Below are positions 1 to 48,217 of a stretch of 48,217 nucleotides of DNA, piece by piece; positions within the stretch are counted from its first letter, which is position 1; each line of letters begins with the position of its first letter. The notes beneath the pieces were generated by a model. The model did no database searches. It was not told the DNA's origin and saw nothing but the letters and a program-made list of their open reading frames with translations. A program made the position numbers and the translations under genes. This stretch comes from Alphaproteobacteria bacterium. GTDB lineage: Bacteria > Pseudomonadota > Alphaproteobacteria > UBA9219 > RGZA01. The stretch is taken from NCBI GenBank assembly GCA_021732145.1, contig JAKFVN010000028.1, forward strand, positions 1 through 48,217, read 5' to 3'.

Positions 1-745
1 GAAAAGACTTGCGAAAATCCAATCCCTGTGACTGGCGTTTTGAGGCATCCAAACGAATGGTTGGCAAGTTTTCTTTTGCGATTAATAGTAAATCGGCAAC
101 GACCGCACCCTCTGATGATGGTTGCGTTGCATTAGCGGCCTGGTCTGGCGCTTTTGCTGGGGCATCTGCAACGGCATTCTTGCCGCCTGCATCGCTGTTG
201 TCTTCTTCATTGGCAACGGCTGTTTGTGCTTCAGCTTCAATCGAGGCCTTTACGTCAATTCCGGCAAGACCCGTATCAACCGTTGCTTTTGTGCCCAGCA
301 TTGGGGTTGCATCTGCGATGACATCGGCTGTCCCGTCTGTGCGCGCGACTTGCGCGCCGCCATCGTTATCGTCGCTGGCTTCCTTGGTTTTATCAGTCGC
401 GCCTTCCTTGACCTGCTTGGTATTTTCATGGCTTGGCGCGGCGATTTGCTTGGCTTCTGCCTCGCTGGCCGTTTTATCTTCATTGCCTGCCTTTGAAAGG
501 CTTTCATCCTTGCGTTCGGATTTGCGTGCTTGGCTATGGCTGTTTGAGCGCTGTAGGCTGTCATTCTTTACAGGCTCTGGATTATTTTCCTTTGCGGATG
601 TTGCAACTTTATCCATTCCATCAAAAATTTGCTTAAAGGCATCGGATGAACCAAAACTGTGGCGGGCTTTAAACGCGGCTTCCGCTGCATCCTGCTTAAG
701 GCTGATTTGATGCTGGGCTGCTGCTGTGTCGTTCAAAGAAACCAT
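1..745 (-). CDS. fliK: Flagellar hook-length control protein FliK, N-terminal part (cut by window edge)
   Basis: An open frame runs leftward from an ATG at 745 to the window edge without a stop, giving 248 residues of the N-terminus. The protein starts MVSLNDTAAAQHQ and is rich in Ala, Lys, Glu, Asp and Ser with no obvious fold, as FliK N-termini are; the conserved C-terminal domain would lie outside the window. The assignment rests on this composition and on position beside flgN/flgJ/flgI. FliK is a secreted molecular ruler that sets hook length and triggers the export switch at FlhB. A purine-rich AAAGGCGA precedes the start, and a sigma-54-type element lies at 802-817. It could instead be another disordered flagellar protein. 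Confidence 0.6.
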   Translation of the reverse strand, partial: MVSLNDTAAAQHQISLKQDAAEAAFKARHSFGSSDAFKQIFDGMDKVATSAKENNPEPVKNDSLQRSNSHSQARKSERKDESLSKAGNEDKTASEAEAKQIAAPSHENTKQVKEGATDKTKEASDDNDGGAQVARTDGTADVIADATPMLGTKATVDTGLAGIDVKASIEAEAQTAVANEEDNSDAGGKNAVADAPAKAPDQAANATQPSSEGAVVADLLLIAKENLPTIRLDASKRQSQGLDFRKSF

Positions 746-801
746 AATTTGCTATCGCCTTTATTTTTAGGCCGGAAGGCCTGGTCATCTCGTTGGGACT
801 T

Positions 802-817
802 TGCACACTTTGTGCCA
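802..817 (-). promoter_or_regulatory. Sigma-54-type promoter before fliK
   Basis: On the minus strand the sequence reads TGGCACA-AAGT-GTGCA, with GG and GC separated by exactly 10 bases as the -24/-12 rule requires. The expected start of transcription is near 791, about 45 bases before the fliK ATG. It differs from the consensus TGGCACG-N4-TTGCA at two non-invariant positions. Confidence 0.65.
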
Positions 818-924
818 AATGCCTTTTTTAGGAAAAGTTTTTTAAAACAATGCATTAGGCCCAGGCTTGGCAACAGACTCATCCGGCAAGGAATGCCAGA
901 TGCATGTCACTAGGCGGAATGCGC

Positions 925-1422
925 CTATATGCGTTGGTTGATGGAAACAGGGCGTGATTTTTGCGCCTCGGCCAGTGCCAATACGCCTCTGACAGAGTAG
1001 CCGCTTTCCTTATGCAAATCCTTGCGGATGTCATTGATGATGTATTTAAGGAAATGCTCATTAGCATGATGCGCAAAGCGCAGGGCATCAGCATTTTTTT
1101 GCGTTACTTCATCCAGTTTTTTGCCGGATGTGCGTAATTGCAATGCCTCTTCCTTGGGAAGGCATTCAAGCAGCGCCTTGTTCTCGGCAAAAACCTTCAT
1201 GGTCGATTGATAATCCATGGTCAATTCCTGTTTGCGGTGCAGATAAACCTCCTGCTTACTGTAATCCCGCGCGAGAAGAATGGGGGTTTCTTCTTCCATG
1301 ACATTTGATAATTCATGGATGATGTTAAACAGCTTCTTGGCTAATTCCCGTGCGGCAGCAATCGACATGGTCGCAGCAAGCTCTGGTGGCGAGGCTGGTT
1401 GCTGGGTTGTTTGCTGCATCAT
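925..1422 (-). CDS. flgN: FlgN-like flagellar chaperone
   Basis: A 165-residue, almost entirely helical protein. Residues about 25-150 match the FlgN pattern of long amphipathic helices with a conserved early acidic stretch (MEEETPILLARDY). FlgN-type proteins are cytosolic chaperones that bind the C-termini of hook-filament junction proteins FlgK and FlgL and deliver them to the export gate. Its start overlaps the stop of the flgJ-like gene (1419-1422, ATGA), so translation is probably coupled. It is the last gene of the flgI operon; fliK downstream appears to have its own promoter. The family call comes from the helical pattern and context, because FlgN sequences diverge strongly. Confidence 0.7.
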   Translation of the reverse strand: MMQQTTQQPASPPELAATMSIAAARELAKKLFNIIHELSNVMEEETPILLARDYSKQEVYLHRKQELTMDYQSTMKVFAENKALLECLPKEEALQLRTSGKKLDEVTQKNADALRFAHHANEHFLKYIINDIRKDLHKESGYSVRGVLALAEAQKSRPVSINQRI

Positions 1423-1751
1423 GTCTGCTTCTCCTGCATCTTGAGCATTTCGCGCTTAACCGCGTCTGCGATACCTAGACCGCCTGATTTTTGCAGCACT
1501 TTTCCGTATTCATTGATCAGCATGCTGCGATAGGTGTCTTCGGCTGAACCGCCGCCCATATAGCTGTCGCCGGTTACGCCGGCCCACATCGGTGCCAGCA
1601 TTTGCGATAGGAATACCGCCTCAAAATCAGCGGCGGCCTTTCCAGCTTCTTCTGGCGTAGCTTTTTTATTGCTGACCAGATTGCCTGCTGCCTGCGCGTC
1701 GGGAATGGCCGACGGGATATAAAGTTTGCTGCTGGTTAGCGCATCAAGCAT
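1419..1751 (-). CDS. flgJ: Rod-binding protein, FlgJ N-terminal domain only
   Basis: A 110-residue protein equivalent to the N-terminal rod-binding half of enterobacterial FlgJ. The signature region AADFEAVFLSQMLAPMW (residues about 40-56) and the helix EDTYRSMLINEYGKVL are typical. No muramidase domain is present, which is normal in alphaproteobacteria, where a separate lytic enzyme is assumed to open the peptidoglycan for the rod. The gene starts one base inside the flgI stop (TGATG at 1749-1753) and ends in a 4-base overlap with the flgN-like gene, so the three are translated as a unit. Confidence 0.88.
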   Translation of the reverse strand: MLDALTSSKLYIPSAIPDAQAAGNLVSNKKATPEEAGKAAADFEAVFLSQMLAPMWAGVTGDSYMGGGSAEDTYRSMLINEYGKVLQKSGGLGIADAVKREMLKMQEKQT

Positions 1752-2905
1752 CAGATGACCTGAATTTCTGCTTGCAATGCGCCAGCTGCTTTGATGGATT
1801 GAAGGATGGTAATCATATCGCGCGGGCCAATGCCGAGCGCGTTCAGGCTTTGCACCAGTTCCTGCAAGGTCACGCCCGGTGAAAACACGGCAAGCTTTTT
1901 GCCCTCGCCTTCGCTGATATCAATATCGGTTCTGGCAACCGTTTGCGTGGTGCCGTTCGATAGCGGGCCGGGTTGAGATACTTGCGGCGTTTCGGTGATG
2001 CGCACGGTTAGGTTGCCTTGTGCAATCGCTACGCGGCTGATACGCACATTGTCACCCATGATGATGACGCCGGATTGTTCATCAATCACAACCTTGGCAA
2101 CTTCATCTGGTATTACCTCAAGCTGTTCAATGCGCGTAATAAGCGTGACAAGCTTGTTTCTGCTCTTGTCGCCAATCGCCACGGTGACGTTGGAACGGTC
2201 AGATGCAACCGCAATCTCGCTTGCAAATTCCTTGTTCACGACATCTGCGATCCGCTTGGCGGTGGTGAAATCAGGATTATGCAAGTTCAGCCGCAGGTTG
2301 GGCATATCCGCCAGTTGGAAATTAATCTCGCGCTCAACTATTGCGCCGCTTGCAATGCGGCCGGTTGTTGGAACACCTTTGGTAACGGATGCCGCGCTGC
2401 CTGACGCAGTAAAACCGCCAATCACCAGTGACCCTTGTCCAACGGCATATACTTCGCCGTCGGCACCCATCAACGGTGTCACCAACAATGTGCCGCCTGA
2501 TAAATTTTTTGCATCGCCAAGGGTTGAAACCGTTACGTCAATACGTGTGCCTTGCGCGGAAAATGGCGGCAAGGTTGCGGTGACCATCACGGCTGCGACG
2601 TTTTTGGTTTTAAGCATATCGCCGCGCGTATTAATACCAAGGCGTTCCAGCATGCCAACCAGGCTTTTTGCGGTGAACGGTGAATTGTTCAGGGTATCGC
2701 CTGTTCCGTTCAAGCCAACCACCAATCCGTAACCCACCAGCATATTGTCACGAACACCATCAATATCGACGATATCCTTGATGCGAACCGTGTTTGCCTG
2801 TGCCACGCCCGGGCAAAGCAATGCTGCCAGCATCACGGTGCACATAAGTGCCTGGGCAATCATTGCTTGCTTTTTCGTGCCGCGCTGAATGATTGGTTGA
2901 ATCAT
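1751..2905 (-). CDS. flgI: Flagellar P-ring protein FlgI
   Basis: FlgI assembles the periplasmic P-ring around the rod in the peptidoglycan layer. The 384-residue product has a signal peptide (residues 1-37, ending GVAQA) and then the family opening VRIKDIVDIDGVRDN with the block LVGYGLVVGLNGTGD. The C-terminus LVQSLNALGIGPRDMITILQSIKAAGAL is also diagnostic. I chose ATG 2905 over an in-frame start at 2950: AAGGAG lies just before 2905, while 2950 lies in the sigma-54 element at 2934-2949. It heads the operon flgI-flgJ-flgN and diverges from fliX, an arrangement also known in Caulobacter. Confidence 0.97.
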   Translation of the reverse strand: MIQPIIQRGTKKQAMIAQALMCTVMLAALLCPGVAQANTVRIKDIVDIDGVRDNMLVGYGLVVGLNGTGDTLNNSPFTAKSLVGMLERLGINTRGDMLKTKNVAAVMVTATLPPFSAQGTRIDVTVSTLGDAKNLSGGTLLVTPLMGADGEVYAVGQGSLVIGGFTASGSAASVTKGVPTTGRIASGAIVEREINFQLADMPNLRLNLHNPDFTTAKRIADVVNKEFASEIAVASDRSNVTVAIGDKSRNKLVTLITRIEQLEVIPDEVAKVVIDEQSGVIIMGDNVRISRVAIAQGNLTVRITETPQVSQPGPLSNGTTQTVARTDIDISEGEGKKLAVFSPGVTLQELVQSLNALGIGPRDMITILQSIKAAGALQAEIQVI

Positions 2906-2933
2906 AATAAGCTCCTTCTCCAACCCTTCACTA

Positions 2934-2949
2934 TGCGAAACGCGTGCCA
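2934..2949 (-). promoter_or_regulatory. Sigma-54-type promoter before flgI
   Basis: The minus strand reads TGGCACG-CGTT-TCGCA with the invariant GG-N10-GC spacing. The -24 half is a perfect consensus and the -12 half has one mismatch. Predicted transcription start is near 2924, leaving a leader of about 19 bases that contains the AAGGAG ribosome binding site. This is the best sigma-54 match in the window. Confidence 0.75.
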
Positions 2950-3129
2950 AGTTGCGTTGTTTTTAACTTATTGAAATATAACAGAAAAATAGCAAAACAC
3001 GGTCGTTACGAAAACGCAAATAATCAACGAATGGGTAAGTAATGCCGTGCAGCGTTTGTTGCTTTTCCTGATATTTTTCTATTTGTTCTGCGCTTACTGT
3101 TGCTGTTTTGCGTGGGCACAGCTTTTTCA

Positions 3130-3168
3130 TTAACTGGCCTTTAAGAGGCATCCCGCAAAGTGCTATAG
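3130..3168 (+). promoter_or_regulatory. CtrA box with -10 element before fliX
   Basis: TTAA-CTGGCCT-TTAA (3130-3144) is a perfect TTAA-N7-TTAA CtrA box. A -10-like CTATAG follows at 3163-3168, so the box overlaps the -35 position, as in class II flagellar promoters of Caulobacter. A weak GG-N10-GC pattern also falls in the box (3136-3149), but its -12 half is poor. Confidence 0.7.
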
Positions 3169-3221
3169 TAAGTTCCGTGGTCGAATTTGTGACCGAACAT
3201 TTTTTTCTAAGGCATGCGCAA

Positions 3222-3641
3222 TTGATCAATAAAGTTGATGGGCCTGGCGGCGTACGCGGAACACAACCGGTGCGCAAAGCTGGTAAAGCAGAAAAATCAG
3301 GCGGCGCGAATTTCTCATCACACCTTGATGAGGCAAGCAGCGCGCATGGTGTTGGCGGCGCATCCGGCATTGGCGGCGTTAGCGCACTAATTGGCTTGCA
3401 GGAAGTGGATGATGCAACCCAGCGCGAGTCAAAAGGAAAGAAGCGTGCCCAGGCATTGCTCGATGAAATGGATGATTTGCGTCTGGCGCTCGCATGCGGC
3501 ACGCTGACGCGTGCACAGCTGCTAAGGCTGTCTGCTGCTATTCAAAGCGAAAAGGTCAAAGCCGATGATCCGGGCCTTAACCAGATTCTTGACGATGTTG
3601 ACCTGCGAGCAAGAGTCGAGCTCGCCAAATATGGCTTTTAA
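3222..3641 (+). CDS. fliX: Flagellar assembly regulator FliX
   Basis: FliX is an alphaproteobacterial protein that in Caulobacter binds the sigma-54 activator FlbD and couples early basal-body assembly to later flagellar transcription. The product has the family layout: a Gly/Ala-rich N-terminus (KVDGPGGVRGTQP), the block LIGLQEVDDATQ, a helix RAQALLDEMDDLRLALACG, and the C-terminal ILDDVDLRARVELAKYGF. I use the TTG at 3222, preceded by AAGG at 3209-3212, which gives 139 residues, close to the family length. The ATG at 3108 would add 38 residues and place the CtrA promoter inside the gene. It is divergent from flgI and followed by dksA. Confidence 0.88.
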   Translation: MINKVDGPGGVRGTQPVRKAGKAEKSGGANFSSHLDEASSAHGVGGASGIGGVSALIGLQEVDDATQRESKGKKRAQALLDEMDDLRLALACGTLTRAQLLRLSAAIQSEKVKADDPGLNQILDDVDLRARVELAKYGF

Positions 3642-3664
3642 GGCCCAATTATTATAAGCGTATT

Positions 3665-3677
3665 ATGCAAATTGCAT
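3665..3677. repeat. 13-bp palindrome between fliX and dksA
   Basis: ATGCAA-A-TTGCAT is a perfect inverted repeat in the 110-bp gap between fliX and dksA. It could be an operator or chance in AT-rich DNA. The 8-mer TTAACCAT, described as a CtrA half-site in Caulobacter, occurs further on at 3730-3737, just before the dksA ribosome binding site. Confidence 0.3.
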
Positions 3678-3751
3678 CTAAATAGTTGCAAAACGGACAA
3701 AATCCCGCCAAGAAAGTCACCTATCCTTATTAACCATCAGGAGCGGATTTA

Positions 3752-4174
3752 ATGAGTTCAGTTACCCTTCCACCCGATTACAAGCCAACTGAAAAAGAAA
3801 AATACATGAATCCTGTCATGCTGGAATATTTCCGCCAGAAGCTTGTGAAATGGAAAGCCGAATTATTGCAGGAATCCTCATCAACGCTTAAAGATTTGCA
3901 GGAAGATGGCGGCATGCAGGAACCTGATATTGCAGACCGCGCAACATTGGAAACCGACAAGTCGCTGGAATTCCGCACCCGTGACCGTGAACGCAAGCTG
4001 ATCAATAAAATTGAAGAAGCGCTTCGCCGTATTGATGAAAACACCTATGGCTATTGCGAAGAAACGGGAGAGCCGATTGGCATCAAGCGCCTTGAAGCGC
4101 GTGCCGTTGCAACGCTTTCGGTTGAAGCGCAAGAACGCCATGAACGGGTTGAGCGCACGCAACGTGATGAATAA
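3752..4174 (+). CDS. dksA: RNA polymerase-binding transcription factor DksA, single-cysteine form
   Basis: DksA binds in the secondary channel of RNA polymerase and works with ppGpp to adjust promoter activity in starvation. The 140-residue protein has an N-terminal coiled coil with the tip motif PDIADRA (D59 and D62, the catalytic acidic pair) and a C-terminal YGYCEETGEPIG and RLEARAVATLS block. Only one of the four zinc-binding cysteines (C102) is kept; the others are T, absent, or replaced. Such reduced zinc fingers are common in alphaproteobacteria. ATG 3752 is preceded by AGGAGCGG. The gene follows fliX on the same strand after 110 bases. Confidence 0.95.
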   Translation: MSSVTLPPDYKPTEKEKYMNPVMLEYFRQKLVKWKAELLQESSSTLKDLQEDGGMQEPDIADRATLETDKSLEFRTRDRERKLINKIEEALRRIDENTYGYCEETGEPIGIKRLEARAVATLSVEAQERHERVERTQRDE

Positions 4175-4206
4175 TGGGTGTGATGAGTAGTTAAAAGAGA
4201 ACTGGA

Positions 4207-4956
4207 ATGGCGCCTAGAAACATTATTCTGTTATTTTTATCGTTATGTTTAATCGCAGGCATGAGTACTGCCTATGCGCAGTCCCAAGGGACAGTAGCTA
4301 CCCCACCCGATGCATCGCCGCGCAATTCCGTGTTGACGAATACCAAGGCGCTGCCCTTGCCGGAACAGCCGCCACCAGCCCCGAAATCGGAGCCAAAGCC
4401 CAAAAGCAATGATGTGGCCAACCCCGCCAAGAAAATTTACGTCGCGCCGGAATTATCCGACCGCCCCAATCCAGCCAGCAATATCATTCTCCCGCCGCTT
4501 TATGGCTGGAGCCGTGTGGTAATTAAAGATTTGAAGATGCCCGATGAAGGCCTCGTCACCGATTGCGGCATGAAAAAAGACATGATTTTCCATTTCTTCG
4601 TCGAGCGTCTGCGCGAAGGCGGCATTCCGCTGGTGAACGAAGCGCAAAACGACACGCTGCTTTCCGATGTGGTGACCGTAGAAGCCGAACCACAAATTAT
4701 TTCCATGCAGGATTTGGTGATTAACTGCATTTCATGGATTCAATACAAGGTATCGGTGCAATACACCTTCCGCGTTCCGCCGCTAATGTATCGCCGCAAG
4801 GTACCGATTATGCTGTGGTATGACGGCATGATGGTGTCGTCTGCCAAGTCAACGCATAATGGCGCGCTGATTAACGGCTTCATCGATTTGGCGATGCGGT
4901 TCAGAAATGCGTGGGATAAGCAACACGCATCCGTTGACCCCGAAACGCTTAAGTAA
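4207..4956 (+). CDS. Exported protein of unknown function, downstream of dksA
   Basis: A 249-residue protein not assigned to a named family. Residues 1-25 form a signal peptide ending TAYAQ. Residues about 30-75 are a Pro/Lys-rich linker of the kind that spans the periplasm or a wall layer. The rest is a compact domain with two cysteines (in VTDCGMKKD and VINCISW) that could form a disulfide once exported, and a hydrophobic run VPIMLWYDGMMV. It starts 32 bases after dksA with an AGAGAAC ribosome binding site and faces the flgH operon, so it may belong to the fliX-dksA unit. A role at the basal body is only a guess from position. Confidence 0.75.
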   Translation: MAPRNIILLFLSLCLIAGMSTAYAQSQGTVATPPDASPRNSVLTNTKALPLPEQPPPAPKSEPKPKSNDVANPAKKIYVAPELSDRPNPASNIILPPLYGWSRVVIKDLKMPDEGLVTDCGMKKDMIFHFFVERLREGGIPLVNEAQNDTLLSDVVTVEAEPQIISMQDLVINCISWIQYKVSVQYTFRVPPLMYRRKVPIMLWYDGMMVSSAKSTHNGALINGFIDLAMRFRNAWDKQHASVDPETLK

Positions 4957-4976
4957 TTTTTTTTGCGCGATGCTTC

Positions 4977-4992
4977 TGCGCCTGACGGCGCA
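4977..4992. other. Short GC hairpin between convergent genes
   Basis: TGCGCC-TGAC-GGCGCA is a perfect 6-bp stem with a tetraloop between the exported-protein gene and flgH. Neither side has a downstream T-run, so it is not a standard intrinsic terminator, though it sits where both transcripts should end. Confidence 0.3.
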
Positions 4993-5034
4993 ACCAGCCC
5001 TGCTTAAGTATTACTGAGCGAATGGCAAATTAAA

Positions 5035-5802
5035 CTAGAACGGGAAGATGATATCGATCAACTGCGAGCCATAGCGTGCTTGCTGCACATCCATCAACTG
5101 GCCGCGGCCGCCGTATGAAATACGTGCTTCGGCAATCTGGTCGTAATTGATGGCGTTTTGTGAACTGATATCTTCCGGGCGAATAACGCCGGTGACTTTC
5201 AATTCACGCATATCGTAATTCACAACCATTTCCTGCTTGCCGGCAATCACCAGATTGCCGTTTGGCAATACCTGGGTCACAACGGCAGCAACGCGCATGT
5301 TCACGGTATCGGTGCGCGTCATTTCGCCTTTGCCATCTTGCTGGGTCTTGCCCTTGATGTTCAAAAGGCTGGTCGGATCAACCGCTTCCGGCAAGTATTT
5401 ATGCAGCTTGGTTTCAAAGCCAAGGATTTTTGGCGCGCTGTCATCTTCATTCGTGGTGCGTGAACGCTTGGTTTCGTTCTTGAATTCGGCCTTATCCGCA
5501 ACCTGAATAATCACGGTCAGAATATCGCCCACCTTGCCAGCGCGCTGGTCTTTCAGGAATTGGCGCGCGCCGGATTGCCACAGGGAATTAGCCTGATGCC
5601 TATATTCTTCCCTTAGCGGCATTGGGAATGAAACGGGTTCTGGCCCGGCAAGCTTGGATGGGTTTTCAACAGAGCTCAATGCGGGCGCTTGGCCCAGTTC
5701 AGACAGGCGCTGCCCCGCATTGCATGCACCAAGGCTTACCAGCGCGCTGGTAAGCATGACCATTTTGATGAATGTCATCCTATTAACAATGCATGCTTTC
5801 AT
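5035..5802 (-). CDS. flgH: Flagellar L-ring lipoprotein FlgH
   Basis: FlgH forms the outer-membrane L-ring through which the rod passes. The 255-residue protein has a lipobox LGAC with Cys27 as the lipidation site, then SLWQSGARQFLKDQRAGKVGDILTVIIQ, the most conserved block of the family, and the C-terminus ISYGGRGQLMDVQQARYGSQ. The ATG at 5802 has GAGGAG 7 bases upstream, so it is preferred to internal Met9. It is the last gene of flgF-flgG-flgA-flgH, beginning 24 bases after the flgA stop; P-ring flgI lies in a separate operon. Confidence 0.97.
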   Translation of the reverse strand: MKACIVNRMTFIKMVMLTSALVSLGACNAGQRLSELGQAPALSSVENPSKLAGPEPVSFPMPLREEYRHQANSLWQSGARQFLKDQRAGKVGDILTVIIQVADKAEFKNETKRSRTTNEDDSAPKILGFETKLHKYLPEAVDPTSLLNIKGKTQQDGKGEMTRTDTVNMRVAAVVTQVLPNGNLVIAGKQEMVVNYDMRELKVTGVIRPEDISSQNAINYDQIAEARISYGGRGQLMDVQQARYGSQLIDIIFPF

Positions 5803-5826
5803 GTGCTGCTCCTCAAAACCTTTTTT

Positions 5827-6792
5827 CTATTTTGCTGCTACCTTGCTCAATAATTCGCGCGGCGTTACTGAAACTTTTCCGCTGCCAACGACTACGGCGT
5901 CTATCGCGCGGTTGCTTTGCGTGTTGATGACTTGAATGGTGTCGCCCATCGCGCCATCGGCCATGGCGCGGCCCTGGGCGCTTAAGGTCATGTTGGGTGT
6001 TTCAACCGCGATGGTGATAAGCGTGCCCTTCAGAACTATTTTTGCGCCGCGCAAATCGCGCATGCGTAATACGCTGCCAACCGTCAAGGTGCGGCGGCTT
6101 TCTACATTCACCAGGCGCGAAGGATCGGTCACAGCATCTGCGCCAGCCTTATCGACAGCAACACGCGACCATTCGACATCATGTTCACCGACCACATCGC
6201 CGCTTGTAACGCTGCGATTAAGAATGGCGACCTGCACCATCAGCATGGCGCGGCCTGTTACCTTGACGACTTCAGCGTCAGATGAGCCTGCGCGGTCAAC
6301 AATCAGGTTGGTTTCGAAACGGCTTTTAATCGGGTCGTATTTGATTTCCGAAAAGCGATAGCTAAGCGGTTCGCTTTTGGCACGGTGGATTTCCAGTGAC
6401 TGATTATCAAGCGCAATATCCAAATCCTTGGATGGAACAGCCTTGGCAATTTCGGCGGCAACCAGTTCATTGATTTTTGCCGAGTTCAGCGCATTGCTGT
6501 CGCGGGTCACAACCACGCGCACATAATTGTCTTCCGCTTTCCATTCAAACTTGCTGGAACGGGCAATCTGGTTAAGTGCCGTTACATCATAGGCGGTTTT
6601 CATGCCTGGCGCTGGCGCTTCGGCAACAATCATGCCTGCCTTATCGCCGGCATTCAAAAACAAATCCCCCAGCGTCACATGGCTGCCTGCTAAAAGAACC
6701 TCGCCGCGCGTTGTAGCAGCTTGGCATGGTGCGGCCATGCTAACGGCCCAACTTGCGGCGAGGAGGAGGAGGAGCTTTTTGGCGCTAGTCAT
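5827..6792 (-). CDS. flgA: P-ring assembly chaperone FlgA
   Basis: FlgA is a periplasmic chaperone for P-ring polymerisation. The 321-residue product has a signal peptide (residues 1-26, ending PCQAA), a variable N-terminal half, and a C-terminal SAF-type domain from about 190 on: NRSVTSGDVVGEHDVEW, SRRTLTVGSVLRMRDLR and GDTIQVINTQSNRAIDAVVVGSGKV. The C-terminal motif is the strongest evidence, since FlgA N-termini vary. It is longer than the enterobacterial protein, as in other alphaproteobacteria. It follows flgG by 21 bases and has AGGAA upstream of ATG 6792. Confidence 0.93.
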   Translation of the reverse strand: MTSAKKLLLLLAASWAVSMAAPCQAATTRGEVLLAGSHVTLGDLFLNAGDKAGMIVAEAPAPGMKTAYDVTALNQIARSSKFEWKAEDNYVRVVVTRDSNALNSAKINELVAAEIAKAVPSKDLDIALDNQSLEIHRAKSEPLSYRFSEIKYDPIKSRFETNLIVDRAGSSDAEVVKVTGRAMLMVQVAILNRSVTSGDVVGEHDVEWSRVAVDKAGADAVTDPSRLVNVESRRTLTVGSVLRMRDLRGAKIVLKGTLITIAVETPNMTLSAQGRAMADGAMGDTIQVINTQSNRAIDAVVVGSGKVSVTPRELLSKVAAK

Positions 6793-6813
6793 TTATGAAT
6801 TCCTGTTTCCTGG

Positions 6814-7599
6814 TTAGCGGAGCTGGCTGACGGTGCTGAGCATTTCATCCGACGCTTTAATCACGCGGGAATTCATTTCATAAGCGCGCTGCGCGGTAAT
6901 CAGGCTGGTGATTTCCGAAACAACATTCACGTTTGAGTTTTCAATGGATCCCTGGCGTACTTCGCCAAAACCGGTTGATGCGGGCGCGCCAGTGGTTGGT
7001 GTGCCGGATGCCGGGGATTCGCGCAGGAGATTATTGCCAATCGCTTCCAGCCCCGCCGGATTCACAAAGGTTACAAGCTGTAGCTGGCCAACATTGGTCA
7101 AGGAGGTGGTGCCGTCTTGTTTTACCAATACTTCACCGCTGGAATTGATGGTCACGTCAATCGCCCTGCTTGGAATGGCAATCGATGGCTGAATGGGATA
7201 GCCATCGGCATTTACGATCACGCCATCCGCATTAAGCTGCATGGATCCCGCGCGCGTATAGGCAGTGGTGCCATCTGGCAATTGAACCTGGAAAAAGCCG
7301 CGGCCGCTTATGGATATATCGAGAGGATTATCGGTAATTGTCACATTGCCCTGTGAATTGATGCGGTACACGGCGGCAGGGCGAACGCCCATGCCCACTT
7401 GAATGCCGGTTGGCACAATGTTGCCAGCGTCAGTTGAAGTGGAACCGGGGCGGCGGATATTGTCATAAATCATGTCCTGGAATTCGGCGCGTTGGCGTTT
7501 GAATCCGCTTGTTGAAATGTTGGCGATGTTATTGGAAATGACCTCCACATTCAGTTCCTGTGCCTGCATCCCCGTTGCACCAATAAGCATACTACGCAT
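6814..7599 (-). CDS. flgG: Flagellar distal rod protein FlgG
   Basis: FlgG polymerises into the distal rod that crosses the peptidoglycan and outer rings. The 261-residue protein has the family N-terminus MRSMLIGATGMQAQELNVE with VISNNIANISTSGFKRQRAEF, a central GRGFFQVQLPDGTTAYTRAGS block, and the coiled-coil C-terminus NVNVVSEITSLITAQRAYEMNSRVI. Length is normal for the family. ATG 7599 is preceded by AAGGAG. It sits 15 bases behind flgF, its proximal-rod partner. Confidence 0.98.
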   Translation of the reverse strand: MRSMLIGATGMQAQELNVEVISNNIANISTSGFKRQRAEFQDMIYDNIRRPGSTSTDAGNIVPTGIQVGMGVRPAAVYRINSQGNVTITDNPLDISISGRGFFQVQLPDGTTAYTRAGSMQLNADGVIVNADGYPIQPSIAIPSRAIDVTINSSGEVLVKQDGTTSLTNVGQLQLVTFVNPAGLEAIGNNLLRESPASGTPTTGAPASTGFGEVRQGSIENSNVNVVSEITSLITAQRAYEMNSRVIKASDEMLSTVSQLR

Positions 7600-7614
7600 G
7601 GTTCTTCTCCTTAG

Positions 7615-8334
7615 TTATGCCACTTTGCCAAGTGAGCGGATGACGTTAGTTAGTCGTTGGTTTTCTGTGTCAATCAAGCGGGAAACGCGTTCATAGGCGC
7701 GTGAAATATCGATTACATGCGCCATTTCCGTGATGGGCTTGACGTTGGATGCTTCAATCATCCCTTGGTTAAATCGTGCGTTTTCATCTACCTGTGGCAA
7801 CTCATTGGTCTTATAAAATCCGCCATAGGTTTGTTGCATCAATTGCTCATTCTGGAATTTCATGACCTGCAAACGGCCTATTTTCCCGATTTCGGTGGAA
7901 AGCGTTCCGTCTTGTGAAATCGAAATATTTTTTGCATCGATTGGAATGGAAATGTTTGTGCCGTCAGCTGCCAGCACGGAATATCCATCTGGCGTTACCA
8001 GAACGCCTTGAGCATCCATCTGGAAACTTCCTTGGCGCGTATACTGAATGCCTTGTGGTGTATTAACGGAAAAATAGCCTTGTCCGGCAATCGCGACATC
8101 CAGCGGGTTTCCGGTTTTGACAAAAGTGCCTTGCGTGGTGTTGCGCAACGTTGCTCTATCAAGCACCATGTGATGCGTAAATTTAGGCGTAGGCTTCACT
8201 ATATAATCCTCGAACAATACGTCGTTCGACTTGTAGCCAGTGGTGCTTACATTCGCGATGTTTTGCGCGACAATATCCATTTGCCGCTGCAAAACATCTT
8301 GTTGTGATAGCAAAACATATATCGGCGTTTCCAT
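7615..8334 (-). CDS. flgF: Flagellar proximal rod protein FlgF
   Basis: FlgF is a proximal rod subunit. The 239-residue product starts METPIYVLLSQQDVLQRQMDIVAQNIANVSTTGYK, has the rod/hook-family core NPLDVAIAGQGYFSVNTPQGIQYTRQGSF, and ends with MAHVIDISRAYERVSRLIDTENQRL, as expected of a rod protein. GAGGAG lies about 13 bases before the ATG. It heads the flgF-flgG-flgA-flgH operon, driven by the sigma-54-type element at 8400-8415. Confidence 0.95.
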   Translation of the reverse strand: METPIYVLLSQQDVLQRQMDIVAQNIANVSTTGYKSNDVLFEDYIVKPTPKFTHHMVLDRATLRNTTQGTFVKTGNPLDVAIAGQGYFSVNTPQGIQYTRQGSFQMDAQGVLVTPDGYSVLAADGTNISIPIDAKNISISQDGTLSTEIGKIGRLQVMKFQNEQLMQQTYGGFYKTNELPQVDENARFNQGMIEASNVKPITEMAHVIDISRAYERVSRLIDTENQRLTNVIRSLGKVA

Positions 8335-8399
8335 CTGGCTCTACTCCTCATTTATGCGTTGGTTCGTTAAACATTGCCCATCGTCACAGACGCTTGCTA

Positions 8400-8415
8400 T
8401 GCACATGCTGTGCCA
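8400..8415 (-). promoter_or_regulatory. Sigma-54-type promoter before flgF
   Basis: The minus strand reads TGGCACA-GCAT-GTGCA with GG-N10-GC spacing. Its two halves are identical to those of the fliK element at 802-817. The predicted start of transcription is near 8390, about 55 bases before the flgF ATG. Confidence 0.7.
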
Positions 8416-8532
8416 AGATAGTTTTTTATTTTATTTCATGCGCTTAGTTGATCGGTGCGCAGCAAAAACATGCATTTAACGCTGGCGATCAAAGCAGCTT
8501 GGGGCATTTTTACCCAGAAACGTGTCACAAAC

Positions 8533-8662
8533 TGGCATGACTCTCGCATAGATAAGGTATGGTTTGGCCGCCACAGGTGGTTTTAGAAGGCAAATAACAT
8601 ATTGAAAGGGCACATTTTTTTCTTTCAAGAAGTTGTTAACCATGTTTTTGTTAAAGTGTTAA
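8533..8662 (+). promoter_or_regulatory. Candidate regulatory region of fliL: sigma-54-like element and TTAA cluster
   Basis: The 379-bp gap between flgF and fliL holds no gene. On the plus strand TGGCATG-ACTC-TCGCA (8533-8548) fits a sigma-54 -24/-12 element with one mismatch in the -12 half, about 165 bases before fliL. Closer in, at 8636-8662, three TTAA tetramers occur, the first inside GTTAACCAT, the CtrA half-site 8-mer. None of the pairs has the N7 spacing. Either element could drive fliL; in Caulobacter fliLM is CtrA-controlled. Confidence 0.4.
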
Positions 8663-8713
8663 CATCCAATACGGTCTCCCATCCGAGACTGTTTTCCCAA
8701 AAGGATTTTCTAC

Positions 8714-9352
8714 GTGGCTAAAAAAGAAGAAAAAAAAGCTGAAGAGAAAGACGATAAAAAAGCCGCGGCAGCAGAAGGCAAGGAAGGCGCGGAGGACATC
8801 GCTTCTGAAGGCGCCGAAGGCGGAAAAAAGAAACTCGACAAAAAAATGATTATCATCATCGCGGCGGCCGCAGTGTTGCTGCTGGGCGGCGGCGCGGCAG
8901 CATTGGTGTTCACGGGCGTATTGGGTGGTAAAAAGCCGGAAGCGGCAGCCGCTGAGGGCCACGGCGAAACAGCCAAAGAAGATGGCCGTGGTGAAGCCAA
9001 AGAAGGCGGGCATGGCGGCAAGGACGACAGCAAGAAAAATGAGCACGGCCCCATTTTCTATGATATGGGCGAAGTGGTTGTGAATTTGCAAACCGATGGC
9101 AAGCGCCAGATATTCCTGAAGCTCGTGATGCAGCTGGAACTGGAAGCTGAGGAAGACAAAGCCACCATTGAAAAAATCAAACCGCGCATCATTGATAATT
9201 TCCAGACTTATTTGCGTGAATTGCGCCTTGATGATTTGCGTGGCTCTGCGGGGCTTTACCGACTTCGTGAAGAATTGCTGTTCCGCGTAACTGAGGCAGC
9301 GCAGCCTGTTAAAGTAAAAGACGTACTGATCCAGCAAATGCTGGTGCAATAG
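8714..9352 (+). CDS. fliL: Flagellar basal body-associated protein FliL
   Basis: FliL is an inner-membrane protein that surrounds and supports the stator units at the basal body. The 212-residue product has a highly charged Lys/Glu/Ala N-terminus (1-44), one membrane helix (about 45-68), a Gly/His/Lys-rich periplasmic linker, and the conserved FliL domain from about 115: YDMGEVVVNLQTDGKRQIFLKLVMQLEL and LRLDDLRGSAGLYRLREELL. Translation begins at GTG 8714, with AAGGATTTT upstream. It leads the fliL-fliM-DUF6468-motE-cheY-cheZ series. Confidence 0.96.
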   Translation: MAKKEEKKAEEKDDKKAAAAEGKEGAEDIASEGAEGGKKKLDKKMIIIIAAAAVLLLGGGAAALVFTGVLGGKKPEAAAAEGHGETAKEDGRGEAKEGGHGGKDDSKKNEHGPIFYDMGEVVVNLQTDGKRQIFLKLVMQLELEAEEDKATIEKIKPRIIDNFQTYLRELRLDDLRGSAGLYRLREELLFRVTEAAQPVKVKDVLIQQMLVQ

Positions 9353-9366
9353 AGGGAGGCCGCATC

Positions 9367-10464
9367 ATGGCGCCTGCTGACGAGAAACCACCAATGACTG
9401 AAGAAGAGCGTCAGGCCGCTGAATGGGAAGCCATGTCCGCCAATGTGGGCGCGACTGCCCCGACTGACGAGATGGCAGCCGCGATGGCCGATATGGGCGG
9501 CGACACGCGCGTTTTAAGCCAGAATGAAATCGACAGCCTGCTGGGTTTTGGCGGCGCAGACGATGGTGATGAAAACAAGGGCATCATGGCGCTGGTTAAC
9601 TCCGCGCTTGTAAACTATGAACGCCTGCCGATGCTTGAAGTGGTCTTTGACCGCTTGGTGCGCATGATGTCCACGTCGCTTCGTAATTTTACATCCGATA
9701 ACGTGGAAGTCAGCCTTGATCAGATTTCGTCAGTGCGTTTTGGCGATTATCTGAACTCCATTCCGCTGCCTGCGATGCTTGCGGTGTTTAAAGCCGAAGA
9801 ATGGGACAATTTCGGATTAATGGTCGTTGATAGCGCGATGATCTATTCGATTGTAGATGTGTTGCTGGGTGGCCGCCGCGGTACAGCTGCGATGCGTATT
9901 GAAGGCCGTCCCTATACAACGATCGAGCGCAATCTGGTTGAACGCCTTGTGCATGTTATTTTGGCGGATATGAGCGGTTCGTTCGACCCGTTATCACAAG
10001 TCAATTTCCGTTTTGACCGTCTTGAAACTAATCCACGCTTTGCGACGATTGCGCGTCCGGCCAATGCGGCCGTGCTGGTCAAGCTGCGCATCGATATGGA
10101 AGATCGCGGCGGCTGCCTTGAAATCATCATTCCTTACGCAACGCTGGAACCTGTTCGTGAGCTTTTGCTGCAAATGTTCATGGGTGAAAAATTCGGCCGT
10201 GACTCCATCTGGGAAACCCACTTGGGCAATGAATTGCTGACCACGGATATGAGCATGCATGCGGTATTGGATGAAATGACCATGCCGCTGTATGACATCT
10301 TGAACATGAAACCCGGAACCTTTGTGCCGCTCAACGTAAAGCCTGACAGCATGGTGGAATTGCGCAGCGGTGAAGTATCCTTGTTCAAGGGACGCATGGG
10401 CAGCAAAAATGGCCGCATTGCCGTGATGATTGAAGAAGAAAAAATCAAGCGTCCCGGAGAATAA
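9367..10464 (+). CDS. fliM: Flagellar motor switch protein FliM
   Basis: FliM is the C-ring protein that binds phosphorylated CheY and switches rotation. The 365-residue product carries the CheY-binding segment LSQNEIDSLLG (residues 50-60), a central CheC-like domain with RLVRMMSTSLRNFTSDNVEVSL and DPLSQVNFRFDRLETNPRFA, and a C-terminal SpoA (FliN-like) domain near residues 285-360 (LNMKPGTFVPL). An N-terminal extension of about 45 residues precedes the CheY motif. ATG 9367 has GGGAGG upstream, 14 bases after the fliL stop. FliG and FliN are not in the window. Confidence 0.97.
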   Translation: MAPADEKPPMTEEERQAAEWEAMSANVGATAPTDEMAAAMADMGGDTRVLSQNEIDSLLGFGGADDGDENKGIMALVNSALVNYERLPMLEVVFDRLVRMMSTSLRNFTSDNVEVSLDQISSVRFGDYLNSIPLPAMLAVFKAEEWDNFGLMVVDSAMIYSIVDVLLGGRRGTAAMRIEGRPYTTIERNLVERLVHVILADMSGSFDPLSQVNFRFDRLETNPRFATIARPANAAVLVKLRIDMEDRGGCLEIIIPYATLEPVRELLLQMFMGEKFGRDSIWETHLGNELLTTDMSMHAVLDEMTMPLYDILNMKPGTFVPLNVKPDSMVELRSGEVSLFKGRMGSKNGRIAVMIEEEKIKRPGE

Positions 10465-10467
10465 TGC

Positions 10468-11184
10468 ATGAATTGGAGTATCGTTATCAATGCCGTGTTT
10501 ATCGTATGCATGGCGATTGGCATTGGGGTTGTGTGGCGCTTGCAGAAAACCCTGAACGGGTTGGATAAAAACCGCCTTGAAATGGAAAAATTCGTCGCCG
10601 ATTTTTCGGGCAGCATTGCGCGCGCGCAAAAAGCAATTGATGATTTACAGCAAACCGCGCGCGATGCAGGCCATGATGTTGAAAGCCATTTATCACGTGC
10701 GCAAGGGCTGCGTGATGAACTGGCTTTTTTGGTGGAAGCGGCCGATAAAATCGCAACGCGCCTGACCGATAGCACGGCATCCGCGCAAAGCGATGCAAAG
10801 GCTTCACGCAATCAGCGTCCTGAAGGGCAAAATGAAAAACTCGCTGAAAGCAGGCCAGAGGCAAAACCGCTTTCATCCATTCAGGACGTGCAAAAGCAAA
10901 AAGCGGAAACAGTCATTATTCCGCCTGCTCCAAAAGCCGAGCCAGCTCCGCCGCCCACGCAGGCCAAAACCGTGCCGCTATGGGCAAAACGCGCAGAACC
11001 GACAGGCCCGGTGATTAATGCGCCAGTTGAAGCAGCCGCACCTGTTTCCGGGCTGCAGTTCGGCAGGAAGCCCGTACAAAAAGCACCAGAACCGCCAGTG
11101 AATGCGCAGCCTGTAAAGGAAGAAGAGCAGTTACGTTCATTGGCTGAACGCGAATTGCAGCAAGCCCTTGAAAAGATGAAATAG
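10468..11184 (+). CDS. DUF6468-type membrane protein of the flagellar cluster
   Basis: A 238-residue protein with one N-terminal membrane helix (about 5-24), a coiled-coil segment (about 35-110, GLDKNRLEMEKFVADFSGSIARA), and a long Pro/Ala/Lys-rich tail. This matches the DUF6468 pattern found between fliM and motE in many alphaproteobacteria; the biochemical role is not known. The start lies three bases after the fliM stop and the next gene starts two bases after its own stop, so the three are tightly coupled. A structural role near the motor is an inference from position alone. Confidence 0.8.
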   Translation: MNWSIVINAVFIVCMAIGIGVVWRLQKTLNGLDKNRLEMEKFVADFSGSIARAQKAIDDLQQTARDAGHDVESHLSRAQGLRDELAFLVEAADKIATRLTDSTASAQSDAKASRNQRPEGQNEKLAESRPEAKPLSSIQDVQKQKAETVIIPPAPKAEPAPPPTQAKTVPLWAKRAEPTGPVINAPVEAAAPVSGLQFGRKPVQKAPEPPVNAQPVKEEEQLRSLAERELQQALEKMK

Positions 11185-11186
11185 CC

Positions 11187-11948
11187 ATGACACTTAATCC
11201 CCTCAAAAAAATCGTGCCACCAAAACCGAAATTCAAAATCTCGTTTCGTGCTGGGATATCGGCATTTATTTTCCTTGCGGTGGTTATGATGGGCTTGCGC
11301 ATTCAGGACGTTGCAATCGATTTGGCAAAAGGCAATCCCGTCCAGGCGGTAACGCCCGCAAAGGCTGAAACCGCAGCCAAGGAAGCTGATAAGCCAGCGC
11401 CAGAAACCAAGACAGAAGCCAAAAAAGAAGAAAAAAAAGAAGAAAAAAAAGAAGAGCATAAGGAAGGCGAAGCCGCTAAGGACGAAAAGCCGGGTCTTAT
11501 CAACGCCGATCCCGTGCAGCAGGATCAGGAAAACTATTCCGAAGCGGAAGTGAACATTCTAAAGCGCTTATCCGAACGCCGTCAGGAGCTGGATAAGCAT
11601 GCGCGTGATCTTGACCAGCGCGAAGCGCTTCTGAAAATCACCGAGCAGCGCATCGACAAAAAACTTGGCGATATGAAAGCTATGCAGGAACAGGTTCGCG
11701 CCGTCATTTCGACGGCAACGGCGGAGCAAAAAGCAAAGACGGACAGCCTTGTTAAAATCTATGAAATCATGAAACCCAAGGATGCCGCGAATATTTTTAA
11801 CGAGTTGGACATGCCTGTATTGCTCAGCGTGATTGCCAATATGAAAGAATCACGCGTTGCGCCCATCCTCGCCGCAATGGATCCGCAAAAAGCAAAACTG
11901 GTGACAGGCGCGTTAATGGAAAAGAAACCATTGCCCGCCCCGCCTTAA
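11187..11948 (+). CDS. motE: MotE-like chaperone (MgtE N-terminal-like domain)
   Basis: MotE is described in alphaproteobacteria as a periplasmic chaperone that stabilises the stator-linking protein MotC. The 253-residue product has an inner-membrane anchor (about 23-42), a lysine/glutamate-rich segment (about 80-105, repeated KKEE), a coiled coil (about 120-190, KRLSERRQELDKHARDLDQRE), and a C-terminal MgtE_N-like domain (KPKDAANIFNELDMPVLLSVIANMKESRVAPILAAMDP). Gene order after DUF6468 supports the call. No MotC gene is in the window. Confidence 0.82.
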   Translation: MTLNPLKKIVPPKPKFKISFRAGISAFIFLAVVMMGLRIQDVAIDLAKGNPVQAVTPAKAETAAKEADKPAPETKTEAKKEEKKEEKKEEHKEGEAAKDEKPGLINADPVQQDQENYSEAEVNILKRLSERRQELDKHARDLDQREALLKITEQRIDKKLGDMKAMQEQVRAVISTATAEQKAKTDSLVKIYEIMKPKDAANIFNELDMPVLLSVIANMKESRVAPILAAMDPQKAKLVTGALMEKKPLPAPP

Positions 11949-11980
11949 GCTTGTGCGGTTTCGCTATTTTTCCGGTTGGT

Positions 11981-12000
11981 TTGTTCGTGTACCAGAACAA
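11981..12000. other. Inverted repeat after motE
   Basis: TTGTTC-GTGTACCA-GAACAA forms 6-bp arms with an 8-base loop, followed by TTTT on the plus strand. It lies in the 205-bp gap before cheY and may be a weak intrinsic terminator for the fliL-motE transcript or an operator for cheY. Confidence 0.3.
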
Positions 12001-12153
12001 TTTTCGTGAGCAAAACTCGGCCATTTCACCAGAATCATTAGAGAAAAATCGCGCTAATAAGCCTTTGTTAAATCCTCGCGGCTAACAATAGCCGTTCAAA
12101 GCACCCGCATTATTCTCTGCAAATTACCTTGCACATGTTAAGGAGCAACTCAG

Positions 12154-12540
12154 ATGGCTGTGAATATGGATATGAACGTTCTCATCGTCGACGATTACAA
12201 AACGATGCTGCGTATCGTGAACAATCTTCTCAAGCAATTGGGTTTCAAGAATGTGTATGAAGCGACCGATGGTGGCATGGCGCTGGGCATGCTGCGTGAA
12301 AAAGATTATGGTCTCGTGATTTCCGATTGGAACATGGAACCAATGACCGGCTTGCAGCTTTTAAAAGAAGTCCGCGCCGATGCGAAATTGAAGGCAACGC
12401 CATTTATTATGGTGACCGCAGAAAGCAAAACCGAAAACGTGGTGGCCGCAAAGCAGGCCGGCGTGAACAATTACATTGTCAAGCCGTTCAATGCCGAAAC
12501 GCTGAAATCAAAAATTGTTACCGTGCTGGGTCAATTCTGA
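12154..12540 (+). CDS. cheY: Chemotaxis response regulator CheY
   Basis: A 128-residue single-domain receiver. The acidic pocket D13/D14, phospho-acceptor D58 (in VISDWNMEP), switch T88 and K110 (in YIVKPF) are all in place. WNMEPMTGLQLLK and the adjacent cheZ identify it as motor-directed CheY rather than a DivK-type receiver. Phosphorylated by CheA (not in the window), it binds the EIDSLL segment of FliM encoded nearby. AAGGAG lies upstream of ATG 12154. A 205-bp gap separates it from motE, so it may have its own promoter. Confidence 0.95.
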   Translation: MAVNMDMNVLIVDDYKTMLRIVNNLLKQLGFKNVYEATDGGMALGMLREKDYGLVISDWNMEPMTGLQLLKEVRADAKLKATPFIMVTAESKTENVVAAKQAGVNNYIVKPFNAETLKSKIVTVLGQF

Positions 12541-12574
12541 TGCTGGCCAGAAATTCTGTTGAGGGGATCGTGGA

Positions 12575-13225
12575 ATGACCGGGTATGACGATCAATTGCA
12601 GCAAACGCTTGAAAAAGCGCTGGCGCAGCTTGGTGATGCATCGGGCAAGCAAAGCCCGCAAGCGCTCATTGAAACCGCGATTGAATCACTGAAAGCTGCG
12701 CGCGTGACCAACCATAACGTCTATGACCAGTTGGCGGCACTGGCGAAATACATCAACGATGCAAAAAAAGAAATCGCCAATATTCGCGCGGATGCGATTG
12801 GCGGCGAGCATATTCCAAGCGCAACCGACCAGCTGGATGAAGTGGTAGGCGCAACCGAAGATGCAACCAACAAGATCATGGATTGCTGCGACGTGATTAC
12901 TGCGATTGCCGGAAAGCAGCAGCAGCCAGCACAGCAGGAACTGACCGACCAGGTCACCAAGATTTATGAGGCCTGCAACTTCCAGGATATTACCGGCCAG
13001 CGCATCACCAAAGTGGTTCGTACGCTCAAGCACATTGATGCGCAGGTTGCCATGCTGCTTAAAGCGCTTGATGATGCCGGCTTCCAGATTGAAAAAAGCG
13101 GCGTGTTGACAGGCCTCAATGTTTCCAAGGCAACGGATGCAGAAAAGCATTTGCTCAATGGCCCGCAAGCAGCAGATGCTGCCATTAAGCAGGACGACAT
13201 CGACAAGCTGTTCGGCTGTCCGTAA
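12575..13225 (+). CDS. cheZ: Chemotaxis protein phosphatase CheZ
   Basis: CheZ removes the phosphate from CheY-P. The 216-residue protein has the long helical hairpin of the family and the catalytic segment CNFQDITGQRITKVV, with D138 and Q142 corresponding to the D143/Q147 pair of enterobacterial CheZ. The C-terminus KQDDIDKLF resembles the short CheY-binding tail. It starts 34 bases after cheY with GAGGGG upstream. Its presence indicates signal termination by phosphatase rather than only by a phosphate-sink CheY. Confidence 0.93.
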   Translation: MTGYDDQLQQTLEKALAQLGDASGKQSPQALIETAIESLKAARVTNHNVYDQLAALAKYINDAKKEIANIRADAIGGEHIPSATDQLDEVVGATEDATNKIMDCCDVITAIAGKQQQPAQQELTDQVTKIYEACNFQDITGQRITKVVRTLKHIDAQVAMLLKALDDAGFQIEKSGVLTGLNVSKATDAEKHLLNGPQAADAAIKQDDIDKLFGCP

Positions 13226-13301
13226 TACCTCTTATCTGCGTGCATTGAATCGCATAAACCCTTGTTGTTTTGGCTGAAATCGGTCAATCTGGAAACAGTA
13301 T

Positions 13302-16298
13302 ATGTGCACTCTTTCCAGTGTTGTCAGCGCGCGTCCTTTGAAACCGAATTCATCCGTTTTACCAGCATTGCTTTTATCGCTAGGCATCGTAGTGCCAGCG
13401 GAATCCATTTGCGCGCAGGAAATCGCGGAGCATGCCCAGCCCATCCAGGTGCAGGCAAAAGTGCGCGCTGGCATCCACGATGACTATGAACGGCTGGTGT
13501 TTGATTGGCCCGTGCAAATTTCCTACACGTTTTTGCAAAATGGTCAGGAGGTAAGCCTGCGTTTTGCACAAGGCGCGCCTGTTGACTTAACGCAAATTAA
13601 ACGCCGCCATCTTTCAAAAATTATTCATAGCGAGCAGATCGCCGAAGGCAATGCGCGTGTCGTAAGGCTTCTCCTTGCGCCTGATACAGTTGCCAGGAAT
13701 GTGCAACAGGGCGGCCTGGTCATTCTCGATTTTTACGATGGCCGCGCGCCGGTTGTCGCTACATCGTCCAGCTTGCCACAGGCGATGTTGATTGCAGGCG
13801 AAGCGCCAGCGCAGCATGGGGAGCATGCCGAAGCCCCTGCGGCGCAAGTGCCAGAAGTGAAAACAGAATCGAAAACAGAAGCCAAGCCCGAAGAAACAAA
13901 AGCGCCAGTAGCCGAGGCGCCTGCTGCATCAACAGAAAATAAGGCAGCAGAAAATAAGGCAGGCGGGCCAGCCGCGCCAAACCTTGATGACATTGGGAAT
14001 GATGCGCTGCCCTTGGTCACGATGGATCCTGGCATTGTGGCAGGCACAGCGATTTACCGCCGTGCGGATTATATCTATATCGTGTTCGGCAAGAAAATTA
14101 CCTTGCCGCTTGCATCTATGGTGCGTGATACGCCGCGCGTAACATTGGAAAGCATGCAATCATCAAGCGGCAGTGTATATCGTTTCTATATGCCGCAGGA
14201 TTTTAATCTGCGTTGCGTGCGCGAAGAAAATCGCTGGAGCATTCGTGCCTCCAGAAAAGTTCCAACCGCGCCCATTAGCCTTACCTTGTCGGCGCAGCCT
14301 GATTACGCGCTTGGCGCACGCATCATTATTCCTGTCAGCAAAGCAGATGATGTCGTGCATGTTGTGGATCCCGAAATCGGCGATGAGCTGATTGTCGTGC
14401 CGCTGGTGGGTTCCAGCCAGGCGGTGCGCCAGGCCTATCAATATGCGGATTTCCGCTTCATTCCGTCGGAACAAGGCGTTGTCATTCGTCCGTTGGTGGA
14501 CGGCGTTGATGTGAAACGCCAGGGGCTTGGCATTGAAATCACATCGGATAAGGGATTGCGCCTTTCATCCAGCAAGGATACGGGCCTTCCCAGCGATACG
14601 CGCGCCAGCACGCCATCCAAAGACCAGCTGTTTGATTTAAATGATTGGTATGGGCCTGTTTCAAAATCTTATACACATATGCGCCAGCACTGGCAGCAAA
14701 CGCTTGCCGAAGTTCCGGTCAATGAACGTGACCGCGTGCGCCTGAACATGGCGCGCTTTTATTTTGCGCGTAACCATGCGCAGGAAGCATTGGGCCTGCT
14801 CACGCTGTTATCACAGCAGGTTCCCGATTTGCTTCATCGCAGTGAATTTCTTGCGCTGCGCGGCGCGGTGCGCGTGCTGACCCACGATATTGGTGCGATT
14901 GATGATTTTAATTCGCCCGATATCATGAACTATCCGGAAATGAAATTGTGGCGCGCCGTTGCCAAGACGCGCATCATGGAATGGAAAGAAGCGGCTGAAT
15001 TATTCGCCAGCGCTGATAATGTGCTTGATAAATATCCTGAGCCGTTCTTTACCGACTTCTCAATTACCGCCATTGAAGCTGCCATTGCCAGCAAGGATAA
15101 AGCCTATGCCAACGCAGTGTTGGACAGGCTTATGCAACGCCACCCGGAACTTGATAATTCATCGGGCCCTGTCAATTACCTGCGCGGCGTATTGATGAGC
15201 CTGACTGACCATTTGGACAGGGCAGAAAAATTCTGGAACAAGGCCGCAAGCAGCACAGACCAATTATACAAAGTTCGCGCAAAGTTATCGCTGACCGATT
15301 ACGAAGTCATCAGCGGAAAGATTAATCCGCTGCAAGCAGCAGAGAAACTTGAACGCCTGCGCTTTGCATGGCGCGGTGATGATTTGGAACTGGACATCCT
15401 GCGGCGCATTGGCAAGTTTTATATTGAAGGCGGTAAAATCGAGGAAGGTCTTGCAACGCTGAAGCAGGCATTGGTTCTGTTGCCCGATAATGATGTTGCC
15501 AAGCAGTTGCATCAGGAAATGGCCTTCGCCTTCCGCGATGTGTTCCTTGGCAATAAAAACCGCGATATATCAGCGCTTGATGCGCTCAGCCTTTATGAGC
15601 GTTTTTATGATTTAGCGCCGCCTGGCGCAGAAGGCGATACGATTATTCGCGCGCTGGCGCAGCGCATGGTATCGCTTGATTTATTGGACAGGGCAGCCGC
15701 ATTGCTGGCTGACCAGGCGCGCCACCGTTTAACGGGTGCCATGAAAACGCGCGTAGGGACGCAGGCCGCAGGAATTTATCTGCTCGACCATCAGCCGGAA
15801 GACGCGCTGAAAATTTTAAAAGACAGCGATGATGCCGGAATACCAGAAGAGTTGGCAGTAGAACGCAGCCTGTTAAAGGCAAAAGCCTTGGCAGTCTCTG
15901 GCAAGGCAGATGAAGCCAAGGCGATGCTAAAAAATATAAACAGCGAATATGCAACCCGCTTGCTGGTTGATATTGCATGGCGGGCGCATGATTGGGCTGG
16001 CGCTGCAACCATTCTCGATGAACTGATTGGCGCGCCCGCTGAAAGCATGAAAGCAGAAACAGCGCAGTTGGTCATAAGCCGCGCGATTGCCCTTGCCATG
16101 ATTAATGACAGTGCGTCGCTCGATAAGCTGCACAGCGATTTTTCATCCACGATGAAGGGCTTGCCGCAGGAAGAACTGTTTAAAATGCTTACCGAAGCTG
16201 AAACAGGCTTGCCACGCGACCCATCTGCCATGAAATCACTGATGGCAGATGTTGATTTGTTCCAAGGCTATCTTGAGAACTACCGGAATCTTAATTAA
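13302..16298 (+). CDS. Large exported tetratricopeptide-type repeat protein
   Basis: A 998-residue protein of unassigned function. Residues 1-39 look like a signal peptide (ALLLSLGIVV, cleavage near ICAQ). Residues about 45-150 form a beta-rich domain beginning RAGIHDDYERLVFDWP; then an Ala/Glu/Lys/Pro linker (about 165-225), a second beta-rich region (about 230-420), and from about 470 to the end helical pairs of TPR type (MARFYFARNHAQEALGLLTLL, YLRGVLMSLTDHLDRAEKFWNKA). Similar proteins lie next to cheZ in other alphaproteobacteria as far as I recall. No clear ribosome binding site precedes ATG 13302. A periplasmic scaffold role linked to motility is an inference from position. Confidence 0.8.
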   Translation: MCTLSSVVSARPLKPNSSVLPALLLSLGIVVPAESICAQEIAEHAQPIQVQAKVRAGIHDDYERLVFDWPVQISYTFLQNGQEVSLRFAQGAPVDLTQIKRRHLSKIIHSEQIAEGNARVVRLLLAPDTVARNVQQGGLVILDFYDGRAPVVATSSSLPQAMLIAGEAPAQHGEHAEAPAAQVPEVKTESKTEAKPEETKAPVAEAPAASTENKAAENKAGGPAAPNLDDIGNDALPLVTMDPGIVAGTAIYRRADYIYIVFGKKITLPLASMVRDTPRVTLESMQSSSGSVYRFYMPQDFNLRCVREENRWSIRASRKVPTAPISLTLSAQPDYALGARIIIPVSKADDVVHVVDPEIGDELIVVPLVGSSQAVRQAYQYADFRFIPSEQGVVIRPLVDGVDVKRQGLGIEITSDKGLRLSSSKDTGLPSDTRASTPSKDQLFDLNDWYGPVSKSYTHMRQHWQQTLAEVPVNERDRVRLNMARFYFARNHAQEALGLLTLLSQQVPDLLHRSEFLALRGAVRVLTHDIGAIDDFNSPDIMNYPEMKLWRAVAKTRIMEWKEAAELFASADNVLDKYPEPFFTDFSITAIEAAIASKDKAYANAVLDRLMQRHPELDNSSGPVNYLRGVLMSLTDHLDRAEKFWNKAASSTDQLYKVRAKLSLTDYEVISGKINPLQAAEKLERLRFAWRGDDLELDILRRIGKFYIEGGKIEEGLATLKQALVLLPDNDVAKQLHQEMAFAFRDVFLGNKNRDISALDALSLYERFYDLAPPGAEGDTIIRALAQRMVSLDLLDRAAALLADQARHRLTGAMKTRVGTQAAGIYLLDHQPEDALKILKDSDDAGIPEELAVERSLLKAKALAVSGKADEAKAMLKNINSEYATRLLVDIAWRAHDWAGAATILDELIGAPAESMKAETAQLVISRAIALAMINDSASLDKLHSDFSSTMKGLPQEELFKMLTEAETGLPRDPSAMKSLMADVDLFQGYLENYRNLN

Positions 16299-16515
16299 CA
16301 TATTGAAATTATTGATACAAATACGCTTTTATGCGGTTTCCGGCCTCAGGAAGGCCACACCTTATAATCTTGTTATGCAGAGCCAACTATTTTGCTTATA
16401 AGCCCATATATTTCATGCTATTTAGAAGCCAATTCCTAAGGCAAGTGACGACTCATTTGTTTTAATCCCAGCTAATATCTAAACAAGCTCTTCCAGCTCA
16501 AGAGGATGTAACCCC

Positions 16516-17442
16516 GTGTTGTCACGTTTTTTTGCTTTTTTTGCATGTGTTCTGTTGCTCGCCAGTCCCGCCCACGCAGATGATAAGCTGGGCCTTGGCG
16601 CTCCTATCCCTTGGGGCATTGATCTTCAGGAAGCGTTTTCGCCTGCCAAGCACCGCATGCATGACTTCCACGATTTCATGCTTATCATCATTATCATCAT
16701 CACCCTGTTCGTGATGTTTTTGCTGATTTATGTGATTTTGCGTTTCAATGCAAAAGCCAATCCAAAGCCAGCAACCTTTGCCCATAACACGTTGCTGGAA
16801 GTTATCTGGACATCCGTTCCTGTTCTTATTCTCGTGGTGGTTGGCATTCCATCGATGCAGCTTCTGTATTATGTCGATAAAACGCCAAACCCTGAATTGA
16901 CGCTTAAAGCAACCGCGCATCAGTGGTATTGGTCATATGAATTGCCGGATCAAAAAGTTGAAAGCTTTGATAGCCGCCCAATTTGGGATGGCACCAAGCA
17001 AACGCCAGAGCAAATCCAGGCCGCATTGAAAGATGCCGCACCAAGCTGGCTTTACCCAACCGAGCATCCGCTGCGCTTGCTGGAAGTGGATAACCGTTTA
17101 GTGCTGCCAGTTGATACGCAGGTTCGGGTTTATACCACCTCAACCGATGTTATCCATTCCTTTGCCATTCCATCGCTTGGTGTTCGTAAGGATGCTGTTG
17201 TAGGCCGCTTGAATGAAACATGGCTCAAGATTGACAAGGAAGGTGTTTATTATGGCCAATGCTCGCAGATTTGCGGCACGGGCCATGCCTTCATGCCCAT
17301 TGTGGTTGAAGCGGTAAGCAAAGAAAAGTTTGCGCAGTGGGTTGCAAAGAAAACCGCAGCCGCCGCGCCACCAGCCCCTGCCGCAGCGCCAGCCAAGAAG
17401 CATTCCAAGCTGAAAAGCGCATCCGTCATTGCCCAACAATAA
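16516..17442 (+). CDS. ctaC: Cytochrome c oxidase subunit II
   Basis: Subunit II receives electrons from cytochrome c through its CuA centre. The 308-residue product has a signal peptide (1-21, SPAHA), two membrane helices (about 53-77 and 95-117), the aromatic electron-entry motif HQWYWSYE, and the CuA ligands in CSQICGTGHAFM (C-x3-C-x3-H-x2-M). A C-terminal Ala/Pro/Lys tail extends beyond the usual domain. Start is GTG 16516 with AGAGGATG upstream. The 217-bp gap before it holds a TATAAT hexamer at 16363-16368 but no convincing -35. Confidence 0.98.
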   Translation: MLSRFFAFFACVLLLASPAHADDKLGLGAPIPWGIDLQEAFSPAKHRMHDFHDFMLIIIIIITLFVMFLLIYVILRFNAKANPKPATFAHNTLLEVIWTSVPVLILVVVGIPSMQLLYYVDKTPNPELTLKATAHQWYWSYELPDQKVESFDSRPIWDGTKQTPEQIQAALKDAAPSWLYPTEHPLRLLEVDNRLVLPVDTQVRVYTTSTDVIHSFAIPSLGVRKDAVVGRLNETWLKIDKEGVYYGQCSQICGTGHAFMPIVVEAVSKEKFAQWVAKKTAAAAPPAPAAAPAKKHSKLKSASVIAQQ

Positions 17443-17461
17443 GATTATTTATTCGACTTAG

Positions 17462-19060
<1,599 letters not shown>

Positions 19061-19079
19061 AGGCGTTAAGTAAACTGCA

Positions 19080-20015
19080 ATGACACTGTCACCTTTCGCG
19101 CTACAGGAACACCACCCGCTTGCATCCGAAGCTGAAGCAAGCGTGCGTGATTATGTTGCGCTGCTGAAGCCGCGGGTGATGTCGTTGGTGGTATTCACGG
19201 GGCTGGTTGGGATTGCGGTTGCGCCAACGCAAATTAACCCCATTCTTGCATTTGTTGCGGTGCTTTGCATCGCGCTGGCAAGCGGCGCAAGCGGCGCGAT
19301 TAACATGTGGTATGAACGCGATGTAGATGCACTGATGGTGCGCACCCGCAACCGCCCATTGCCGCGCGGTCGCATGGCACCTGAGCATGCATTGGAATTT
19401 GGCGTTGTGATGCTGTGCGTTTCGGTATTGCTGATGGGGGTTGCGCTTAACTGGTTTGCGGCCGCATTGCTGGCATCGGCTGCCGCATTTTACGTGTTCA
19501 TCTACACCATCTGGCTAAAGCGCAGAACGCCGCAGAATATCGTCATTGGCGGCGCGGCTGGTGCATTCCCGCCAATGATTGGCTGGGTGGCGGCAACAGG
19601 CCAATTGGAATTGCCGGCAATTGTTTTATTCGCGCTGATTTTCTTTTGGACACCGCCGCATTTCTGGGCGCTGGCGCTCTACCGCAGTGATGATTATGCG
19701 CGTGCGGGCATCCCGATGCTGCCGGTAGTTGCGGGGGAACGCGCCACAAAAATCCAGATGCTGATGTATACCTTGCTGCTTGTGCCCATTGCGCTGGCCC
19801 CATGCTTTCTTGGGTTTGCAGGCTGGCTTTATGCTGTGACCGCGGTGGCATTCAGCATTGGTTTTATCGCATACGCAGCCGCTGTATTTTTTGACAAGAA
19901 CCATAAAATTGCCAAGGGCATGTTCAAGTTCTCCTTGCTGTATTTAATGTCATTATTCATGGCGCTGCTGGTTGAACGGTTGGCCGGGTTTCCTTCCACG
20001 GGATGGCAGCTATGA
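19080..20015 (+). CDS. ctaB: Protohaem IX farnesyltransferase (haem O synthase)
   Basis: Adds a farnesyl chain to haem B to make haem O, the precursor of the haem A in subunit I. The 311-residue polytopic protein has the UbiA-family Asp motifs NMWYERDVDALMVRTRNRPLPRG and YRSDDYARAGIPMLPV. About nine membrane helices are visible. It begins 19 bases after ctaD and its stop overlaps the next start (ATGA at 20012-20015). Confidence 0.97.
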   Translation: MTLSPFALQEHHPLASEAEASVRDYVALLKPRVMSLVVFTGLVGIAVAPTQINPILAFVAVLCIALASGASGAINMWYERDVDALMVRTRNRPLPRGRMAPEHALEFGVVMLCVSVLLMGVALNWFAAALLASAAAFYVFIYTIWLKRRTPQNIVIGGAAGAFPPMIGWVAATGQLELPAIVLFALIFFWTPPHFWALALYRSDDYARAGIPMLPVVAGERATKIQMLMYTLLLVPIALAPCFLGFAGWLYAVTAVAFSIGFIAYAAAVFFDKNHKIAKGMFKFSLLYLMSLFMALLVERLAGFPSTGWQL

Positions 20016-20155
20016 GCGATCCCGTTGTAAAAGTATCCATTCCGCCGGCGCGCGCAAAACGCAACTGGGCGATTGCGATTGGCTTGATTGCATTTGTGGT
20101 GATTGTTTATGTGGTCAGCGTCATCAAAATCCATGTTCATGGCGGCGTGCAATGA
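20012..20155 (+). CDS. coxF: CoxF-like small membrane protein
   Basis: A 47-residue protein with a basic N-terminus (VKVSIPPARAKRNW), one membrane helix (about 21-39, AIAIGLIAFVVIVYVVSVI) and a short HVHGG tail. It overlaps ctaB by 4 bases and ctaG by 4 bases (ATGA at both ends), so it is translated in series with them. Small proteins at this place between ctaB and ctaG are known in alphaproteobacteria as CoxF. Its function is uncertain; a role in oxidase assembly follows only from position. Confidence 0.8.
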   Translation: MSDPVVKVSIPPARAKRNWAIAIGLIAFVVIVYVVSVIKIHVHGGVQ

Positions 20156-20790
20156 CAAAGCCAATTGAGACAAAGCCATCGAACAATGTGCAGGATAAAA
20201 ACCGCAGCGTTGGCCTGAAGCTGGCGGGTGGCGTGTTCCTTATGCTGGCATTAGCATTCATTTCTGTGCCGCTTTACAACCTGTATTGCAAGAAAACCGG
20301 TTTTGGCGGCGCAACGCAGGTTGCAGCAGCGCCATCGCAAGACGGTATTTTAGACCGCAAGGTAAGAATCCGTTTCAATGCGGATGTAGCGCCAGGATTG
20401 CTGTGGAGCTTTAAGCCAGTAGTGAGTGAAATAGAAGTGCGCATTGGCGAAGCTCAAAAAATTGTTTATGAAGCGCGCAGCCAAAGCAAGACGAATGACA
20501 TCGGCGTTGCCGTATATAATGTGCAGCCTGACCGCGCGGGTTTGTATTTCAACAAGGTGCAGTGCTTCTGCTTTGATGAAAAGCCTTTAAAGGCTGGCGA
20601 AACCGCGCAACTGCCTGTGCAGTTTTTTGTCGACCCGGCGATGGCCAGCGACAAGCAGATGGATGATGTGAAAACCATCACGCTTTCCTACACGTTCTTT
20701 GCGGCGAAAAGCCCAACGCTTGCGCAGGCACAGAAAAAATTTGATACCAAGCAATCCCAATTGCTGGAAACAGCAAAAAGTATACCTTAA
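20152..20790 (+). CDS. ctaG: Cytochrome c oxidase assembly protein CtaG (Cox11)
   Basis: Membrane-anchored copper chaperone that delivers copper to the CuB site of subunit I. The 212-residue product has one membrane helix (about 22-44) ending VPLYNLYCKKTGFGG, and the copper-binding motif VQCFCFDEKPL with FFVDP behind it, both hallmarks of Cox11. The start is ATG 20152, inside the stop of the small upstream gene; an earlier in-frame ATG at 19972 lies within ctaB and is rejected. Confidence 0.97.
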   Translation: MTKPIETKPSNNVQDKNRSVGLKLAGGVFLMLALAFISVPLYNLYCKKTGFGGATQVAAAPSQDGILDRKVRIRFNADVAPGLLWSFKPVVSEIEVRIGEAQKIVYEARSQSKTNDIGVAVYNVQPDRAGLYFNKVQCFCFDEKPLKAGETAQLPVQFFVDPAMASDKQMDDVKTITLSYTFFAAKSPTLAQAQKKFDTKQSQLLETAKSIP

Positions 20791-20813
20791 TTTTGGCCTT
20801 AAAGGAGAACTGC

Positions 20814-21674
20814 ATGTCTGAACACCACGAGCCCGAATACGAAGATAGCGGCATTCCCCAGCCGTATCACTTGGTTGCGCCATCCATCATGCCGCTGCTG
20901 GGCGCATTCGCGGCGGGTACGTTGGCCGTGGGCATGATTTTGTTCATGCACAAAATCAAACTGGTGCTGGGCAGCTTTACCTTTGAATTCGACAGCAAGG
21001 TTCTCATCCTTGGCGCGATTGCCGTGCTCGCGGTGATGTTCTATTGGTGGAAAGATGTTATCAAGGAAGCCTATATTGAAAAACTGCATGGCCCGCTTGT
21101 TAAAATTGGCCTGCGCTATGGCATGGCATTGTTCATTGCTTCCGAAGTCATGTTCTTTGTTGCATTCTTCTGGGCATATTTCAGTTCCGCGCTTTATCCG
21201 GTTGGCGGTTCATGGCCGCCAAAGGGCATTCAAACGATTGACCCGTTTGATTTGCCATTCGTGATGACCGTCATCCTGCTGCTTTCCGGTTCAACCGTGA
21301 CCTTTGCCCATGAAGCATTGGTGGAAGGCCGCCGCAAGGATGCCATTCAAGCATTGGGCCTAAGCGTATTCCTTGGCATCCTGTTCACCTGCTTCCAGGT
21401 CTATGAATATATGAATGGTCATTTCGGATTTAAGGATGGCATTTACCCATCCACCTTCTTCATGGCAACAGGCTTTCACGGCTTCCATGTGCTGATTGGA
21501 ACCATTTTTCTGATTGTTGCATGGGTGCGCACGGCCAAAGGCCATTTCACCAAAGACAGTCATTTTGGTTTTGAGGCGGCTGCCTGGTATTGGCATTTTG
21601 TTGACGTGGTATGGCTGTTCCTTTTCACGTCGGTTTACTGGTGGGGTTCAGGCCCGCAAGCACCCATGCATTAA
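20814..21674 (+). CDS. ctaE: Cytochrome c oxidase subunit III
   Basis: Subunit III stabilises the catalytic core and its proton uptake. The 286-residue product has seven membrane helices and the family blocks MALFIASEVMFFVAFFWAYF, SSALYPVGGSWPP and FHGFHVLIGT, ending AAWYWHFVDVVWLFLFTSVYWWG. Start ATG 20814 is preceded by AAAGGAGA; an upstream in-frame ATG at 20793 lacks that support. No DUF983 gene follows, though one often does in alphaproteobacteria. Confidence 0.98.
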   Translation: MSEHHEPEYEDSGIPQPYHLVAPSIMPLLGAFAAGTLAVGMILFMHKIKLVLGSFTFEFDSKVLILGAIAVLAVMFYWWKDVIKEAYIEKLHGPLVKIGLRYGMALFIASEVMFFVAFFWAYFSSALYPVGGSWPPKGIQTIDPFDLPFVMTVILLLSGSTVTFAHEALVEGRRKDAIQALGLSVFLGILFTCFQVYEYMNGHFGFKDGIYPSTFFMATGFHGFHVLIGTIFLIVAWVRTAKGHFTKDSHFGFEAAAWYWHFVDVVWLFLFTSVYWWGSGPQAPMH

Positions 21675-21680
21675 TGGGAC

Positions 21681-22379
21681 ATGGCTAAGTTTATATTTAC
21701 CCCAAAGCTGGGGCCCAGCATTACCACAGCGGTTCTGGTTGCTGTGCTGTTGGCCCTTGGGCTTTGGCAGATGCAGCGCGGTGAATGGAAAACCGCACTG
21801 ATTGCCGAACGCTCTGCGCGCCTTGCTGAAAAGCCTTTGGTGTTAAAAGGCCTGCCCGATGGCCCTGTTTCCAATTTGTATTATCGTGGTGCTTATGTCA
21901 CCGCGCCAGTACAAATTGCACGTCCCTATTATACGTTTTCACATACATCGGAACATGGGATTGGGTTTCAGCTTTATTTTCCTGTGACATGGAATGACAA
22001 CCGCTGGTTGATCCGTAAATCCGATTTCCTAACGATGGAAGAATGGAAAGCGGGCAGTTTGCGCTGGCCAACCAACGAGCAATTGGCCAATGAACCGCCG
22101 CATGAACAATTGGGCATTTTTGTGCCATTGGAAGACGCTGCAAATTTTATTGCTTTGAAAGAAGTGGGCAGCGAGCCCATCCGCCCCTTGGATAAGGTTG
22201 AGCCCGTAATTTTCGTGCCGATTTTTGAATGGGGCAGCGTGCAGCATGAATTGTTAAAATCGCGCCTGCTCAATATAACCAATAACCACGCGGCTTATTC
22301 GCTCACCTGGTTTTTGCTCGCCTTCGCGTTATGCGTGATTTATGTTGCATCGCATACCAAGCTAGTTTCTAAGGACTAA
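21681..22379 (+). CDS. surf1: SURF1-family oxidase assembly protein
   Basis: SURF1 (Shy1) helps to insert haem A into subunit I. The 232-residue protein has an N-terminal membrane helix (about 13-30) with the motif LGLWQMQRGEWK, a periplasmic domain with GPVSNLYYRGAYV, and a C-terminal helix ending AYSLTWFLLAFALCVIYV, the standard two-helix layout. It starts 6 bases after ctaE and ends 2 bases before thrC, closing the oxidase set. Confidence 0.95.
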   Translation: MAKFIFTPKLGPSITTAVLVAVLLALGLWQMQRGEWKTALIAERSARLAEKPLVLKGLPDGPVSNLYYRGAYVTAPVQIARPYYTFSHTSEHGIGFQLYFPVTWNDNRWLIRKSDFLTMEEWKAGSLRWPTNEQLANEPPHEQLGIFVPLEDAANFIALKEVGSEPIRPLDKVEPVIFVPIFEWGSVQHELLKSRLLNITNNHAAYSLTWFLLAFALCVIYVASHTKLVSKD

Positions 22380-22381
22380 CC

Positions 22382-23767
22382 ATGCGTTATATCAGCACCA
22401 GAGGCGGGGACGCCGTTCCGGATTTCGAAAGCGTTGTTGCGCGCGGCCTTGCCAGCGATGGCGGGTTGTTTGTGCCTGAAACATGGCCGCAATTCAGTGT
22501 TGATGAACTGCGCAAGCTTGCAACGCTTTCCTATACCCAATTGGCGCAGCGCGTGATGCAGCCCTTTATTGGCGACAGTTTATCAGCGGGTGAATTGGCA
22601 GCCTTGGTGCAAGACACCTATGCGGGTTTTGACCATCCTGATGTCACCCCGCTGACCAAGGTCGATGACCAGCTTTCCTTGCTGGAATTGTTCCACGGCA
22701 CCACGCTGGCGTTCAAGGATGTTGCCTTGCAATTCCTTGGCCGCGTCTTCGGGCACTTTGCCTATAAGCATGGCGGGTCGATGATGGTGATTGGCGCAAC
22801 ATCCGGCGATACGGGTTCGGCAGCGATTGAAGGTTGCCGCGGCATTCCCGGTATTAAAGTCATCATCCTTTATCCGCATAACCGCCCATCGGAAGTGCAG
22901 CGCCGCCAGATGACTTGCGTTGATGCGCCAAATGTTTTTGCAGTTGCGGTTGAAGGTTCGTTTGATGATTGTCAGGCCTTGGTAAAGCAAGCCTTCAACA
23001 ATCATGAACTGCGCAAGAATCACACGCTGACTGCAGTAAATTCCATCAACTGGGCGCGCATTTTGGCGCAGGTGGTTTATTATTTCTATGCTGGCCTGAA
23101 AGCCGGCGCGCTTGAAAAACCCGTCAACTTCGTGGTGCCAACCGGTAATTTTGGCAATGTGTTTGCAGGGCACGTGGCAAAGAAAATGGGCCTTCCCATT
23201 CACCGCCTGGTGATTGCGACCAATAAAAATGACAGCGTTGCGAAGTTTATTGAAAATGGCTTGGTAACCAGCGGCGTTGTATCGCCCAGCCTATCGCCCA
23301 GCATGGATATTCAAATCGCCAGCAATGCCGAGCGCTATCTTTATGAATTGCTGAATTGCGATGGCAATGAAGTCAAGGCCGCGATGCAGCACATCGCCGC
23401 GCAAAAGGATGTGAAATTATCCGCAGCCGCGCATGCAGCATTAAAGAATGAATTCATGGCATCGTCGGTCAGTGACGCGGAAACCAAGGCGACCATCAAG
23501 GCCATATGGGAAAAACACAACATCTTGCTTGACCCGCACACGGCCGTGGGTGTGACGGTTGCAAACCGTTTCCGCAGCCAGTTACCAGGCCAGATTATCA
23601 GCCTTGCCTGCGCGCACCCTGCCAAATTTCCTGAAACCGTACGCGAGGTAACGGGCCAGAACCCGCCCTTGCCGCCACATCTGGCTGATTTATATCAGCG
23701 ACATGAGCGATTCACTGTCATGCCGAATGATTATACGGCTTTTGTGAATTTCATCGAAACGCGCTAA
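22382..23767 (+). CDS. thrC: Threonine synthase
   Basis: PLP-dependent enzyme that converts O-phospho-L-homoserine to L-threonine. The 461-residue product has the N-terminal signature MRYISTRG, the PLP lysine in TTLAFKDVALQFLG (K112) and the phosphate-binding SGDTGSAAIEG segment. Length fits the proteobacterial long form. It starts two bases after the SURF1 gene with AAGGA upstream. The placement after SURF1 and before an M16 peptidase is a recurring alphaproteobacterial gene order. Confidence 0.97.
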   Translation: MRYISTRGGDAVPDFESVVARGLASDGGLFVPETWPQFSVDELRKLATLSYTQLAQRVMQPFIGDSLSAGELAALVQDTYAGFDHPDVTPLTKVDDQLSLLELFHGTTLAFKDVALQFLGRVFGHFAYKHGGSMMVIGATSGDTGSAAIEGCRGIPGIKVIILYPHNRPSEVQRRQMTCVDAPNVFAVAVEGSFDDCQALVKQAFNNHELRKNHTLTAVNSINWARILAQVVYYFYAGLKAGALEKPVNFVVPTGNFGNVFAGHVAKKMGLPIHRLVIATNKNDSVAKFIENGLVTSGVVSPSLSPSMDIQIASNAERYLYELLNCDGNEVKAAMQHIAAQKDVKLSAAAHAALKNEFMASSVSDAETKATIKAIWEKHNILLDPHTAVGVTVANRFRSQLPGQIISLACAHPAKFPETVREVTGQNPPLPPHLADLYQRHERFTVMPNDYTAFVNFIETR

Positions 23768-23791
23768 GCTGTTTCAGCATTAAGGAATACA

Positions 23792-25051
23792 ATGACCGTT
23801 CAGATAACCACATTGCCCAGCGGCTTGCGCGTTGTAACCGACATGATGGAAAATGTCGAAACAGCGTCGATTGGCTTATGGGTGGGTGTAGGTACGCGCC
23901 ATGAGGATGCAGCCGATAACGGCGTTGCGCATCTGGTTGAACACATGCTGTTCAAAGGCACCGCGCGCCGCAGCGCGTTTGATATTTCAGCGGAGATGGA
24001 AAATGTTGGCGGTCATCTCAACGCCTATACAACGCGGGAATCAACTGCTTATTATGCCAAGGTGCTAAAGCAGGATGTCGCGCTTGCTGCCGACATATTG
24101 TGCGATATGGTGCAGAACGCTGCGCTTAATAACGATGAATTGGATCGCGAGCGCGGCGTGATAATTCAGGAAATCGGCCAATCCATCGACCAGCCCGATG
24201 ATATTTTATTCGATCATTTGCAGAAAACCGCGTACCCCAATTCAGGTCTTGGCCGCCCTGTATTAGGCCTGGCAGAGATTATCCGCAATTTAAAGCGTGA
24301 CCGTTTAACGCATTACATCAATGCCAATTACGCTGGCCCGCAAATGATTTTTGCAGCCGCCGGCGCGGTTAATCACGAACAAGTGGTTGATTATGCCAAT
24401 AAGCATTTAAACAAAATTCCGCCCACGTCAAAAACCAAAACCGATGCCGCCGAATTCCAAAGCGGCGATACGCGCGAAGACCGCGACATTGAACAGCTGC
24501 ATGTGGCGCTGGCATTCAAAGGCCTTTCCTACATGGATAAGGATTATTTTGGATTATCGGTTTTATCCACCTTGCTGGGCGGTGGCATGTCATCGCGCCT
24601 GTTTCAGGAAGTGCGCGAAAAGCGCGGCCTGGTGTACAGCATTTACTCTTTCGTATCTGCGCATAAAGATGGCGGCAGCATGGGTGTTTATGCAGGCACA
24701 GACCCTGAAAAAATTGACGAATTATTGCCCGTCGTGGCCGAACAATTGCAACTGGTTACCAAAAGCGTGACCGATGAAGAATTGAACCGCGCCAAGGCGC
24801 AATTGCGTTCATCGCTGTTTATGTCGCAAGAAAGCACCATGAGCCGCGCTGAAAAACTGGCGTTTAATCAGCTGATGTATAACCGCATTGTGCCGAATGC
24901 CGAAATTCTGGAACGCATTGAAGCGGTGACCAAGGCGGATATTCAACGCCTTGCAACGCAATTACTGAAGAAAGCGCCTGCCAGCGCGTTTGTTGGGCCT
25001 TTGGGCAGCGTTCCCAAGGAAGATGCAATTGCCGCAGCATTTAAATTATAG
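23792..25051 (+). CDS. M16-family zinc peptidase (mitochondrial processing peptidase-like)
   Basis: A 419-residue member of the M16 metallopeptidases. The inverted zinc motif HxxEH is present as HLVEH (47-51) in GVAHLVEHMLFKGT, followed by the downstream glutamate in RGVIIQEIGQ. The C-terminal half contains the inactive-repeat signature LLGGGMSSRLFQEVREKRGLVYSI. It resembles the beta subunit of mitochondrial processing peptidase, and no signal peptide is seen, so it is probably cytoplasmic. The substrate is unknown. AAGGAAT precedes ATG 23792. Confidence 0.93.
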   Translation: MTVQITTLPSGLRVVTDMMENVETASIGLWVGVGTRHEDAADNGVAHLVEHMLFKGTARRSAFDISAEMENVGGHLNAYTTRESTAYYAKVLKQDVALAADILCDMVQNAALNNDELDRERGVIIQEIGQSIDQPDDILFDHLQKTAYPNSGLGRPVLGLAEIIRNLKRDRLTHYINANYAGPQMIFAAAGAVNHEQVVDYANKHLNKIPPTSKTKTDAAEFQSGDTREDRDIEQLHVALAFKGLSYMDKDYFGLSVLSTLLGGGMSSRLFQEVREKRGLVYSIYSFVSAHKDGGSMGVYAGTDPEKIDELLPVVAEQLQLVTKSVTDEELNRAKAQLRSSLFMSQESTMSRAEKLAFNQLMYNRIVPNAEILERIEAVTKADIQRLATQLLKKAPASAFVGPLGSVPKEDAIAAAFKL

Positions 25052-25057
25052 GTTTTG

Positions 25058-25684
25058 ATGAACGCGCTCCTGCAAACCGTAATGGCTTTATTTGCAAGGG
25101 AGCGTAACCGCCATTGCCGCGCATCCTACGATACCATTTTGGAAGGCACGAACATCATCCTGCGCATGCCCGATGTGGGCGATTGGCGGGAATGGACGAA
25201 GCTGCGCCATTTAAGCGCTAGTTTCCTAACGCCGTGGGAACCGTTATGGCCCAAAGATGCCGTGACGCAAAGTTTTTACATGCGCCAATGGCGGCGCTTT
25301 GCGCGGCGCTGGGTTCAAGACCGCGAATACGCCTTCCTGATTTTCCGGCGCGAGCCGGATAATATGGAAGGCGGATTGCTGGGCGGCATTACCATTACCG
25401 ATATCAAGCGCAGCGTGTATCAGGTTGGCACATTGGGGTATTGGATGGGCGCGCCGTTTGCAGGTAAGGGCGTGATGCGTGAAGCGATTTCACTCATTCT
25501 GCCATTTGCATTTGAAGATCTTGGCTTGCAGCGATTAGAGGCCACCGTCATGCCGGAGAATGAACGCAGCTTGCGTTTATTGCGGGCCTTAGGTTTCCGT
25601 GAAATCGGCTTATCCAAAATGAACATGCAGATTGAAGGCGCGTGGCGCGATCAAGTGCTGTTTGAAAAACAAAATAAGATTTAA
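25058..25684 (+). CDS. GNAT N-acetyltransferase, RimJ/RimL-like
   Basis: A 208-residue acetyltransferase of the RimJ type, which modifies N-terminal amines of ribosomal or other proteins. The GNAT core runs from about residue 30 (GTNIILRMPDVGDWREW), through motif A with the acetyl-CoA loop (GYWMGAPFAGKGVMREA) to motif B (LQRLEATVMPENERSLRLLRALGF). The substrate cannot be told from the sequence. ATG 25058 follows the M16 gene by six bases; a TTG at 25055 is an alternative. Its stop shares four bases (TTAA) with the convergent ilvE. Confidence 0.88.
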   Translation: MNALLQTVMALFARERNRHCRASYDTILEGTNIILRMPDVGDWREWTKLRHLSASFLTPWEPLWPKDAVTQSFYMRQWRRFARRWVQDREYAFLIFRREPDNMEGGLLGGITITDIKRSVYQVGTLGYWMGAPFAGKGVMREAISLILPFAFEDLGLQRLEATVMPENERSLRLLRALGFREIGLSKMNMQIEGAWRDQVLFEKQNKI

Positions 25685-26574
25685 GCAGCTTTGGCGACTG
25701 GCTTACGCACTTCGGCGGAGTAAGCTTCGGCCAATTTCTGGGTAACGGGGCCGACCTTGAAATTCAAGGCGTCAATCTGGCCAACGGCGGTTACTTCAGC
25801 AGCGGTTCCGGTTAAGAAGATTTCTTCTGCGCCCTTCAATTCATCCGGCATAATGGCGCGTTCAATCACTTTAATGTTGAGGCTGCGCGCCAGGTCAATC
25901 ACGGTTTGACGGGTGATGCCATTCAAAAAGCAATCAGGGGTTGGCGTGTGAATCTCGCCATTTTTTACCATGAAGAAATTCGCGCCGGTTGCTTCCGCCA
26001 CTTGGCCGCGCCAATCCAGCATCAGCGCGTCATGGAACCCTGCGCGTTCGGCTTCATGTTTGCCCAATGTGCAAATCGCATAAAGGTTCGATGCCTTGGC
26101 ATGAACCGGTGCGGTTTCAGGCGATGGGCGCTTCCACTTGCTCATGGTCAGGCGGATGCCTTTGGTCTTTGCTTCAGGGTCGAAATAGCTTGGCCATTCC
26201 CATACGGCAATCGCCACATGGATCTTATTGTTCTGGGCAGCAACGCCCATCATTTCACTGCCGCGCCATGCGATGGGGCGAACATAGCCATCCACAATCT
26301 TCTGGGTACGGATAACTTCCATCGTCGCTTCTTCCAGCTGTTGCAGGCTATAGGGGATGGTGTAGCCCATGGTGATGGCCGAATCGAGCAGACGCTGGGT
26401 ATGTTCACGCAGCTTGAATACCTGACCGCCATAAACGCGTTCACCTTCAAAGACCGAGCCAGCGTAATGGAGTGCGTGGGTTAAGACGTGGATGTTAGCG
26501 GAGCGCCAATCTACCATTTTACCGTCAAACCAGATTTTACCATCACGATCATGGAACGCTGCAGCCATAGTCAT
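25681..26574 (-). CDS. ilvE: Branched-chain amino acid aminotransferase
   Basis: Class IV PLP aminotransferase acting in the last step of leucine, isoleucine and valine synthesis. The 297-residue product has FHDRDGKIWFDGKMVDWRSANIHVLTHALHYAGSVFEG near the start, the PLP lysine in HAKASNLYAI (near 160), and the class signature EATGANFFMVKNGEIHTP. Start is ATG 26574 or 26568; no strong ribosome binding site decides. It is separated from recA by an intrinsic terminator, so it needs its own promoter in the 26.58-26.60 kb gap or is read through. Confidence 0.95.
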   Translation of the reverse strand: MTMAAAFHDRDGKIWFDGKMVDWRSANIHVLTHALHYAGSVFEGERVYGGQVFKLREHTQRLLDSAITMGYTIPYSLQQLEEATMEVIRTQKIVDGYVRPIAWRGSEMMGVAAQNNKIHVAIAVWEWPSYFDPEAKTKGIRLTMSKWKRPSPETAPVHAKASNLYAICTLGKHEAERAGFHDALMLDWRGQVAEATGANFFMVKNGEIHTPTPDCFLNGITRQTVIDLARSLNIKVIERAIMPDELKGAEEIFLTGTAAEVTAVGQIDALNFKVGPVTQKLAEAYSAEVRKPVAKAA

Positions 26575-26590
26575 CAACCCGTTAATTGTT

Positions 26591-26625
26591 AAAAAAAAGA
26601 CCCCCTAACAATGCGCTAGGGGGTC
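26591..26625 (-). terminator. Intrinsic terminator of recA
   Basis: GACCCCCTA (26599-26607) and TAGGGGGTC (26617-26625) form a perfect 9-bp stem with a 9-base loop. On the minus strand the stem is followed by eight Ts (26598-26591). It lies 44 bases after the recA stop and just before ilvE. Confidence 0.93.
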
Positions 26626-26668
26626 GCTATGAGTCAATAATTATGGGGAGGTATACGTGGAAAAAGGC

Positions 26669-27787
26669 CTAGTCTTCAGCGTCAGAAGCGCTTCCGCCGC
26701 CATCTTCCATCATAGCACCTGCCACAAGGCCGGCATTTGAACGTACTTCGTTTTCAATGGCTTCCGCGATGGCTGGGTTGTCCTTCAAGAACTGCTTGCA
26801 GTTTTCGCGGCCCTGACCAATGCGCTGACCATCATAGGAGAACCACGCGCCGGATTTTTCGACGACTTCGGCCTTAACGCCCAAATCAATCAACTCGCCC
26901 AGCTTGGAAACGCCTTCGCCATACATGATGTCAAACTCAACCACGCGGAAGGGAGGCGCCATTTTATTCTTCACAACCTTGACGCGGGTCTGGTTACCGA
27001 CGACGGTTTCCTTATCCTTAATCGCGCCAATGCGGCGGATATCAAGGCGAACCGAGGCGTAGAATTTAAGCGCGTTGCCGCCGGTGGTGGTTTCAGGGTT
27101 GCCAAACATCACGCCAATCTTCTGGCGGATTTGGTTGATGAAAATCACCATGCAGCGTGAACGGGAGATGGAAGCGGTGAGTTTGCGTAAGGCCTGGCTC
27201 ATCAAGCGAGCCTGGAGGCCCATATGGCTATCGCCCATTTCGCCTTCAATTTCAGCCTTTGGAACAAGAGCGGCGACGCTATCAACCACCAGCACATCAA
27301 TTGCGCCAGAGCGAACGAGTGTATCAACAATTTCGAGAGCTTGTTCGCCTGTATCAGGCTGAGAGATAAGGAGGTCATCGATATTTACTCCAAGTTTTTT
27401 TGCGTAGGATGGATCAAGGGCGTGTTCAGCATCAACAAATGCGCAGGTGCCGCCCATTTTTTGTGATTGTGCAAGCACATGAAGGGCAAGGGTGGTTTTA
27501 CCCGAGCTTTCCGGGCCGTAAATTTCAATGATACGGCCACGTGGCAACCCACCAATACCCAGTGCAATATCAAGGCCAAGCGAACCGGTGGAGATGGTTT
27601 CAATATCGATGGATTCCTTGGTGCCCAGTTTCATCACCGAGCCCTTGCCAAATGCGCGCTCAATCTGGGTCAGAGCAGCGTCCAGTGCCTTTTGCTTTTC
27701 GGCGCTCATTTCCTTGGCTGCGGGTTGGCTCATACTGTCACCTTTTTCATTCGGAATTACACGTAACGGGGCTTTGGGATTAGACAT
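26669..27787 (-). CDS. recA: Recombinase RecA
   Basis: DNA-dependent ATPase for strand exchange and for triggering LexA self-cleavage. The protein has the Walker A motif GPESSGKTT, the Walker B region [22 protein letters not shown], the L1 and L2 DNA-binding loops ([35 protein letters not shown]) and an acidic C-terminus. Start is uncertain: ATG 27787 (372 residues, GGAG upstream, and a PLRVI segment like the N-terminus of many alphaproteobacterial RecAs) or ATG 27733 (354 residues, AAGGTGA upstream). A LexA-type box lies at 27889-27903 and a strong terminator follows the gene. Confidence 0.98.
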
Positions 27788-27888
27788 AGGGGACTCCATT
27801 TAGGTAAAGGGATTTTCGTGAGGACCATTCTTAAACAAGTGGGGAATAAGTATGGGTGTTATTATTCATGGTTTGTTCTTATTTGCAA

Positions 27889-27903
27889 GTTCTATTTTTG
27901 TTC
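27889..27903 (-). promoter_or_regulatory. Alphaproteobacterial LexA (SOS) box before recA
   Basis: GTTC-TATTTTT-GTTC on the plus strand is a perfect match to the direct repeat GTTC-N7-GTTC recognised by alphaproteobacterial LexA. It lies about 100 bases before the recA start. A third GTTC occurs at 27875-27878 with N10 spacing. The repeat can be read from either strand, so it may also affect the rightward small genes. Confidence 0.85.
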
Positions 27904-28038
27904 TCTTTGCGGATAGATTCTAGGGTGATTTTTAGGCACATATTGGCCTGAGCTTAACAGATAAAAACTGTGGTTAACTCGGAAAAAACTTTCTATACCA
28001 CTATAAGTAAAAGGAAATAATTTCCGTATTCATAATCA

Positions 28039-28066
28039 TTAACCAAGAAATTAAATAAAAGTTTAA
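28039..28066. repeat. Three TTAA tetramers at 12-bp spacing before a small gene
   Basis: TTAA occurs at 28039, 28051 and 28063, each separated by 8 bases, in the AT-rich 326-bp gap (27788-28113) between recA and the first small gene. The spacing is one base longer than a CtrA box. Apart from these tetramers and the SOS box I see no gene or RNA in this gap. Confidence 0.3.
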
Positions 28067-28113
28067 ATACTTTCATTTATTCTAGGCATATCAACCAATT
28101 AATAGGTGACCCC

Positions 28114-28320
28114 ATGAGTTTTGCTAACGCATATGCATCGGTACTGGATTACGACGGTCGATCAGCACTTTCCGTTGAACGTGGTTCAATAGGCGGATTA
28201 GCGAATTTTAAAGCGCAAGAAGTTGCTGCAGCAAATGTGTCTTACGTTGTACCAGAAGATGGGCCGTCTCGTCCGACAGCTATGCGTGGTCAGCCACTGG
28301 ATAAGCCACAGGTAGTTTAA
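28114..28320 (+). CDS. Small protein of unknown function (68 residues)
   Basis: I do not recognise this family. The product begins MSFANAYASVLDYDGRSALS and has no membrane helix, signal peptide or cysteine. The middle (GGLANFKAQEVAAANVSYVV) could form a helix, and the C-terminus is polar and proline-rich (GPSRPTAMRGQPLDKPQ). ATG 28114 has AGGTGA at proper spacing. The gene is 300 bases upstream of recA's divergent start and 6 bases before a second small gene, suggesting a two-gene transcript. Confidence 0.6.
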   Translation: MSFANAYASVLDYDGRSALSVERGSIGGLANFKAQEVAAANVSYVVPEDGPSRPTAMRGQPLDKPQVV

Positions 28321-28326
28321 TAGACA

Positions 28327-28647
28327 ATGATGTCATCGCGCAAGCAAGAGTATAACACAATTGGCGCATCGCATGATGATGGAGCGATGCGTGAGCCGCG
28401 CGTAATTGACGTTGCGTATGAAAATCAATGTTTTTCCGACAACTCTCTCAGCATCACAGAAATGGTATGGGCTTATGATTTTTATGGCATCGCTGTGTTT
28501 GATTACGGTTATTTCGGTGATAACCATGCGTACCAAGGCTCGGGTGGCCGCGGTGAAGGTGCAGGCGGCGGCTACAAAGTAGTCAATTCCGTTAAACCCG
28601 CAGCGCCATCGCCCTATGCTGGCGGCAGTGGCGGCGGTGCTTGCTAA
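28327..28647 (+). CDS. Small Gly/Tyr-rich protein of unknown function (106 residues)
   Basis: Not recognised. The N-terminal half is polar (RKQEYNTIGASHDDGAMREPR), the middle is aromatic (MVWAYDFYGIAVFDYGYFGDNHAYQ), and the tail is glycine-rich (GSGGRGEGAGGGY, GGSGGGAC) ending with a cysteine. This resembles low-complexity secreted or surface-type sequences, but no signal peptide is visible. It starts 6 bases after the preceding small gene without its own clear ribosome binding site, so it may depend on translational coupling. It ends 5 bases before the convergent cckA stop. Confidence 0.55.
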   Translation: MMSSRKQEYNTIGASHDDGAMREPRVIDVAYENQCFSDNSLSITEMVWAYDFYGIAVFDYGYFGDNHAYQGSGGRGEGAGGGYKVVNSVKPAAPSPYAGGSGGGAC

Positions 28648-28652
28648 TCAGC

Positions 28653-31274
<2,622 letters not shown>

Positions 31275-31311
31275 GGATTAACAGCTTAAAAGCTGCAGCC
31301 CATAACACAAC

Positions 31312-32394
31312 TTAGTTTTTCTTCTGTGGATTTATCTTTTTAAGGCGGTAGATATACGAAATAACCTCAGCTACTGCGCGGTAGTGTTCGGGCGGCACTT
31401 CCTGGTCGATTTCCACAGTGGCGTGCAAAGCCCTGGCTAATGGCGGATTCGTAACAATCGGCACTTTGCTCTTGTCGGCTACTTCTCTGATTTTTAACGC
31501 GACCAGATCCTGTCCCTTGGCGAGCAGTACTGGCGCTTGCATCTTGGCTGGGTCGTATTTCAGTGCGACGGCATAGTGGGTCGGGTTGGTGATCACCACA
31601 TCGGCCTTGGGCACGGCGGCCATCATGCGCTTCTTGGCTTTTTCAGCGCGGATTTGGCGCAGCCGTCCTTTCACATTTGGGTCGCCTTCCGATTGGCGGT
31701 TTTCGTCCTTCACTTCCTGCTTGGTCATGCGCATCTTCTTGAAATAAGTGAAGCGTTGATACACCAAATCAATCGCTGCAATCACCGTGAATACCAGAAA
31801 CACGGAAAAGATGATGTGTATGGAAAGGGTATAAGTTGTAGAGATAAGGTCATTATTGCTAATGCCCGTCATGCTTTCTGACTTATGAAACGTTGGCGTG
31901 ATTAAAATCCATGCAACACAGCCAACGATAACAATCTTTCCGATGCTTTTTAACAGCTCGACCATTGAATCAACGGAGAATAGCCGCTTGATGCCTGCCA
32001 GTGGGCTAAGGCGTTCCCATTTAAGCTTGAGAAGGCCGGGGCTGAAGTAAATGCCTGTTTGCGCGATCCACCCCAATACGCCCATGGCCATTAATACGCA
32101 CACAATCGCCAGCACTGGCGGGCCAAGGGAACCAAGGATATAAAGATACACCGATTGATACCCGCCTTCACTCAACTGTATTTCGCCGGCTTTTTCAATC
32201 AGCGCTGTCAGGGGTATCATCATCTGGTAACCCAGCATCGGGAACAGCATGATCACCGATAACACAATCCCAAGCAGCAGCGTCCATGTCGCAATGTCGC
32301 GGCTAATGGGCAGGTTGCCTTGTTCGCGCGCCTCGCTTAACCGTTTCGCGGTGGGGTCTTCGGTTTTCTGGCTCTCATCATCATCTTCTGCCAT
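31312..32394 (-). CDS. flhB: Flagellar export switch protein FlhB
   Basis: FlhB is the export-gate component that switches substrate from rod/hook to filament type after autocleavage. The 360-residue protein starts with EDPTAKRLSEAREQGNLPISRD, has four membrane helices (about 34-52, 88-112, 150-168, 190-212), and carries the cleavage site N270-P271-T272-H273 (VVITNPTHYAVALKYD). The cytosolic tail AKGQDLVALKIREVADKSKVPIV is intact. A second, free-standing copy of this tail domain is encoded at 34959-35303. It follows fliR by 25 bases. Confidence 0.98.
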   Translation of the reverse strand: MAEDDDESQKTEDPTAKRLSEAREQGNLPISRDIATWTLLLGIVLSVIMLFPMLGYQMMIPLTALIEKAGEIQLSEGGYQSVYLYILGSLGPPVLAIVCVLMAMGVLGWIAQTGIYFSPGLLKLKWERLSPLAGIKRLFSVDSMVELLKSIGKIVIVGCVAWILITPTFHKSESMTGISNNDLISTTYTLSIHIIFSVFLVFTVIAAIDLVYQRFTYFKKMRMTKQEVKDENRQSEGDPNVKGRLRQIRAEKAKKRMMAAVPKADVVITNPTHYAVALKYDPAKMQAPVLLAKGQDLVALKIREVADKSKVPIVTNPPLARALHATVEIDQEVPPEHYRAVAEVISYIYRLKKINPQKKN

Positions 32395-32419
32395 TGCGCA
32401 ATCCTAGATAACAGTTGGC

Positions 32420-33202
32420 TTAGATAACAAGTGGAATGGAAAAGATGCGCGTGAAAATTTCTTCATAGCCTCTTCCCCATACGGCCATCATGGTGCCGAG
32501 GCTTGCGGCCAGAATGGCAAGGCCGAATAAAATCTGTAATGGCGCAAGCACAAAGAAAATCTGCATCTGCGGTATCATCTTCACCATCAAGCCGCCCGTA
32601 AGCTGGAACACGATACCCAATATCATGAACGGCGCAACAATCCGCAGCGCAAGCGAAAAGCTGTCATTCACGCTTTGTGAAATAAAATGCGTCATATCGC
32701 CAATTGGAATGAATACGCCCGGCTTAAACACCGCATAGCTTTGCACCAGGGATTTCAGTGCCATGTCCAAAAGGCCGCTTTCAAACAGCAATACAATCCC
32801 AAGCATGCTTAGAAGGGTGCCCGTGACCGAGCCCTGGTTTTGAATGGTTGGGTTCAAGACCATTGCGTTTGATAAACCGATTTGCATGGCAATCAGCATG
32901 CCCGCAACTTCAAGCGTAGTAAGCAGCAAGCGCATGATGAAGCCGATGAAGATGCCCACGCCTGCTTCAATCAGAATATATTCGCAAACGCGCACCGCGT
33001 CTTCCGGCATGGCGGGAAGACGCGGTGCAAGCAGCGGCAGTAAAATAAAGCTGACCAGCAACGCCAGTTCCAATCGTACTCGCGCGGGCACAAAGCTTTC
33101 ACCAATGCCTGGCATAAGCATGAAAATGCAACCGATGCGGCAGAAAACAAGAAGAAATGCGAAGACGTTTCCGGTGATGAACTGCGCAAGATCAATCGAC
33201 AT
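32420..33202 (-). CDS. fliR: Flagellar export-gate protein FliR
   Basis: FliR is an integral membrane subunit of the FliPQR export gate. The 260-residue product has about six hydrophobic segments and the family features FVPARVRLELALLVSF, EAGVGIFIGFIMRLLLTTLEVAGMLIAMQIGLSNAMVLNP and LAPLQILFGLAILAAS. Length is typical. It starts 12 bases after the fliQ stop with AGGATATT upstream, in the order flgB-flgC-fliE-fliQ-fliR-flhB. Confidence 0.97.
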   Translation of the reverse strand: MSIDLAQFITGNVFAFLLVFCRIGCIFMLMPGIGESFVPARVRLELALLVSFILLPLLAPRLPAMPEDAVRVCEYILIEAGVGIFIGFIMRLLLTTLEVAGMLIAMQIGLSNAMVLNPTIQNQGSVTGTLLSMLGIVLLFESGLLDMALKSLVQSYAVFKPGVFIPIGDMTHFISQSVNDSFSLALRIVAPFMILGIVFQLTGGLMVKMIPQMQIFFVLAPLQILFGLAILAASLGTMMAVWGRGYEEIFTRIFSIPLVI

Positions 33203-33214
33203 ACCGTCAATATC

Positions 33215-33487
33215 CTATGATTGCCCAAACGATGCGATGCGCGCAAACAAGCCTTCGGCATAGGTAACAAGGCTGGTAATCATGAACGGCAGCATCAGCA
33301 GCAAGCCAATGGACATGACCAGCAATTTTGGAACGAAGGCGAGGGTTGCTTCCTGGATTTGCGTTACGGTTTGAATGAGTGAGATGAGCACCCCGATAAT
33401 CAGGCCCACAATCAGCAATGGCCCGCCAACCCGCAGCATGACGATGATGGATTCACGCGCAACATCGATAATATCAGCTTCGTTCAC
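33215..33487 (-). CDS. fliQ: Flagellar export-gate protein FliQ
   Basis: The 90-residue protein has two membrane helices (about 17-42 and 52-75) and the family core GGPLLIVGLIIGVLISLIQTVTQIQEATLAFVPKLL. FliQ forms the export gate with FliP and FliR. It lies 50 bases after fliE; no CtrA box is visible in this gap, unlike the known Caulobacter fliQ promoter. Confidence 0.97.
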   Translation of the reverse strand: MNEADIIDVARESIIVMLRVGGPLLIVGLIIGVLISLIQTVTQIQEATLAFVPKLLVMSIGLLLMLPFMITSLVTYAEGLFARIASFGQS

Positions 33488-33537
33488 GGTGATTCCTTAA
33501 CGGCAAGATATCGGAATGATAATGCAGAAAGCCTAAC

Positions 33538-33849
33538 CTAAATCGCGCTGCGCATCAATTCCTGATATGCAGCAATGACACGGTCACGGATAGTGACAAC
33601 GGTTTGCAGCGCGCTTTCAGCCGAGCTGACTGCCGTAATCACTTCATTGATGCTGGCCTTGCCCTGCACGGCAGAAAGCGAAACTTTTTCGGATGTCTTC
33701 AGGCTGTCAACGGTGTTATTGAGCATGTTGCCAAGAATATCGCCAAATTGGCCAGTCTTGCTGGCGCTATCTGTGCCGCCTGCGCCTTCATCAAGTGTCT
33801 TTATGGTATTGCGGTATGATTTTAAAACTTCGCCAACATTCACAACCAT
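33538..33849 (-). CDS. fliE: Flagellar hook-basal body protein FliE
   Basis: FliE joins the MS ring to the proximal rod. The 103-residue protein has the C-terminal signature EVITAVSSAESALQTVVTIRDRVIAAYQELMRSAI and the preceding SLKTSEKVSLSAVQGKASIN. Length and position after flgC are standard. It starts 12 bases after the flgC stop. Confidence 0.96.
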   Translation of the reverse strand: MVVNVGEVLKSYRNTIKTLDEGAGGTDSASKTGQFGDILGNMLNNTVDSLKTSEKVSLSAVQGKASINEVITAVSSAESALQTVVTIRDRVIAAYQELMRSAI

Positions 33850-33861
33850 GATGCTTCTCCA

Positions 33862-34281
33862 TTATGCTCTTAAAATATCAAGGGCTCGCGCGAACATGTT
33901 TTTTATCGTGTCAATCACGCTTAAGTTTGCTTCATAGCTGCGTTGGGCTTCGCGCATGTCAAGGCCTTCGACCAACGATTTTACGTTTGGTTTCAAGACA
34001 TAGCCTTTTGCATCGGCAGCAGGATGTTCTGGATTGTATTCCTTGGTGAATGCGGATGGATCTTTTGTTATTGACGCAACCTTGACGCTGGAAAGGTTAG
34101 ATGTCTTATCCAACACCTCTTTAAAAGTAATCTGGCGGCGGCGGTATGGCTCTGCGCCAGGTGAAAGGCCTGTGCTATCCGAATTGGCAATGTTTTCTGC
34201 GATGATGCGTATGCGCTCGCCCTGAACGCGCATGCCTGCGGTGGCTACCTTGAATATATCTGAAAAATCAGTGCTGCGCAT
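33862..34281 (-). CDS. flgC: Flagellar proximal rod protein FlgC
   Basis: A 139-residue rod protein with the N-terminal motif VATAGMRVQGERIRIIAENIANSDSTG and the C-terminal coiled-coil MREAQRSYEANLSVIDTIKNM. PNVKSLVEGLDM is the usual block before the terminal helix. Its ATG overlaps the flgB stop by one base (TAATG at 34279-34283), indicating coupled translation. Confidence 0.97.
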   Translation of the reverse strand: MRSTDFSDIFKVATAGMRVQGERIRIIAENIANSDSTGLSPGAEPYRRRQITFKEVLDKTSNLSSVKVASITKDPSAFTKEYNPEHPAADAKGYVLKPNVKSLVEGLDMREAQRSYEANLSVIDTIKNMFARALDILRA

Positions 34282-34703
34282 TATGCACTGCCTCTGCCAA
34301 GGGCAGTTCTAAGAAGGCCAAGGGTCTTTTTATAAAGACTGGTCGTCATTTGGTATTGCGCGGTGGTATCTGACATCTGGCTCATTTGCTGTTCCAGCAC
34401 AACTGCGTTGCCCGATGGCTTTACTTCATAAAGGTCAGATGTTTGTTTCGTTTTATAAAGCCCGCCATTGTTAAGGCCTTGAACGTGCTTTGGATTGGTG
34501 GTTGCCAATTGGAAGCTACCGCTTGTCGTGCTATTTCTGCCACCGGAAATCTGCTTTTGCAGAACGTCATTAAAGCTAATGATGTCTTTGGGTTTGTAGC
34601 CTGGCGTATTCGCTTGTGCAATGTTTTGCGCAATCACACCCTGACGCTGGGTTAGATATTCCATCTTCTCGGAAAGCAGCGAAAATAAATTTGTCAGTCC
34701 CAT
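34281..34703 (-). CDS. flgB: Flagellar proximal rod protein FlgB
   Basis: A 140-residue rod protein with the family motif LTQRQGVIAQNIAQANTPGYKPKDI and C-terminal MSDTTAQYQMTTSLYKKTLGLLRTAL. It heads the flgB-flgC-fliE-fliQ-fliR-flhB(-cckA) operon. A sigma-54-type element lies about 100 bases upstream at 34806-34821. Confidence 0.96.
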   Translation of the reverse strand: MGLTNLFSLLSEKMEYLTQRQGVIAQNIAQANTPGYKPKDIISFNDVLQKQISGGRNSTTSGSFQLATTNPKHVQGLNNGGLYKTKQTSDLYEVKPSGNAVVLEQQMSQMSDTTAQYQMTTSLYKKTLGLLRTALGRGSA

Positions 34704-34805
34704 TTTTCGTTTCCCTAAAGCGGTGCTTCGCTTTTAAAATATCCAAGTCCTACATTGCGTCCATCACGCTTAATAATACGTAAAGCTTTATCTGAATCCT
34801 ATCAT

Positions 34806-34821
34806 TGCAATAACCGTTCCA
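34806..34821 (-). promoter_or_regulatory. Sigma-54-type promoter before flgB
   Basis: The minus strand reads TGGAACG-GTTA-TTGCA with GG-N10-GC spacing; the -12 half is perfect and the -24 half has one change (C to A). Predicted start of transcription is near 34796, about 92 bases before the flgB ATG. Confidence 0.68.
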
Positions 34822-34873
34822 ACTTCGTAACTACATTGAAATGATTCAGGAAACGGGAAGGGTGTGCAAGGCT

Positions 34874-34889
34874 TGGCATGCCTCTTGAA
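34874..34889 (+). promoter_or_regulatory. Possible sigma-54-like element before flhX
   Basis: The plus strand reads TGGCATG-CCTC-TTGAA, about 70 bases before the flhX ATG. The -24 half is good, but the invariant C of the -12 GC is A, which weakens the call. Confidence 0.3.
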
Positions 34890-34958
34890 ACACATAACCC
34901 GGCAACAACGCCGCAAGCGTTAACGATTTAATAACCACAACAGGCACTAAGCTGGGAT

Positions 34959-35303
34959 ATGCCAATAGACGTAACGTATGGCGAAGAGAAGGAACAGGCT
35001 GAAAAAGGCCCTAAAACTGCCGTAGCAATCGAAGGCGGCAGCAATCCAAATGCATTGCCAAGAGTCATTGCCAGCGGGCGTGGCCTTCTGGCTGAACAGA
35101 TTCTAAAGCTAGCTTTTGAAAATAACATAAAAGTACGCCAAGATGAGGATCTGGTCGAGTTGCTGGCGATGCTTGACCTTGACCATCATATTCCAGCGGA
35201 AGCAGTCATAGCGGTTGCGGAAGTTCTTGCCCGGGTGTTTGAAGCAAATTCTGCACTTGGTAACACCCATCAGGCCAATTCGGGGGATCCCCAATCACCA
35301 TGA
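34959..35303 (+). CDS. flhX: Stand-alone FlhB C-terminal domain protein (FlhX)
   Basis: A 114-residue protein with the cytosolic tail domain of the FlhB/YscU family but no membrane part: GRGLLAEQILKLAFENNIKVRQDEDLVELLAMLDLDHHIPAEAVIAVAEVLARVFEAN (about 46-104) lines up with the end of FlhB encoded at 31312. The NPTH cleavage motif is absent, since the domain begins after it. Such proteins (FlhX in Helicobacter, YlqH in Bacillus) can stand in for the cleaved tail of FlhB. It overlaps the next gene by four bases (ATGA) and is read towards fliO and fliP. Confidence 0.85.
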   Translation: MPIDVTYGEEKEQAEKGPKTAVAIEGGSNPNALPRVIASGRGLLAEQILKLAFENNIKVRQDEDLVELLAMLDLDHHIPAEAVIAVAEVLARVFEANSALGNTHQANSGDPQSP

Positions 35304-35638
35304 GCGCAACATTTGATCCAAAGGGCTTTAATCCGAGTGACGAATTGGAAGCGCTGCGCCTTGCCTTGGAAGCAAGCGAACGCGTGGTGCGCGAAGGCGG
35401 CCTGATTGATTTACGCGATTTAGACGAACAAGTTGAATTTTTATGTGCGGAGGTTGTAAAAACCGAAGGCTCCATGCGCTTGCAGCTGTTGCCAAAACTG
35501 GAAGCGGTTATTCAGATATTGGATAACCTTGAAGCTGTTCTTCGCAAAACAGCGCCGCATGAAAGCATGCAGGCCCACAACCGTCTGCGCGCCAATCAGG
35601 CTTACGGCGTGCCACCTATTACAACCAAGGGGAACTAG
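35300..35638 (+). CDS. Helical protein of unknown function between flhX and fliO
   Basis: A 112-residue, almost wholly helical, acidic protein with one cysteine (EFLCAEVV) and no membrane segment. The helix pairs LEALRLALEASERVVREG and MRLQLLPKLEAVIQILDNLEAVL resemble small flagellar chaperones of the FliT/FlgN kind, but I see no defining motif. Its start overlaps flhX by four bases and fliO begins two bases after its stop, so it is made together with export-gate components. A chaperone role is an inference from size and neighbours. Confidence 0.75.
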   Translation: MSATFDPKGFNPSDELEALRLALEASERVVREGGLIDLRDLDEQVEFLCAEVVKTEGSMRLQLLPKLEAVIQILDNLEAVLRKTAPHESMQAHNRLRANQAYGVPPITTKGN

Positions 35639-35640
35639 CA

Positions 35641-35943
35641 GTGCCGGAAGACTTATTTGCGCGTGCGCTTTTATCCCTTGCGCTGGTTCTGGCGCTTCTT
35701 GGCGCACTCACCTGGGTTTTAAAAAAATATGGCAGCCGTCTTGGCGTGCCGATGGCGATTAAGCAGGGTAAGTCACGTACGCAATTGCTGGATGTGACAG
35801 CGCTGGATGCGCGCCACCGCCTGATTCTGGTGCGCCGCGATGATGTGGAGCACCTTTTGCTGTTGGGCGGCGCAAGCCCGGTTGTGATAGAAACAGGAAT
35901 TCCGCATAAAGCCCAAAAAGAGATGAGCAATGAAAAAACATAA
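35641..35943 (+). CDS. fliO: Flagellar assembly protein FliO
   Basis: FliO stabilises FliP during export-gate assembly. The 100-residue protein has one N-terminal membrane helix (about 7-26, ALLSLALVLALLGALTWVL) and the small FliO domain (LLDVTALDARHRLILVRRDDVEHLLLLGG), a pattern of short beta strands. Start is GTG 35641 with AGGGGAAC upstream. The last 14 bases overlap the fliP start. Confidence 0.9.
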   Translation: MPEDLFARALLSLALVLALLGALTWVLKKYGSRLGVPMAIKQGKSRTQLLDVTALDARHRLILVRRDDVEHLLLLGGASPVVIETGIPHKAQKEMSNEKT

Positions 35944-36688
35944 CATCCGTTTTCTTCTGGTCGTGCTTGCGGCCTTGGCGTTTTTCATTGGCATGGCGCT
36001 TCCGGCTGCCGCGCAAAGCATCAATGTGAACGTGGGCGGGCAAGAAGGCGGTTCCACGGCATCGCAGATTATTCAATTGGTATTGCTGATTACGGTATTG
36101 TCGCTTGCACCCTCGATTTTGATGATGGTGACATCGTTCGTGCGCATTATCGTTTCGCTCTCGCTGCTGCGCACGGCGCTGGGCTTGCAGCAAACGCCGC
36201 CCAATACGGTGATTATCAGCCTTGCGATGTTCCTGACCTTCTTCATCATGGCCCCGACATTTAATAAAGCTTACGAGCAAGGCATCAAGCCCATGATGGC
36301 AGAGAAAATCAAGGAAGAAGACGCAATAAAACTCACCGCCCAGCCATTCCATGATTTCATGATGCGTTATGTGCGCGAAAAAGACTTAAAACTGTTTGCT
36401 GATATTGCCAAGCTGCCAGCGACCACCAAAGCCGAAGATGTTCCATACCACATTGTTATTCCAGCCTTCATAATTTCGGAATTGCGCCGCGCGTTTGAAA
36501 TCGGCTTCCTGCTATTCCTGCCATTTTTGATTATTGATATGGTGATATCGTCCATCCTCATGGCGATGGGCATGATGATGCTGCCGCCATCGGTGGTGTC
36601 GCTGCCATTCAAGATTATTTTCTTCGTGCTGGTCGACGGATGGTATCTTGTCGTCGGATCGCTCGTTAAAAGTTACGGCCTATCCTAG
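35930..36688 (+). CDS. fliP: Flagellar export-gate protein FliP
   Basis: Core subunit of the FliPQR export gate. The 252-residue product has a cleavable-type signal sequence (about 1-28, PAAAQS), then SIN VNVGGQEGG, four membrane helices, and the signatures SIVSLSLLRTALGLQQTPPN-like block (VRIIVSLSLLRTALGLQQ) and FIISELRRAFEIGFLLFLPFLIIDMV. It closes the flhX-fliO-fliP unit. Its stop shares CTAG with the stop of the convergent gcvPB. Confidence 0.97.
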   Translation: MKKHNIRFLLVVLAALAFFIGMALPAAAQSINVNVGGQEGGSTASQIIQLVLLITVLSLAPSILMMVTSFVRIIVSLSLLRTALGLQQTPPNTVIISLAMFLTFFIMAPTFNKAYEQGIKPMMAEKIKEEDAIKLTAQPFHDFMMRYVREKDLKLFADIAKLPATTKAEDVPYHIVIPAFIISELRRAFEIGFLLFLPFLIIDMVISSILMAMGMMMLPPSVVSLPFKIIFFVLVDGWYLVVGSLVKSYGLS

Positions 36689-38295
36689 CTCTTCTTCCAA
36701 CGTAAAATCGGCTGACGTGCTGCCCTTGTTTCATCAAGGCGCCGGCGCGGCGTTGTTGTTGGCGCTGCTAAGAACATGTCCTTGCTGTTTGCTGCCTTGG
36801 CGGCCATCGCCAGCTCGCGCATGGTTGCAATATAGGCATCCAGCGTTGGCTTGCTTTCGGTTTCCGTTGGCTCAATCAAAAATGCGCCATGAACCACCAA
36901 TGGGAAATACATGGTCATCGGGTGGTAGCCGCGATCCAGCAATGCTTTCGCAATATCCAGCGTGGTTACGCCTGTATCTTTCAGGAAGCTGTCATCGAAC
37001 AAAGCTTCATGCATGCATGGGCCATCGCCAAAGGGCGCGCTCATCACATCTTTCAGGCTTGCCAGAACGTAGTTGGCATTCAGAACTGAATCGCTGGCGA
37101 CTTGATACAGACCATCTGCGCCGTGGCTTAAAATATAAGCCAACGCACGGGTGAACATGCCCATTTGCCCGTGGAATGCTTTTAAACGGCCAAAAGATTT
37201 GACGGTGGCATCCGGCGTTGCGGCATCTTCCACCAGATTCAACTTATCATTTTCAATTTTCAAGTATGGCACGGGGACATAGGCTGCCAAACGTTCGGAG
37301 AATACTACTGGGCCGCTGCCGGGGCCGCCGCCGCCATGCGGGGTTGAGAATGTCTTGTGCAGATTAATATGCATCGCATCAATGCCCAAATCAGCGGGAC
37401 GAACGCGGCCAACAATCGCGTTATAGTTCGCGCCGTCACCATAGAAATAGGCGCCCGCCTTGTGAACCGCTGCGGCAATTTCAACGGTTTCATTTTCAAA
37501 CAACCCACAGGTGTTGGGGTTGGTAAGCATAATGGCGGCGACCGTATTATCCAGCTTCGCAATCAGTGCATCGCGGTCAACCCGGCCGCGTGAATTGGCG
37601 GGAATGCTGACAACAGTGAAGCCAAGTGCCGCAGCAGTGGCGGGGTTGGTGCCGTGGGCAGATTCAGGAACCAGCACCACTTTGCGGTCTTCGCCGCGCG
37701 CACGAAGCGCGGCTTTAATCGCGGCCATGCCGGCAAATTCACCATGCGCGCCAGCAGCTGGCGCAAGGGTAAGCGCCTTCATGCCTGTCAGTGTCAGCAA
37801 CCAGTGTGATAATTCTTTCATCACGCCAATCGCGCCTTGCACCGTGGATTGCGGTTGCAGCGGGTGCACGTCATTAAAGCCTGGCAAGCGCGCCATTTTT
37901 TCATTAAGGCGCGGGTTATGCTTCATCGTGCAGGAGCCCAGCGGATAAAACGTGCTGTCGATGCCGAAATTTTTTTGTGACAGGCGCGTATAGTGACGCA
38001 CCATTTCCGGTTCTGAAATTCCCGGCAAGCCGATTTCTGCGCGTGGCTTTAGCGCGCCAAGACGTACCGTATTATTTGGCGCATCCGGCAAATCAACGCC
38101 GCATATATTTGAAGCGTGAGAGCATTTTTCATCCATTTCAAAAATCAATGGTTCTTCCAACTGCATCCCGCGGTGGGGCCCCAGGGTTGTATCTCTGGGC
38201 GTTACTGCGGCGGGGGTTGTTTTGCGGCCTTCATTTACCATTGGAATATCCCTGTCTGCTTGCTCATCCATTTTGCGCGCTGCTTGCTGGCTCAT
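36685..38295 (-). CDS. gcvPB: Glycine dehydrogenase (decarboxylating) subunit 2
   Basis: The PLP-carrying half of the two-subunit glycine decarboxylase (P protein). The 536-residue product contains the PLP lysine in NLHKTFSTPHGGGGPG and the SAHGTNPATAAALGF block. I use ATG 38295, which has GGAG 8 bases upstream and overlaps the gcvPA stop by one base (TAATG); the GTG at 38304 is a poorer start. Its N-terminal 50 residues are an unusual extension before the family start near EEPLIFEM. Confidence 0.96.
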   Translation of the reverse strand: MSQQAARKMDEQADRDIPMVNEGRKTTPAAVTPRDTTLGPHRGMQLEEPLIFEMDEKCSHASNICGVDLPDAPNNTVRLGALKPRAEIGLPGISEPEMVRHYTRLSQKNFGIDSTFYPLGSCTMKHNPRLNEKMARLPGFNDVHPLQPQSTVQGAIGVMKELSHWLLTLTGMKALTLAPAAGAHGEFAGMAAIKAALRARGEDRKVVLVPESAHGTNPATAAALGFTVVSIPANSRGRVDRDALIAKLDNTVAAIMLTNPNTCGLFENETVEIAAAVHKAGAYFYGDGANYNAIVGRVRPADLGIDAMHINLHKTFSTPHGGGGPGSGPVVFSERLAAYVPVPYLKIENDKLNLVEDAATPDATVKSFGRLKAFHGQMGMFTRALAYILSHGADGLYQVASDSVLNANYVLASLKDVMSAPFGDGPCMHEALFDDSFLKDTGVTTLDIAKALLDRGYHPMTMYFPLVVHGAFLIEPTETESKPTLDAYIATMRELAMAAKAANSKDMFLAAPTTTPRRRLDETRAARQPILRWKKS

Positions 38296-39641
38296 TAGTT
38301 GCACTCCTTTTCCAAGGCAACCGCGAAGGCTTCAATATGTTCCGGCGTTGTGGTTTCGGTGGCTGCAACGAGCAAGATATTCTTAAGCTCCGGCGCGTTA
38401 TCAAGCCGGCTCGCAGGAACGCCCGCGAGTATTTTTTGGGTGGCAAGGCGTTCAACAATTTCCGCCGCAGGTTTTGGCAACTCAACGGAGAATTCATTGA
38501 AAAAATTATCGTTCAAAACTTTCACGCCATTGATTTTGGCAAGGCGGTCTGCGGTTTGCACCGCCATCGCATGATTAAGACGGCTCAGTTTCTTCAAGCC
38601 TTCTTCACCAAGCAGTGTTAAATGCATGGTGAAGGCCAATGCGCAGAGACCTGAATTGGTACAAATATTGCTGGTCGCTTTTTCGCGGCGAATATGTTGC
38701 TCGCGCGTTGAAAGGGTCAGCACAAATCCGCGCTGGCCTTCGGCATCCACGGTTTGGCCGCACAGACGGCCCGGCATTTGGCGTATATATTCTTCTTTGG
38801 TGGCAAACAAGCCAACATAAGGCCCGCCAAAATTCAGCCCGTTACCAATGGATTGTCCTTCGCATACCACAATATCCGCACCCATGCTGCCGGGCGATGG
38901 CAACAGGCCAAGCGATACAACTTCCGTTACAACCACAATCAGCAGCGCGCCATTTTTATGGCAAGCATCGGCCAATGCCGTTACATCATGCACACGGCCC
39001 CACACATCGGGGGTTTGCACCACAACGCATGATGTTTGCGCTGTGATGTTCGATGCTAAATCTTCTGCCTGTTTGACGGTGGGCGGCAAGCACTCAACTT
39101 TAAACCCGCTTAAATCGGCGTGGGTTTTTACAACGTCGCGGTAATGCGGGTGAAGCCCGCCGGATAATATCGCCTGGTCACGCTTGGTGACGCGGTTCGC
39201 CATCATCACGGCTTCAACCGTTCCGGTTGAACCATCATACATCGATGCATTGGCAACCGGCATGCCCGTCAGCATGGAAACCTGCGTCTGGAATTCAAAC
39301 AGGTATTGCAATGTGCCTTGGCTAACTTCCGGTTGGTACGGGGTGTACGATGTTAAAAACTCACCGCGCAATAATAATTGGTCAACCGATGCAGGAACGT
39401 GGTGGCGGTATGCGCCAGCGCCGCAGAAAAACGGCACGCTGCCTGCGAAAATATTTTGGTTGGCAAGCTTGGAAAGCTGGCGTTCCACTTCCATTTCGCT
39501 GGCATGATTTGGAAGGCCAGCAATCGGGCCTTTCAGCTTGGCGGCTGCGGGAACGTCCTTGAATAAATCATCCACCGATGCTGCGCCGATTTTTTGCAGC
39601 ATGTCGCGGCGGTCTTGTGCGGTAAGCGGTAAATAACGCAT
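38295..39641 (-). CDS. gcvPA: Glycine dehydrogenase (decarboxylating) subunit 1
   Basis: Partner of GcvPB in the glycine cleavage P protein. The 448-residue product begins [15 protein letters not shown] and has the family blocks [45 protein letters not shown] and [12 protein letters not shown]. The order gcvT-gcvH-gcvPA-gcvPB and a split P protein are common in alphaproteobacteria and in Gram-positives. It lies 42 bases after gcvH. Confidence 0.96.
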
Positions 39642-39683
39642 GAAGCACTCCTATGTATTTTAAAAAATCAAAACTAAACTTAC

Positions 39684-40049
39684 TTACTCACCCGTATGTT
39701 TTTTATACGCAGTTGCATCCATCAATCCATCAAGCTCGGCTTTGTTGCTCAGCTTCATCTTGAAAAACCAGCCGGTATCTTCCGGGCTGCTGTTAATCAG
39801 TGACGGATCGTTCTTCAAATTATCGTTCACCGCAATCACTTCGCCGGATAATGGTGCATACACATCCGAAGCTGCCTTTACGGATTCAACCACGGCTGCT
39901 TGCTTGCCTTGCGATACTTGCTTTCCTGCTTCAGGCAGTTCAACGAATACGATATCGCCCAGCGCGCCTTGCGCGTAATTAGTGATGCCAACAACGGCAA
40001 CATCGCCGTCTAAACGCACCCATTCATGGTCTTTGCTGAATTTCATCAT
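39684..40049 (-). CDS. gcvH: Glycine cleavage system H protein
   Basis: Lipoylated carrier that shuttles the aminomethyl group among P, T and L proteins. The 121-residue product has the family N-terminus [14 protein letters not shown] and the lipoyl lysine K58 in [16 protein letters not shown]. It overlaps gcvT by four bases (ATGA at 40046-40049). The L protein (lipoamide dehydrogenase) is not in the window. Confidence 0.97.
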
Positions 40050-41185
40050 GGCATTTTTCCTTTGTTAATATAGCGGTGAGGTACAAATGGTAATGGAACA
40101 ATGCGCGCAGGAAGCGGGCGGCCGCGCACAATCAATTGCAGCCGCGTGCCGTTCACTGCAAGGTGTTTATCTACATAACCCATGGCAATCGGCTTTTGCA
40201 GCGTGGGGCTAAATCCGCCGCTGGTCACTTCGCCAACTTTTTCGCCCTTGGTGTTTTGAATTTCGGTGCCTTCGCGGGCCGGCGCTTTATCATCCACCAT
40301 AATGCCCACGCGGGAACGTTCGGGAAGGTTTAAAAGTTCAGATTCCAAAATGGAAGCCCCCGCAAATTCACCTTCTGATAAGCGCGCTTTGTTTACAACC
40401 CATTTCAGGCCAGCTTCTACTGGTGTTGTTTTTTCATTCAACTCATGGCCGTAAAGGCAAAGCCCAGCTTCCAAACGAAGCGTATCGCGCGCGCCAAGGC
40501 CAATGGGTTTTACATCGGTATCCTGCATCAGGATGCTGACTAATGTTTCGGTGCTTTGCGGGTCAACGGAAATTTCAAAGCCATCTTCACCGGTATAGCC
40601 TGAGCGCATCAGCAATACGGGAATGCCGCTCATTTTCGTCCAGGTCGAATTCATGAAGCCCAGTTTTTCAACCACGTCGTTATCAGCAAGTGCGCGGATA
40701 ACGTGCGTGGCATGCGGGCCTTGCAATGCAATCAGGTCACGGTTAACGAGCTCAATCAGATTGCTGGGCAGCTTGCCGCGGATGATCGCAAGGTCGTGTT
40801 CCTTGCGCGATGCGTTCACAATCACCCATAAATCGTAACCCGTATCCGGGCGCACGATAATCAAGTCATCAATCACACCGCCCCATTCATTGAGCAGGGT
40901 GGAATACCGCATCTGGCCGGGCTTTAAGCTTTGCACATCGCTTGGCACATGCTTTTCAAGCGCAGCCACTGCTTCGCTGCCGCGCAACACAATTTGACCC
41001 ATATGCGATACATCGAACAGGCCCGCATGTTCGCGGGTATGCAGATGCTCGGTCATAATGCCGCTTGGGTATTGGATAGGCATTTCATAACCAGCGAACT
41101 CCACCATCTTGCCGCCATTGGCAATGTGCCAATCATAAAGCGTCGTACGGCGGGGAGAGGCATTGGCGGAAGCGTTTGCGGTCAT
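40046..41185 (-). CDS. gcvT: Aminomethyltransferase (glycine cleavage T protein)
   Basis: Transfers the methylene group from the H protein to tetrahydrofolate. The 379-residue product has the N-terminal [49 protein letters not shown] region, the folate-binding [10 protein letters not shown] block, and the C-terminal [24 protein letters not shown] precedes ATG 41185. A lipoprotein gene lies 24 bases upstream, so the operon probably starts at that gene. No glycine riboswitch is visible in front. Confidence 0.96.
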
Positions 41186-41209
41186 GTGTTCCTGATGATT
41201 GGTTCGTGG

Positions 41210-41776
41210 TTACTCTTGCGGTGTCGGTTGCCCAATGCGTGAAAAATAATCGGTGTTGGCTTTGAGCTGTTCGGCGCTGAGCTGAAAGCCGATAAGCACT
41301 TGGTATTTCGATGGCTCTTCCAGGCCTGCCAGACCCACATTCGGGTTCACCGGCACGGTTAAACGCAATTCGCGGCTATTTTCGCGAAAGACGATTGGAA
41401 TTTCGTAAACTTCCTTTTTAACCACTTGGTCATTGGCATCAATGATGGAAACGGAGAACGGCATGGCGGCGCGTTTACCAGCGGTGTATTGACCGCGTAT
41501 TGCAATTACATCAAACGATGTCTGGGCAAGTGGGTCGGAAATCGCATTGCCTTCTTCATCGGTTTTGCAATTGGCCTGGAGGTTACCCATGCGTGCACTG
41601 ATGACCAGATTGGTTTCATCCGCCGCAGCCGGATGCTGGTAGACTGATAAGTCGCGGATGATAGCCAGTTGCGGGCAACCGCCGGGCGTTGCCACAGGGG
41701 TTGCTTCCTTTGGTCCATCGGAGCCGCATGAAGCAAGGGGGAGTGCAAGTAAGCAAAGAGCAGCAAAACGCTTCAT
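41210..41776 (-). CDS. Lipoprotein of unknown function upstream of gcvT
   Basis: A 188-residue protein with a clear lipoprotein signal: MKRFAALCLLALPLASC, lipid anchor at Cys17 (LASC box). The mature part is beta-rich, with NLVISARMGNLQANC, FDVIAIRGQYTAG and RENSRELRLTVPV, suggesting an immunoglobulin-like or small beta-sandwich fold. I cannot name the family. It is 24 bases upstream of gcvT on the same strand, so it is probably co-transcribed, but a link to glycine metabolism is not obvious. Confidence 0.75.
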   Translation of the reverse strand: MKRFAALCLLALPLASCGSDGPKEATPVATPGGCPQLAIIRDLSVYQHPAAADETNLVISARMGNLQANCKTDEEGNAISDPLAQTSFDVIAIRGQYTAGKRAAMPFSVSIIDANDQVVKKEVYEIPIVFRENSRELRLTVPVNPNVGLAGLEEPSKYQVLIGFQLSAEQLKANTDYFSRIGQPTPQE

Positions 41777-41853
41777 GGCTGGCCTGATTAAAACGGGTTA
41801 TATCTCAAGCCAAAAAAATTATAGAGGAAACGCGCAAGAGTCCACGGGGTTAT

Positions 41854-41898
41854 ACCAACTGGCGGCATTTTATTTATTTTATAAATAAGCCGGTTGGT
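41854..41898. repeat. Large imperfect hairpin in the lipoprotein-argF gap
   Basis: ACCAACTGGC (41854-41863) pairs with GCCGGTTGGT (41889-41898), ten pairs with one wobble. Inside, TTATTTA and TAAATAA form a second stem of seven pairs. It stands after the argF stop on the minus strand and before the lipoprotein gene, with no following T-run. Confidence 0.45.
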
Positions 41899-41918
41899 GT
41901 CCGAGCCGACTGGCGAGG

Positions 41919-41936
41919 CGGCGGCTTATGCCGCCG
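41919..41936. other. Strong GC hairpin after argF
   Basis: CGGCGGC-TTAT-GCCGCCG is a perfect 7-bp stem with a tetraloop, 30 bases after the argF stop. It could end argF transcripts or protect their 3' end; the T-run expected of an intrinsic terminator is missing. Confidence 0.5.
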
Positions 41937-41965
41937 AAAGATATCAAATATCTTCTGTGGATAAC

Positions 41966-42883
41966 TTAAATTTTTCTAAAGCACCACAAGAGAATAGCTT
42001 TTTGCACGTGCAAACGGTTCTCAGCTTCATCCCATACGGCCGATTGCGCGCCATCCATCACTGCATCCGTCACTTCTTCGCCGCGGTGGGCAGGCAGGCA
42101 ATGCATGAAAATGGCGGAGGATTTGGCGAGCGCCATCTGCGCCGTATCAATCTGGTAAGGCTGCAATAGCTTGCGGCGTTCATCGGCATTGGTGTCGTGC
42201 ATGGAAACCCAGGTATCGGTCAGCACGATATCGGCATTCTTTAATGCGGTTTGTAGATTATCCGAAGTGGTGATGTTGGCTTTGGCCTGTGCCTTCTTCA
42301 ATGTTTCCTTATCGGGCGCAAGGCTTGCGGGTGCTGCAATGCGAATGGAAAAATCGAAAATGCCTGCGGCATGCATCCAGCTGGTCAGCACATTATTGTT
42401 GCCGTCACCGCACCACGCGACTTCAAGGCCTTTAAGCTTCTTGAATTTTTCAAGCGCCGTCATCAAATCGGCCATTACCTGGCAGGGATGTGAGAAGTTT
42501 GTAAGGCCGTTGATTACCGGAATGCTGGCATGCGCCGCCATTTCGGTAAGGTTGCTTTGCTCAAAGGTGCGGATCATCAACCCTTGCACAAAGCGGCTTA
42601 ATACCCGCGCGGTATCGCCAAGGCTTTCGCCATGACCAAGCTGCATTTCTTTTCCGGACAATACAACGGTTTCGCCGCCCAGTTCCTTCATCGCTACTTC
42701 AAATGAAACGCGCGTGCGGGTCGATGGCTTTTCAAATATCATCGCCAAGGTTTTGCCGTGCAAATCCTTGCGCCAGCTGCGGTATTTCTTCAAACGCAAT
42801 GCCGTGTGCAGGATGATGTTCAATGTTTGCGTATCAAACGCATCCAGATCGATGAAGTGCCGGGGTTTGTAATGGGCGGACAT
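41966..42883 (-). CDS. argF: Ornithine carbamoyltransferase
   Basis: Converts ornithine and carbamoyl phosphate to citrulline in arginine synthesis. The 305-residue enzyme has the carbamoyl-phosphate loop S54-T-R-T-R58 (KPSTRTRVSFE) and the ornithine motif HCLP (261-264, FMHCLPAHRGEE). The second phosphate-binding segment FSHPCQVMADL is intact. Its ATG overlaps the argD stop by one base (TGATG). Confidence 0.97.
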   Translation of the reverse strand: MSAHYKPRHFIDLDAFDTQTLNIILHTALRLKKYRSWRKDLHGKTLAMIFEKPSTRTRVSFEVAMKELGGETVVLSGKEMQLGHGESLGDTARVLSRFVQGLMIRTFEQSNLTEMAAHASIPVINGLTNFSHPCQVMADLMTALEKFKKLKGLEVAWCGDGNNNVLTSWMHAAGIFDFSIRIAAPASLAPDKETLKKAQAKANITTSDNLQTALKNADIVLTDTWVSMHDTNADERRKLLQPYQIDTAQMALAKSSAIFMHCLPAHRGEEVTDAVMDGAQSAVWDEAENRLHVQKAILLWCFRKI

Positions 42884-44112
42884 CAGGCAGCATCCCCGGC
42901 TTTTATGGAATTTGCTTTGATATAATCGGCGACTGTCTTCTTGATAATTGCCATCGCTTCATCGACATGCTCTTCTTCAATGATAAGCGGCGGCAGGAAA
43001 CGCACCACTTGGTCAGACGCGCCAACGCACAGCAAGCCGTTTTCGCGCAGCTTTGCAACCAGCTTTAAATTATCATCGGCGTTCACGCAGCGTAACCCCT
43101 GCATCAAATTCTTGCCGCGGTGCTCATGGAACATGGGTGCTGCATTGGTTGAAAACAGTTTTGGAAAATCAGTAATCAGCGTATCGAATTGCTGCCACAG
43201 ATATGCACCAACGCGGTTAACCTGCTTCAATAATTTCTCATCCATTAAATCCAGCACGGCATTGCCAACTGCCATCGCCAGCGGATTGCCGCCATAGGTT
43301 GAACCATGCGTGCCGGGTTGCATGCCGCTTGCTGCCTTTGCGGTGGCAAGGCAAGCGCCAAGCGGGAAGCCGCCGCCAATGCCCTTGGCAACGCAAATCA
43401 CATCGGGTTCCACGCCCAGATGTTCAAATGCAAACAGCTTGCCCGTGCGGCCCATGCCGCATTGGATTTCATCAAAGAATAAAAGGAGTCCATGCTCATC
43501 GCAAAGTTTTCTTAAGCCTTGAATGAATTCTAGCGTAGCTGCGCGCATGCCGCCTTCACCTTGCACCACCTCAATTAAAATGGATGCGGTTTCGGGTGTA
43601 ATCGCTTTGCGCACGGCTTCCAAGTCATTCCACGGCACTTGATCGAACATGTCGATGAGCGGGCCAAAGCCGCCAACCATCTTTTCTGTTTTGGCTGCGG
43701 CGATGCTCGTCATGCTGCGGCCGTGGAAGCATCCCTGGAACGTGATGAAGCGGGTTTTTTCCGGCTGGCCAATATGCGTGAAGTATTTGCGGATGACCTT
43801 GATGCCGCATTCCCATGCTTCGCCGCCAGAGTTGTTAAAGAACACCGTATCCGCAAAACTTGCATCGCACAGACGTTGCGCAAGGCGTTCACCTTCCGGA
43901 ATACGGAAGATGTTGGAGACATGCCAAAGCTTCCTTGCCTGCTCATGCAATTTTTCAACAAGGTAGGGGTGCGCATGGCCAAATGCGTTTACGGCAATGC
44001 CCGCAGCGAAATCGAGATAGCGTTTGCCATCGCTGGCATAAAGGTAGGGCCCTTCGCCTTTTTCAAATGCCAAATTCGCCCGGTTATAAACAGGCATTAC
44101 AGGTGTAATCAT
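42883..44112 (-). CDS. argD: Acetylornithine aminotransferase
   Basis: Class III PLP aminotransferase that makes N-acetylornithine in arginine synthesis, and may act in lysine synthesis. The 409-residue protein has FDEIQCGMGRTGKLFAFEH with D215, the PLP lysine K243 in VAKGIGGGFPLGA, and the VVQGEGGMR block. ArgD is the natural partner of the overlapping argF. It starts 5 bases after an ABC permease stop, so the permease gene is in the same operon. It could in principle be another class III aminotransferase, but the argF overlap makes ArgD most likely. Confidence 0.94.
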   Translation of the reverse strand: MITPVMPVYNRANLAFEKGEGPYLYASDGKRYLDFAAGIAVNAFGHAHPYLVEKLHEQARKLWHVSNIFRIPEGERLAQRLCDASFADTVFFNNSGGEAWECGIKVIRKYFTHIGQPEKTRFITFQGCFHGRSMTSIAAAKTEKMVGGFGPLIDMFDQVPWNDLEAVRKAITPETASILIEVVQGEGGMRAATLEFIQGLRKLCDEHGLLLFFDEIQCGMGRTGKLFAFEHLGVEPDVICVAKGIGGGFPLGACLATAKAASGMQPGTHGSTYGGNPLAMAVGNAVLDLMDEKLLKQVNRVGAYLWQQFDTLITDFPKLFSTNAAPMFHEHRGKNLMQGLRCVNADDNLKLVAKLRENGLLCVGASDQVVRFLPPLIIEEEHVDEAMAIIKKTVADYIKANSIKAGDAA

Positions 44113-44117
44113 CTCAT

Positions 44118-44921
44118 CTAACTCTTAAGTTTATAGCCTTTTTTCAACATCACCAACGTTACTATCCATAGCACAATATTGATGCTTAGCATCACATATA
44201 AACCAACAGTCAGCGAGCCGTCAGTTACGCCCACAAAGCCATACCTAAAGCCATCAATCATATAAAAGAACGGATTGAGGTGGCAGATGAAGCGCCACAC
44301 CTCCGGCAATTGCCCGGCGGTATAGAACGTGCCGGAAAGGAAGGTTGCAGGCATGATAACGAAATTAGTGACGGTCGCCAGATGGTCGAACTTCATTGAC
44401 CAGATGCCGCCAATTAAACCTAACAGCGCCATCAGCATCGAACCCATAATGCCGTGATAGAGGATAAACCAGAAATCATGGATGGGAACCCCGGAAAACG
44501 GCGCAACCACCAGCATCGATGCCGCGCCAACCGCAAGGCCGCGGATTAATCCACCAAGCGTATAGCCAATGGCAAATTCGGTGGCGGTCAATGGCGGCAT
44601 CAGCACATCAACGATATTGCCTTGCACTTTTGAAATCACCATCGATGACGATGTATTGGCGAATGCGTTTTGCGCCATCGACATCATGATGAGGCCGGGC
44701 ATCAAAAAATCCATATACGGAATGCCGGCCGCCATTTTGCCGTTACCGCCCAATGCAATGCGGAACACTGCGTAAAATAAAATAGTGCTGATCACCGGCG
44801 CGATGATGGTTTGCAGGTAAACGACAAAGAAACGCTGCGTTTCTTTTTTCGTAAGCGTCGCAAGGCCAATCCAGTTAATGGTGCCGATATTGCGTGGTTG
44901 CAGTTGTTGTGCGGGGGTCAT
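44118..44921 (-). CDS. ABC-2 type transporter permease
   Basis: A 267-residue polytopic protein with six membrane helices (about 33-52, 66-82, 114-138, 150-172, 183-202, 235-258) and the ABC-2 family blocks FLMPGLIMMSMAQNAFANTSSSMV and PATFLSGTFYTAGQLPEVWRFICHLNPFFYMIDGFRYGF. It is the YadH/NodJ type, so it should export a lipid, polysaccharide or drug with a separate ATPase; no ATPase gene is nearby. It is 5 bases before argD. Its ribosome binding site (AAGGAAG) and start are part of a 10-bp hairpin at 44920-44953. Confidence 0.9.
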   Translation of the reverse strand: MTPAQQLQPRNIGTINWIGLATLTKKETQRFFVVYLQTIIAPVISTILFYAVFRIALGGNGKMAAGIPYMDFLMPGLIMMSMAQNAFANTSSSMVISKVQGNIVDVLMPPLTATEFAIGYTLGGLIRGLAVGAASMLVVAPFSGVPIHDFWFILYHGIMGSMLMALLGLIGGIWSMKFDHLATVTNFVIMPATFLSGTFYTAGQLPEVWRFICHLNPFFYMIDGFRYGFVGVTDGSLTVGLYVMLSINIVLWIVTLVMLKKGYKLKS

Positions 44922-44953
44922 TGCTTCCTTACCCTTAATGCCTAGGAAGCAAT
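44920..44953 (-). promoter_or_regulatory. Hairpin that covers the ribosome binding site and start codon of the ABC permease
   Basis: Arms ATTGCTTCCT and AGGAAGCAAT form a perfect 10-bp inverted repeat around a 14-base loop. In the minus-strand transcript the 3' arm contains AGGAAG, the ribosome binding site, and the first two bases of the AUG at 44921. It could control translation, or be the DNA operator of a repressor. Confidence 0.6.
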
Positions 44954-44987
44954 TAATTATAAATCGCCGTGCAGCGTTTACAAGTGT

Positions 44988-46283
44988 TTAGTCGTTCATG
45001 AAGTCTTTGTCGGTAATACCGCTGCGCAATTCCGGGGGCGGTGTCAGTAATGACTGGCTGGCATCCGGATAGCTTTCAAGGTATTTGCCCAAAACCCCAA
45101 CAATTTTGGGATCGTAAATGGCACCGTTATCTTCCCTTAAGATACGCATCGAATTGTCGATGGTCAGGCCCTGGCGGTGGGCACGGGGCGACACCAGCGC
45201 GACAAACGCGTTGGCAACGACAACCACACGGGTTGTTTCCAGAATGTTTTCGCCTTTGCGGCCTTCGGGCATGCCCGAACCATCATAGCGTTCCAACACC
45301 TGACGCATGGTCGGGATAACCGGAACCTGGAAGCTGATGAGCGATAAAATATCCGCAGATGTCAAAATGCTTTTGCGCACCAGACGTAATTCTTCGGCAT
45401 CAAGCGCAGAACTCTTGATAAGAATCTTGCGGGGCACCAGAACCTTCCCAAGGTTCATCAGTGAGCCGGCGATGCGGCATGTTTCAACGCTTGATTCATC
45501 AAGGCCCATTTCCAGCGCAAGCGCTTCAGCAACCATGCCCACGCGAAGGGAGTGGCCAGCAGCATAAGGGTCGCGCCTATCCACCACAGCCACCAGCGTA
45601 TCAATCAATTGGCGGAAGGTCTGGTCTTGGCGTTCACGTTCAACGATAACGTCGGTGATATCCTTTTGCGTGACCATAATCAGGTTATGCAAATCAGCCG
45701 TATCTGGCAGCGGTATATGATAGGTCTGCATGTAATGCGGGCCCGATGCTTCATCGCGGCGGTCAACCGTAATCACAGGCGCGCCGCTTTTATTCGCGCG
45801 CTTAATGCGGTCAATCAGCAGGCTTGCCTGGCGCGGCAAGAATACGCGGTCGACGGTTTTACCAACCAAATCTTCCTGATCCATTTTCACTTGCTTGCCG
45901 GCTTCGTTATTGGCAAACCAGAAATGACCCTCGCGGTCGGTGATGAACAGGCTGTTTGGAATGTTATCGGTAATCACGCGCAACAAATCCTCATGATAAC
46001 GCGCGCGGCGGTTCAATCCGGTTTCCTTCGTCATGTGCTGTAATTCGGAATGGAAATGCGCCATGTGATAAGCGGTAATGGAACCACAAATAACAAGCGC
46101 AAGAAAAATGCCCAGAACCATCAACAAGGTATCGGCGGTTCCGTTCACAAATGCAGGCTGGAATAATTGAAATGCTTCAAACGCGCCCAGCAACAGCAAG
46201 AGCGGGAACACAAGAAAGCCGAGCAGCTTTGCGAGCAGCGACAATTTCGGTTCGGCGATAGGCGTTTCAGGAGCGTGAGACAT
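44988..46283 (-). CDS. Membrane PAS and degenerate HD-GYP domain protein
   Basis: A 431-residue protein with two membrane helices (about 17-41 and 52-72), a PAS domain (about 98-215) and a C-terminal HD-GYP domain (about 225-415). HD-GYP enzymes hydrolyse cyclic di-GMP, but here the metal ligands are lost: the HD pair is M276-N277 (GSLMNLGK), the HHE region is MRQVLERYDG, and GYP is GMP (334-339 DGSGMP). GHSLRV is still present. It is likely non-catalytic and may sense or bind instead. It follows rodA after 121 bases and precedes the ABC permease by 66. Confidence 0.85.
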   Translation of the reverse strand: MSHAPETPIAEPKLSLLAKLLGFLVFPLLLLLGAFEAFQLFQPAFVNGTADTLLMVLGIFLALVICGSITAYHMAHFHSELQHMTKETGLNRRARYHEDLLRVITDNIPNSLFITDREGHFWFANNEAGKQVKMDQEDLVGKTVDRVFLPRQASLLIDRIKRANKSGAPVITVDRRDEASGPHYMQTYHIPLPDTADLHNLIMVTQKDITDVIVERERQDQTFRQLIDTLVAVVDRRDPYAAGHSLRVGMVAEALALEMGLDESSVETCRIAGSLMNLGKVLVPRKILIKSSALDAEELRLVRKSILTSADILSLISFQVPVIPTMRQVLERYDGSGMPEGRKGENILETTRVVVVANAFVALVSPRAHRQGLTIDNSMRILREDNGAIYDPKIVGVLGKYLESYPDASQSLLTPPPELRSGITDKDFMND

Positions 46284-46404
46284 GCGGAAGGCCTTTTGGG
46301 AGAAAAGGAATGTCTCTTAGGTATATATAGTGAGTGCTAAGCTTTTCTTAAGAGGCCCCCAAACCAACGAGCAAATCATGGGGTGTTTTTAATTAACTTA
46401 CTGA

Positions 46405-47553
46405 TTAGTCAAGGTTGTTTCGTCCAAAGCTTGCATCTTTATGAATTGCGATACTCAGGAGCAATCCGCAAGCGATATAAAATGCCAACATCACGCTACC
46501 ACCGTATGAAATCAGCGGCAGCGGAATGCCAACCACGGGAATTAATCCGGTCACCATTGCCACATTGGTCAGTAAATATAAAAACATCGTGGTGGTGAGG
46601 CCAAGGCCCAGCAAGCGCCCGAATTGATGCCGCGAATGCAGGCTGATGACATAGCCATAGACAATCAGAATAAAAAACAGCATCAGCAATAATGCTGCGC
46701 CAATCAAACCCATTTCTTCGGCCAGCACCACGAAGATAAAGTCGGTGTGTTTTTCAGGAAGGAAGTTCAACTGGCTTTGTGTACCCATGCCGAAGCCCTT
46801 GCCGAATAATCCGCCCGATCCCAGCGCGATTTTGGATTGGATAATATTGTAACCCGCACCGAGCGGATCTTTTTCCGGATCAAGGAAAGTGGTAAGGCGC
46901 GCTTTTTGATAAGCATGTAAATGGTTCCATGCGGCCATCGCTACAAACGGAACACCCACGCCGATGCTGGCAAAAACCCACCAACGTACACCCGCCAGAA
47001 AAAACACAGTGGCGGAGAAGAGCGCGGTCAGCGTTGCCGTGCCAAGGTTGGGTTGAATAAGAATAAGCCCAACAGGAAGCAGCACCATGCCCGCCGGAAT
47101 AAGCAGACGTAACGGATTGCCAATTTCCTCATAGGATAAATTATGGAAATAATGGGCAAGTGCCAAAGCCAGCGCGACTTTCATGTGCTCGGAAGGTTGT
47201 AGTACAAAAAGCCCGCCGAAATTAATCCAGCGCTGCGCGCCCATGCCGATATGGCCGATGATGGCAACCGCCGCAAGCAGCGCAAGCAAGACCCCGTAAA
47301 TCATATAGCTGTGCTTAAACCAGAAGCGGATATCGACCATCGCAAGCCCCAGCATCAAGAACAGCCCCGGTATCATGCGGAACAACTGCTTGCCTGCCCA
47401 AGGTTCCCAATTGGCACCGCCCGCTGAATACAGCAGCGTCACCCCAAAGGATGAAATCAATATGACCAGGAATACAAAACCCCACGGCATATTACGCAGC
47501 TTGTCATGCAAGCCAAGGTCATGGTCGGAAGGGAGTGCGTTATGGTATGCCAT
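46405..47553 (-). CDS. rodA: Peptidoglycan polymerase RodA (SEDS family)
   Basis: RodA is the glycosyltransferase of the elongasome, working with PBP2. The product (382 residues from ATG 47553) has about ten membrane helices and SEDS blocks: FGGLFVLQPSEHMKVAL, GGLFGKGFGMGTQSQLNFLPEKHTDFIFVVLAEEMG (with the conserved catalytic Asp region) and VGIPLPLISYGGS. The start is uncertain: GTG 47583 adds ten residues and neither has a clear ribosome binding site. PBP2 and mreBCD are not next to it, since zapE diverges immediately upstream. Confidence 0.95.
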   Translation of the reverse strand: MAYHNALPSDHDLGLHDKLRNMPWGFVFLVILISSFGVTLLYSAGGANWEPWAGKQLFRMIPGLFLMLGLAMVDIRFWFKHSYMIYGVLLALLAAVAIIGHIGMGAQRWINFGGLFVLQPSEHMKVALALALAHYFHNLSYEEIGNPLRLLIPAGMVLLPVGLILIQPNLGTATLTALFSATVFFLAGVRWWVFASIGVGVPFVAMAAWNHLHAYQKARLTTFLDPEKDPLGAGYNIIQSKIALGSGGLFGKGFGMGTQSQLNFLPEKHTDFIFVVLAEEMGLIGAALLLMLFFILIVYGYVISLHSRHQFGRLLGLGLTTTMFLYLLTNVAMVTGLIPVVGIPLPLISYGGSVMLAFYIACGLLLSIAIHKDASFGRNNLD

Positions 47554-47608
47554 AAAAAAGGGAGGGTGGTTGCGTGTTTTCACTATACAGCATCAGAGCC
47601 TAGCCTTT

Positions 47609-48217
47609 ATGCTTTGGCCAATGCAAATGAAACTGGATGCATATTATCAGGCAAGGCTAGATGCGGGCGAAATAACCCCCGATGCGGCGCAGACCAAAAT
47701 TATGAACGCCTTGCATGATTTGGCGGCGCGCATGCCCCGCCTTGCGCGTGAGCCGTTTTTGCCGCGTTGGCTCCGCTGGCTGGTGCCCTTTGGATTAAGG
47801 CGCGAAAAAAACCGTGGTCTTTACATTTATGGCACGGTCGGGCGCGGCAAAACCATGCTGATGGATATGTTTTTTGAAAGCGTGCATGGCATTGCCAAGC
47901 GCCGCGTGCATTTCCATGCCTTTATGCTGGATGTGCATAGCCGTTTACATGCCAAGCGCCAAGATTCTTCACAATCCGTGCGTGATAATGCGGTTGTGCA
48001 TGTGGCAATTGATTTGGCCAAAGAGGCCAAGCTGTTATGCTTTGACGAGTTTCAGGTGCATAACATCGCCGATGCGATGATTTTAAGCCGCTTTTTCCGC
48101 GAGCTGCTCCGCCGCGGCGTTGTGGTGGTGGCAACGTCCAACACAGCGCCCGATAACCTATATGCAGGCGGGTTGCAGCGTGTGTTGTTCTTGCCATTCA
48201 TCGACCTTATCAAAAAG
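47609..48217 (+). CDS. zapE: Cell division protein ZapE (AFG1-like ATPase), N-terminal part
   Basis: ZapE is a P-loop ATPase associated with the division ring and with AFG1 of mitochondria. The frame runs to the window edge without a stop (203 residues). Walker A is GTVGRGKT (75-82) and Walker B is LLCFDEFQV, followed by the sensor VVVVATSNTAPDNLY. Start is ATG 47609, 47621 or 47627; I see no decisive ribosome binding site. It is divergent from rodA with about 55 bases between. The C-terminal part lies beyond the window. Confidence 0.93.
   Translation, partial: MLWPMQMKLDAYYQARLDAGEITPDAAQTKIMNALHDLAARMPRLAREPFLPRWLRWLVPFGLRREKNRGLYIYGTVGRGKTMLMDMFFESVHGIAKRRVHFHAFMLDVHSRLHAKRQDSSQSVRDNAVVHVAIDLAKEAKLLCFDEFQVHNIADAMILSRFFRELLRRGVVVVATSNTAPDNLYAGGLQRVLFLPFIDLIKK

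Follow-up and report, generated by a model that had tools for sequence, protein, structure and literature searches.

Does the inverted repeat at the start of an ABC transporter permease gene, directly ahead of argD and argF, fold in the mRNA so as to bury the ribosome binding site, and if so, what form of control might it exert? We addressed this question in a 48,217-nt stretch of DNA (the window) from an alphaproteobacterium with a genome of 2.09 Mb (G000), and by comparison with related genomes. The analyses indicated that the element is a real, lineage-specific and probably functional hairpin that sequesters the Shine-Dalgarno (SD) sequence at the predicted 5' end of the operon mRNA.

The repeat and its gene context

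The original prediction described a 10-bp repeat with a 14-nt loop at 44920-44953, and a repeat search confirmed it, with arms at 44920-44929 and 44944-44953 that were 100% complementary (Table 1). It had also been correctly noted that the 3' arm consists of the ribosome binding site and the first two bases (AU) of the permease start codon: on the - strand, the SD sequence AAGGA was at 44930-44926 and the permease ATG at 44921-44919. The order of elements on this strand was TTGTAA-N16-TATAAT-TAATTGCTTCCTAGGCATTAAGGGTAAGGAAGCAATG.

Table 1. Positions of the genes, promoter-like elements and repeat parts in the window.
Feature	Position	Strand	Remarks
argF, ornithine carbamoyltransferase	41966..42883	-	1-nt overlap with argD
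argD, acetylornithine transaminase	42883..44112	-	ATG at 44112
ABC-2 type transporter permease, YadH/PRK15066-like	44118..44921	-	ATG start, 267 residues; assigned by profile matches
3' arm AGGAAGCAAT	44920..44929	-	SD and AU of start codon; identical in 3/3 species
Loop AGGCATTAAGGGTA	44930..44943	-	Diverges among species in sequence and length (16/12/16 nt between core arms)
5' arm ATTGCTTCCT	44944..44953	-	Core GCTTCC (44950-44945) invariant within genus; outer three bases ATT/GTT/ATC vary
Predicted transcription start, G	44950	-	Inferred, 6 nt after the -10; sole purine where starts normally fall; unchanged in three species
-10 hexamer TATAAT (TATACT in G001)	44956..44961	-	Block CGATTTATA conserved in three species
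-35 hexamer TTGTAA, sigma70-type	44978..44983	-	CTTGTAAAC conserved in G000, G002 and G001
Upstream gene, PAS-HD domain, HD-GYP-like	44988..46283	-	Same strand as permease

The permease matched the profile PF01061 (E 4.6e-31), and its best NCBIfam model was NF011648 (210.7 bits, under the cut-off of 225). No ABC ATPase gene directly adjoined it. The permease stop at 44118 and the argD ATG left a gap of 5 nt, as had been reported, and the SD of argD was weak (AAGAG, 9 nt before the ATG), lying right at the permease stop. Based on this layout, it is plausible that the hairpin affects argD and argF as well, through translational coupling and polarity. No terminator was found between the upstream HD gene and the permease, and the HD gene is a likely source of read-through transcripts into the permease.

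The permease-argD neighbourhood (42883-44921 here) was conserved in several families of Alphaproteobacteria, with the order argF-permease-argD in many relatives versus permease-argD-argF here. The hairpin is thus much younger than the pair, which indicated that it is a genus-level addition. Skermanella (L010:2977-4577) had two tandem ABC-2 permease genes before argD, the second of them a distant paralogue, and another locus (L004) likewise contained a tandem permease pair.

Conservation of the leader within the genus

The host genome was compared with two further species of its genus, G002 and G001, whose permeases were 96% and about 75% identical, respectively, to that of G000. In both species the genes were ordered HD gene, permease, argD, argF, and the start of the orthologous gene was laid out as in G000. 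Within the intergenic region of 72 nt, G000 and G001 shared four runs of at least 6 nt (CTTGTAAAC, CGATTTATA, GCTTCCT and TAAGGAAGCAAT), which corresponded to the -35, the -10, the 5' arm and the 3' arm with the SD, and G002 agreed. This conservation of the leader in three species supported the proposal that a hairpin buries the SD ahead of permease-argD-argF. In background intergenic sequence, G000 and G001 were 57-65% identical and each region contained several exact runs of 6-9 nt, so that a conserved arm of 7 nt is not exceptional by itself.

Across the three species, 93% of the alignment cells in the stem were paired, compared to no more than 53% whenever the register was slid. Seven of the ten pairs never varied; the others comprised one change of A-U to G-U, one C.A in G001 and one A.A in G002. 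Compensatory changes, which had been suggested as a check of the hairpin in relatives, numbered zero among the three species, but as the 3' arm was invariant, covariation could not have appeared. The start codon in G001 was a TTG located 4 nt further on, indicating that the conserved feature is the pairing of the SD and not that of the start codon.

The combined promoter-hairpin pattern was searched for in 33 genomes of the order and matched three. These were exactly the genomes of the genus, each with one match, at the orthologous gene, and there were 0 control matches; the pattern was absent from the other 30 genomes. Leaders of orthologues from about 80 public genomes, and from another 27 loci, showed no counterpart of the hairpin by eye, and a search of a plasmid collection gave no match.

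Predicted transcripts and competing explanations

The promoter match comprised 10 of 12 positions with a 16-nt spacer, and was the best of three promoter-like sites in 5.5 kb. Such sites were fewer in the region than the shuffled mean, and thus the consensus match alone proves nothing. The conserved stem core begins with the predicted start, G44950, which lies 3 nt inside the 5' arm, giving a predicted leader of 29 nt. Two of the three 5'-arm bases upstream of G44950 varied between species and the core was invariant, a pattern that, judged from sequence, would be expected from selection on the stem of the native transcript itself. A transcript start inside the hairpin had been named as evidence against the original prediction; the predicted start does fall within the 5' arm, but a 7-bp stem remains.

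When the transcript was folded from successive start sites, a start at G44950 gave a stem of 7 bp (about -10 kcal/mol) that left the AUG free. The read-through transcript formed the full 10-bp stem (-12 to -13.6 kcal/mol), which also covered the AU of the start codon, and the outer 3 bp are predicted to form only in transcripts from the upstream gene. For starts from 44953 to 44950 the SD of G000 was at least 97% paired. With a start one base later, at C44949, the native stem had just -5.5 kcal/mol at 42 C and would not hold back translation. The SD was also inside the stem in G002 and G001, and in G003, from a sister genus with a similar predicted -10 position, it was mostly open (70% unpaired at 37 C).

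Expression was estimated from the hairpin energies, using the relation with translation that has been published for the MS2 coat gene (PMC9894550). The relative values for native versus read-through mRNA were 0.12 versus 0.005 in G000, 0.82 versus 0.10 in G002 and 0.71 versus 0.75 in G001, and they are indicative only, as E. coli/MS2 values were moved to an uncultured alphaproteobacterium. On this fit, read-through mRNA would be less translatable by ~20-fold in G000 and 6- to 9-fold in G002, with no difference in G001.

How often such a stem arises without function was assessed at two levels. The window contained 4 perfect inverted repeats of at least 10 bp with loops of 3-20 nt, and dinucleotide shuffles averaged 1.6 (range 0-4); a 10-bp repeat alone is therefore unremarkable and weak evidence. 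For start regions, the null was drawn from 448 kb of the G000 genome, in which 382 starts were called mechanically. No perfect stem of at least 4 bp covered the SD at 221 of these starts, and 158 had one of 4-7 bp (100, 45, 10 and 3 stems of 4, 5, 6 and 7 bp, respectively). The longer stems were one of 9 bp with no evident SD, that of the permease, and one of 13 bp. The latter, the sole stem longer than that of the permease, is followed by a T run and resembles the terminator of the previous gene, leaving the permease stem as the longest perfect non-terminator-like stem over an SD in the sample. Extrapolation of the histogram indicated that ~0.1 stems of 10 bp would be expected by chance among the 382 starts. 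The minimum free energy of the permease start region was not extreme (rank 33/382; z about -1.6).

These data bear on the possibility that the 5' arm complements the SD region by accident and has no regulatory role, being kept by common descent or as conserved promoter or initially transcribed bases. The excess of 10-bp repeats over the shuffles is small, the two arms show no covariation and the hairpin is absent outside the genus, all of which would be consistent with such an origin. Chance is still a serious rival, given the conserved runs of similar length (at least 6 nt) in neighbouring intergenic regions of G000 and G001 and the lack of covariation, and we assign it an appreciable though minor share of the probability. 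It accounts poorly for the rank of the stem among the 382 starts, for the 5' arm being a conserved block when the adjoining loop is not, and for the conserved core beginning exactly at the predicted +1.

Three regulatory devices had been offered for this layout, and none of them fared well. An RNA thermometer, in which warming would melt the stem and free the SD, is suggested by the presence of the SD and AUG within a short hairpin and by UUGCU in the 5' arm, which agrees letter for letter with the ROSE motif U(U/C)GCU (PMC3669281). ROSE elements, however, pair imperfectly and have leaders of two to four hairpins (PMC3669281), unlike the perfect Watson-Crick, heat-stable single hairpin here, and the permease is not a heat-shock gene, small or otherwise. 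In addition, part of UUGCU falls ahead of the predicted start, and in G001 the sequence is UCGCU, with the loss of one pair. The melting series led us to reject the thermometer: in the predicted transcript starting at 44950, the unpaired fraction of the SD rose from 0.01 at 10 C to just 0.03 at 60 C, so that the SD stayed at least 97% paired throughout. With no match to any Rfam family in the window either, this reading was not supported and is extremely improbable. A DNA operator, with a dimeric repressor on the inverted repeat at +1 blocking the permease promoter, would occupy a classic place, as the perfect repeat overlaps the predicted start. However, the spacing of the half-sites differs by 4 bp among the species (16/12/16 nt), which would turn them about 140 degrees round the helix, and they are unequal, the 3' one being simply the SD and start. 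Even with up to 3 mismatches allowed, the repeat had no second copy in G000, GCTTCC-N8-20-GGAAGC was otherwise rare in the three genomes (below its reversed control), and no further regulon site was evident in them. A repressor with a single target might act here, but the spacing change and the lack of regulon sites disfavoured the operator, and we judge it improbable. A leader in which a ligand, protein or sRNA (for instance, one responsive to arginine) controls permease-argD-argF expression by switching the hairpin between open and closed would fit an SD-covering hairpin that heads a unit with arginine biosynthesis genes. Against this, the predicted leader is short and the loop is conserved in neither sequence nor length, so that there is no visible aptamer or protein-binding loop; the Rfam result applies here as well, and the permease-argD pair greatly predates a hairpin that other genera lack. 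The protein-controlled leader was thus disfavoured too, and we consider control of this kind very improbable.

Candidate mechanism and known parallels

The explanation that we favor, with a probability of roughly 0.5, is that a 5'-terminal SD-sequestering hairpin damps permease translation and locks read-through mRNA. Transcription from the conserved sigma70-type promoter would start at about G44950, giving an mRNA that begins pppGCUUCC and whose first 7 bases would pair with AGGAAGC, burying the SD. Translation of this native transcript, with its 7 bp, would be damped yet possible. Read-through mRNA from the HD gene would add AUU, extending the stem to 10 bp and hiding the AU of the start codon, and would be translated far less. 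The hairpin would in this way set a low basal level of a membrane protein and favor mRNA from the gene's own promoter, and argD, whose start is so close to the permease stop, may follow the permease. The hairpin may also protect the 5' end from RppH/RNase E; 5' secondary structure is known to stabilize mRNA (PMC3997798).

If this explanation is correct, a compact leader of 29 nt would allow the transcription start to decide how much of the ribosome binding site (RBS) hairpin forms, and expression of the permease, perhaps with argD-argF, would be tied to promoter choice. Such control would be ordinary in kind and would leave the general picture of gene control unchanged. We speculate further that this is a graded lock in a chromosomal housekeeping operon, in which own-promoter mRNA is translatable, upstream mRNA is silenced, and the lock decays where a folded repeat with a T run has been inserted between the genes. 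In this extended form the proposal is rather unlikely.

Locks against read-through are found in the transposase mRNAs of the IS10/IS50 type, in which an inverted repeat spans the transcription start, the native mRNA is without part of the 5' arm and read-through hides the RBS; in the late genes of T4, RBS hairpins occur only in early transcripts. As in these systems, the inverted repeat here spans the predicted start site. Unlike the IS10/IS50 type, the gene is a chromosomal transporter gene whose native mRNA would keep 7 of the 10 bp, making the lock a graded one, and one of the three species is without the outer pairs. The transposase mRNA of ISPpu9 similarly has its RBS buried by secondary structure in the 5'-UTR, the weakening of which increased reporter activity 26-fold (PMC8450116), but its leader is long and has antisense sRNAs, none of which are known for the permease. 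In the MS2 coat gene, a single local hairpin also contains the SD and start codon, and expression is set by its free energy (data of de Smit and van Duin, PMC9894550). The energies computed here range from -7.5 to -12 kcal/mol, where the MS2 curve is steep. The present hairpin differs in its predicted position at the extreme 5' end, with the start site cutting into the 5' arm.

In G001, the HD gene was separated from the permease promoter by an inserted cloverleaf-like repeat about 90-108 nt long (contig 169, 11906-11994; L084:1318-1425). It was strongly folded (z -5.1) and ended in TTTTT. Six related copies were present in the G001 genome, and it had no match in G000, G002, G003 or G004. The repeat resembles a small element of the repetitive extragenic or MITE-like type and may terminate transcription. 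G001 was the sole species of the three without a difference between native and read-through mRNA, and the one with the repeat. From this one case we hypothesize that, if the repeat terminates transcription, a read-through lock would be needless there.

Elsewhere in the window, a 14-bp perfect inverted repeat with a 13-nt loop was observed at 32992-33032, within a predicted ORF (32420-33202, - strand).
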